Positions 1 through 34,816 of a DNA stretch of 34,816 nucleotides are shown piece after piece (within the stretch, counting starts at the first letter, position 1; every line of letters starts with the position of its first letter). The notes below the pieces were generated by a model, which was not told the DNA's origin, made no database searches, and saw only the letters and a program-made list of their open reading frames with translations. Where the stretch lies: IMG/VR virus record IMGVR_UViG_3300033141_001276, positions 1 to 34,816 of that record; one strand, 5' to 3'. Position numbers and translations under genes: made by a program. This DNA comes from a virus.

Positions 1-114
1 GGGGGCCGAATACATACGAGGACAATGGGGGCAATTACAGCATCTGGGGGCCGGTACGCGACCTCGGAGATGATCTCGGTTGGTGGGCCGAATCGCAGTC
101 GGGCAACGTGAACG
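1..114. repeat. 114-bp terminal repeat, left copy
   Basis: Bases 1-114 match bases 34703-34816 exactly. The repeat lies inside the coding sequence of the glycosidase-like lipoprotein, and the reading frame continues correctly when the ends are joined. This fits a circular assembly overlap or a circularly permuted phage genome. A defined physical terminal repeat inside an open gene is less likely. The unique unit is 34,702 bp. Confidence 0.95.
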
Positions 115-1139
115 AGGAGAACGTCTGGTGGTCATTGTGGTATGCACTATCATTACGGCCGGACGCGATTGATCTGCATCGTGAGTGGTTCGCCTATCCG
201 GAGGCCATCGAGTGGGCGCGCAGGTACATGACAGACCCGCCGGGCGTGTGGGTTGTGTTTCGCGACGACGAATACGGGCCATATTTTGGCAACGTGGAGC
301 CGGATAGCAAATACTATCTATCAGGGCGGCCAGGGGATTTCGAATATGGCCTGCACAATGATGCGTATACGATACGTATATGGCGCAACGCATTGCCCCC
401 CGCTTGCCACGATCAGATTGAAGCGCGTCAAGTGCGGCGGGGGGAGTTTGAGCTAATACCAGAGCAGAACTTTGAGCGGACATTGGCCAGTATCTGCTAT
501 CTGGATACGAGAGAGCCGATAATAGCCACGTGGGATGCTGGCACAGAGACATTCGGGGGACACGGTACAGGACGCATGGTCTGGCACGAGTGGGTGGTAA
601 TGGGGAGGATAACGAGAATGAGCATTACCGATAGCACACTGCATATGGTAGAGCTGGCGCGCTATATTGAGCCGACGGCCACACATACGTCTATCCATGT
701 CAAAACGCCGACCGCCGGGCAAACGCCAACCCCCACCGCCAGCACCGTCACCCCGACGATGACCTGGACACAAACGCCAACACCTAGCGTTACCGCGAGC
801 CAGACGGAGACTTTATCGCCAATAGGAACGCCCAAACCGTGTTGGGAACGTGAATGGTATACATATGACGAGCGCCAAACCATTGTGGCGCAGGGATACC
901 GCGAGATTGGGCGATTGGAGGAGGCCATTGACCCCATGAACGATCTGACCATCATCTGGGGCAATGACGAGGATCTGGGCGCACCCCTGACGCAACCGTT
1001 TACAGTTCGGGGTGACGATGGGAACGATATACTATGCCGTGGCTTTGCGCTAGGCATCCTGGCCATCCGGCAATATGATGTGCGCGACGGCTGCCGCAAC
1101 TGGAACGTCATTACCTGGGATGGAGAACAGCGGAAATGA
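1..1139 (+). CDS. Glycosidase-like lipoprotein, C-terminal part with T/P-rich linker
   Basis: This continues the gene that starts at 33958; the frame is open from base 3 with no start needed here. The first about 215 residues finish the putative glycosidase domain, which is rich in W, Y, D and E. A low-complexity T/P/S linker follows at roughly bases 670-830 (TPTP-type repeats). A Cys-containing C-terminal domain of about 100 residues then starts near CWEREWYTYDERQ. T/P linkers of this kind are common in exported proteins of Chloroflexota and some Actinobacteria, which gives a weak host hint. The gene ends with a 4-base overlap into the next gene. An antisense reading frame over the linker is an artefact of the repeat. 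Confidence 0.7.
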   Translation, partial: GPNTYEDNGGNYSIWGPVRDLGDDLGWWAESQSGNVNEENVWWSLWYALSLRPDAIDLHREWFAYPEAIEWARRYMTDPPGVWVVFRDDEYGPYFGNVEPDSKYYLSGRPGDFEYGLHNDAYTIRIWRNALPPACHDQIEARQVRRGEFELIPEQNFERTLASICYLDTREPIIATWDAGTETFGGHGTGRMVWHEWVVMGRITRMSITDSTLHMVELARYIEPTATHTSIHVKTPTAGQTPTPTASTVTPTMTWTQTPTPSVTASQTETLSPIGTPKPCWEREWYTYDERQTIVAQGYREIGRLEEAIDPMNDLTIIWGNDEDLGAPLTQPFTVRGDDGNDILCRGFALGILAIRQYDVRDGCRNWNVITWDGEQRK

Positions 1140-1432
1140 GAAAAAGGTTTTGGCGCTGGTTCGTGCAAAAGATGGGTTATGAGGTGGGGCGGGTTTTGCC
1201 CGCATGGGGGGTAGCAGTTTTTGCGCTATTATTCCCTTTGCGATGGTTCAAATGGCAGCCGTCGCGCAGGTGGTGTGAGTATGATCTAGCCAGCGATTCA
1301 TGGGTTATTGACGGCGTATGTATATCGCGGCTATCACTGCTGGAGCTAATTCATAGTAATGACAAATGGTTTCGTATTGTAGATACCGGACCCGGCGGAA
1401 CCATTTACATAGAAAGGGAAGAGCAAGAGTGA
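1136..1432 (+). CDS. Small membrane protein, function unknown
   Basis: 98 residues. The N-terminus is basic and aromatic (MRKRFWRWF), followed by one likely membrane segment at about residues 18-38 (VGRVLPAWGVAVFALLFPL). The remaining 60 residues are soluble and charged. The start ATG overlaps the stop of the lipoprotein gene, and its own stop overlaps the GTG of the next gene, so translation is probably coupled. The position between the lipoprotein and the putative endolysin suggests a lysis accessory or envelope role, but I recognise no family. Confidence 0.6.
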   Translation: MRKRFWRWFVQKMGYEVGRVLPAWGVAVFALLFPLRWFKWQPSRRWCEYDLASDSWVIDGVCISRLSLLELIHSNDKWFRIVDTGPGGTIYIEREEQE

Positions 1433-2541
1433 GAATCTGTCTGCACTGCCAGAGCAATCACTATCCTCGCTGGCTAATCGATTCGATGGCGCGCCTCGGT
1501 GATAGGGTGCCGTGGATCGTATGTATTGACCCTCCCCGCACAAATTCGTTCCCCGCCCAGCGTACCATTGGACGGTTGTGGATTGGCGGCGACGGGATTG
1601 AGCAGAACTATATCAATCAGGGTTCCCATGGCGCGGAGCAACATTATGAGGTTTTGCGGCCTCTCATGGACGCGGCGCGCTATGTCCATGTTTGGCTCCC
1701 GGTTAATGAGCCGCGTGTAGAGACGCAGGCTGATAGGGCACATCTGATAGAGTATTTTATAAGGTTCTGCGAACTGGCCCATGCGGACGGCTTTCGAGTC
1801 GCTGGGCCCTGTGACGGTGTTGGGCGCATTGGCAACGACGCTTACCTCGATGCGCAGGGCATGAACTGGATTGAGCGCATCCATTATGTAGCTAGAGAGA
1901 TGTGCGAACTGTACCAGGCCGTGGACTACGGGGCTAGCCACAATTACGGTCGGCGCGTAGGAACCGAGTGGCAGAGCTGGTATGCCTGGACGTTGCGCAT
2001 GAGCTACGTGATTGACGGCTTGCGCGTGGCCGGTATTGAGCCGCCACCCTGGTTGGTCACCGAGGGCGGACTAGATATAGGTGGTGGCGCGAGCGACGGC
2101 TGGCGCATGGGGCCGAACAGCGAAACGTATCTGCACTATCTGAAAATGGTTGAGGATCGCCTGCCGCCCGAGGTGCAGTGTTATGCCCTCTACACCGCAT
2201 TGCACACGGATCAGCGTTGGGCGTCGTATGATGGGATGCAGGATTTCTGGACGCGGTTTGTCGAGCCATGGGCGATGACGCTTGGGCCGTCTGTAGAGGA
2301 CATAATCGCCGCCGAGGCGCAGAAGCACATCATCCCCCTGAATCCGGCTTCGGCATTTGAGCGCGAGGCTAGAAAAAAGGGGCTTTTGCCTGCGGGTCAC
2401 GAATTTGACAAGCCGATCAATGGTATTGTCTACCGAGGGCAGGCGTATCGCGGCGAGGACAGAGACTGGCAGTATATCGTCTATACGATTAGGGGTGATT
2501 GGGATCCGGCGCATTTCACATGGATTAGAAACAAAAACTGA
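1429..2541 (+). CDS. TIM-barrel glycoside hydrolase, candidate endolysin
   Basis: 370 residues from the GTG at 1429, which overlaps the preceding stop and has a purine-rich SD (GAAAGGGAAGAG) upstream; an earlier in-frame start would overlap the previous gene further. The protein resembles clan A (GH5/GH39-like) hydrolases. LPVNEP supplies a likely acid/base Glu, and VTEGGLD about 125 residues later supplies a likely nucleophile Glu. The C-terminal about 60 residues (from about GIVYRGQAYRG) may be a small binding domain. It has no signal peptide, and membrane-active proteins follow at 2562 and 3917, so an endolysin role is a reasonable inference. It is not a typical muramidase or amidase. The substrate is unknown. 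Confidence 0.65.
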   Translation: MRICLHCQSNHYPRWLIDSMARLGDRVPWIVCIDPPRTNSFPAQRTIGRLWIGGDGIEQNYINQGSHGAEQHYEVLRPLMDAARYVHVWLPVNEPRVETQADRAHLIEYFIRFCELAHADGFRVAGPCDGVGRIGNDAYLDAQGMNWIERIHYVAREMCELYQAVDYGASHNYGRRVGTEWQSWYAWTLRMSYVIDGLRVAGIEPPPWLVTEGGLDIGGGASDGWRMGPNSETYLHYLKMVEDRLPPEVQCYALYTALHTDQRWASYDGMQDFWTRFVEPWAMTLGPSVEDIIAAEAQKHIIPLNPASAFEREARKKGLLPAGHEFDKPINGIVYRGQAYRGEDRDWQYIVYTIRGDWDPAHFTWIRNKN

Positions 2542-2561
2542 TTGGGTAACGAGGGCAGAGC

Positions 2562-2831
2562 ATGACAGACACATCGAGCAACAACAGCAACGGACGCGTG
2601 ACAATGGCCAAGCTGGGCATAAAATTGGATACCGTTATCGCCCAGCTGGACAGACTCGAAGAGCATGTCTATACTGACCACGACCGGCTAACGGTCATCG
2701 AGGGCCGCACCGACGGCCACACGCGACGCATCAAAGACCTGGAAAAAAAGAGCGTAGTTCGCGCCTGGGAGGGGCGCATAGAGTCATTGCTCATAGCTGG
2801 GCTGGCGGCTGTGGGAATAGTTCGCCAATGA
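2562..2831 (+). CDS. XhlA-like coiled-coil protein with C-terminal membrane segment
   Basis: 89 residues. The middle forms a predicted coiled coil (about residues 20-65, heptad-like LDTVIAQLDRLEEHVYTDHDRLTVIEGR). One hydrophobic segment ends the protein (LLIAGLAAVGIV). This matches the architecture of haemolysin XhlA/lysis-associated proteins that accompany holins, although the sequence is too short to prove homology. The stop overlaps the next gene's start. It lies directly after the putative endolysin. Confidence 0.55.
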   Translation: MTDTSSNNSNGRVTMAKLGIKLDTVIAQLDRLEEHVYTDHDRLTVIEGRTDGHTRRIKDLEKKSVVRAWEGRIESLLIAGLAAVGIVRQ

Positions 2832-3697
2832 CTAAGCGCCGCATCGTCGTCTGTTTTGCCGACACCCACGCTGGACACAAATTGGGACTGATGCCGCCGG
2901 ATGTAGAATTGCTAGACGAGGGGGCTGGGGGGGAACCCACAACCTGGACGCCTCGACAGAGCGCCGTCCAGGAATGGCTATGGGAGCACTACCAAAACGA
3001 TATACAGAGCGTGCGCAAACTGGCAGGACGAGACGAGATCATCGTTATTCATAACGGCGATCTGACGTGGGGAAACAAATACCCAGAGCAGATCGTGAGC
3101 ACCAGGGATGCTGACCAGTTGGCGATTGCCATGGCAAATATGAGGCCCTGGTTGGAGCTAAAGAACGTCAAAACGATGCGACTCATATTCGGCACACAAT
3201 CACATGAATTTGGAGAGGGTACAGCGCCATTGCTCGTGACGCGACAACTGAGTGCAGAATACCCACGCAAAATCATTCGCACATCGCAGCATGGATTGTT
3301 TGACGTAGACGGTATAACTTTTGACGCAGCACACCACCGATCAGGGCCAGGGATACGGCAATGGACGGTTGGCAACCAATTGCGTTACTATCTGCGGAGC
3401 CTGATGCTAGACGAGATACTGCGCGGGCGCACTCCGGCACGAGTGGTGATCGGCGCACACTATCACACCTATTGTCATGAGACGGTAGAGATGTACGGTG
3501 AAGGAGACCGCGAGTGGCATAGCGACATTTACGTTTTGCCCGCCTATTGTGGCATGACGCACTATGCAGTACAAGCCACAAGAAGCGCATATCTGTTGGG
3601 GTGTGGCCTAGTGGCATTCGAGATTGTAGACGGCCAGCTACGGCGAGCCTATCCGTTCCGGCGGGTTATAGATCTGCGAACAGAGGAGGTGTTGTGA
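2828..3697 (+). CDS. Calcineurin-like metallophosphoesterase
   Basis: 289 residues with the metallophosphoesterase motifs in order: D12-x-H14 (ADTHAGH), NGD at 76-78, SHE with H126, HH at 169-170, and GAHYH with H211 and H213. These supply the usual two-metal site. Family members hydrolyse phosphodiesters or phosphomonoesters; in phages, related proteins occur in DNA-processing and accessory modules. The substrate cannot be read from the sequence. The ATG overlaps the preceding stop. Its place among lysis genes is odd: it may be a moron or may act on nucleic acids or nucleotides late in infection. Confidence 0.8.
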   Translation: MTKRRIVVCFADTHAGHKLGLMPPDVELLDEGAGGEPTTWTPRQSAVQEWLWEHYQNDIQSVRKLAGRDEIIVIHNGDLTWGNKYPEQIVSTRDADQLAIAMANMRPWLELKNVKTMRLIFGTQSHEFGEGTAPLLVTRQLSAEYPRKIIRTSQHGLFDVDGITFDAAHHRSGPGIRQWTVGNQLRYYLRSLMLDEILRGRTPARVVIGAHYHTYCHETVEMYGEGDREWHSDIYVLPAYCGMTHYAVQATRSAYLLGCGLVAFEIVDGQLRRAYPFRRVIDLRTEEVL

Positions 3698-3915
3698 ATA
3701 AGGAGGAATTGTTGCGCGAGGTGATACAATGGAGTAATATACCGGCGGTAACGGATGCAGATATTACTGTTGACGATTACGCTCGTGCCACGGGGGTAAC
3801 GAGCGTCACGGCACGTAGGCGGTTGGAGGCATTGGTACGGCACGGTAAACTGGCCGTACATGAGGCATTGCTAAACGGACACCGTGTGAAGGCATATTCG
3901 AAAAAGGGAGCATAA
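3694..3915 (+). CDS. Small winged-helix DNA-binding protein
   Basis: 73 residues from the GTG at 3694, placed 4 bases after an AGGAGG SD (3684-3689) and overlapping the preceding stop. Residues about 24-60 form a winged-helix pattern: DYARATGVTSVTARRRLEALVRHGKL has the recognition helix of replication-terminator, MarR or DeoR-type domains, followed by a short wing. It is probably a DNA-binding regulator or switch protein. Its position between lysis genes is unusual. Longer in-frame starts upstream would lie wholly inside the phosphoesterase gene and are not supported by an SD. Confidence 0.6.
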   Translation: MNKEELLREVIQWSNIPAVTDADITVDDYARATGVTSVTARRRLEALVRHGKLAVHEALLNGHRVKAYSKKGA

Positions 3916-3916
3916 A

Positions 3917-4183
3917 ATGGAAATCGATTTTACTATCTGGGGCTTGGGCGGGGCTGTAGCAACGGCGTTGATCGTAACGTTGCTCAAAACGATCTGGCCG
4001 GATGCGATCAAAGACCGTTGGGCGGTTATCGCAGCGGTGACGACTGGCTTTGTGCTGGCGGGGATATCCTATTGGGCACAGATTGTGCCCACTGTGGCGA
4101 CTATCCTACAGATCGTCGGCGCGGGGCTATTGGCGGGGCTATCAGCCTGCGGCCTATACAGCGGAGTCAAAAAGCGCAGCTAA
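3917..4183 (+). CDS. Holin-like membrane protein (three likely TM segments)
   Basis: 88 residues with three hydrophobic stretches at about 8-27, 35-54 and 58-82, a short charged loop (DAIKDRW) between the first two and a basic tail (KKRS). Size and topology suit a class I holin or a phage LLH-type holin, which would form the membrane lesions that release or activate the endolysin. It starts one base after the preceding stop and is the last gene before the tandem hairpins at 4195-4267, so it probably ends the lysis operon. Confidence 0.65.
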   Translation: MEIDFTIWGLGGAVATALIVTLLKTIWPDAIKDRWAVIAAVTTGFVLAGISYWAQIVPTVATILQIVGAGLLAGLSACGLYSGVKKRS

Positions 4184-4194
4184 AATGCTATACC

Positions 4195-4218
4195 CCTGGC
4201 GGGCGCAATCCCGTCAGG
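4195..4218 (+). terminator. Hairpin downstream of lysis operon (first of two)
   Basis: CCTGGCGGG (4195-4203) pairs with CCCGTCAGG (4210-4218), with one G-U wobble and a 6-base loop. It is followed by a pyrimidine-rich ATCGTTTCCTCCTTT. It lies 12 bases after the holin-like gene. Confidence 0.55.
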
Positions 4219-4241
4219 ACATCGTTTCCTCCTTTCCGGGC

Positions 4242-4267
4242 GGGGCCACGTTTAATCGCGTGGCCCC
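4242..4267 (+). terminator. Hairpin downstream of lysis operon (second of two)
   Basis: GGGGCCACG (4242-4250) pairs perfectly with CGTGGCCCC (4259-4267) around an 8-base loop. No U-run follows, so it is not a textbook intrinsic terminator. The tandem arrangement, in the longest gene-free stretch of the window and just before a new promoter, supports a transcription boundary. Confidence 0.6.
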
Positions 4268-4364
4268 TGCTCGTTAATGGCAGAGATAGACATATTTTAC
4301 ATAATATGACGCAAACTAAAAGGGGGAATTTCCGCGAAATTCAGCCGATTTTTGGGGCCTTTTC

Positions 4365-4394
4365 TTGACAAATTTCTCAAGTGTGTGCTATAAT
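4365..4394 (+). promoter_or_regulatory. Promoter P1 (sigma70-like, extended -10)
   Basis: TTGACA at 4365-4370, an 18-base spacer, and TGC-TATAAT with the hexamer at 4389-4394. Both hexamers are perfect consensus. It drives the double-HTH gene at 4438 with a leader of about 37 bases. The rest of the gene-free stretch 4184-4437 holds the two hairpins; nothing else is recognisable in it. Confidence 0.9.
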
Positions 4395-4437
4395 ATGATT
4401 GTAAGGGTAATGATGATTGAGAGACTAGGAGCATAAT

Positions 4438-4764
4438 ATGGATTATACGCGCAAACAGGCGGCGGCTTATCTGGATATGAGCCAGGCGTTATTCAATAAA
4501 ATACTCTATTCAGAGCGAACCCTACACCCTAGCTATTATGTAGGCCGCTCGCCGATGTTTACAGCGGAGTCACTGGACGAACTTCGTGAACAGCGGATCC
4601 GACGCGACGCCGAGGGCAATGAGTTGTGCTGCGCCAGTGGTGTCGCACGAAGGTTGGGCATCACGAGACAGGCCATATATGGGCGCATCCAAAGCGGGTC
4701 GCTTGTGCCCGATATGATCATTGGCGGGCGCAAGTGGTTCCGAGTCGACAAGATTAGGCATTAA
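4438..4764 (+). CDS. Double helix-turn-helix regulator (excisionase/MerR-like)
   Basis: 108 residues with two HTH blocks. One is at about 1-50 (YTRKQAAAYLDMSQALFNKIL, ending in YYVGRSPMFTAESL). The second is at about 60-108 (CCASGVARRLGITRQAIYGRI, ending in IIGGRKWFRVDKI). Each looks like the HTH_17/excisionase-type fold, in which a helix-turn-helix is followed by a beta wing. It is the first gene after promoter P1, hence an early regulator. Two matched palindromes cover its 3' end and the space up to the next gene and are likely operators. The SD is CTAGGAG. It could be an early repressor/activator or a nucleoid-type protein; excision is unlikely with no integrase seen. Confidence 0.75.
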   Translation: MDYTRKQAAAYLDMSQALFNKILYSERTLHPSYYVGRSPMFTAESLDELREQRIRRDAEGNELCCASGVARRLGITRQAIYGRIQSGSLVPDMIIGGRKWFRVDKIRH

Positions 4765-4794
4765 TGCCTAGTACAAATAGGCCAAATGGCCTAT
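4755..4794 (+). promoter_or_regulatory. Paired palindromic operators with TAGGC half-sites
   Basis: TAGGCATTAATGCCTA (4755-4770) is a perfect 16-bp palindrome. TAGGCCAAATGGCCTA (4778-4793) has the same half-site (TAGGC/GCCTA) and length, extended by one base pair on each side. The centres are 23 bp apart, about two helical turns, so two dimers could bind the same face of DNA. The second abuts the -35 region of the promoter at 4794-4822. The upstream HTH protein is the obvious candidate ligand (inference). Confidence 0.65.
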
Positions 4795-4822
4795 GGATAA
4801 GGGCATATAAATGTGCTATTAT
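4794..4822 (+). promoter_or_regulatory. Promoter P5 (weaker copy of the common design)
   Basis: TGGATA (4794-4799, 4 of 6 to consensus), a 17-base spacer, and TGC-TATTAT with the hexamer at 4817-4822. The extended -10 TGC is the same as in the strong promoters. Transcription would begin about 4829, just before the SD of the 4840 gene. The -35 touches the second TAGGC palindrome, so repression by a bound protein is plausible. Confidence 0.5.
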
Positions 4823-4839
4823 AGTAGTAGGAGGGAATG

Positions 4840-4959
4840 ATGTACAAACGGGAACGGCCAAACGCCGTGGGCTGCGTGGCTGGGTTAGCATTATTGCTAA
4901 TCATGATTGGCATCCTAGCACTGCTGGCGGTGTATGCCTGGCTGCTGATCGGAGGATGA
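4840..4959 (+). CDS. Short single-pass membrane protein
   Basis: 39 residues from the second ATG of an ATGATG pair; the AGGAGG SD (4829-4834) is 5 bases from this ATG but only 2 from the first at 4837. The N-terminus is charged (YKRERPN), and a long hydrophobic run follows from VGCVAGLALLLIMIGIL through YAWLLI. No family is recognised. It is the first gene after promoter P5. Small early membrane proteins in phages often alter host envelope functions or exclude other phages, but that is only a possibility here. Confidence 0.55.
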   Translation: MYKRERPNAVGCVAGLALLLIMIGILALLAVYAWLLIGG

Positions 4960-4960
4960 T

Positions 4961-5035
4961 ATGTATCTGTTGTGGATCGTCCTTGGACTAATAGTGGCGG
5001 CGGGACTAGACGAACTATTTTTTGAAAGGGGATGA
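4961..5035 (+). CDS. Very short membrane peptide
   Basis: 24 residues, with GGAGG at 4951-4955 placed 5 bases before the ATG. The sequence begins MYLLWIVLGLIVAAG, a single hydrophobic helix, and ends in an acidic tail (LDELFFERG). It begins one base after the preceding stop. Spacing, SD and the next gene's close start support translation, but the peptide is too short to be sure. Confidence 0.4.
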   Translation: MYLLWIVLGLIVAAGLDELFFERG

Positions 5036-5036
5036 C

Positions 5037-5402
5037 ATGGGCAGATGGACACACGGGGATACCCTGGCCTGGCTCGCGGCCAGGAGCGACAAAGAGGCGA
5101 TGGACGTAGTGTTTGGGGTTGTGGACAGAATAGAAGGAGGAAACGATGAACAACGAACTGGCAACGACAACGGCAGCCGAGATAGTGGAGCAGGTTGTGG
5201 TGCAGGGCGATCTGGCAAAACTAAGCGCTCAGGAACGGGCAACATATTATGCCAGAGTATGCGAGAGTCTGGGATTGAATCCCCTGACGCGGCCATTTGC
5301 GTACATCACGCTGAACGGACATTTGACGCTATATGCGCGCAAAGACGCAACAGACCAGCTGCGCACACTACGCAAAATCAGCGTGACCATCACCAGCCGT
5401 GA
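5037..5402 (+). CDS. Uncertain overlapping ORF upstream of the annealing-protein gene
   Basis: AAAGGGG (5025-5031) is well placed before this ATG, and the first about 36 residues (GDTLAWLAARSDKEAMDVVFGVVDRIEGG) look like a natural helical protein. The frame then runs without a stop for 257 bases inside the next gene in another frame, where it becomes Arg/Ser/Gly-rich and looks like a shadow. Either the gene is genuinely overlapping, or a short gene lost its stop. It could also join the 5146 frame by a +1 shift. Only the 5' part is credible. Confidence 0.35.
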   Translation: MGRWTHGDTLAWLAARSDKEAMDVVFGVVDRIEGGNDEQRTGNDNGSRDSGAGCGAGRSGKTKRSGTGNILCQSMRESGIESPDAAICVHHAERTFDAICAQRRNRPAAHTTQNQRDHHQP

Positions 5403-6186
5403 GCGCATGGATGATCTGTACGTAGTTGTGGCGCGGGCCAAGACGCCTTCGGGACGCACGGACGAGAGCATAGGGGCCGTCGGCACGAAAGGGCTAGCCG
5501 GAGACAGATTGGCAAATGCCTTGATGAAGGCCGAAACGAAGGCAAAGCGCCGCGTGACCCTGAGCATCTGCGGCCTCGGTTGGACGGACGGTACAGAGAT
5601 CGACACCATTCCCGACGCGCAACCGGTTGATGTTGACGTGGCGACGGGTATGTTACCACCCACTCCCCACTGGTCAGAAGACCCTCAGAACGTCGAAATC
5701 CTGATGGCAAAGGCCGCGAATGACCTGGTGCTGGGGACCAGAGACGTGCAGCGCATCATCCCCGATTGGACGAAATTCGAAACGGGGGCTGCTGCCTGGG
5801 CATATCTGAAACAGCACGCGGGGGGGGAGCCACCAGAGGATGCGCTTGAAGCCCTGCGTACCAAGATGCGCCAAGACGCCCTGGCCGACGAGACGCCAGC
5901 GGAAGACGGGCATCGAGGTAAAGCGCAAGGGGCCATTGAGGCACTCTTTATCAATACCAAGGACAAGGATATCAAGACCAATATGCGTCACATGGTAACC
6001 GGCTGGCTAATTGATAAGCCATCTAGCAGGGGCGATAATGGCTGGACGCGCGGCGAGTGCTATGAGCTTATCACCTGGGCGGCTAACCAGGATGGAAGCG
6101 CCCCACGCGCCGAGGCCATTGCGCAAGCACGACAGATCATCGAGAGAGTAGAGGCCGAGGCTGGCCAGCAAAAGTTGGAGGTATAA
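5146..6186 (+). CDS. Putative single-strand annealing protein (RecT/Bet-like)
   Basis: 346 residues with a strong SD (GAAGGAGG). The N-terminal about 165 residues carry a block often seen in phage recombination genes: YYARVCESLGLNPLTRPF, then LNGHLTLYARKDATDQLR, then KAETKAKRRVTLSICGLGW. The SLGLNPLT element and its beta-rich follow-on recall Bet/RecT annealing proteins. The C-terminal half is helical, with a variable region (about 205-300). Such proteins pair complementary single strands in phage recombination or replication. No partner exonuclease is recognisable next to it; a PD-(D/E)XK protein lies 5 kb downstream. I see the motif directly; assigning function is inference. Confidence 0.6.
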   Translation: MNNELATTTAAEIVEQVVVQGDLAKLSAQERATYYARVCESLGLNPLTRPFAYITLNGHLTLYARKDATDQLRTLRKISVTITSRERMDDLYVVVARAKTPSGRTDESIGAVGTKGLAGDRLANALMKAETKAKRRVTLSICGLGWTDGTEIDTIPDAQPVDVDVATGMLPPTPHWSEDPQNVEILMAKAANDLVLGTRDVQRIIPDWTKFETGAAAWAYLKQHAGGEPPEDALEALRTKMRQDALADETPAEDGHRGKAQGAIEALFINTKDKDIKTNMRHMVTGWLIDKPSSRGDNGWTRGECYELITWAANQDGSAPRAEAIAQARQIIERVEAEAGQQKLEV

Positions 6187-6521
6187 TGAGCCACAAGAAT
6201 TCAGAGAAGCAAGAGTGTTTTATGACCGTGGATTGGTGCAACGAAGGCAGGCGAGGCATCCTTTGTGATGCGCAGGGCCACGCCGCTCACAGGGCAGACA
6301 GGCCGTTCACTATCGAGGAGATGATGGATGCTCTAGGCCCGTTCGGGACGATCCTGAATCCGCGGAACATTCTACTGACAGAATCCCAGTTGAAGGCATA
6401 CAACCACTGGACGTCGCTCGAAGAGTTCCTGGACGAGTGGGGAATCGCACGGCCATCTAACGGCTACTATCCTGGCGAACCACACGATGAGGAGCTGACG
6501 CCACAGCTAGGGGAGGTGTAG
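6186..6521 (+). CDS. Hypothetical protein
   Basis: 111 residues. The start ATG shares a base with the preceding stop (TAATG), so translation is coupled to the annealing-protein gene. Acidic overall, with FTIEEMMDALGPFGTIL and SLEEFLDEWGI as helical blocks. The segment around residues 55-65 (TILNPRNILLTESQL) has a beta-turn pattern. No motif is recognised. It may be a small accessory of the recombination module. Confidence 0.65.
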   Translation: MSHKNSEKQECFMTVDWCNEGRRGILCDAQGHAAHRADRPFTIEEMMDALGPFGTILNPRNILLTESQLKAYNHWTSLEEFLDEWGIARPSNGYYPGEPHDEELTPQLGEV

Positions 6522-6522
6522 C

Positions 6523-6786
6523 ATGAAAACTATCACGTGCCCTCGTTGCAACGGTGACGGATATATCACGGTGATCGGTTGGATAGAGTCAGACTTGATG
6601 GTCGTGTGTCCAATGTGCCAAGGCGAAAAGCGAGTGCGGGCGGACTTTGCCGTTATAGCTAGACGAGACGACTGTGACGAATGTGGTCTGTCTAACGTCT
6701 ACACAATGCCCGCTACGGATGGCGCGAGCAATGAGATACGATTGTGCTGGCGATGCTGGCGCTCGCGCCAGAAAGAGCGCGAATAA
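6523..6786 (+). CDS. DnaJ-type/zinc-ribbon small protein
   Basis: 87 residues. CPRCNGDGY and CPMCQGEKR are two CxxCxGxG-like knuckles of the DnaJ central-domain type. A second pair, CDECGLSN and CWRCW, follows. Two zinc sites are therefore likely. The SD GGGGAGGT precedes the ATG. Such proteins are common in phage early regions and may act as zinc-dependent adaptors or nucleic acid binders; no specific role can be inferred. Confidence 0.65.
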   Translation: MKTITCPRCNGDGYITVIGWIESDLMVVCPMCQGEKRVRADFAVIARRDDCDECGLSNVYTMPATDGASNEIRLCWRCWRSRQKERE

Positions 6787-6796
6787 ATGGTTGTAC

Positions 6797-6841
6797 CCTA
6801 CTCGCTGTCTCGTGACGCGGGCTAGACGGATGGCGAGTAGG
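6797..6841 (+). other. Stem-loop in the 6787-6882 gap
   Basis: CCTACTCGC (6797-6805) pairs perfectly with GCGAGTAGG (6833-6841), with an inner GTCT/AGAC stem. No U-run follows. It lies between two zinc-protein genes and could be an RNA stability or processing element. Confidence 0.4.
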
Positions 6842-6882
6842 CGGCGGGCGTTATATATTCATTCAGTGAAAGGGGAAATACA

Positions 6883-7203
6883 ATGACTGTAATGATGAAA
6901 TGTGGACACGCAGCGAATGCCGTGATGGATGATGGCAAACCCGTCTGTGCTATCTGCTACGGGCTCGATCCGGGGGCGGTGATCATCGACGAGAACCCGC
7001 CAGACCTGACAGGCCGCATGGCACGATGCACGTACTACGGCCGAACCTTCAGGCGTGGCCATTGCGAATGCAGCATTTGCCGCAAGCAGCCAGACAACAT
7101 TTGCCGATGCGAAAAGCCCTCGTCAACGAAACTAGCCTTTTTCAGCGCTCATCCGGAGGAAGAGTACGACGAATTTTACTGCGGTTGCCATAGCTGGGAT
7201 TAG
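6883..7203 (+). CDS. Cys/His-rich phage protein (CGHAANA type)
   Basis: 106 residues. Motifs: KCGHAANA, PVCAICYG, a DLTGRMARCTYYGR block, four more Cys in a CECSICRKQPDNICRC run, and a terminal FYCGCHSWD. The CGH...A, CAIC, LTGRMA and DEFYCGC series is one I associate with a widespread small phage family of unknown function. At least two zinc sites are likely. The AAAGGGG SD lies 6 bases before the ATG. It is probably intracellular and expressed early. Confidence 0.65.
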   Translation: MTVMMKCGHAANAVMDDGKPVCAICYGLDPGAVIIDENPPDLTGRMARCTYYGRTFRRGHCECSICRKQPDNICRCEKPSSTKLAFFSAHPEEEYDEFYCGCHSWD

Positions 7204-7216
7204 TAGGAGGAGAATG

Positions 7217-7369
7217 ATGTCTGACAAAACCGTTTATAGCGTCAATGGCGGCTTGCCCTACGTACGTATCCTGTGGGCGGAGGAACCGCGACACGTGGTC
7301 TGTGAGGTGGTTAGGGCTGGCGTCATTGGCCCAGCCCAGCATGGTGGCGCATCGGCACGAGACCATTAA
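7217..7369 (+). CDS. Small hypothetical protein
   Basis: 50 residues from the second ATG of an ATGATG pair (GGAGG at 7206-7210, spacing 6). The sequence VYSVNGGLPYVRILWAEEPRHVVCEVVRAG looks like a small beta-rich fold. No family recognised. It follows the Cys-rich gene by 13 bases. The start and length are supported by the SD and absence of alternatives on either strand. Confidence 0.45.
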   Translation: MSDKTVYSVNGGLPYVRILWAEEPRHVVCEVVRAGVIGPAQHGGASARDH

Positions 7370-7399
7370 TAGAAGAGAGTGAATTAAAGGAGATTGACA

Positions 7400-7420
7400 A
7401 TGCCAAGGATAAGGGGCTGA
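7400..7420 (+). CDS. Six-residue leader peptide upstream of the double-HTH gene
   Basis: A strong SD (AAAGGAG, 7386-7392) precedes ATG 7400, which encodes only MPRIRG before TGA at 7418-7420. The stop is 3 bases before the GTG of the 7424 gene. The real gene's own SD-like AAGGGG lies inside this mini-ORF. This looks like a translational coupler or regulatory uORF; the alternative is a remnant start whose frame was broken. Confidence 0.4.
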   Translation: MPRIRG

Positions 7421-7423
7421 CCC

Positions 7424-8224
7424 GTGGATAGCAATTACATCTCACCATATCAGGCATCCCGCACGCTAGGCGTCAGCACAGATGTCCTGTATCGCGCATG
7501 TAAACGCGGACTCGTGCCAGGCGCGATACAGGCGAACGGGCATTGGCAAGTGCCTGTTGAGGCGGTAGAGCATTGTCAAGTACGAACGGCTGGGCCCAAA
7601 CATTATTTGCAATGGGCCGAGCCGTCTGTGCTCAGCGTCGGCACATTCGCCCAACGATTGGGCGTAAATGCAAGCTCGGTCTATGCAGCCATACGAGAGA
7701 ATAAGCTCCCGGCGCAACGGATTGACGGCCATTGGCAAATAGACGCCAGGTGGCTCAACAGTTGTGAACCATATATAACCGACGGCGGGCGGCATGGGGT
7801 CCATTGGCCGCGGGAGGGCGAGCGGCACACGAAACGGCAATCACATTTGCCATATGAGCACGATCCGACCAGGTGCAGGCTATGTGGCATCATTCTGGCC
7901 CTCGATGGTTGCCCAGGCCACCCGCCCGACGATCCGGCCACAACGGATGTGTGTTGGCGATGTAAGGAGGAGGGCAGGGGGGAGGAGAAGAAAGTGATAG
8001 TTTACGCGCGCTCATATAGCCAGACCGTATCCGTAATCACCGATTGTGACACAGAACGCGACTATAGAGTAGTGCCGCTAGACGAAGGCCAGCGGGCGCA
8101 TCGCATCTGCACAATGCTGGCCGCCGCCAACCAGGGGACGCTAGTTGAGTTTGACGACGATGGGACTTGGCGATATGCGGCCAACGGGTTCGAGCATAGG
8201 CCAGTGGGCACGGAGGATGAATAA
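7424..8224 (+). CDS. Double-HTH protein with zinc-binding C-terminal region
   Basis: 266 residues from GTG 7424. Two similar HTH blocks: about 4-46 (ISPYQASRTLGVSTDVLYRACKRG...NGHWQVPVEAV) and about 70-112 (LSVGTFAQRLGVNASSVYAAIREN...DGHWQIDARWL). Both end in a wing with the (N/D)GHWQ signature, so they are internal duplicates. CRLCG (151-155) and CWRC (177-180) suggest a zinc site. The last 75 residues are acidic with a beta pattern. It is probably a DNA-binding regulator or an organiser of the early region. The upstream mini-ORF may tune its translation. The HTH type is the same as in the 4438 protein. Confidence 0.65.
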   Translation: MDSNYISPYQASRTLGVSTDVLYRACKRGLVPGAIQANGHWQVPVEAVEHCQVRTAGPKHYLQWAEPSVLSVGTFAQRLGVNASSVYAAIRENKLPAQRIDGHWQIDARWLNSCEPYITDGGRHGVHWPREGERHTKRQSHLPYEHDPTRCRLCGIILALDGCPGHPPDDPATTDVCWRCKEEGRGEEKKVIVYARSYSQTVSVITDCDTERDYRVVPLDEGQRAHRICTMLAAANQGTLVEFDDDGTWRYAANGFEHRPVGTEDE

Positions 8225-8226
8225 TG

Positions 8227-8286
8227 ATGCGCAATCCAATAGCCAAGGCCTACTATGCTCGGTGTCTAGATATTCTACGCTTATAG
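8227..8286 (+). CDS. Possible 19-residue peptide
   Basis: An ATGATG pair overlaps the stop of the preceding gene and opens a short frame (RNPIAKAYYARCLDILRL) ending at TAG 8284-8286. Coupling by overlap makes translation possible, but the peptide is too short for composition to help. Reported mainly because the same ATGATG start context recurs in this genome. Confidence 0.25.
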   Translation: MRNPIAKAYYARCLDILRL

Positions 8287-8302
8287 GTACATAGGAGGCA
8301 AC

Positions 8303-8500
8303 ATGGACGAATCAAATGACAAGCTACACGTCTACATAGTGACAACAGAGGCTATGCTAATACGCCGTTATAGAGTAAGGGCGGCGAGCAAATGGGACGC
8401 GGAGGAAATGTTAGAGGCAGGCAGACTTGGCGAGCCAGTGCAAGAGGATACCGATGGTGAGGAGGTTAGCGGCGTATGGCGGGTAAGGGAGGAGACATAA
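8303..8500 (+). CDS. Small hypothetical protein
   Basis: 65 residues; SD AGGAGG lies 5 bases before the ATG. Acidic, with a beta/alpha pattern (HVYIVTTEAMLIRRYRVRAASKWDAEEML). The RYRVRA.S.WDAEEM element is typical of small phage early proteins but not diagnostic. The stop overlaps the next gene's start. Confidence 0.6.
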   Translation: MDESNDKLHVYIVTTEAMLIRRYRVRAASKWDAEEMLEAGRLGEPVQEDTDGEEVSGVWRVREET

Positions 8501-8625
8501 TGCAACGCCTAATCTCATCTCTGCTCTGGCTGATCATCGTGGCTAGCCTGGGCTACGCGCTATGGCAGCGGGCAGTAGAGGCCCTGTTGCGGGTTGCGCC
8601 GTGGCTATTGCTGATAACGAGATAG
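8500..8625 (+). CDS. Small membrane protein
   Basis: 41 residues. One long hydrophobic segment (LISSLLWLIIVASLGYALW) is followed by an amphipathic stretch (RAVEALLRVAPWLLLITR). The ATG overlaps the preceding stop, and GGGAGGAG of the previous gene's end serves as SD. It is the last gene before promoter P2. No family recognised. Confidence 0.5.
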   Translation: MQRLISSLLWLIIVASLGYALWQRAVEALLRVAPWLLLITR

Positions 8626-8662
8626 CCGACGATTGCCCATTGCTGAATATTGAGTGGCAAAT

Positions 8663-8691
8663 TTGACAGCAACGAATGTCTATGCTATGAT
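8663..8691 (+). promoter_or_regulatory. Promoter P2 for the replication module
   Basis: TTGACA at 8663-8668, a 17-base spacer, and TGC-TATGAT with the hexamer at 8686-8691. Transcription should start near 8698. It is in the 8626-8833 gene-free stretch, which otherwise holds the structured leader described next. Confidence 0.85.
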
Positions 8692-8697
8692 GGTGGG

Positions 8698-8812
8698 CGT
8701 GAGGAGTCGTATTCTTGGTCGTAAAGAGAGGATTTTTATATAATGGCAAATAGGCCCGCAAGGTCAAAACGGCTGGCTCCTCACACGCTGCTATCCTTTC
8801 GCCTTGCGGGCC
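8698..8812 (+). ncRNA. Structured leader RNA of the replication operon (pseudoknot-capable)
   Basis: Two interleaved inverted repeats follow the predicted transcription start. GTGAGGAG (8699-8706) pairs with CTCCTCAC (8777-8784). GGCCCGCAAGG (8753-8763) pairs perfectly with CCTTGCGGGCC (8802-8812). Because the order is A-B-A'-B', the two stems form a pseudoknot or alternate with each other. The second stem ends 12 bases before the SD of the 8834 gene. There is no U-run, so simple termination is unlikely. It may be a translational or transcriptional control element for the initiator protein, or a separate small RNA. Confidence 0.5.
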
Positions 8813-8833
8813 TTCTGCATTATGGGAGCGTTT

Positions 8834-9688
8834 ATGAAAACATGGGTTAAGCTCTACACGGAAATCAATCGCGATCCCACACTGGGCGAATTAACGTGGG
8901 CACAACGTGGTATATGGGGGGCATTGCTGGCGCTGGCTGGTGAAATTGACGCCCGCGATGAGGAGGGTAACGAGAATGGAGAGCTTGATACTATCGAACG
9001 GGTGGCATGGCGGATTCGGTGCGATGTTATCGACTTGCAGGAGGCTATCACGGCATTTGAGGAGCGCGGCATGGTCGATGGGAGCGGCGACGTCCTATAT
9101 TTGTGTAATTATGCAAGATGCCAGGCTCGCGCGCCCTCCGCATCACGCCGAGCCGTTGCGGAGAGAGTACAACGACACCGTGCCCAAGACGCGCGAGAGT
9201 GTAGCGAGGATGTAACGAGATGTAACGAGGGTGTAACGAGGGTGAAACGAGGCGTAACGCCCTCAGATACAGATCCAGATACAGATACAAACTCAGATAC
9301 AGATTCAGATATAGGCGCTAAAGCGCAGCCCTCCGATCCTCCCCCCGATCCTCCCCCCAAAAAGAAGCCCAAATCACGAGCAGACCCGCGCACAAAATCT
9401 ACGCCTATTCAGGCCATTAGGGCCGTAATTGGGGGGCGTCGCTATCCCCCGCGCGAGCTATACGATACGATCATATCTGTGGTAGGCAATCATCCCGATA
9501 TGGCCCTCTTAAAGGCGTGCCGAGCCGAATGGATAACGCGCGGGTACAACCCCAACTCATGGAAGTGGCTAACCGAGTGGTATTCTAGTGGGCGAATACC
9601 GCCACAAGCACAAGGCAAATCGCAATCCGTTCTGGCGCAAACTCAAGCCGCCCTTGACGCATACCAGAAAAGGATAGACGGTGGCTAA
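8834..9688 (+). CDS. Replisome organizer / replication initiator (DnaD-like)
   Basis: 284 residues from ATG 8834, with GGGAG 5 bases upstream; ATG 8822 and TTG 8804 are earlier options, but the latter overlaps the leader stem. The N-terminal about 100 residues match phage replisome-organizer winged-helix domains (WVKLYTEINRDPTLGELTWAQRGIWGALLALAGEID). A low-complexity linker follows at about 125-185, with DT/DS repeats and PPPDPPPKKK. The C-terminal domain ends with ITRGYNPNSWKWLTEWY, similar to DnaD/replisome-organizer tails. It should bind the phage origin and recruit the helicase loader. The linker DNA carries iteron-like repeats (9201-9260), so the origin may lie inside this gene. Confidence 0.75.
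   Translation: MKTWVKLYTEINRDPTLGELTWAQRGIWGALLALAGEIDARDEEGNENGELDTIERVAWRIRCDVIDLQEAITAFEERGMVDGSGDVLYLCNYARCQARAPSASRRAVAERVQRHRAQDARECSEDVTRCNEGVTRVKRGVTPSDTDPDTDTNSDTDSDIGAKAQPSDPPPDPPPKKKPKSRADPRTKSTPIQAIRAVIGGRRYPPRELYDTIISVVGNHPDMALLKACRAEWITRGYNPNSWKWLTEWYSSGRIPPQAQGKSQSVLAQTQAALDAYQKRIDGG
9201..9260 (+). repeat. Six iteron-like GTAACGAGG direct repeats, candidate origin
   Basis: Units begin at 9201 (GTAGCGAGG), 9212 (GTAACGAGA), 9222 (GTAACGAGG), 9233 (GTAACGAGG), 9244 (GAAACGAGG) and 9254 (GTAACGCCC). Spacings are 11, 10, 11, 11 and 10 bases, about one DNA turn. They are not multiples of three, so the repeat falls in changing codon frames and must be conserved at the DNA level. 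This resembles the iterons inside lambda gene O. Confidence 0.7.
9264..9311 (+). repeat. Eight 6-bp CAGATA-type repeats next to the iterons
   Basis: CAGATA or close variants at 9264, 9270, 9276, 9282, 9288 (CAAACT), 9294, 9300 and 9306. They encode an (S/T/P/N)-D linker. They are A/T-richer than the flanks and lie 3 bases after the iterons, so they may be the unwinding element of an origin. A protein-level linker repeat is the alternative, since 6 is a multiple of 3. CCGATCCTCCCC is then repeated twice in the following Pro-rich part. Confidence 0.6.
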
Positions 9689-10193
9689 CAAGAACACGCT
9701 TAAGCAAATGTTCATTTTGCTAAGGGCCAATTGGCCGCGATATGCTTTCTCAGAGCACACGGTGATTGTCTATGAGAAATGTCTGGCCGATATACCGGAC
9801 GATGTATTAGCGGCGGCGACTCTGGATTGCATTGGGCGGTGCACATACTGGCCGAAAGTAGCAGAGATGCGCGACGCGTGTTACCGGATTATGAACAATG
9901 CGCTAGACCAACCAACGGCGCACGAGGCATGGGCCGAGGCGATACGCGCGATGGGGGCACATGACAGACACCTTCAGCCACTGACAGAGCGGACAATAAA
10001 ATGCCTGGGGGGTATGTCTGCAATAGGCCGTAGTCAAGAGACAGAGTTGGGCAATTGGCGAGCACGGTTTATCAAAACGTATGAGGCGCTAGAATCACGA
10101 GACAGGGCGCGGGCCATGACCTTGCCTATGGTGCGCCAGATCACAGAGCAAATCGAATCAGCTAAGCTGCTGGAGGGGAAAAGTGAATCATAG
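9681..10193 (+). CDS. Helicase-loader-like protein (G39P type)
   Basis: 170 residues from GTG 9681, overlapping the initiator gene by 8 bases. The N-terminal about 70 residues match the G39P-like helicase loader pattern: small helical bundle with FILLRANWPRYAFSEHTVIVYEKCLADIPDDVLAAATLDCIGRCTYWPKVAEMRDA. In SPP1, G39P binds helicase G40P and delivers it to the origin protein G38P. No helicase gene is present here, so the host DnaB is the likely client. The C-terminal half is helical and Arg/Glu-rich. Gene order initiator-loader is the same as in SPP1-like modules. Confidence 0.7.
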   Translation: MANKNTLKQMFILLRANWPRYAFSEHTVIVYEKCLADIPDDVLAAATLDCIGRCTYWPKVAEMRDACYRIMNNALDQPTAHEAWAEAIRAMGAHDRHLQPLTERTIKCLGGMSAIGRSQETELGNWRARFIKTYEALESRDRARAMTLPMVRQITEQIESAKLLEGKSES

Positions 10194-10416
10194 TTATTGC
10201 CAGGGGTGGCTTGACGCAATACGGGCCATGACCGACCTCGTATTGGCAGAAAAGATGGATTTTGTAGATGCGCAAGTGCGGTGCATGGACTGGTATCATG
10301 AGAATCTTTTGCCACGAACGGCGGTTCCCGTTATGCCGCGCGAATCGCTGAGGACAGTGTCAGAGATACCGTTTACAGACGAACCGGAAGATCAAGAAAG
10401 GGGGCATAATGGATAA
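10183..10416 (+). CDS. Small hypothetical protein
   Basis: 77 residues from GTG 10183, preceded by GGAGGGG. Helical N-terminal half (GWLDAIRAMTDLVLAEKMDFVDAQVRCMDWYHENLL), acidic tail. It overlaps both neighbours by 8-11 bases, so it is part of the replication operon. No family recognised. Confidence 0.6.
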   Translation: MNHSYCQGWLDAIRAMTDLVLAEKMDFVDAQVRCMDWYHENLLPRTAVPVMPRESLRTVSEIPFTDEPEDQERGHNG

Positions 10417-10603
10417 CGAGGTAAACGAGAACGGACGTACCCCATGGTACGATTACTGGGCATGGTTCTGGCATATAGGGAGATGGTTGGGCGGTGGTAT
10501 TGAGCTGGGTATGTGGATGTGGCGGCTAGGCATAGAAATGTATTATGCCGAGGGGCAGGTGGGGTTCGGGCTATATTTGGGGCCGGTTGAGCTGAGCATA
10601 TAG
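10409..10603 (+). CDS. Trp/Gly-rich small protein
   Basis: 64 residues; seven Trp and many Gly and Tyr (YDYWAWFWHIGRWLGGG...GMWMWRLGIEMYY). Amphipathic, possibly membrane-associated. SD AAGGGGG precedes the ATG, which overlaps the previous stop. Function unknown. Confidence 0.5.
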   Translation: MDNEVNENGRTPWYDYWAWFWHIGRWLGGGIELGMWMWRLGIEMYYAEGQVGFGLYLGPVELSI

Positions 10604-10614
10604 ATAGGGGCATG

Positions 10615-10920
10615 ATGGACAAACAAACTGATGCCGAAAGGTTGTTAGGTACATATGAGGATATAGTAACGGCTATGCATGATGCATTAGATCCACTATT
10701 GTCGTATATCTACGAAATGGTTGATGTCCTAGAAGTCCTATTCGAAAGGTTGATATTGGCTCTACGTCCAATAATCACGGAATTGCGCCGTCTGCAATTG
10801 TATCTGGTGTGTAGGCGCAAGGGTATTCCGCCGCTCGCGAGCAAGCTAATTTCTAGAGCGTGTCCGTGGTGGTGGCTGCCGGAGCTAGATGTTGATCTAT
10901 TATGGGACAACGTCTCGTAA
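10615..10920 (+). CDS. Helical hypothetical protein
   Basis: 101 residues from the second ATG of an ATGATG pair (AGGGG 4 bases upstream). A long amphipathic helix region (residues about 5-60, IVTAMHDALDPLLSYIYEMVDVLEVLFERLILALRP) and a basic Cys/Trp-rich C-terminal part (CRRKGIPP...ACPWWWLPELD). Similar helical phage proteins are often of unknown function. Codon use looks more A/T-rich than the flanks by eye. Confidence 0.6.
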   Translation: MDKQTDAERLLGTYEDIVTAMHDALDPLLSYIYEMVDVLEVLFERLILALRPIITELRRLQLYLVCRRKGIPPLASKLISRACPWWWLPELDVDLLWDNVS

Positions 10921-10933
10921 TGTCAGCGTGACA
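10921..10933. promoter_or_regulatory. Short palindrome TGTCA-GCG-TGACA
   Basis: Perfect 5-bp arms around a 3-base centre, in the 30-base gap before the 10951 gene. It could be a protein-binding site; nothing else supports this. Confidence 0.25.
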
Positions 10934-10950
10934 TATTAGAAGGGGGAAAG

Positions 10951-11268
10951 ATGAATATACCAGATGTGTTATATTTGCACATGTTGACATCGATGTTTGT
11001 GGAAGTACCAGATTTTAGTGCCATGACGTTCAGTGACAAACGTATCAACGATACTGACATAGCCTACCGCCGAGAGCCAGAATGGACGCGAGTTGAGGAT
11101 GGGTTGCCAAAGGAGGGTGCGGCGGTGTGGATTAGACTAGAGATAATGAGAAGGCCGGTCATAATTGAGGCAGATTATGATTATGGCGTTTGGCAGCCGG
11201 GAGAATATGAGAACGTGACTCACTGGATGCCTCGCCAAGAACGGCCAGAGCCGCCGAGGGAGGAATGA
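10951..11268 (+). CDS. DUF551-like protein
   Basis: 105 residues. Residues about 46-95 carry the DUF551 pattern: W(T)RVEDGLPKEGAAVWIRL, then a variable strand region, a Y..G.W stretch and the terminal VTHWMP. DUF551 is common in phage early regions; its function is unknown. The SD AGAAGGGGG precedes the ATG. The N-terminal about 40 residues are unique to this protein. Confidence 0.6.
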   Translation: MNIPDVLYLHMLTSMFVEVPDFSAMTFSDKRINDTDIAYRREPEWTRVEDGLPKEGAAVWIRLEIMRRPVIIEADYDYGVWQPGEYENVTHWMPRQERPEPPREE

Positions 11269-11435
11269 TGACGACAACCGATAGACCACATACACATTAT
11301 CAACCATTTGAGCCATTATTTGCCCGGGTATTTACGAGACACTGTCAGAGACATTTTGCGAGCTATGAGGTGTGCAAACACCCGCTATGCCGGTTGACGT
11401 ATAGGCTGGAGAAATGGTGGTGGTATGGTGGCTAA
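11268..11435 (+). CDS. Small His/Cys-containing protein
   Basis: 55 residues from the second ATG of an ATGATG pair; GAGGGAGG is 4 bases upstream. H and C pairs (RHCQRHF, VCKHPLC) suggest a zinc-binding unit. The ATG overlaps the preceding stop, and its own end overlaps the nuclease start by 11 bases. Overlaps at both ends support a real gene. Confidence 0.5.
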   Translation: MTTTDRPHTHYQPFEPLFARVFTRHCQRHFASYEVCKHPLCRLTYRLEKWWWYGG

Positions 11436-11751
11436 ATCTGCGCTTGAGGCCACATTCGAATTACAATTGCGCGCCGAGGGGATCACGGGATGGGAGCGCG
11501 AAATGTACTTCCATCCGACGCGCAAATGGAGGTTTGATTTTGCCTGGCGCAAGCAAATGTTAGCCGTGGAGATCGATGGTGGCACGTGGAGCGGTGGGCG
11601 TCATGTTCGGGGCAGCGGGTATCAGGGCGACGTGGACAAATTCAATCAGGCGGTATTGCTGGGCTGGCGCGTGCTACATGTAACGCGCCAGATGGTAGAC
11701 GACTGGTCGGGGATTGCGCTGGTTAAACGAGCGTTGGAGGAGGCAAGATGA
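11425..11751 (+). CDS. PD-(D/E)XK-type endonuclease
   Basis: 108 residues. The catalytic core is visible as WRFDF (D38) followed by LAVEIDGG (E49, D51). GRHVRGSGYQGDVDKFNQAVLLGWRVL follows, as in phage nucleases of the DUF559/VSR-like or RusA-position class. Such enzymes resolve Holliday junctions or cut branched DNA. It lies in the replication module, where many phages carry a resolvase, and may work with the annealing protein at 5146. Confidence 0.75.
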   Translation: MVAKSALEATFELQLRAEGITGWEREMYFHPTRKWRFDFAWRKQMLAVEIDGGTWSGGRHVRGSGYQGDVDKFNQAVLLGWRVLHVTRQMVDDWSGIALVKRALEEAR

Positions 11752-12299
11752 GTGGTATAGAGTGGAAGCACGGCCCGACAGAGGATGTCAGTATAGAGGC
11801 GCTGGACGAAATACGAAAGCGCATCCAAGCACTAGAGGCCGCCGTCTATTCAGGGGCGGCGCTAGCAGAGGCACAAAAACAGGCTGCTTTTGAGGAGGAT
11901 TTGGCGCGACGATACCATATAGATGCAATCTATTGGCGTGAACTTTATGAGCAAGGTAAGGCCGAGCTTAAAACAGCACAGGAACACGGCGCAAAAATGG
12001 ATGAAGAGCGCGCCACTTGGGAACGGTGGTTTCGAGACGATGAATCAGAGATAGTTAGGCTTAAAGATGCGCTTGCCGAATCCCGTAAAGAAACGGCGTG
12101 GCAAAAAGAAGAGGCTATAGCGCGCCTCAAAGAAGCCGACGCCTATAGAGACATGCTTTCACAGGCGATAACGGAGAATGAGAAGCTCAGGGCCGAGCTT
12201 GCCAATACAGAGGGTGAGCTAAGGCGCATCACAAAGAGTGAGGAATATTGGCATGAGCGGGCGATAGATGCAGGCCGCGAATTGGAGGAGACAAGATGA
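11748..12299 (+). CDS. Coiled-coil protein
   Basis: 183 residues, almost entirely a charged helix rich in E, A, K and R, with long heptad-like stretches (residues about 18-180). It starts with a 4-base overlap after the nuclease gene and overlaps the zinc-ribbon start by 4. It has no catalytic motif. It may be a structural or adaptor protein of the early/replication module. Confidence 0.6.
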   Translation: MSGIEWKHGPTEDVSIEALDEIRKRIQALEAAVYSGAALAEAQKQAAFEEDLARRYHIDAIYWRELYEQGKAELKTAQEHGAKMDEERATWERWFRDDESEIVRLKDALAESRKETAWQKEEAIARLKEADAYRDMLSQAITENEKLRAELANTEGELRRITKSEEYWHERAIDAGRELEETR

Positions 12300-12511
12300 C
12301 CGAAACGCCGCCGGAATATAACACATCTGTTATATTTTCCAGGCCGTGGCTGTGTGAGAATTGTGGTTACCGGCTAGGCATGGTGGTTGGCGGCGAGATC
12401 ACGCCGCACGGTGAGGTAACGCTGCGGCCAGAATCGGCACGGGTGATATGCCCTCAGTGCGGGCACGCCAACGCATGGCATTTTGCAGAAAAGGCGTGCC
12501 GTTCGGTTTGA
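12296..12511 (+). CDS. Zinc-ribbon protein upstream of the late promoter
   Basis: 71 residues with CENCGY and CPQCGH, a classic two-knuckle zinc ribbon, separated by a beta-rich 32-residue insert. It is the last gene before promoter P3 and the terminator-like hairpin. In lambdoid phages, the late antiterminator Q has a zinc site and lies immediately upstream of its late promoter, so an analogous regulatory role is a position-based idea only. A Com-like translational regulator is another option. Confidence 0.65.
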   Translation: MTETPPEYNTSVIFSRPWLCENCGYRLGMVVGGEITPHGEVTLRPESARVICPQCGHANAWHFAEKACRSV

Positions 12512-12536
12512 CAAATGCAGGAAATTATGCTATAAT
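12508..12536 (+). promoter_or_regulatory. Promoter P3, upstream of the terminase/late genes
   Basis: TTGACA at 12508-12513, a 17-base spacer, and TGC-TATAAT with the hexamer at 12531-12536. Both boxes are consensus. The -35 overlaps the 3' end of the zinc-ribbon gene. Predicted start about 12543. Confidence 0.9.
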
Positions 12537-12555
12537 AGGGCAACGATAGAGGTTT

Positions 12556-12924
12556 ATGGCGCAAGGCGAACATGAGCCACTCGCGAGATTGTCTCGTGGG
12601 TGGCTCTTTTGCGTTATAGAGGCAGATTCGTACTCTATCCGTCGTCGTGGCGGATTGATTACGCTACACATGGGCAAGCCGCAGCGTCACGGGTGGGAGG
12701 GGCGGCAATTGAGCGAGGACGGCGCTGTATTTCGGGCCGCGTTCCCGACGATTCAATCGGCCATTAAGATTTATGGCGATAAACAGGGGATGCGCATCCA
12801 GTTTGACGTGCCAGAATCCGAGATGGGAGAGGCTCTCAAGTTGTTAATGTGGCGCGAGCGGGTGTTGGTAGTGACTGTGAGGCCAGAGAATGACGGAACA
12901 AAAAGCGCAAAATGGCACATCTGA
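12556..12924 (+). CDS. Hypothetical protein before the terminase genes
   Basis: 122 residues if ATG 12556 is used (GAGG lies only 3 bases upstream, a poor fit). An in-frame ATG at 12670 would avoid the hairpin. The body (GGLITLHMGKPQRHGW, then AIKIYGDKQGMRIQFDVPESEMGEALKLLMWRERVLVVTV) resembles a conserved phage family of unknown role, with an alternating beta/alpha layout. It overlaps the terminase small subunit by 35 bases. It may couple transcription or translation to packaging genes. Confidence 0.5.
   Translation: MAQGEHEPLARLSRGWLFCVIEADSYSIRRRGGLITLHMGKPQRHGWEGRQLSEDGAVFRAAFPTIQSAIKIYGDKQGMRIQFDVPESEMGEALKLLMWRERVLVVTVRPENDGTKSAKWHI
12574..12610 (+). terminator. Terminator/attenuator just after promoter P3
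   Basis: GAGCCACTCGCGAGA (12574-12588) pairs with TCTCGTGGGTGGCTC (12592-12606), with two wobble positions and a 3-base loop, followed by TTTT. This is the best intrinsic terminator in the window. It sits about 32 bases downstream of the predicted P3 start and would give an RNA of about 68 bases. It also lies inside codons 7-18 of the next ORF if the ATG at 12556 is used. Confidence 0.75.
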
Positions 12925-13324
12925 GGCGCTGCGCGAGGTACTGAAACGGCTCTCCATTGACCAAATTCGGTACGTTGTGGCGCGTCAACAGTGTGCTACT
13001 GATGCAGAGGCGGCGCGGGCTGTGAACATTGGGCGACGCACCGTCTACAACTGGGGTGATGATGTGCGTCTGGCCGTGCGGCTTATGGCACAGGATGGGC
13101 TGACGACGGCGCTGCATATTCGGCACGAGCACTTGGCAGAGGCCATGCTGGTTAAAATAGATGGTCTCAAAAGCAATGAGGAGAGAGTGCGGCAGAGCGT
13201 GGCTACTGAAATCATCGAATGGGAGACGGGCAAGGCCACACAGAAGCAGGAAGTTGACGTGACTAGTGGCGGCGAGCCGATTCGGTTGACGTGGGGCGAG
13301 CCGGTGATAGAGCCAGACGAGTAG
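12890..13324 (+). CDS. terS: Terminase small subunit
   Basis: 144 residues. An HTH block at about 33-56 (CATDAEAARAVNIGRRTVYNW) is typical of TerS DNA-binding domains. A helical central part follows, and the C-terminal EVDVTSGGEP tail is common in TerS proteins that bind the large subunit. It recognises phage DNA and hands it to TerL. Position directly before the large terminase gene supports the call. Confidence 0.75.
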   Translation: MTEQKAQNGTSEALREVLKRLSIDQIRYVVARQQCATDAEAARAVNIGRRTVYNWGDDVRLAVRLMAQDGLTTALHIRHEHLAEAMLVKIDGLKSNEERVRQSVATEIIEWETGKATQKQEVDVTSGGEPIRLTWGEPVIEPDE

Positions 13325-13331
13325 ACCATGA

Positions 13332-14540
13332 ATGCAAATACTATTGCCACCACTACATGCAGGACAGGACGCGGTAAGACGATATCAGGCGCGTTTCAAG
13401 GTGCTGGCCTGTGGTCGACGTTGGGGCAAAACGCGATTAGGCTCTCTATTGTGTACGGCGGTCGGCTTGCGCGGTGGTCGGGCGTGGTGGGTTGCTCCGA
13501 GCTACAAAATGGCCGCCGTCGGTTGGCGGGGAATCAGGGCATTAGCCAGACAGGTCCCAGGGGCGAAGATTACCAAAGACGAACAGATGGTAACGTTTTC
13601 CAGTGGTGGCACGGTGCAGGTGAGATCAGCCGACAATCCAGAGAGCCTGCGCGGCGACGGCCTGAATTTCGTGGTGCTCGATGAATGCGCTTTTATGCGC
13701 CAATCGGCCTGGCGCGAATCCCTGCGGCCAGCGCTATCGGATAGGCGCGGCGGGGCAATGTTTATTAGCACGCCCAAGGGGCGCAATTGGTTCTGGCGAT
13801 TATTCCTGCGCGGCCAGGACGCAGGGGAGCCGGACTGGGCATCGTGGCAGCGGCCAACGTCGGAGAACCCGTATATCGATCCGGCAGAGATTGAGGCCGC
13901 CAAACGCGAGTTGCCGGAGAGGATATTCCGACAAGAGTATCTAGCAGAGTTTCTGGACGATGCGGGCGGCGTATTCAGACGGGTTATGGACGCCGCGGTG
14001 CTATTACTCCAAGCGCCACAGGCGGGGCATCAATATATCGTAGGTGTAGACTGGGCCAAGAGCGCCGATTTTACTGTGCTGGCCGTGATTGATGTTGGCA
14101 CACGAGAGATGGTATATATGGGTCGTTTCAATCAGATCGATTATCGTGTGCAACGCGGGCGGCTCAAGGCGCTATACGAGAGATACATGCCGGTGACAAT
14201 TATAGCCGAGACGAACAGCATCGGCGAACCGAATATCGAGGATCTGCGCGCCGAGGGACTGCCTGTGCAGGGGTTCACCACGACCAATGCCACGAAAACG
14301 CACATCATCGAGGCGTTGGCGCTGGCATTCGAACGCGGCGATATTCGCATCCTCAATGACCCAGTATTGGTCGGCGAGCTGCAGGCATACGAAATGACGC
14401 GCCTCCCCAGTGGGGCATTTCGATATGGCGCGCCTGAGGGGATGCACGACGATACGGTGATGGCTCTGGCGCTGGCCTGGTATGGCGCGACCATACCGAA
14501 GCCGGTGCTGGCAACACAAGAAAATCCGTTTTATGGCTAA
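13332..14540 (+). CDS. terL: Terminase large subunit
   Basis: 402 residues. ATPase: Walker A GRRWGKT (28-34), Walker B FVVLDE (113-118), coupling STP (146-148). Nuclease: GVD (D240), E293 in AETNSIGEPN, and the MHDDTVMALA motif with D373/D374. The set is complete, so packaging motor and genome-cutting nuclease are both intact. The motor docks on the portal encoded next. The start ATG is 5 bases after the TerS stop, and the SD is weak, which suggests coupling with TerS. Confidence 0.95.
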   Translation: MQILLPPLHAGQDAVRRYQARFKVLACGRRWGKTRLGSLLCTAVGLRGGRAWWVAPSYKMAAVGWRGIRALARQVPGAKITKDEQMVTFSSGGTVQVRSADNPESLRGDGLNFVVLDECAFMRQSAWRESLRPALSDRRGGAMFISTPKGRNWFWRLFLRGQDAGEPDWASWQRPTSENPYIDPAEIEAAKRELPERIFRQEYLAEFLDDAGGVFRRVMDAAVLLLQAPQAGHQYIVGVDWAKSADFTVLAVIDVGTREMVYMGRFNQIDYRVQRGRLKALYERYMPVTIIAETNSIGEPNIEDLRAEGLPVQGFTTTNATKTHIIEALALAFERGDIRILNDPVLVGELQAYEMTRLPSGAFRYGAPEGMHDDTVMALALAWYGATIPKPVLATQENPFYG

Positions 14541-14553
14541 TAGGGGATAGAAT

Positions 14554-15867
14554 ATGCCCGCGATAAGCGAATATCCAAAAGACGACCTCAGTGCAGTTGA
14601 GAAGGCGGGCAAGGACGAGCGCACCAAGCGCGATGATTATGTGGGTGCTGCATGGAAATACTATCGCGGCGAGCATCGGAAGCCACTCAAAGTGCGCACG
14701 GGGCAAGCGGACGACAACGTCATCATCAATCTGTGCAAGAAACTGGTTGACACGGGGGTGGCGATGTTGTTTGGGGAAATCCCTCGATATGAACTTGTAG
14801 AGGGGCAGACCACTTCTACCGAGAGCTATATAGAGCAGATGTGGCAAGCGAACCACGGCAAGGCATTTCTCACGGACATTGGGCTGTCTGGCAGTGTCAC
14901 GGGGCATGTGGGTGTGAAAATTGTACCGCGTGAAGGCCAGTCGCCCCGGTTGGTTAATCTGGATATGGCGCGACTGGAAGCATTTTGGCGCGAGGGTGAC
15001 ATTGACGATGTGTTGTTCTATGTTTTCCGCACTGGCGCTCATTTACGACAGGATATTGTCAAGCAAGACGATAACAGTTGGCTAGTCAGAGACCTGGAAT
15101 ACAGGCGGGGAACCTGGCGGGTGATTCCCGAAACAGAGATGCGATGGGGCTATGCTTGGCCGCCCATTGTCGATTGGAAAAACCTGCCGAATCCGCACCA
15201 ATATTATGGATTGTCAGACCTGGAAATGGCCGACCTGAATGATGCGGTCAATTTTATCGCCAGCAATACAAACCGCATCATCAAAATCCACGCTCACCCG
15301 AAAACGATTGGTACGGGGATGGAGGCAAAGGACGTCCAGGAGAGCTCCATCGATTCGTTCTGGACGATCCCGAATTCAGATGCTACGGTTACCAATCTGG
15401 AGATGCAATCTGATTTGCGCTCCAGCCTGGAGTTTTTCCAGCTTCTGCGCAATGCCTTCTTCTCACTGTCGGCCAGTGTGGATCTGGCCTCGATGAAGGA
15501 CAGAATCGGACAAATCACGAACTTTGGCCTGCGTGTGCTGTTCAAAGATGCGTTAGACCGGCTGAATCTCAAGCGCTCGCTCTATGGCGCGGCGCTGATC
15601 GAAATAAATCGGCGCGTAGCAGAATTGGGCGGTTATGGTCCGAATAACGTGGGTGTATTGCACTGGGCTAATCCGTTGCCGGAGGATAGACTAGAGGATG
15701 TTGATGCGGCAGTCAAAGAAAACGAACTTGGCACGGTGAGTAAAGAGACGCTAGCCGCAGACCTGGGCCGCGACTGGGAGCTGGAGCAGGAGCGCATGTC
15801 CAACGAGGCACAGGGCGAAGACGACATTGGTACACGACTATTACGAGCATTCGAGGCGGGTAAATGA
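14554..15867 (+). CDS. Portal protein (SPP1 gp6-like)
   Basis: 437 residues. The SPP1-type portal pattern is visible: YYRGEHRKPLKVRTGQADDNVIINLCKKLVDTGVAMLFGE near the start; a DLEMADLNDAVNFIASNTNRIIKIHAHPK block; and a QSDLRSSLEFFQLLRNAFFSLSASVDLASM stretch. It forms the dodecameric ring at the capsid vertex through which DNA is pumped. The gene follows TerL by 14 bases. Confidence 0.9.
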   Translation: MPAISEYPKDDLSAVEKAGKDERTKRDDYVGAAWKYYRGEHRKPLKVRTGQADDNVIINLCKKLVDTGVAMLFGEIPRYELVEGQTTSTESYIEQMWQANHGKAFLTDIGLSGSVTGHVGVKIVPREGQSPRLVNLDMARLEAFWREGDIDDVLFYVFRTGAHLRQDIVKQDDNSWLVRDLEYRRGTWRVIPETEMRWGYAWPPIVDWKNLPNPHQYYGLSDLEMADLNDAVNFIASNTNRIIKIHAHPKTIGTGMEAKDVQESSIDSFWTIPNSDATVTNLEMQSDLRSSLEFFQLLRNAFFSLSASVDLASMKDRIGQITNFGLRVLFKDALDRLNLKRSLYGAALIEINRRVAELGGYGPNNVGVLHWANPLPEDRLEDVDAAVKENELGTVSKETLAADLGRDWELEQERMSNEAQGEDDIGTRLLRAFEAGK

Positions 15868-16148
15868 ATCAGGTGATTGCGCCGGGCGACTTAGAGAAGC
15901 CGCGCATCGTGACGTTTAAACAGTTGTGTGATAGGCTCGCCCCTTTTCTAGCGGCTAGTCCGCGTGAGGCAATGTTAGAACTGCATGACCTATGGATTAT
16001 GGGCGCGCCGACGCCGGACAGTGGGCCGCACACTGAGGAGCGGCGTATCCTATTCCCAAATCAGTTCAGCAGGTGGTGGCGAGACATGGCGCAACGACGG
16101 GGCTGGGAACTAACGCCCAGGCAGGTATATCGTGGCCCCTCTGATTGA
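15864..16148 (+). CDS. Hypothetical head-region protein
   Basis: 94 residues. It begins at an ATG overlapping the portal stop and overlaps the next gene by 17 bases. Compact and mixed alpha/beta (IVTFKQLCDRLAPFLAASPREAMLELHDLW). No recognised family. Its place between portal and gp7-like gene suggests a head assembly accessory. Confidence 0.6.
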   Translation: MNQVIAPGDLEKPRIVTFKQLCDRLAPFLAASPREAMLELHDLWIMGAPTPDSGPHTEERRILFPNQFSRWWRDMAQRRGWELTPRQVYRGPSD

Positions 16149-17193
16149 CGCGGCCAATCAATTCCGCGTTGGGCTATTGGCTCGTGAGCGTGCATCGGCG
16201 GTACGGCTAACGCGGGCATGTGGGCGCATATATGCCGGGGCGCAAGAACAGATTAGAACTCTGCTCGCACAAATGCAGGCAATGGAGAATCCAACGCGCG
16301 GGCAATTGCTACGGATGGCCAGGCTCAAGGCGTTGCAAGCGCAAATTGTGGAGGAAATGACGCGCTACGGCACGATCGTGGAGAACGAGGCGGCGCTAGG
16401 CGCAAGAGTCGCTATTGAGCAAGCCGTCACCGATGCCCGGCGGCTTACGCAATTGGCCTTGCCGGGGGTGAGCACGATTGATGCGCAGATCATGGCGCAG
16501 TGGAATGGCTTGCCCGTGGAAGCCATTGAGCAGGCGATAGGATTCTTGGGCGACGGCTCTCCCCTCCAGGCGCGCTGGGCGCAGCAAATGGGAGAGGAAG
16601 TGGCACAATCAATAACAGAGGTGATGGTAAAGGGCATAGGATTGGGTTGGAGTCCGGTACGAATAGCGAGCGACATCCGTAGGCAATTCGGGCAAGGCCT
16701 TAACTGGGCATTACGTAATGCCCGCACGGTGCAGATGTGGACATACAGAGAGGCCAGTAGAGCTTCATATATGGCAAATGCGCATATTATCAAAACATGG
16801 ACATGGGTATCGGCGCTAGACGATAGAACGTGCATGGCCTGTATTGCGATGCACGGATCGGTACATCCACTGAATGAATCGCTAAATGATCATTATAATG
16901 GACGTTGCGTAGCGGTGCCGAATACGGTGAGCTATAGAGACCTCGGCTTTGATGTAGACATGCCAGCACAGGAGATCGAGAGCGGTCAGTCATGGTTCGA
17001 TGCGCAGAACGAGGCAACGCAGCGCAAGATGTTAGGCAATGCCAAGTATGATGCCTGGCGGCAAGGGCGTATAACGCTGGACGCCCTGGTAACAGAACGC
17101 GACGATCCCGTTTACGGGCCAATGCGGAGTGAGTCTAGCCTACTCGGTATTCTGGGCGATGAGGCGCAAGAGTTTTATAGGAAGGTGGCATAG
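16132..17193 (+). CDS. Minor head protein (SPP1 gp7/Mu gpF-like)
   Basis: 353 residues from GTG 16132. The long helical N-terminal half and the diagnostic phage head morphogenesis motif (YREASRASYMANAHIIKTWTWVSALDDRTCMACIAMHG...NDHYNGRC) with conserved Cys/His are present. SPP1 gp7 binds the portal and stays in the capsid, affecting DNA ejection. A start further upstream is not possible without deeper overlap. Confidence 0.85.
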   Translation: MAPLIDAANQFRVGLLARERASAVRLTRACGRIYAGAQEQIRTLLAQMQAMENPTRGQLLRMARLKALQAQIVEEMTRYGTIVENEAALGARVAIEQAVTDARRLTQLALPGVSTIDAQIMAQWNGLPVEAIEQAIGFLGDGSPLQARWAQQMGEEVAQSITEVMVKGIGLGWSPVRIASDIRRQFGQGLNWALRNARTVQMWTYREASRASYMANAHIIKTWTWVSALDDRTCMACIAMHGSVHPLNESLNDHYNGRCVAVPNTVSYRDLGFDVDMPAQEIESGQSWFDAQNEATQRKMLGNAKYDAWRQGRITLDALVTERDDPVYGPMRSESSLLGILGDEAQEFYRKVA

Positions 17194-17996
17194 TGTACCA
17201 TTGGTCAGATGTGCACCTTCTGGACGAAAACGATGTGGCCTATGGCGTCAAGCACATTGGCAATAAGATTCGCACATCCAGTATGCCCTATCTGTATGAT
17301 ATTGCCGAGGGAAATATATCAGAGCATGAACCCGTGAGGCGCTTTGGGTATAATCCGGATGTTGACACCAACTGGGAAACGATTTGTGGCCTGAGCACAT
17401 TGCAACCGTATCTTGCATCTGCCGAGCGATTACAGGTAGCATCAGATGATGCGGCCGATGACGGTGACCCGCCTGGCACCGGCGCGCATACAGTGCTGGT
17501 GTCGGGCCTAGACGAAAACCATGATCGTATCAGTGAAACAGTAATTCTGAACGGCACGACGAACGTTACGACCGACGCTTCGTTTTTGCGCGTGCTGTGT
17601 GTGACGGTTATAACAGCCGGTAGCACGGGCAACAACGAGGGCACAATTACGGTTAGCAACAATGCTGATGACGCCGTGTTGGCTCAGATTGAAGTAGGAG
17701 AGAACAATGCGCTTTGTGCTGGCTATACCGTGCCAAACGGGTATACCCTCTATGTTGTGCAGATAATGGCGGCAGAGGGTAGCACCAAAGGCAGCCAATT
17801 TGCGCTTTGGAAACGAGCATATGGGGGGTTATGGACAATAGCACGTCGCAGCGTTCTCTTGGATGATTCAATCGTATTGACTATGCCTATGCCCGTCACG
17901 GTGACCGCAAAGACTGACATAGAGATGCGGGCGAGGGGGATTTTAGCTGGCGCTACGGTGGTAGGGGGTTTTGAAGGCTGGATTGAGGCGACATGA
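17193..17996 (+). CDS. Capsid-associated structural protein (beta-sandwich type)
   Basis: 267 residues from GTG 17193 (TAGTG overlap with the previous stop). The middle pattern GAHTVLVSGLDENHDRISETVILNGTTNVTT..SFLRV and TVITAGSTGNNEGTITVSNNADDAVLAQI repeats the glycine- and threonine-rich style of virion surface/decoration proteins seen in many marine and environmental phages. The placement before the scaffold and capsid genes suggests a head fibre or decoration protein. Function by similarity of style and position. Confidence 0.7.
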   Translation: MYHWSDVHLLDENDVAYGVKHIGNKIRTSSMPYLYDIAEGNISEHEPVRRFGYNPDVDTNWETICGLSTLQPYLASAERLQVASDDAADDGDPPGTGAHTVLVSGLDENHDRISETVILNGTTNVTTDASFLRVLCVTVITAGSTGNNEGTITVSNNADDAVLAQIEVGENNALCAGYTVPNGYTLYVVQIMAAEGSTKGSQFALWKRAYGGLWTIARRSVLLDDSIVLTMPMPVTVTAKTDIEMRARGILAGATVVGGFEGWIEAT

Positions 17997-18163
17997 CAGA
18001 TTATTTGCTGGCAGCAATTCTGGTGCTGCTAATCTTGAATGGTGACTGGCCCGCAAGGGTGTGTAGACGTGTTGTGGGATTGGCGCGGCGCATGGTTAGG
18101 GACGCGCGGCGGCGCTGGCGCAATGCCAAGGCAGACAAGCGGAAGCGTAAGATGGCGAGATAG
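17993..18163 (+). CDS. Small membrane-anchored basic protein
   Basis: 56 residues. The N-terminal segment DYLLAAILVLLILNGDW is a short membrane helix. The remainder is extremely basic (RRVVGLARRMVRDARRRWRNAKADKRKRKMAR). The start ATG overlaps the previous stop (ATGA). It could be a DNA- or membrane-associated head protein. No family recognised. Confidence 0.5.
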   Translation: MTDYLLAAILVLLILNGDWPARVCRRVVGLARRMVRDARRRWRNAKADKRKRKMAR

Positions 18164-18177
18164 AGGGGGGGTATATA

Positions 18178-18507
18178 GTGGCTACATTTACCGGCGGGGC
18201 ATGGAGCAAGCCGGGCAAGGGGTTGGACGCATCCGAATATTGCGCAGTGTGTCTGATCGACACGAATCCGAAGGGTAAGTCCAAGATCAAGGCTAATTGT
18301 AAACTGCCCGTACGGAGCAAGCCGGGTGCTCCATACAATAAAAGCGCGTTACGATCCGCTGCAGGTGCACTATTAGGTGCGCGTGGTGGGGTGAGGGGCG
18401 TTTCGGCCAGTGATAAGAAAAGGGCAGCGCGGCGTCTGGTACGCCTCATGCGCCAAGCCAAGATGTCAGTTGGCCCGACGATATTGAGACTAGCAGGAAT
18501 GAGATAA
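18178..18507 (+). CDS. Phage head-region protein of the GGPYN/AARRL type
   Basis: 109 residues from GTG 18178 with GAGGGGGGG upstream. The core YCAVCLIDTNPKGKSKIKANCKLPVRSKPGAPYNKSALRSAAGALLGARGG...DKKRAARRLVRLMRQA is a domain I have seen in phage proteins, sometimes joined to prohead proteases. It has conserved Cys and a helical Arg-rich end. The link to capsid maturation is a guess; no protease motif is visible here. Confidence 0.6.
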   Translation: MATFTGGAWSKPGKGLDASEYCAVCLIDTNPKGKSKIKANCKLPVRSKPGAPYNKSALRSAAGALLGARGGVRGVSASDKKRAARRLVRLMRQAKMSVGPTILRLAGMR

Positions 18508-18524
18508 CCCAGGAGGTTAGCAGC

Positions 18525-19148
18525 ATGACAGAGGGAACGGGCCAGGAGCCCAAAGTAGACGACAAGGGGCAAGTTGCTCCACAGACCGACGGCCAGGAGC
18601 CGACGGGGAATGAGCAATCGGCACAACCGGAGAGCACGCTTGACGTGGAGGCGCTTGCAGCGGAGCTGAAAAAGGTGCGCCGAGAGGCGGCCAAGTATCG
18701 AACGACGCTGCGCAAACTCGAAGAGGCTGATGCGGAGCGCAAGAAGGCCGAGATGACAGAAAGTGAGCGCATCAAGGCCGAGCTTGCAGAGGCGCAGACC
18801 AAAGCGGCCGAGGCAGAACAGCGTGCTACAGAGACGATGCTAAGAATGAGTGTCGTTTCGGCAGCGGCAACGGCAGGATTCAATGACCCGATGGATGCCT
18901 GGAGCATGATTGACATTGCCACCCTGGAGGTGAGCGATGATGGAACGGTAACGGGTGTTGAGGAGGCCGTGGCGGGGTTGCTCAAAGACAAACCATATTT
19001 AGCAAAACAACAGGGCGGTATTACGCCGACCAATCCGCAAGGTGGGCCGGTTCAAGAAACGGACGAGCAAAAGCGTGTACGTATTTTGGGCGCGCACAAA
19101 TCTGGGTTCTGGACTGGCGGCGGGGTGATGCCGTTTAAGACAGAATAG
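18525..19148 (+). CDS. Scaffolding protein
   Basis: 207 residues. Polar, acidic N-terminal region (1-35), a long charged coiled coil (about 38-110, ELKKVRREAAKYRTTLRKLEEADAERKKAE), and a C-terminal tail ending in GILGAHKSGFWTGGGV-like residues. This is the usual build of siphovirus scaffold proteins (GP20/DUF4355-like). It is directly before the major capsid gene. It should guide procapsid assembly and leave or be degraded before maturation. Confidence 0.8.
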   Translation: MTEGTGQEPKVDDKGQVAPQTDGQEPTGNEQSAQPESTLDVEALAAELKKVRREAAKYRTTLRKLEEADAERKKAEMTESERIKAELAEAQTKAAEAEQRATETMLRMSVVSAAATAGFNDPMDAWSMIDIATLEVSDDGTVTGVEEAVAGLLKDKPYLAKQQGGITPTNPQGGPVQETDEQKRVRILGAHKSGFWTGGGVMPFKTE

Positions 19149-19158
19149 GGGGCCAGTC

Positions 19159-20007
19159 ATGGCTATTACGAAACTGAGTAGCATATCGAGCTACATTAAC
19201 ACGATTTACGAAGACGCTTTGTTTACGGCGCGAGAGCTAAACCTCATGGTTCCGCTCGTTCATGGATATAGCGCGCAGGGGTTCATGGCGAGGACTGTAC
19301 CGATTTACCCCGCCGCGACCGCTGTTTCTGTGGCGGACGGCGCGGATTACTCCAATCCTACCACAATGAGCAAGAGCACGAAGGCGACCCTCACCCCTGG
19401 TGAGGTGATTGCGCAGGCCTTGCTTACCGATCAAAACATGGAGACGTCGCCAGAGGACGAAGCGGCCAACGCTGCGCAGGAACTTGGCGCGGCTATTTCC
19501 ACCAAGATCGACACCGACCTAGTGGGCGACTTTTCCAGCCTGGCTGTTGATTTAGGGCCAGGGGCGGGGTCAGCCGCTGACCTGCAATCATTTGCGGACG
19601 CTATTGCCTATCTGCGCAATGCCAAGGCGCGCGGAGCAATTCAGATTGTAGCTCACCCTTACCATTGGCATGACATCTGGACACAACTGGGTCAGCCTGC
19701 GGGGACATATGATTTTCTCGGCGATATAGCTAACCAGGCCATGCGAGATTATTTCGTAGGGCTATTCCTCGGGGCGCGCTGGTACATTTCGGCCAACATC
19801 TCGGTTGATGATAGCGACGATGCTATTTCGGGGATATTCGTTCCCGACGCGCTGGCATTTGATAGCAGGCGACCGCCTCGGCTAGAGCCTGAGCGTGACG
19901 CCTCGTTACGAGCGACCGAGTTGAACATGACGGCGGGCTATGCGCATGGTACGCTCCGTGATGAGTGGGGTGTCTACTATACTGCAGACGCCACGTCGCC
20001 AAGCTAA
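19159..20007 (+). CDS. Major capsid protein (HK97-fold)
   Basis: 282 residues. The N-terminal helix (SSISSYINTIYEDALFTARELNLMVPLV) and the pattern VADGADYSN..TMSKSTKATLTPGEVIAQALLTDQNM are typical of phage major capsid proteins, as are IQIVAHPYHWHDIWTQLG and ISANISVDDSDDAISGIFVPDALAFD (A-domain-like). The position after the scaffold gene supports the call. Processing by a protease is not evident, in line with scaffold-guided assembly. Confidence 0.85.
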   Translation: MAITKLSSISSYINTIYEDALFTARELNLMVPLVHGYSAQGFMARTVPIYPAATAVSVADGADYSNPTTMSKSTKATLTPGEVIAQALLTDQNMETSPEDEAANAAQELGAAISTKIDTDLVGDFSSLAVDLGPGAGSAADLQSFADAIAYLRNAKARGAIQIVAHPYHWHDIWTQLGQPAGTYDFLGDIANQAMRDYFVGLFLGARWYISANISVDDSDDAISGIFVPDALAFDSRRPPRLEPERDASLRATELNMTAGYAHGTLRDEWGVYYTADATSPS

Positions 20008-20024
20008 TCTGAGGAGATAATAAC

Positions 20025-20414
20025 ATGTTTCAAAGCGAAGTAAGATTCCCCGTTGTGGCGGTGATCTCAGAAGACCCCGCTGCAGACCAAGTATATCCAG
20101 TATGGCGCGCTCCGGCGGCATGTGAAATCAAAGGGGCCTATGCCACAACCGCCGACGACGTGGCGGCCTCGACCGCCGACTATTTCAAGGTCAAGTTGAT
20201 GAATGGGGGCACGGCTGGCACGGCAACGACTGCCATCTCTGACGAGATTGGTGGCACGGCGGGCTGGACGGGATTGACGCCGAAGACGTTTACTATGACT
20301 AGCACGGGCAAGAATTTGACGGCTGGGCAGGTAGTTACGCTCAACTACGACGAAACGGGCACGGGGACGTTTGGGGTTCTCAACATCCAGTTGGATGTGG
20401 TGTACGGGACGTAA
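20025..20414 (+). CDS. Decoration/virion structural protein
   Basis: 129 residues, Thr/Gly/Ala-rich. Repeating beta-strand pattern with VKLMNGGTAGTATTAISDEIGG and LTAGQVVTLNYDETGTGTFGVLNIQL, typical of small phage structural or decoration proteins encoded next to the major capsid protein. The SD GAGGAG precedes the ATG. Head decoration is the favoured role. Confidence 0.65.
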   Translation: MFQSEVRFPVVAVISEDPAADQVYPVWRAPAACEIKGAYATTADDVAASTADYFKVKLMNGGTAGTATTAISDEIGGTAGWTGLTPKTFTMTSTGKNLTAGQVVTLNYDETGTGTFGVLNIQLDVVYGT

Positions 20415-20430
20415 AATCAAATAGTCTGGG

Positions 20431-20484
20431 CGCGCTGGGTGAGCGGGCAGAGTTCCTCCTTTGCTCACCCGCACGCCCAGCGCG
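20431..20484 (+). terminator. Large hairpin after the head genes
   Basis: CGCGCTGGG (20431-20439) pairs with CCCAGCGCG (20476-20484). Inside, TGAGC (20440-20444) pairs with GCTCA (20463-20467). The outer and inner stems are separated by an 8-base bulge on the 3' side. It is followed by TATC and seven A, with no U-run. It separates the head operon from the glycosyltransferase cassette and may attenuate or stabilise the head mRNA. Confidence 0.55.
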
Positions 20485-20507
20485 TATCAAAAAAAGGAGA
20501 AACAGAC

Positions 20508-20750
20508 ATGGATACGACGAATACGGATACTTGGGAAACCTATCGGAATACGTCTATTATGATAGGACCTTGGGGTACAGCCGATTATTGGTCTGGGGGG
20601 ATTGACCCGCGCAATCTGCCGGGGCTATATAATCACCAGCTGCCTCAAATGTCATGGAACGCCGGTGATTGGCGCTGTTCATATTGTGACTCGGTGAATG
20701 ATGCAAATCACAGATCATGCCGTAGCTGTGGCGCGAGCAAGCCATCATGA
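20508..20750 (+). CDS. Small protein with RanBP2-type zinc finger
   Basis: 80 residues from ATG 20508 (AAAAAGGAG upstream). The C-terminal 26 residues match a RanBP2-like zinc finger: W-x-C-x2-C-x3-N-x6-C-x2-C-G-A (WRCSYCDSVNDANHRSCRSCGASKP). The first 50 residues are Gly/Trp/Tyr-rich and unordered. It is the first gene after the large hairpin and its stop overlaps the glycosyltransferase start, so it may be part of the same cassette. Confidence 0.6.
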   Translation: MDTTNTDTWETYRNTSIMIGPWGTADYWSGGIDPRNLPGLYNHQLPQMSWNAGDWRCSYCDSVNDANHRSCRSCGASKPS

Positions 20751-21913
20751 GAATACTCTGGAGTAGTAATGCGATTTGGGCGCATACGGGTTATGGGGTA
20801 CAGGCCAAGTACCTGCTACCGCGGTTTCAGAAAATGGGGCATGAAGTGGCACAATTCGCCTGGTACGGCCTGGCCGGGGCTCGCCTTAAGCTGAATGAAA
20901 TGACGATCTATCCCAAGGCTCGTGATATATGGGGCAATGACGTGATTGGGGCACATGCCGCAGATTTCAAGGCCGACCTGGTGATCTCGCTACAGGACAT
21001 CTGGGTATTGCCAGATGATTACAGAGAACGAGTAGGACGCCCTTGGGCTGCATGGTTCCCCGTAGATCAATCACCAGTGCCTCCGCGCGTGATAGACATG
21101 GCAAAGCGGGCGGACTATCCGATAGTCTACAGCCGGTTTGGCGAAAAGCAAATGCGCGAAGCAGGCCTGGAATGCCGGTATATCCCGCACGGTGTAGATT
21201 GTGAGATGTTTGCGCCAAAGGATCGCTGCAAAAGCCGCAAGCGATTCGGCCTTGACGACGATGTGTTTATGGTGGCGATGATCGGGGCGAATAAGGGGAT
21301 GCCTAGTCGGAAGGGGTTCCCGGAGGCGCTAAAAGCTTTTAGCGCTTTCCATGCGCAGCATAACGATGCACTGTTATATCTGCACACACTAGAAACGGCC
21401 AATGCCAGTGGGGTTGATTTTGATGTGCTCATCAAGAGCATCGAGAATTTTCCACGCGATGCCGTACGATTTGTAGATCAATACCAATATCTGTGCGGGT
21501 TACCAGACGCCTACATGGCCGATGTGTATAATTCGGCCGACGTGCTATTGCAACCGAGCTATAACGAGGGCTTTGGCCTGCCAATCATCGAGGCGCAAGC
21601 TTGCGGATGCCCAGTGCTGATTAATGATTGTACGAGTATGTCAGAGCTGGTGTTTTCGGGCAGGGCCATAAAGCCACTGCAGGAGTTCTACACGCCGCTA
21701 GGGGGCTGGGTCAATATCCCCGACATTAACGGGTTTGTCGAGGGGTTAGAGTGGGCATACGACATGGCGCACGGCGAAAAGGCACGCGAATGGACACGGG
21801 ATAAGGCGCGCCAGGGTGCGTTGCCCTACAATTGGGATACGGTAGTAGATGAATACTGGCAACCATTTCTGGCGGAAGTGGCAGCCGATATTAAGGAGAC
21901 TACATCATTATGA
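20747..21913 (+). CDS. GT4-family glycosyltransferase (GT-B fold)
   Basis: 388 residues. GT-B features: N-terminal ILWSSNAIWAHTGYGVQAKYL with the Gly-rich acceptor loop; the inter-domain IPHGVDCEMFAP; MIGANKGMPSRKGF; and the nucleotide-sugar-binding E-x7-E (E274 and E282) in NEGFGLPIIEAQACGCPV. It would transfer a sugar from a nucleotide donor to an unknown acceptor. It overlaps the next gene by 4 bases. The cassette is placed between head and tail genes, so glycosylation of virion proteins is plausible. Confidence 0.85.
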   Translation: MRILWSSNAIWAHTGYGVQAKYLLPRFQKMGHEVAQFAWYGLAGARLKLNEMTIYPKARDIWGNDVIGAHAADFKADLVISLQDIWVLPDDYRERVGRPWAAWFPVDQSPVPPRVIDMAKRADYPIVYSRFGEKQMREAGLECRYIPHGVDCEMFAPKDRCKSRKRFGLDDDVFMVAMIGANKGMPSRKGFPEALKAFSAFHAQHNDALLYLHTLETANASGVDFDVLIKSIENFPRDAVRFVDQYQYLCGLPDAYMADVYNSADVLLQPSYNEGFGLPIIEAQACGCPVLINDCTSMSELVFSGRAIKPLQEFYTPLGGWVNIPDINGFVEGLEWAYDMAHGEKAREWTRDKARQGALPYNWDTVVDEYWQPFLAEVAADIKETTSL

Positions 21914-22641
21914 CCGCTGGCATTTGTTCATTGTTTCGTAATTCGGCAAGTCGAGCTGACCTAGCTCGTTATCAACAGCAAATAGCAAGTCTAGATTGGC
22001 CTGAGAACGATGTGCGTATTTATTGCACGGAGGGCAACAGCACGGATGATACGCTAAAAATATTGCGTGCGTGGGCCAGGAGCGATAAACGTATCAAAGT
22101 TATACACCACGAACTAGGCGATCATCCGTTTGAGAGCATACCAGACCCCTCCAGATTACGTGCTCTATCAGAGCTATTGCGGGTGACGATCAGGCGCGCG
22201 CTAAACGATCAATGCAAACAAATCCTTTGGCTGGAATCAGATTTGATATGGCGGCCAGATTTGCTCAGGCGGCTGATGCAATGGGAGTTAGACGTAATAG
22301 CGCCTTGGGTATGGGTAGATGTAGGTGGACACGGCGAATCAGACTATAGCGCCTTGGCCGCCCGTGGCGAAAAGACGCGCGTGTTTTATGATACATGGGC
22401 GTTTCATAGACTGAACGGCGTGCAATTTGAACAGCATGAGCCAATGCCGGAGGATATGCGGCCATTTGAGGTGGCCAGCGCCGGATCGTGTTTGCTAATG
22501 AGCAAAGACGCGGCGCTACATGCTTTGCCAACGCAGCAGAATGCTATCCTGGAAGCCTGCAAACATATCCGCGATTTTGGCTACAAAATCTATTGTGATC
22601 CGTCTACAGTTATCTGGCATCCGTGGCCAAGAGGGACATGA
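21910..22641 (+). CDS. GT2-like (GT-A fold) glycosyltransferase
   Basis: 243 residues. N-terminal GICSLFRNSASRADLARYQQQIASL, then IYCTEGNSTDDTLKIL, resembles GT-A family starts. LWLESDLIWRPDLL carries an ExD motif for metal/nucleotide-sugar binding. SAGSCLLMSKDAAL and GYKIYCDPSTVIWHPW resemble the acceptor part. It probably adds a further sugar to the product of the 20747 enzyme. Both overlaps are ATGA type, so translation is coupled. Confidence 0.75.
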   Translation: MTAGICSLFRNSASRADLARYQQQIASLDWPENDVRIYCTEGNSTDDTLKILRAWARSDKRIKVIHHELGDHPFESIPDPSRLRALSELLRVTIRRALNDQCKQILWLESDLIWRPDLLRRLMQWELDVIAPWVWVDVGGHGESDYSALAARGEKTRVFYDTWAFHRLNGVQFEQHEPMPEDMRPFEVASAGSCLLMSKDAALHALPTQQNAILEACKHIRDFGYKIYCDPSTVIWHPWPRGT

Positions 22642-23165
22642 CGAAAACCATATTTGGCGAGGAATATGCAAAATTGCTTGCACAGCACAACTCCGGCAAC
22701 ATTCCGGCGCGCATTAGACAACATACGCCGATAAATCCGGATTGGCGCATACTTGATGTTGGTTGTGGATATGGGCGTACCGTAAACGAGCTCAGAGAGA
22801 GTGGCATTACAGCAACGGGCATCGATATCAATGAATGGCTAATCGCGCATTATGGCAGCCCATATTGTGAGGTTGGGGATGTATGCGCAATGACGTTTGC
22901 CGACAACATTTTCGATCTCGTAATCTCGGTCGGGGTCTTGGAGCACATCCTGGAATACGACCGGGCAATCTCTGAGATGGTGCGGGTGAGCCGCAATCTG
23001 ATTTATATCGAGATAACAACGACAGCACAGGCGCATAATCTATACCTAGACAAAACGCATTGTGTGTTTATGAGCCCAGCAGAATGGCGGGCGGCACTAG
23101 AAGTACACGCGACTATCATTAGCGAGCAAAACGGGAATCGTTTTTTGCTGAAAGTGAAGCAATAA
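22638..23165 (+). CDS. SAM-dependent methyltransferase (class I)
   Basis: 175 residues from ATG 22638 (AAGAGGG upstream, overlap with the previous stop); a GTG at 22623 is a less likely start. Motif I LDVGCGYG (39-46), motif II acidic ID in TGIDI, and a later VGVLEHI block place it in the class I fold of small-molecule or sugar methyltransferases. The neighbours suggest the target is the glycan built by the two transferases. Confidence 0.85.
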   Translation: MTKTIFGEEYAKLLAQHNSGNIPARIRQHTPINPDWRILDVGCGYGRTVNELRESGITATGIDINEWLIAHYGSPYCEVGDVCAMTFADNIFDLVISVGVLEHILEYDRAISEMVRVSRNLIYIEITTTAQAHNLYLDKTHCVFMSPAEWRAALEVHATIISEQNGNRFLLKVKQ

Positions 23166-23650
23166 TGCACAATCTGGGAGTGCATATTGAGCGGGTAACG
23201 CCCTACATGGAGAAGCTGCTGACGCAATTCATAGAAGACAACAGCGCCAGCACAACGTTCACTTTTTTTACGGACAAAACGGCCAACGAGCTAATTGCAC
23301 GTGACGATCTGGCCATGTGGCTCTGGACGCTATATGGCGCGCCTATGGCATATGGGCATATACAGACATTCCCAGACAATCCGCATAAGCAGCACGTGGG
23401 GCGGCTAGGGGTCTGCGTGGATAGAGACTATAGGCGTAACGGGTTGGGCACGGCGATAGTGGCGCATCTCCTACAGGAGGCAAAGACGGCGGGGCTGGCC
23501 AAGGTAGTCGCCACGGTTTATGACGACAACCCGGCGATGCTAGCAATATATCTGGACAAATATGATTTCGTTCAAGAGGGGCGGTTTGTGGACGAAGAGC
23601 ACTGGGGTGGCAAGGCGCGCGATATTTTAAGTTTGGCAAAGAGGATATAG
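23165..23650 (+). CDS. GNAT-family N-acetyltransferase
   Basis: 161 residues. The CoA-binding motif is visible: LGVCVDRDYRRNGLGTAIVAHLL (R-R-N-G-L-G), with YDDNPAMLAIYLDKYDFVQEGRF at the C-terminal side. The family transfers acetyl groups from acetyl-CoA to amines. As the last member of the modification cassette, it may acetylate an amino sugar. The start ATG overlaps the methyltransferase stop. Confidence 0.85.
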   Translation: MHNLGVHIERVTPYMEKLLTQFIEDNSASTTFTFFTDKTANELIARDDLAMWLWTLYGAPMAYGHIQTFPDNPHKQHVGRLGVCVDRDYRRNGLGTAIVAHLLQEAKTAGLAKVVATVYDDNPAMLAIYLDKYDFVQEGRFVDEEHWGGKARDILSLAKRI

Positions 23651-23652
23651 CA

Positions 23653-24210
23653 ATGGCAGCACGTTCAGGCATGGCGAATCTGATTCTTACCTGGCGGCGC
23701 ATGACAGATGACACAGAGAGCGCTGTTTGGGACGATGATCAGGCGCAGGAGATCATGGATCGGCACCGCGCCGATATTTGGAAAGAGGATCTGACGCCAC
23801 AACCATCATTAGAAGATAGCGAAACTGTCTACAAGACGTTTCTGAGCAATTACGAGAATTTTGAGGAGGTCGCCTCCGGCACAACCATCTGGCGGGTCTA
23901 TGATGCAGATGGAGCGATGATTGGCACTGCCGATTATACGCCGGACTATATACGTGGGATTATAACATTTAGCGCAGACCAAGAGGGCAGCACGCGCTAT
24001 CTGGACGCCAGGAGCTATGATCTGGACGGGGCAGCGGCAGACGCGTGGCGTGAGCGGGCGGCCAAAGTGCACAGTTTCTACTCGTTTAGGGCTGGCGAAA
24101 ACAACATGACTCGTTCGGATTGGTTCAAGCACTGCACAGAAATGGCACGATATTATGCTAGGCGCTCCAGGCCGTCGGTGGTCACGATGTTCAGGGGTGA
24201 CGTGACATGA
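23653..24210 (+). CDS. Head-tail connector-like protein
   Basis: 185 residues. It opens with MANLILTWRRMTDDTESAVWDDDQAQEIMDRHR and holds a beta-rich centre, then YARRSRPSVVTMFRGDVT. The layout resembles siphovirus head-tail adaptors encoded immediately before the head closure protein, and the position fits. Sequence evidence is moderate. Confidence 0.6.
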   Translation: MAARSGMANLILTWRRMTDDTESAVWDDDQAQEIMDRHRADIWKEDLTPQPSLEDSETVYKTFLSNYENFEEVASGTTIWRVYDADGAMIGTADYTPDYIRGIITFSADQEGSTRYLDARSYDLDGAAADAWRERAAKVHSFYSFRAGENNMTRSDWFKHCTEMARYYARRSRPSVVTMFRGDVT

Positions 24211-24578
24211 CAACGACCTGGACGGCCGCAGAACTGGCGCAGGCGCGGCTGCACGCCGAGGAGCTATTGCCCAATACGTGTACAATCCAGACGCGGAGCA
24301 CTGCAGCGGATGGTATGGGTGGGGTGACGGAGACATGGAGCGATACGGATGATGTGCCCTGCAGATTGGACGCGGTGAATATGGCCGCCAGAAGCAGCGC
24401 ATCGGGCGAAAAGTTTACTATCCATAATATTTGGTCTTTATTTGTACATTGGGATCGAGCTATTGCGGCGGGGAATCGTGTTGTCATGGGCGGGGATACC
24501 TACGAAGTGTTGTCGGTGCAGGATGACATGGATTGGCGGCTCCTGCGCAAGGCAACATTGCATCGGATAAACGCATGA
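24207..24578 (+). CDS. Head closure / head-tail joining protein
   Basis: 123 residues. CTIQTRSTAADGMGGVTETWSDTDDVPCRLDAV and VVMGGDTYEVLSVQDDMDWRLLRKATLHRI match the beta-barrel head closure proteins (SPP1 gp16-type). These seal the head after packaging and connect it to the tail. The gene overlaps both neighbours by 4 bases. Confidence 0.7.
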   Translation: MTTTWTAAELAQARLHAEELLPNTCTIQTRSTAADGMGGVTETWSDTDDVPCRLDAVNMAARSSASGEKFTIHNIWSLFVHWDRAIAAGNRVVMGGDTYEVLSVQDDMDWRLLRKATLHRINA

Positions 24579-24961
24579 AGCAGCAAATAGCTATCAAACT
24601 AGACACACAACGCCTTGATTTTTTGCGGGGGGCAATACCGGGGCGTGCTGAGGACATACTGGACGTGGGCGCGCGCAATATCGAGACACGGGCCAAGCTG
24701 AGCATGAAAGGTGGGGGTAGTCCACACGTACCGAGTGCGCCGGGTGAGCCGCCACACGTGGACACGGGCGCGCTTAGAGCCAGCATACACGTGGAGAAGC
24801 CCAAGACGCTGGCACGGGATATTATGGACGGTGTCGAATACGGGGTCTATTTGGAATTCGGCACGAGCAGCCCCAGAATGGCAGCTCGCCCTTGGCTGAC
24901 GCCTGCGGTGGAGCAGGAACGCCAGCCGCTATCACGGGCATGGGAGCAATTATGTGAATGA
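24575..24961 (+). CDS. HK97 gp10-like tail completion protein
   Basis: 128 residues from ATG 24575, overlapping the previous stop. The sequence GAPGEPPHVDTGALRASI and VEYGVYLEFGTSSPRMAARPWLTPAVE is the classic HK97 gp10 family signature. Family members act at the head-tail joint as tail completion proteins. The 4-base overlaps link it to the next tiny gene. Confidence 0.85.
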   Translation: MKQQIAIKLDTQRLDFLRGAIPGRAEDILDVGARNIETRAKLSMKGGGSPHVPSAPGEPPHVDTGALRASIHVEKPKTLARDIMDGVEYGVYLEFGTSSPRMAARPWLTPAVEQERQPLSRAWEQLCE

Positions 24962-25080
24962 AAACAACAGCTACACGTAGGCGACGCCCTTGTCCGGGAA
25001 GTAAAATCAGAAGCGGAGGCCGTGGGCGGGGTCTTGGTACGGGCAGGGGGCGAGGGCCAATAGGACGGCGTAAGAGATGA
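24958..25080 (+). CDS. 40-residue Arg/Gly-rich peptide
   Basis: The whole reading frame is Arg- and Gly-rich (RRRRPCPGSKIRSGGRGRG, then GRGRGPIGRRKR). It begins with an ATGA overlap after the gp10-like gene and ends with an ATGA overlap into the tail terminator gene. Double coupling in a packed structural operon argues for translation. It could bind nucleic acid or a negatively charged surface in the connector. It is easily missed by annotation pipelines because of its length. Confidence 0.5.
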   Translation: MKTTATRRRRPCPGSKIRSGGRGRGLGTGRGRGPIGRRKR

Positions 25081-25487
25081 ATGCACTAGAGACGGCACTG
25101 TATAGCAAACTCACGGACGGTACGGCACTAACGGCAAAGTTGGCGGGGACGGCGAGCGTGTATAACCAGATTGCGCCACGGGGGGCGGCAATGCCCTACG
25201 TCGTTTTTGGCCTTCAGGGAGGTGGTGATGAAAACATAACACCGGCGCGCTTCAAGAATCTCGTTTATTCTGTTAAGGCAGTCAGCGAAAGCAGCATGAA
25301 AAGCGCCGGAGAGATTGATGCCGAGATTGATAATCTGTTGCACAAAGGGACACTGAGCGTAACCGGCTGGGGCGTGATGTGGTGTATGCGCGAGGCTGAC
25401 TATCGCTATACAGAGACAACGGCAGAGGGGCGCAACGTTTGGCATGTGGGTGGGAACTATCGTATAAGGTTATATGATAACACTTAG
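25077..25487 (+). CDS. Tail terminator protein (DUF3168/gp17-like)
   Basis: 136 residues. ALETALYSKLTDGTALTAKLAGTASVYNQIAPRGAAMPYVVFGLQGG is the family start; a beta-alpha middle and YTETTAEGRNVWHVGGNYRIRLY follow. These proteins cap the tail tube at its head-proximal end. The ATG overlaps the RG peptide's stop. Confidence 0.75.
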   Translation: MNALETALYSKLTDGTALTAKLAGTASVYNQIAPRGAAMPYVVFGLQGGGDENITPARFKNLVYSVKAVSESSMKSAGEIDAEIDNLLHKGTLSVTGWGVMWCMREADYRYTETTAEGRNVWHVGGNYRIRLYDNT

Positions 25488-25498
25488 GGGGTATTAAC

Positions 25499-25882
25499 AT
25501 GGCAGTGGACGGGTACACGGGGACGGCGGCGAGCATCGTATTCAATTCGACAGTGCTGAATACATATTATCGCAGTGCAGAGCCGTCGCAGGAAGTCGAT
25601 CTCGTCGACAAAAGCGCGGGCGCAGATAGCGAAAAGACCTATCTGGCCGCACTCAAAGACGGCTCGATGAGTGTAGAATTGGTTATGCCTAGTGGGACGG
25701 CTGGTACGGCGCTGTGGGCTGCAATAGCGCCCGGCACTGAGGGGACGCTAGAATGGGGCGGCGAAGGCACGGCTCTCACGGAATCAGTCAATGCTATTGT
25801 CAAGTCGCGCGGAAGGCCACTATCGTACAATGATCTAACGACCGTTTCAGTCGAGTTCCAGTTCAGCGGCGCGGTTTCATAA
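25499..25882 (+). CDS. Major tail (tube) protein
   Basis: 127 residues, beta-rich, with a hydrophobic/Gly/Thr pattern (MAVDGYTGTAASIVFNSTVLNTYYRSAEPSQ, then DGSMSVELVMPSGTAGTALWAA and LSYNDLTTVSVEFQFSGAVS). The placement between the tail terminator and the frameshifted chaperone genes is diagnostic for the tube protein in siphoviruses. Confidence 0.75.
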   Translation: MAVDGYTGTAASIVFNSTVLNTYYRSAEPSQEVDLVDKSAGADSEKTYLAALKDGSMSVELVMPSGTAGTALWAAIAPGTEGTLEWGGEGTALTESVNAIVKSRGRPLSYNDLTTVSVEFQFSGAVS

Positions 25883-25909
25883 TACGCGCCAGCAGTACAA
25901 AGGAGAAAT

Positions 25910-26212
25910 ATGGATATTGTCATTAATGGCAAGCGTGTCACGTTGCGGGAGCATTTCCCCACGCGGCAATATGATGACCTGCGCCGGCAATTCGTGGCGC
26001 TGGGCAATGATACGCCCTGGCAAGAGCGGGCGAAACTGTTGCAGCGCTTTGTCAAAGAGTGGGAATTCGAGGGCGCCCCGGATGATATAGAGAGCTGGGG
26101 CGACCTCGATCTATTTGATGAAACGCTGCCACTAGAGGCCGAGATTGGCAAGGTGATCGAACGCCGCATGACCTGGGCAAAAAACTCGGACAGCGGGTCT
26201 ATCACGCCGTAA
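25910..26212 (+). CDS. Tail assembly chaperone, short form (G-like)
   Basis: 100 residues, alpha-helical and acidic with no catalytic motif. It is the zero-frame product before the frameshift site at 26179. Its position between the tube protein and tape measure is that of the G protein of lambda-like phages, which binds the tape measure during tail assembly. Confidence 0.8.
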   Translation: MDIVINGKRVTLREHFPTRQYDDLRRQFVALGNDTPWQERAKLLQRFVKEWEFEGAPDDIESWGDLDLFDETLPLEAEIGKVIERRMTWAKNSDSGSITP

Positions 26213-26391
26213 GGCGCGGCGATCCGCTCCCCATAGAAGCTGAACGCATTCTATTGGCTGAGCGTATGCACTGGACGCTGGAATACATAGATAGTCTAGA
26301 TATTGACGACTATCTGGCTACGTTGCAAGTTGTGAACGGATTGGATATGGCGCGGGCGCATAATCAAACTAGAGCACAGGAAAGGCGCTAA
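25910..26391 (+). CDS. Tail assembly chaperone, long form (GT-like -1 frameshift product)
   Basis: A -1 shift at AAAAAAC (26179-26185) moves the ribosome from TWAKN to a frame that stays open to TAA 26389-26391. About 70 residues are added (KKLGQRVYHAVRRGDPL...HNQTRAQERR), giving about 160. The stop is directly before the tape measure ATG 26392. The G/GT ratio is set by such shifts in many siphoviruses. The coding style of the added part (charged, helical) fits gpT. Confidence 0.85.
26179..26228 (+). promoter_or_regulatory. Programmed -1 frameshift site with stimulatory stem-loop
   Basis: The slippery heptamer A-AAA-AAC is in register with the zero frame (codons GCA AAA AAC). After a 6-base spacer, AGCGG (26192-26196) pairs with CCGCT (26224-26228). 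Inside that, CGCC (26205-26208) pairs with GGCG (26213-26216) around a GNRA loop (GTAA). The spacing and structure match the canonical -1 frameshift signal. Confidence 0.85.
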
Positions 26392-29300
26392 ATGGCACAG
26401 CAAATTGCATCGCTCTATGCGCGCATCGGCGCCGACGTGTCGGGGCTGACCAAGGGACTTGCTACAGCCAAGGACAAACTCCAGGGCGCGGGTAAGGCCA
26501 TGATGAGCGTGGGCGCAAAGCTCACCATGGGCGTTACCACGCCAATAGTGGGTATGGGCATAGCTGCACTCAAGGGCGCTATAGATGTTGAGTCGGCCTT
26601 TGCGGGCGTGATCAAAACCACCGACGGGCTAACAGACAAATACGGCGAATTGAATGATACGGGCCAGGATTTGAAACGCGGGTTTCAGGACTTGGCCCTA
26701 TCTATACCTGTAGATGTTGCTGACCTGATGGGCATTGGCGAGCTGGGTGGCCAGCTAGGCATATCGCGTGAGAATCTGTTGGAATTCACCGAAACCATGG
26801 CCGCCCTGGGCGTATCTACAAACATGACTGGGGAGCAGGCTGCCACGGCGCTGGCTCAAATAGCCAACGTCATGGGAACGCCACAGGAAGAAATAGAGCG
26901 TATGGGGGCCTCTATTGTAGCTCTGGGCAACAACTTCGCCACGACCGAAAGCGATATAACCAATTTCGCCACACGTATAGCCGGTGCTGGTGAAATCGCC
27001 GGACTGACCGAGGCGGATGTTTTCGGTATGGCGGCGGCCTTTAGCTCTGTTGGCATCCAGGCCGAGGCCGGTGGTACGGCCGTGCAAAAAGTGCTCATGA
27101 AAATGAATCAGGCTGTGGTGGGCAATACAGGCGAGCTAATTGACAATTCTGACAAGATCGCTAAAAATCAAGCGAAATTGAACGATCTCAACGCGTCTCT
27201 TGCCATTGCCATACAAAAGCAAGCGGAATTTGGCAGCAAAACAAAACAAAGCTCACGCATGGCGGCACAGGCGCGTATTGATAAACTAACACGTCAGATT
27301 GAAGATCAAACCGAGGCGCTGGCATTGCTCAACGCAGAACACGGTACGATGGCAGATGCGGGGGCGATAGAGGTATTCGCCAAGACTGCTGGTATGGCAG
27401 CAGAAGATTTTGCTAAACTCTGGGGCGAGGACGCGGGCAAAGCGTTTGCTCAATTTGTTACGGGACTAGGGGCGGCTGGCGACGATGCCATGGGGATTCT
27501 GGAAAGTCTAGACCTCAAAGACCAACGGCTACTGCGTGCTTTTCTGTCACTGGCCGGGGCGGGCGATTTGATCACGCGCAGCATGGATATGTCCAATGAT
27601 GCCTGGGCGGAAAATACGGCGCTAACCACGGAAGCGGGGCAGAGATACAAGACAACCGCCTCAAAGCTCGCCGTGCTCAAAAATGCCGTAACCGATGTTG
27701 CCGTCAGCTTTGGTGACCTGTTGCTCCCGTTTCTGCAACAATTCATGGATTTGCTACGGCTAGCTATTGCATTTGTCGGCGGCCTCACCGATAAGCAAAA
27801 AAAGCTCGTATTGGTTATTTTAGGCATTGCGGCGGCGGCGGGGCCGGTGCTGACGGTGCTAGGCGGCCTGGCTACAGTTATTGGCGCACTGGCCTCCCCC
27901 ATCGGTCTTGTGGTGGCGGGCATAATCGCCCTAGGCGCGGCGTTCGTCAAATCGCAGGGCGGAATCGGCGGCGCGGTCGCTAAACTGCAGGCCCTTTGGG
28001 CGATGGTCTCTGAAAAGGTGCAGCCCGTGCTAGCCGCATTGGGCGAATTCTGGGATGGGCTATGGATGCAACTACAGGCCACATTCGGGCCTATCATGCA
28101 GAACATAACAGACAAAATCGGCGCACTAGCCAGCGATGCCAAGGATTTCTTTACTACAGAATTCGGGGTTATTGCTGACTGGGTACAAACGAATATGCCA
28201 CTAATCCAGAGCACAATCAGTATTGTGCTCTACAAAATACGCTCTGTCTGGGATACGGTCTGGCCATACCTGAGCCAGACACTGAGCGCAACATGGGAAA
28301 TAATCAAGACCGTCGTTTCAACAGCTACTGAGGCCGTGCTGGGCATCATCAAGGCCGTCATGCTGGCTATAAATGGTGATTGGGCGGGCGCGTGGGAAGA
28401 AATCAAGGGCGTGGCCGTAACGCTACTTGAGGGAATAGGAACCGTCGTCCAAACAAATCTAGACCTAATCCTAGGCTTTTTCGGCACAAACCTGGCTGCC
28501 GTATGGGAGACCATTAAGACGTGGGCCACGAATGCCTATGAATCGTTTACAACTTGGATTGACGATACAGCCACAGCCATAGAGACGTTTTTCACGGGAC
28601 TACCCGCCAGGTTCGTGACTTGGCTGGACGATGCAAAGACGGCTATTTTGGGTAGGATCAGTGAGTGGAGAACGGCGGGCGGGGATCTAATCCGTGGGCT
28701 AATCGATGGCGTCGGCGATCTGGCAGAGGCGCTCAGAAGGAAATTGGTAGAAACCGCGAGTGCGGCATGGCAGGCATTGCTGGCCTTCTTTGGCATAAGC
28801 TCGCCCTCCACGCTGACCATGGAGGCCGGTATTGCCATCATGCAGGGACTGGCAGCGGGGTTGGATGAGGGTGAGGCAGACACGTTGTCCGCAGTCGCTC
28901 GCATGGCGCAGAATATAGCTGGCGCTTTTGCAGACTTTGCGGGCATAGCCACTATAAATTTTAGCTCCCCACCAGATCTGACGGGGCTAGATGCTTGGCT
29001 AGATTCGCTTGTAGCCGTTACTGATGGCGTAATGGAGCGCTTAGTAGACATCAAAGAAGTTTGGGGACGGTGGGTGCTTAAGGCGGCTGCAGAGACTGCC
29101 GATAGCGTGGGCAAAGTGCTGGGCATACTCAAAACGGCTATGGATATACCCGACATTGCTCCCGACTTTGGGGCGCGTCTGACGGCCTATCTTGATGCGG
29201 TATTGATAGCCATTGATCCCATCATGGAACGACTAGTAGACATCAAAGAAGTTTGGGGACGATGGGTACTTAAGGCGGCTGCAGAGACTGCCGATAGCGT

Positions 29301-29811
29301 GGGCAAAGTGCTGAATGTCCTGAGTTTTGGGCAAATCTTTGCAGACATGGCGAGCCTTGAAACGGGCGGGCTCAGCACGTTTATTGATGGTGTTGTTGAC
29401 GCTATGGATATGGCCGCAGACAAACTCGTGCCAGCGCTGGAAAGCATCAAGGAGCGGTTTGGCGACGCGCTTGCATCGGCGCGTGACACTGGCGATATAG
29501 TTGGTGACATAATACACACCATCGCGCAGGCCGTGAAGGATAGCGAGGCGGCGCTGAACCTGGGTGGGTTTGATCTTGGCGGGATACGCGCCCTGTTCAC
29601 GCAATGGCAACAGGTTACGAATCTGGCCGCACAACGCACGGCGGCGGGCGGTGGTCTTGTACCTGCCCCTGCCACGGCTGCTACAGGTGGCGGCTCGTTT
29701 ACTATCAATCTCTTGGTAAATGGAGAGCAGCTGGGCTCCTATCCCGTGCGCATGGACGAAGCGGCGCAGACAGACATAGACTTGGCGACGCTGCTAACAC
29801 AGGTGGCATAA
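26392..29811 (+). CDS. Tail tape measure protein
   Basis: 1139 residues. The N-terminal 250 residues match the TP901-type tape measure (GADVSGLTKGLATAKDKLQGAGKAMMSVG; LTEADVFGMAAAFSSVGIQAEAGGTAVQKVL). A hydrophobic region at about 480-525 (LVLVILGIAAAAGPVLTVLGGLATVIGALASPIGLVVAGIIALGAAF) is the membrane-inserting part. Residues 881-910 and 945-974 are near-identical. At about 1.5 A per residue, the tail would be about 170 nm, an inference. There is no clear peptidase or lysozyme domain. Confidence 0.95.
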   Translation: MAQQIASLYARIGADVSGLTKGLATAKDKLQGAGKAMMSVGAKLTMGVTTPIVGMGIAALKGAIDVESAFAGVIKTTDGLTDKYGELNDTGQDLKRGFQDLALSIPVDVADLMGIGELGGQLGISRENLLEFTETMAALGVSTNMTGEQAATALAQIANVMGTPQEEIERMGASIVALGNNFATTESDITNFATRIAGAGEIAGLTEADVFGMAAAFSSVGIQAEAGGTAVQKVLMKMNQAVVGNTGELIDNSDKIAKNQAKLNDLNASLAIAIQKQAEFGSKTKQSSRMAAQARIDKLTRQIEDQTEALALLNAEHGTMADAGAIEVFAKTAGMAAEDFAKLWGEDAGKAFAQFVTGLGAAGDDAMGILESLDLKDQRLLRAFLSLAGAGDLITRSMDMSNDAWAENTALTTEAGQRYKTTASKLAVLKNAVTDVAVSFGDLLLPFLQQFMDLLRLAIAFVGGLTDKQKKLVLVILGIAAAAGPVLTVLGGLATVIGALASPIGLVVAGIIALGAAFVKSQGGIGGAVAKLQALWAMVSEKVQPVLAALGEFWDGLWMQLQATFGPIMQNITDKIGALASDAKDFFTTEFGVIADWVQTNMPLIQSTISIVLYKIRSVWDTVWPYLSQTLSATWEIIKTVVSTATEAVLGIIKAVMLAINGDWAGAWEEIKGVAVTLLEGIGTVVQTNLDLILGFFGTNLAAVWETIKTWATNAYESFTTWIDDTATAIETFFTGLPARFVTWLDDAKTAILGRISEWRTAGGDLIRGLIDGVGDLAEALRRKLVETASAAWQALLAFFGISSPSTLTMEAGIAIMQGLAAGLDEGEADTLSAVARMAQNIAGAFADFAGIATINFSSPPDLTGLDAWLDSLVAVTDGVMERLVDIKEVWGRWVLKAAAETADSVGKVLGILKTAMDIPDIAPDFGARLTAYLDAVLIAIDPIMERLVDIKEVWGRWVLKAAAETADSVGKVLNVLSFGQIFADMASLETGGLSTFIDGVVDAMDMAADKLVPALESIKERFGDALASARDTGDIVGDIIHTIAQAVKDSEAALNLGGFDLGGIRALFTQWQQVTNLAAQRTAAGGGLVPAPATAATGGGSFTINLLVNGEQLGSYPVRMDEAAQTDIDLATLLTQVA
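29032..29313 (+). repeat. 90-bp direct repeat in the tape measure gene
   Basis: Copy 1 at 29032-29121 and copy 2 at 29224-29313 start 192 bp apart and differ at about five bases. Both encode the same 30 residues (MERLVDIKEVWGRWVLKAAA...). A third, degenerate unit may follow at about 29400-29500. It records a recent in-frame duplication of a 64-residue unit. Confidence 0.9.
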
Positions 29812-29815
29812 TAAC

Positions 29816-30661
29816 ATGACGGCAAATGCACTGAGTTATACGAATCACAATAGCGCAACCCTCAATCTGAATGACGGCTCAACATACAAACTGCGCGATA
29901 CACCACAGGGCATTTATACGCTAGTGGGTAGTCCATTATTGCAGAACATCCCCGTTTCGTTACCCCCAGCCATGTATGACGGGCATCTATACAAGCCACG
30001 AATCATAACAATACCGTTATATGTTTTCGGGGCTACGGCCAGTGCGCTAACCAGCAATATTCGCGCCTTGGCTGCCGAGCTCTGGCCAGACCTCCGTGGT
30101 CGTGAGCGGGGCACATTGGCCTATACCTCCTGGGATGGTGTTGCGCGCTCTATCCGTGCCGTTCTCGATCCGCAGACCGATTTCAAATCGATTGTGGCCA
30201 TGAGTGTGGGCAAGGCCATGGCCACAATCGATTTGAAATTCATTTGCCCCGATCCCACATTCTACGACGCAGCCTCCGCAACGGCCTCCGGTGCATTCAG
30301 CGGCGATACGCCGGTAAACATTGCCTGCGCCAATGCGGGCGATGTAGACGCCTATCCCGTTATCACCTATACGCAGCCAGGCGCGGGGACGACGGTCAAT
30401 CCGCAGGTTACGGACGCTTATGGACACGTGTGGAAAGTCGAGAAAACCATCGAGACTAGCAAGGTGCTGGTGCTAACATTCGATCCGCAGGCGCTAAGCA
30501 TGACCTATGATGGCTCTACAGATTGGCTGGGCTATGAGTCAACAGATTCACGGCTCATTGTTTGTAAATACGGCACAAACAATCTGACGTTTGTATGCGA
30601 CGCGGGGGGCGATGCTGCAATCTCTATCAGTTTCTACTCGCGCTATTCGACACACGGATAA
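29816..30661 (+). CDS. Distal tail protein (Dit-like)
   Basis: 281 residues. N-terminal DGSTYKLRDTPQGIYTLVGSPLLQNIPVSLPP, then a beta-rich core with SMSVGKAMATIDLKFICPDPTFYD, where the ...PDP.FY motif marks the end of the tail-tube-like domain. The C-terminal about 120 residues form a galectin-like beta domain. Dit forms the hexameric hub that joins tail tube and baseplate. It lies between the tape measure and the baseplate/fibre gene, as expected. The gene contains a perfect inverted repeat, described separately. Confidence 0.8.
   Translation: MTANALSYTNHNSATLNLNDGSTYKLRDTPQGIYTLVGSPLLQNIPVSLPPAMYDGHLYKPRIITIPLYVFGATASALTSNIRALAAELWPDLRGRERGTLAYTSWDGVARSIRAVLDPQTDFKSIVAMSVGKAMATIDLKFICPDPTFYDAASATASGAFSGDTPVNIACANAGDVDAYPVITYTQPGAGTTVNPQVTDAYGHVWKVEKTIETSKVLVLTFDPQALSMTYDGSTDWLGYESTDSRLIVCKYGTNNLTFVCDAGGDAAISISFYSRYSTHG
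30179..30240. repeat. Perfect 23-bp inverted repeat inside the distal tail gene
   Basis: Arm 1 at 30180-30202 and arm 2 at 30217-30239 match at all 23 positions and enclose a 14-base loop; a G-T wobble extends it at 30179/30240. The arms encode unrelated residues (FKSIVAM and MATIDLKF), so the symmetry is at the DNA or RNA level. No U-run follows. Confidence 0.95.
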
Positions 30662-30668
30662 CCAATAA

Positions 30669-33518
30669 ATGACGACAGTACCAGACATCCCACAATTCGA
30701 TGATTGGCGATTTGACTTTTTGAGCCTGACTACGGGGGCCGTGCTGGGCACAGGGGCGTACCTCAATGGCGACATCCTAGATATCAAGGGAATCAGTATC
30801 CCCGGCGTAACCGCTGACCGCCTGGAGAGCGCGGACATGACCGTGAGAGCACGCGACGAGGCGGGCAACATTACGCAAAGCGCCAAGGTATTGCAAGACA
30901 ATAAGTTGGTGATGTTTCGCGCCGTGCCCTACGCCGATGAAGCGCTGGCCATGTATGGCCTGGCGATCAAGCCCAAACTGGGCTATGATCAACGAGGGGT
31001 AGCAGACAACATCGATGTGCATATTGTGGGCATCGAATATCTGTTACATAGCCGCGAGGTGTACCATTGGGATGGCACTAGCTCCGTGCCGATTAGCATT
31101 GCAGCCGGTAAGCCCGACGACCTCATGAAAAAACTTGTGCGTTATACGGCGCTTGCGGGCACATGCTCTACAGATGCCGACGGTAACAGCCGCGATTGGG
31201 GCTGGGGCACGCTGGCCGTGCAGGCCGATGCAGCAGAAAGCAGCGATACTATCACCCTAGAAGTTTATCGTGGCTATCTGGACGAAGCATTACGTGGACT
31301 GGCTGACAAATACGGTATTGACTGGGAATTGCGGCCCTCGATCTCTGGCGGCGCGGTAACGTTCACGTTTAATACCAAACTGCGCGAATCTACAGACCGC
31401 AGTTATGGCAACACGGACGGCAATAGGCCAATCATGATACGTGATATTGGTGGCCTCATACCGTCTGCAACGCGCTGGCGCTCTATTGCTCGGACCGTAA
31501 CCGCCCTCCACAGCCCGGGACTGACGCATATTGAGCTAAATGCCAGTGGCATCTCAGACATAGGCCGCTGGGAGGGTATATCTAAAACTTCTGACACTAC
31601 TGCCATGCAGATCGAGCTGGAGCAATCGAGATACCAAGAGGGATATACTAGCGAGTTTGATGCTACAACCGTGAGCGGCTCCATGTCCTGGCTAGAGGAT
31701 TTCTTCACCGGCGACCTCGTGAGTCACCAAAACGCGCGCCTGGACATAGCCATAGCAGACGAACGCATTGCCGCCGTGCTCTGGTCGTTTCCCCAGAAGC
31801 GGCTCAGGTTGCAAATCCGCTGGGGTGACAAAGAACCGGGGCTAGTCAAGTCTATTACGGGGGGCAAATATCGCCCACGGCGGCCTACCGAGGCGGGCGG
31901 TTATTGGGATCGCAACCCCACAGACGCCACAATATTCCCCGGTACAGAAGCGCTATTAACCGACGTAGTGCTCATTGGTCAGAACACTATCCCCGCTAAC
32001 GCCTGGGCCGACACACATCTGGACGTAGTGGACAATATCCGGGTGGGGCGCGGCGTCTATGCCACGGCCAACAGTCTGGCGCTTTGTGGCTACACGGGTG
32101 GCAAGCCGATAGTGCACGTAGTAGATGAGTCGGTAAATGTAGGTGGGGCGGCTGGCGGGGACTGCAGGCTCAACGTCTTTAGCGCAGACACGGAGCGCTT
32201 TCGCTGGGACGCCGACTCTGCCGAGGCGTCATTCATGTCGGGTTTGATGTATATTCGCCCCTCAAGCAGCGCTGACAACTGGATAAAGATCGATCCTGAC
32301 AATGGCTACTTGGACTTGTGGCGCGGTATAGACCTGCGCGTTTACAACGATACTGGCAGTACGCTCAAAGCTAGCATAGACGGTGCAACGGGGGCCGGGG
32401 CTTTTGCACAAGATGCAGATGTAACAAGTTACATGGGCCGTGCGGCAATCGGATATAACGGTGCAGATGCGAATAGCGCGTCGTTTGCACATGTTGATCA
32501 TAACAGCGCCGCTAGTTATGCCTTGAGACAAAATCCCTCTGGCTCCACACTGTTGAACGCTGCAACAGGCGGGAATATCTTTTTTTTACAGAATGACATC
32601 ATCTACGCAAAATTGACCCCTATTGGTTTCAGCCTATGGCGCGATATAGACTTGCACGTTTACAGCGATGCTGGCAATACGCTGGTGGCCAGCATAGACG
32701 GCGCAACGGGCAATACGCAAGTGGGCGAGTATCTGTATATAGGTGACACAAATACATACATCAGGCGCAATAGCGGCTCCAATGTGCTGCGCTTCGTAAG
32801 TGATCTGACAAATATTACGTATGCACCCGGTGGCAATGACGTATTGAACATTACGGCCGGGGACAATAAATACGTTTGGCCGAGTACAGACGATTTGTAC
32901 ACGCTGGGGCGCAGCACATATCGTTGGCATCGGATATACGGGATGCGGGGAGTTTACAGTGAGGAGGTGCGGGCCACGATATTTCGCGATGTCACGGGTA
33001 CGGCATATTACCTCGATCCAAACAATGCTACGTCGCTAGTGGTAGCAGGGTCTATGTCCGGCACATCTCTGACCGTATCGGCAACGGGTACTGCCATAGA
33101 TTGTAGTGGCGACATCGTCATGGCGGCCGACAAAACAGTAGACGGCGTGGACGTTTCGGCGTTCAAAACGGCATATGATGCGCACGTCCACGCCTATGAC
33201 AAAGTGATAGATACAACAAATACTGGACACGATCCGGCAGCGCCTGGAGCAAAGGAGTTTTGGACTTCTTCGTGGACGACTTCAGGATATAGTGCAGACT
33301 ACAGCAAAAACCCCGTTCGGGACAATGACGGGAGTGGAACGCAACGTAAAATCATCATGCTTATGGAGTCATCATCTAAAACTTATATTAGAATGGCCGA
33401 CGCCAACGACGGTACAGGCGCGGATTGGGTACAATGCAAAATCGCATACGGGTACATCGGCAGCGCTGGACACAAGCACCTAGTAATGCTTTCGGCGACA
33501 AATTCCGCAGCGCCGTAA
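30669..33518 (+). CDS. Baseplate hub (Tal-like) fused to tail fibre
   Basis: 949 residues. The first about 430 residues resemble Tal/gp21-like hub proteins (DWRFDFLSLTTGAVLGTGAYLNGDIL; LESADMTVRARDEAG; HIVGIEYLLHSREVYHWDG). The rest is fibre-like: repeated blocks LWRGIDLRVYNDTGSTLKASIDGATG (about 550-575) and LWRDIDLHVYSDAGNTLVASIDGATG (about 656-681), then VVAGSMSGTSLTVSATGTAI and a C-terminal domain (HDPAAPGAKEFWTSSWTTSGYS...GHKHLVML) likely to bind the host. It is the tail-tip adhesin candidate. The stop is 4 bases before the -35 of the next promoter. Confidence 0.75.
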   Translation: MTTVPDIPQFDDWRFDFLSLTTGAVLGTGAYLNGDILDIKGISIPGVTADRLESADMTVRARDEAGNITQSAKVLQDNKLVMFRAVPYADEALAMYGLAIKPKLGYDQRGVADNIDVHIVGIEYLLHSREVYHWDGTSSVPISIAAGKPDDLMKKLVRYTALAGTCSTDADGNSRDWGWGTLAVQADAAESSDTITLEVYRGYLDEALRGLADKYGIDWELRPSISGGAVTFTFNTKLRESTDRSYGNTDGNRPIMIRDIGGLIPSATRWRSIARTVTALHSPGLTHIELNASGISDIGRWEGISKTSDTTAMQIELEQSRYQEGYTSEFDATTVSGSMSWLEDFFTGDLVSHQNARLDIAIADERIAAVLWSFPQKRLRLQIRWGDKEPGLVKSITGGKYRPRRPTEAGGYWDRNPTDATIFPGTEALLTDVVLIGQNTIPANAWADTHLDVVDNIRVGRGVYATANSLALCGYTGGKPIVHVVDESVNVGGAAGGDCRLNVFSADTERFRWDADSAEASFMSGLMYIRPSSSADNWIKIDPDNGYLDLWRGIDLRVYNDTGSTLKASIDGATGAGAFAQDADVTSYMGRAAIGYNGADANSASFAHVDHNSAASYALRQNPSGSTLLNAATGGNIFFLQNDIIYAKLTPIGFSLWRDIDLHVYSDAGNTLVASIDGATGNTQVGEYLYIGDTNTYIRRNSGSNVLRFVSDLTNITYAPGGNDVLNITAGDNKYVWPSTDDLYTLGRSTYRWHRIYGMRGVYSEEVRATIFRDVTGTAYYLDPNNATSLVVAGSMSGTSLTVSATGTAIDCSGDIVMAADKTVDGVDVSAFKTAYDAHVHAYDKVIDTTNTGHDPAAPGAKEFWTSSWTTSGYSADYSKNPVRDNDGSGTQRKIIMLMESSSKTYIRMADANDGTGADWVQCKIAYGYIGSAGHKHLVMLSATNSAAP

Positions 33519-33522
33519 GCCA

Positions 33523-33551
33523 TTGACAAATGCACTATAATATGCTATGAT
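33523..33551 (+). promoter_or_regulatory. Promoter P4, lysis/surface module
   Basis: TTGACA at 33523-33528, a 17-base spacer, and TGC-TATGAT with the hexamer at 33546-33551. A TATAAT at 33536 is too close (7 bases) to pair with this -35. Start about 33558, giving a leader of about 14 bases to ATG 33572. Confidence 0.85.
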
Positions 33552-33571
33552 GGGAGACAAGGGGGAGAATG

Positions 33572-33961
33572 ATGGTCACAATCACAAACATGCAGGCGAA
33601 GACGGCAATGGCCGCGCTGCAGGAGCTAGCGCATAAAGAGCTTAACGTAAAACCGGCACTGAAAGTGCGCAAATTGCTAACAGAGTTGGCGGCGCATTTG
33701 CGCGACGTGGAGGATGTACGTGCTGAGCGCCTGCGCGGACTAGCGGAAAAGGACAATGATGGCCGGATGGTGACCGACAACGGCAAAGCCGTATTTGAAA
33801 CCCAGGAGGCGGCCAACGAATTTGCTACCTACTACCAGGAGCTAATGGACGCCGAACAGGGATACAGTGTCACGCTGACCGTGGCTGACCTGGGCGATAT
33901 TCAGATAAAACCGGAAATCCTTATGGCCCTTGGGCCACTACTCATAGAAGATGAAACATGA
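33572..33961 (+). CDS. DUF1617-like small phage protein
   Basis: 129 residues from the second ATG of an ATGATG pair (GGGGGAG is 4 bases upstream of it, 1 base from the first). The pattern ALQELAHKELNVKPALKVRKLLTELAAHLRDVEDVRAERLRGLAEK...ADLGDIQIKPEILMALGPLL fits a widespread small phage family annotated as DUF1617-like. It is helical and acidic. It is the first gene after promoter P4 and overlaps the lipoprotein start. Its role is unknown. Confidence 0.7.
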   Translation: MVTITNMQAKTAMAALQELAHKELNVKPALKVRKLLTELAAHLRDVEDVRAERLRGLAEKDNDGRMVTDNGKAVFETQEAANEFATYYQELMDAEQGYSVTLTVADLGDIQIKPEILMALGPLLIEDET

Positions 33962-34816
33962 AGCGGCTCTTGCTGACCGTCACGACAATAACGCTATCTG
34001 TCATTGTCGTGGCATGTAACATGCAGACGATTTGTACGCAAAGGGGGGACGCGGTGATCAAGGAAGTGCCTAATGACATTTACGTCATGAACGGCTTTGG
34101 CGGTGGCGACATGGTTACGCTATTCGCCACGTGGGCCAGTCTGAATCCATTATGGGGAGGTTACAACTGGGATGTGCTAGACGCGGAGATTGCCAAACAC
34201 AAGGCAGTTGCCCTGATGGTGACTACGCAGCGCAGCGGCTATTATGGCGATCATGTCTACATAGACGACACGCCGGGCTGGGTTGGCGGTACGCACCGCG
34301 TGGCTATGAACAACGGCAAAACACTGATGCTCCCCGCATATGATTTGCCCTCTTGGCGTAATGCCTACCGCGAGTTTGTGGCCGCATTCGGCGCGCATTA
34401 TGATAACAACGAGCGCGTGGTGGCCGTGACGGTGGGCATGGGGCTAGACGGGGAAACGCACGCCTACAAACGGGATACGTATGGCGACACTGTAGACGCG
34501 GTGTTGCCAGCTTATCGGACGATATTTGAAAAATACGGGCTAAACTGTCTCAGCTGGTATGTAGATGCGTTTCCACATACACGACTCTATTGCGCCAATA
34601 ATCCTGGCGGCCAGGCGTTCCGCAAGACGCTGCTCAAACAGATGCGACTATATCACATCGGTATCAAAAACGCCGGACTGCAAACTGACAATCCGGCGGC
34701 CTGGGGGCCGAATACATACGAGGACAATGGGGGCAATTACAGCATCTGGGGGCCGGTACGCGACCTCGGAGATGATCTCGGTTGGTGGGCCGAATCGCAG
34801 TCGGGCAACGTGAACG
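33958..34816 (+). CDS. Glycosidase-like lipoprotein, N-terminal part (continues at base 1)
   Basis: This is the first part of a 627-residue protein interrupted by the window ends. It opens with a lipoprotein signal: K/R at residues 2-3, a hydrophobic stretch, and lipobox VVAC with the likely lipidated Cys at about residue 20. The mature part resembles TIM-barrel glycoside hydrolases of the beta-galactosidase type (W/G/N-rich blocks such as LNPLWGGYNW and a VGMGLDGE block), but I cannot name the family or the catalytic pair. The start ATG overlaps the stop of the preceding gene (ATGA). It is in the transcription unit of the promoter at 33523. A lipid-anchored, surface-exposed glycosidase is unusual for a phage. 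Possible roles are degrading host surface sugar, blocking superinfection, or helping lysis; all three are inference. Confidence 0.7.
   Translation, partial: MKRLLLTVTTITLSVIVVACNMQTICTQRGDAVIKEVPNDIYVMNGFGGGDMVTLFATWASLNPLWGGYNWDVLDAEIAKHKAVALMVTTQRSGYYGDHVYIDDTPGWVGGTHRVAMNNGKTLMLPAYDLPSWRNAYREFVAAFGAHYDNNERVVAVTVGMGLDGETHAYKRDTYGDTVDAVLPAYRTIFEKYGLNCLSWYVDAFPHTRLYCANNPGGQAFRKTLLKQMRLYHIGIKNAGLQTDNPAAWGPNTYEDNGGNYSIWGPVRDLGDDLGWWAESQSGNVN
34703..34816. repeat. 114-bp terminal repeat, right copy
   Basis: Exact second copy of bases 1-114. Removing one copy closes the sequence into a circle and restores a single 627-residue reading frame across the junction. Confidence 0.95.

Follow-up and report, generated by a model that had tools for sequence, protein, structure and literature searches.

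Iteron-like repeats inside a phage initiator gene: a very probable in-gene replication origin and a possible rule relating a basic helix to its iterons

The replisome organizers of Tuc2009 and TP901-1 bind repeats located inside their own genes, and these repeats act as origins (PMC8965321). Indeed, the record of Tuc2009 Rep (orf16) carries the note 'contains origin of replication', and the sequence of the gene contains CAACCA units about 11 bp apart, directly followed by a GGATA repeat tract. In SPP1, gp38 binds the direct repeats of oriL inside gene 38, with an AT-rich unwinding element (PMC6316719). The Rep boxes of the plasmid pSK41, four in number, lie centrally in rep, and the part of the protein encoded by the origin is a dispensable linker (PMC5703833). 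The iterons of lambda O, 18 bp long and spaced by 20-24 bp, are also found inside the initiator gene.

The stretch of DNA analysed here (the window) comprises a complete IMG/VR virus record, 34,816 bases long. Its initiator gene (8834..9688; all features given below are on the + strand) contains an array of six GTAACG-type units at 9201..9259, which start at 9201 (GTAGCG), 9212, 9222 and 9233 (GTAACG), 9244 (GAAACG) and 9254 (GTAACG). The spacings are therefore 11, 10, 11, 11 and 10 bp, about one helical turn, and the units fall in codon phases 1, 0, 1, 0, 2 and 0, so that all three phases are used. Recomputing the positions gave the same six units and spacings as the original prediction, which had been made from the letters alone. 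The array is the sole site in the 34.8 kb where an identical hexamer occurs three times at 10/11 bp spacing, a pattern found on average 0.01 times (at most once) in 100 Markov shuffles of the window; Tandem Repeats Finder reports a period of 11 at 9200-9252. When the protein was held fixed, a chain as good as that observed arose in one of 2000 synonymous versions drawn from phage codon usage and in none of 2000 in which the gene's own codons were permuted. The plain number of GTAACG-like units was matched more often (16 and 8 of 2000, respectively), which means that the peptide itself explains part of the signal.

As in Tuc2009, units about 11 bp apart and an adjoining repeat tract lie inside the initiator gene, but the iteron and the tract differ in sequence; the TP901-1 Rep gene is without any GTAAC. 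With SPP1, whose internal origin in gene 38 had been cited as a precedent, the window shares a replisome organizer with direct repeats in its own gene, binding being inferred in the window. It differs in that no second, oriR-like array was seen elsewhere in the window. The parallel with lambda O, also drawn at the outset, holds for the location of the iterons inside the gene and fails for unit length and spacing, making lambda a looser analogue than Tuc2009.

The array is followed by a tract of period 6 (CAGATA; 9264..9311), recognized by Tandem Repeats Finder and by its low stability, and proposed as the unwinding element. These 48 nt stand at the 98th percentile of instability within the gene, and the 40-bp segment of lowest stability in the gene starts 21 nt past the start of the last iteron. 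The stability of the tract is below that of all 300 synonymous versions built from the codons that the gene uses elsewhere; its instability exceeds what its protein sequence requires. In each of the 56 genes whose array could be classified, the tract has a lower stability than the remainder of the gene, and in 98% of them it also falls below the synonymous mean. A weak case is the relative L002, which has kept the iterons and has an AGCAGA-like tract at the 58th percentile only, not clearly unstable. The CAGATA tract first noticed after the array is thus where the gene is least stable, and that it melts is an inference.

The initiator, P0001, is a protein of 284 aa. Its matches in PHROGs are weak ('DnaD-like helicase loader', 8e-5 and 1.5e-4; 'replisome organizer', 0.007), and its score with Pfam PF09681 (Phage_rep_org_N), 13.4 bits, is below the curated cut-off of 23.3. 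No match to Pfam RepA_N was obtained at E 0.1, nor did the whole initiator match anything in a phage protein database. A distant relative, L490, gives a good match to TIGR01714. The assignment to DnaD/replisome-organizer-like proteins is supported, weakly as far as sequence is concerned. AlphaFold2 predicts a confident N-domain (residues 1-102, 8834..9139, blocks mostly at pLDDT 81-96) and a helix at residues 105-123 (9146..9202; RRAVAERVQRHR...), which is basic and is the proposed iteron reader; residues 138-168, which cover the part encoded by the tract, are of low confidence and probably disordered. The model of a distant relative, L565, has the same domain order, with one helix at 106-130. 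Residues 1-96 of P0001 align with the RepA_N plasmid initiator domain 5kbj (Z 8.9), and the N-domain with the ORC2 winged helix (Z 9.6). Values of about 9 support a winged-helix fold for the modelled domain, not a function. The resemblance to pSK41 is accordingly one of fold, together with repeats inside the initiator gene, in a system that differs in being a plasmid with four Rep boxes.

The next gene (9681..10193, 170 aa) is of unknown function: it matches phrog_9804 (unknown function) at 2.9e-19, and its match to Pfam DUF6475 is below cut-off. It had been called a G39P-like loader, a label that needs correction as far as sequence goes, no G39P match having been found in Pfam, PHROGs, PDB sequences or NCBIfam; a helicase-loader role is a guess from position alone. 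Directly 5' of the initiator gene, at 8752-8813, lies an inverted repeat whose two 17-nt arms are 88% complementary and separated by 28 nt.

The original prediction held that the spacings, not being multiples of three, place the repeat in changing codon phases, so that selection acts on the DNA, and that an alignment of homologous initiator genes would tell whether the repeats outlast protein divergence. A search with the N-domain alone yielded L485, L486 (on the same contig as L003), L487, L488 and L489 (on the same contig as L002), all 59-62% identical to P0001 over that domain. GTAACG is found in almost the same register in five of these six initiators, the window included. The units of L002 match the register of the window exactly (11, 10, 11, 11, 10), the last two being GAAACG; L003 and L488 retain only some of the slots, and in L485 one slot is shifted by one base. 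In L487, the GTAACG array is replaced by TGTCACAA units at 0, 11 and 32, translated as CHK in one codon phase and as VTS or VTT in another. The whole array is now TGTCACAA, which was interpreted as a concerted change of the DNA unit at constant spacing. Selection on the DNA is thus supported: the register of the DNA repeat outlasts changes of codons and residues. In part of the array, L485, L488 and L003 show a dyad, GTAACG-N-CGTTAC, that is, at least one inverted unit. The C-terminal domain of the window's initiator recurs in L004 (4482-5300) and L005 (66% over residues 183-278), joined there to another N-domain. The GTAACG array is absent and GATAAAGATGTA repeats take its place; L004 also shares the next gene (78% identical). 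The pattern, as read from these sequences, is that of a larger module swap.

A sample of 80 loci chosen without regard to repeats, with N-domains of another branch, provided 70 distinct linkers. Of these 70 distant initiators, 44 have chains of three or more units at 10/11 bp, against 3.7 expected from synonymous permutation; chains at 11/12 bp occurred in 32 and at 12/13 bp in nine, other spacings being unremarkable. About a third of these relatives have no three-unit chain by the detector used, and some of them carry other repeats. Arrays at one helical turn are a feature of this family of initiators. The unit is here GTAACG, GTCACG or GTGACG, mostly one kind per gene.

The type of basic helix encoded directly before the array corresponds to the iteron base in 55 of 56 genes: R[VQ]xx[HYRC][RK] goes with GTAACG (34 genes), RKQxQR with GTCACG (13) and R[TN]xxYR with GTGACG (8), the single exception being L487. 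These helix patterns were written after the data had been seen, so that the correspondence describes and does not test. A tree built from just the winged-helix part is poorly resolved; on it, the class of iteron switches no fewer than 17 times, and sign tests on supported independent pairs are borderline, with 6:0 (p 0.03) for one class and 5:0 (p 0.06) for a second. When the rule was applied to 16 annotated phage genes fetched afterwards, some of them from phages close to members of the first sample, it made a call in 11; the predicted base was that of the commonest unit in ten of these, and the eleventh has no array. Other helices accompany other repeats (GGACATGTCC, GGACNGTCC, TCTACTGTAGA) in the relatives L518, L528, L525, L558 and L501, suggesting further putative helix-iteron classes. 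No description of the helix-iteron rule was found in the open-access literature, most subscription journals being outside the search.

The winged-helix parts of L499 and L501 are identical, and the two genes are 84-100% identical before and after nt 315-450. Over that interval, identity drops to 46-66%, and both the helix and the array differ. L559 and L565 show the same local divergence in a milder form. Helix and array are thus swapped as one cassette between otherwise near-identical genes, and the proposed reader helix seems to evolve together with its sites as an exchangeable unit; this offers a simple test of how replicons may change compatibility without loss of function.

We incline to the view that these observations reflect a recognition code that holds generally for the in-gene origins of phages. 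A short basic helix following the winged helix would read the adjacent iteron, and helix and iterons would form a mobile cassette of roughly 130 bp. The code would be R[VQ]xx[HY]R for GTAACG, RKQxQR for GTCACG, R[TN]xxYR for GTGACG and xAxxRW for GCAATG. The role of the helix as reader is likely on balance and has not been shown, being inferred from covariation and swaps. Were the code true, the origin specificity of uncultured phages could be read from sequence, and phage origins and their specificity predicted directly. The main rival, which bears on the helix-iteron rule only, is linkage without recognition: the covariation would come from neighbourhood and joint recombination, the winged helix being the real reader. 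Helix and array are within tens of bp of each other, and in pSK41 it is the N-terminal domain (residues 1-120) that binds the Rep boxes (PMC5703833). Against this, L499 and L501 have the same winged-helix part with different helices and arrays, and the same helix residues recur with the same iteron across very different N-domains. R[VQ]xx[HYFLRC][RK] lies upstream in 70 of 78 distinct GTAACG linkers (viral and genome matches listed) and xAxxRW in none; among the matches listed for GCAATG arrays, xAxxRW is found in 63 of 76 linkers and R[VQ]xx[HYFLRC][RK] in three. Linkage remains a possibility that we regard as appreciable, though doubtful.

The unique array, the constraint on the DNA, the arrays of the family and the Tuc2009 layout make it very probable that the window holds an in-gene iteron origin, one that belongs to a known kind; the helix-iteron rule is the unexpected part. 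Four features of a Tuc2009-type origin are present: in-gene direct repeats, helical-turn spacing, a tract of low stability and, in the predicted structure, a winged-helix N-domain. We thus hold with considerable confidence that 9201-9311 is the replication origin of the phage, embedded in its own initiator gene, an inference made without binding or replication data. The origin of an uncultured phage would thereby be placed to about 120 bp. The original proposal of a candidate in-gene origin under selection on the DNA withstood all the tests that could be applied and gains support from the register in homologues and the family-wide arrays as well as from the Tuc2009 layout, binding and origin activity being inferred. 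Several observations were counted against an origin: the weak sequence match of the N-domain to known families, the relatives without a three-unit chain, the tract of L002 and the lack of a GC-skew switch. GC skew is positive almost throughout the window, with no switch near the array, and for this reason is uninformative as an origin mark and as the refuting check proposed at the outset. In the proposed mechanism, the basic helix encoded directly upstream (RVxRHR) would read GTAACG, and the initiator would bind the row of six short iterons, whose spacing of one helical turn would align the bound monomers on one face of the DNA. The adjoining CAGATA tract would open next, and the helicase would be loaded there. 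Translated, the iterons would form a flexible linker that joins the winged-helix N-domain to the helical domain at the C-terminus, and their coding cost would therefore be small.

Initiators often bind their own gene, and binding alone would suffice to explain both the iterons and the covariation. The repeats could thus be initiator-binding sites that serve mainly autoregulation or copy control and not the start of replication. We consider this unlikely, since the array lies some 370 bp into the gene and not at a promoter, and almost every relative has a destabilised tract beside it. Moreover, in Tuc2009, SPP1 and pSK41 an origin with this layout has been proven (PMC8965321, PMC6316719, PMC5703833).

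The variable base of the unit in the distant relatives is a silent valine third base in one codon phase and sets N, H or D in another. In 60 of 77 cases, which are not phylogenetically independent, the valine wobble base agrees with the N/H/D residue that the unit next to it specifies; shuffling gives a mean of 26 and a maximum of 42 in 20,000 permutations. In the other parts of these genes, the valine codons are free of this bias. The notion that the repeats are a mere by-product of a low-complexity linker (VT, CNE, DTDT) with biased codons can hardly be sustained: about half of the GTAACG-like units do arise from the peptide alone, but the spacings are not multiples of three, the chain is rarely reached by synonymous shuffles, the linker residues go from N to H to D along with the DNA repeat, and the wobble bases track the iteron base, by which selection on the protein only is already contradicted.

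When viral contigs were scanned for GTAACG occurring three times at 10/11 bp, with no protein criterion, at least 98 ORFs of at least 120 aa were obtained, and 57 of those listed match the PHROG 'DnaD-like helicase loader'. From such DNA-pattern scans, tandem hexamers one helical turn apart seem often to mark phage origins embedded in initiators. The totals of the different scans are not comparable, since they count matches listed. Prophages with such arrays have hosts that include, as named in the records, Firmicutes, Bacteroidales, Desulfosarcina and Melainabacteria. Two controls had to be rejected: the reversed hexamer GCAATG, itself an iteron family in initiators, and a scan at 12/13-bp spacing, which mixes tail-fibre repeats with other initiators. 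GCAATG at 11 bp constitutes a second iteron family in other phage initiators (L248-L366; NANAMRTQCDGNA linkers). GTAACG triplets at 11 bp also occur in Paludibacteraceae and Cloacimonadota contigs (L368, L371, L374, L401, L433 and similar), mostly with no clear gene over them. In L134, L135, L142, L147 and others, GTAACG is repeated in codon phase at 12 bp spacing within replication-initiator linkers.
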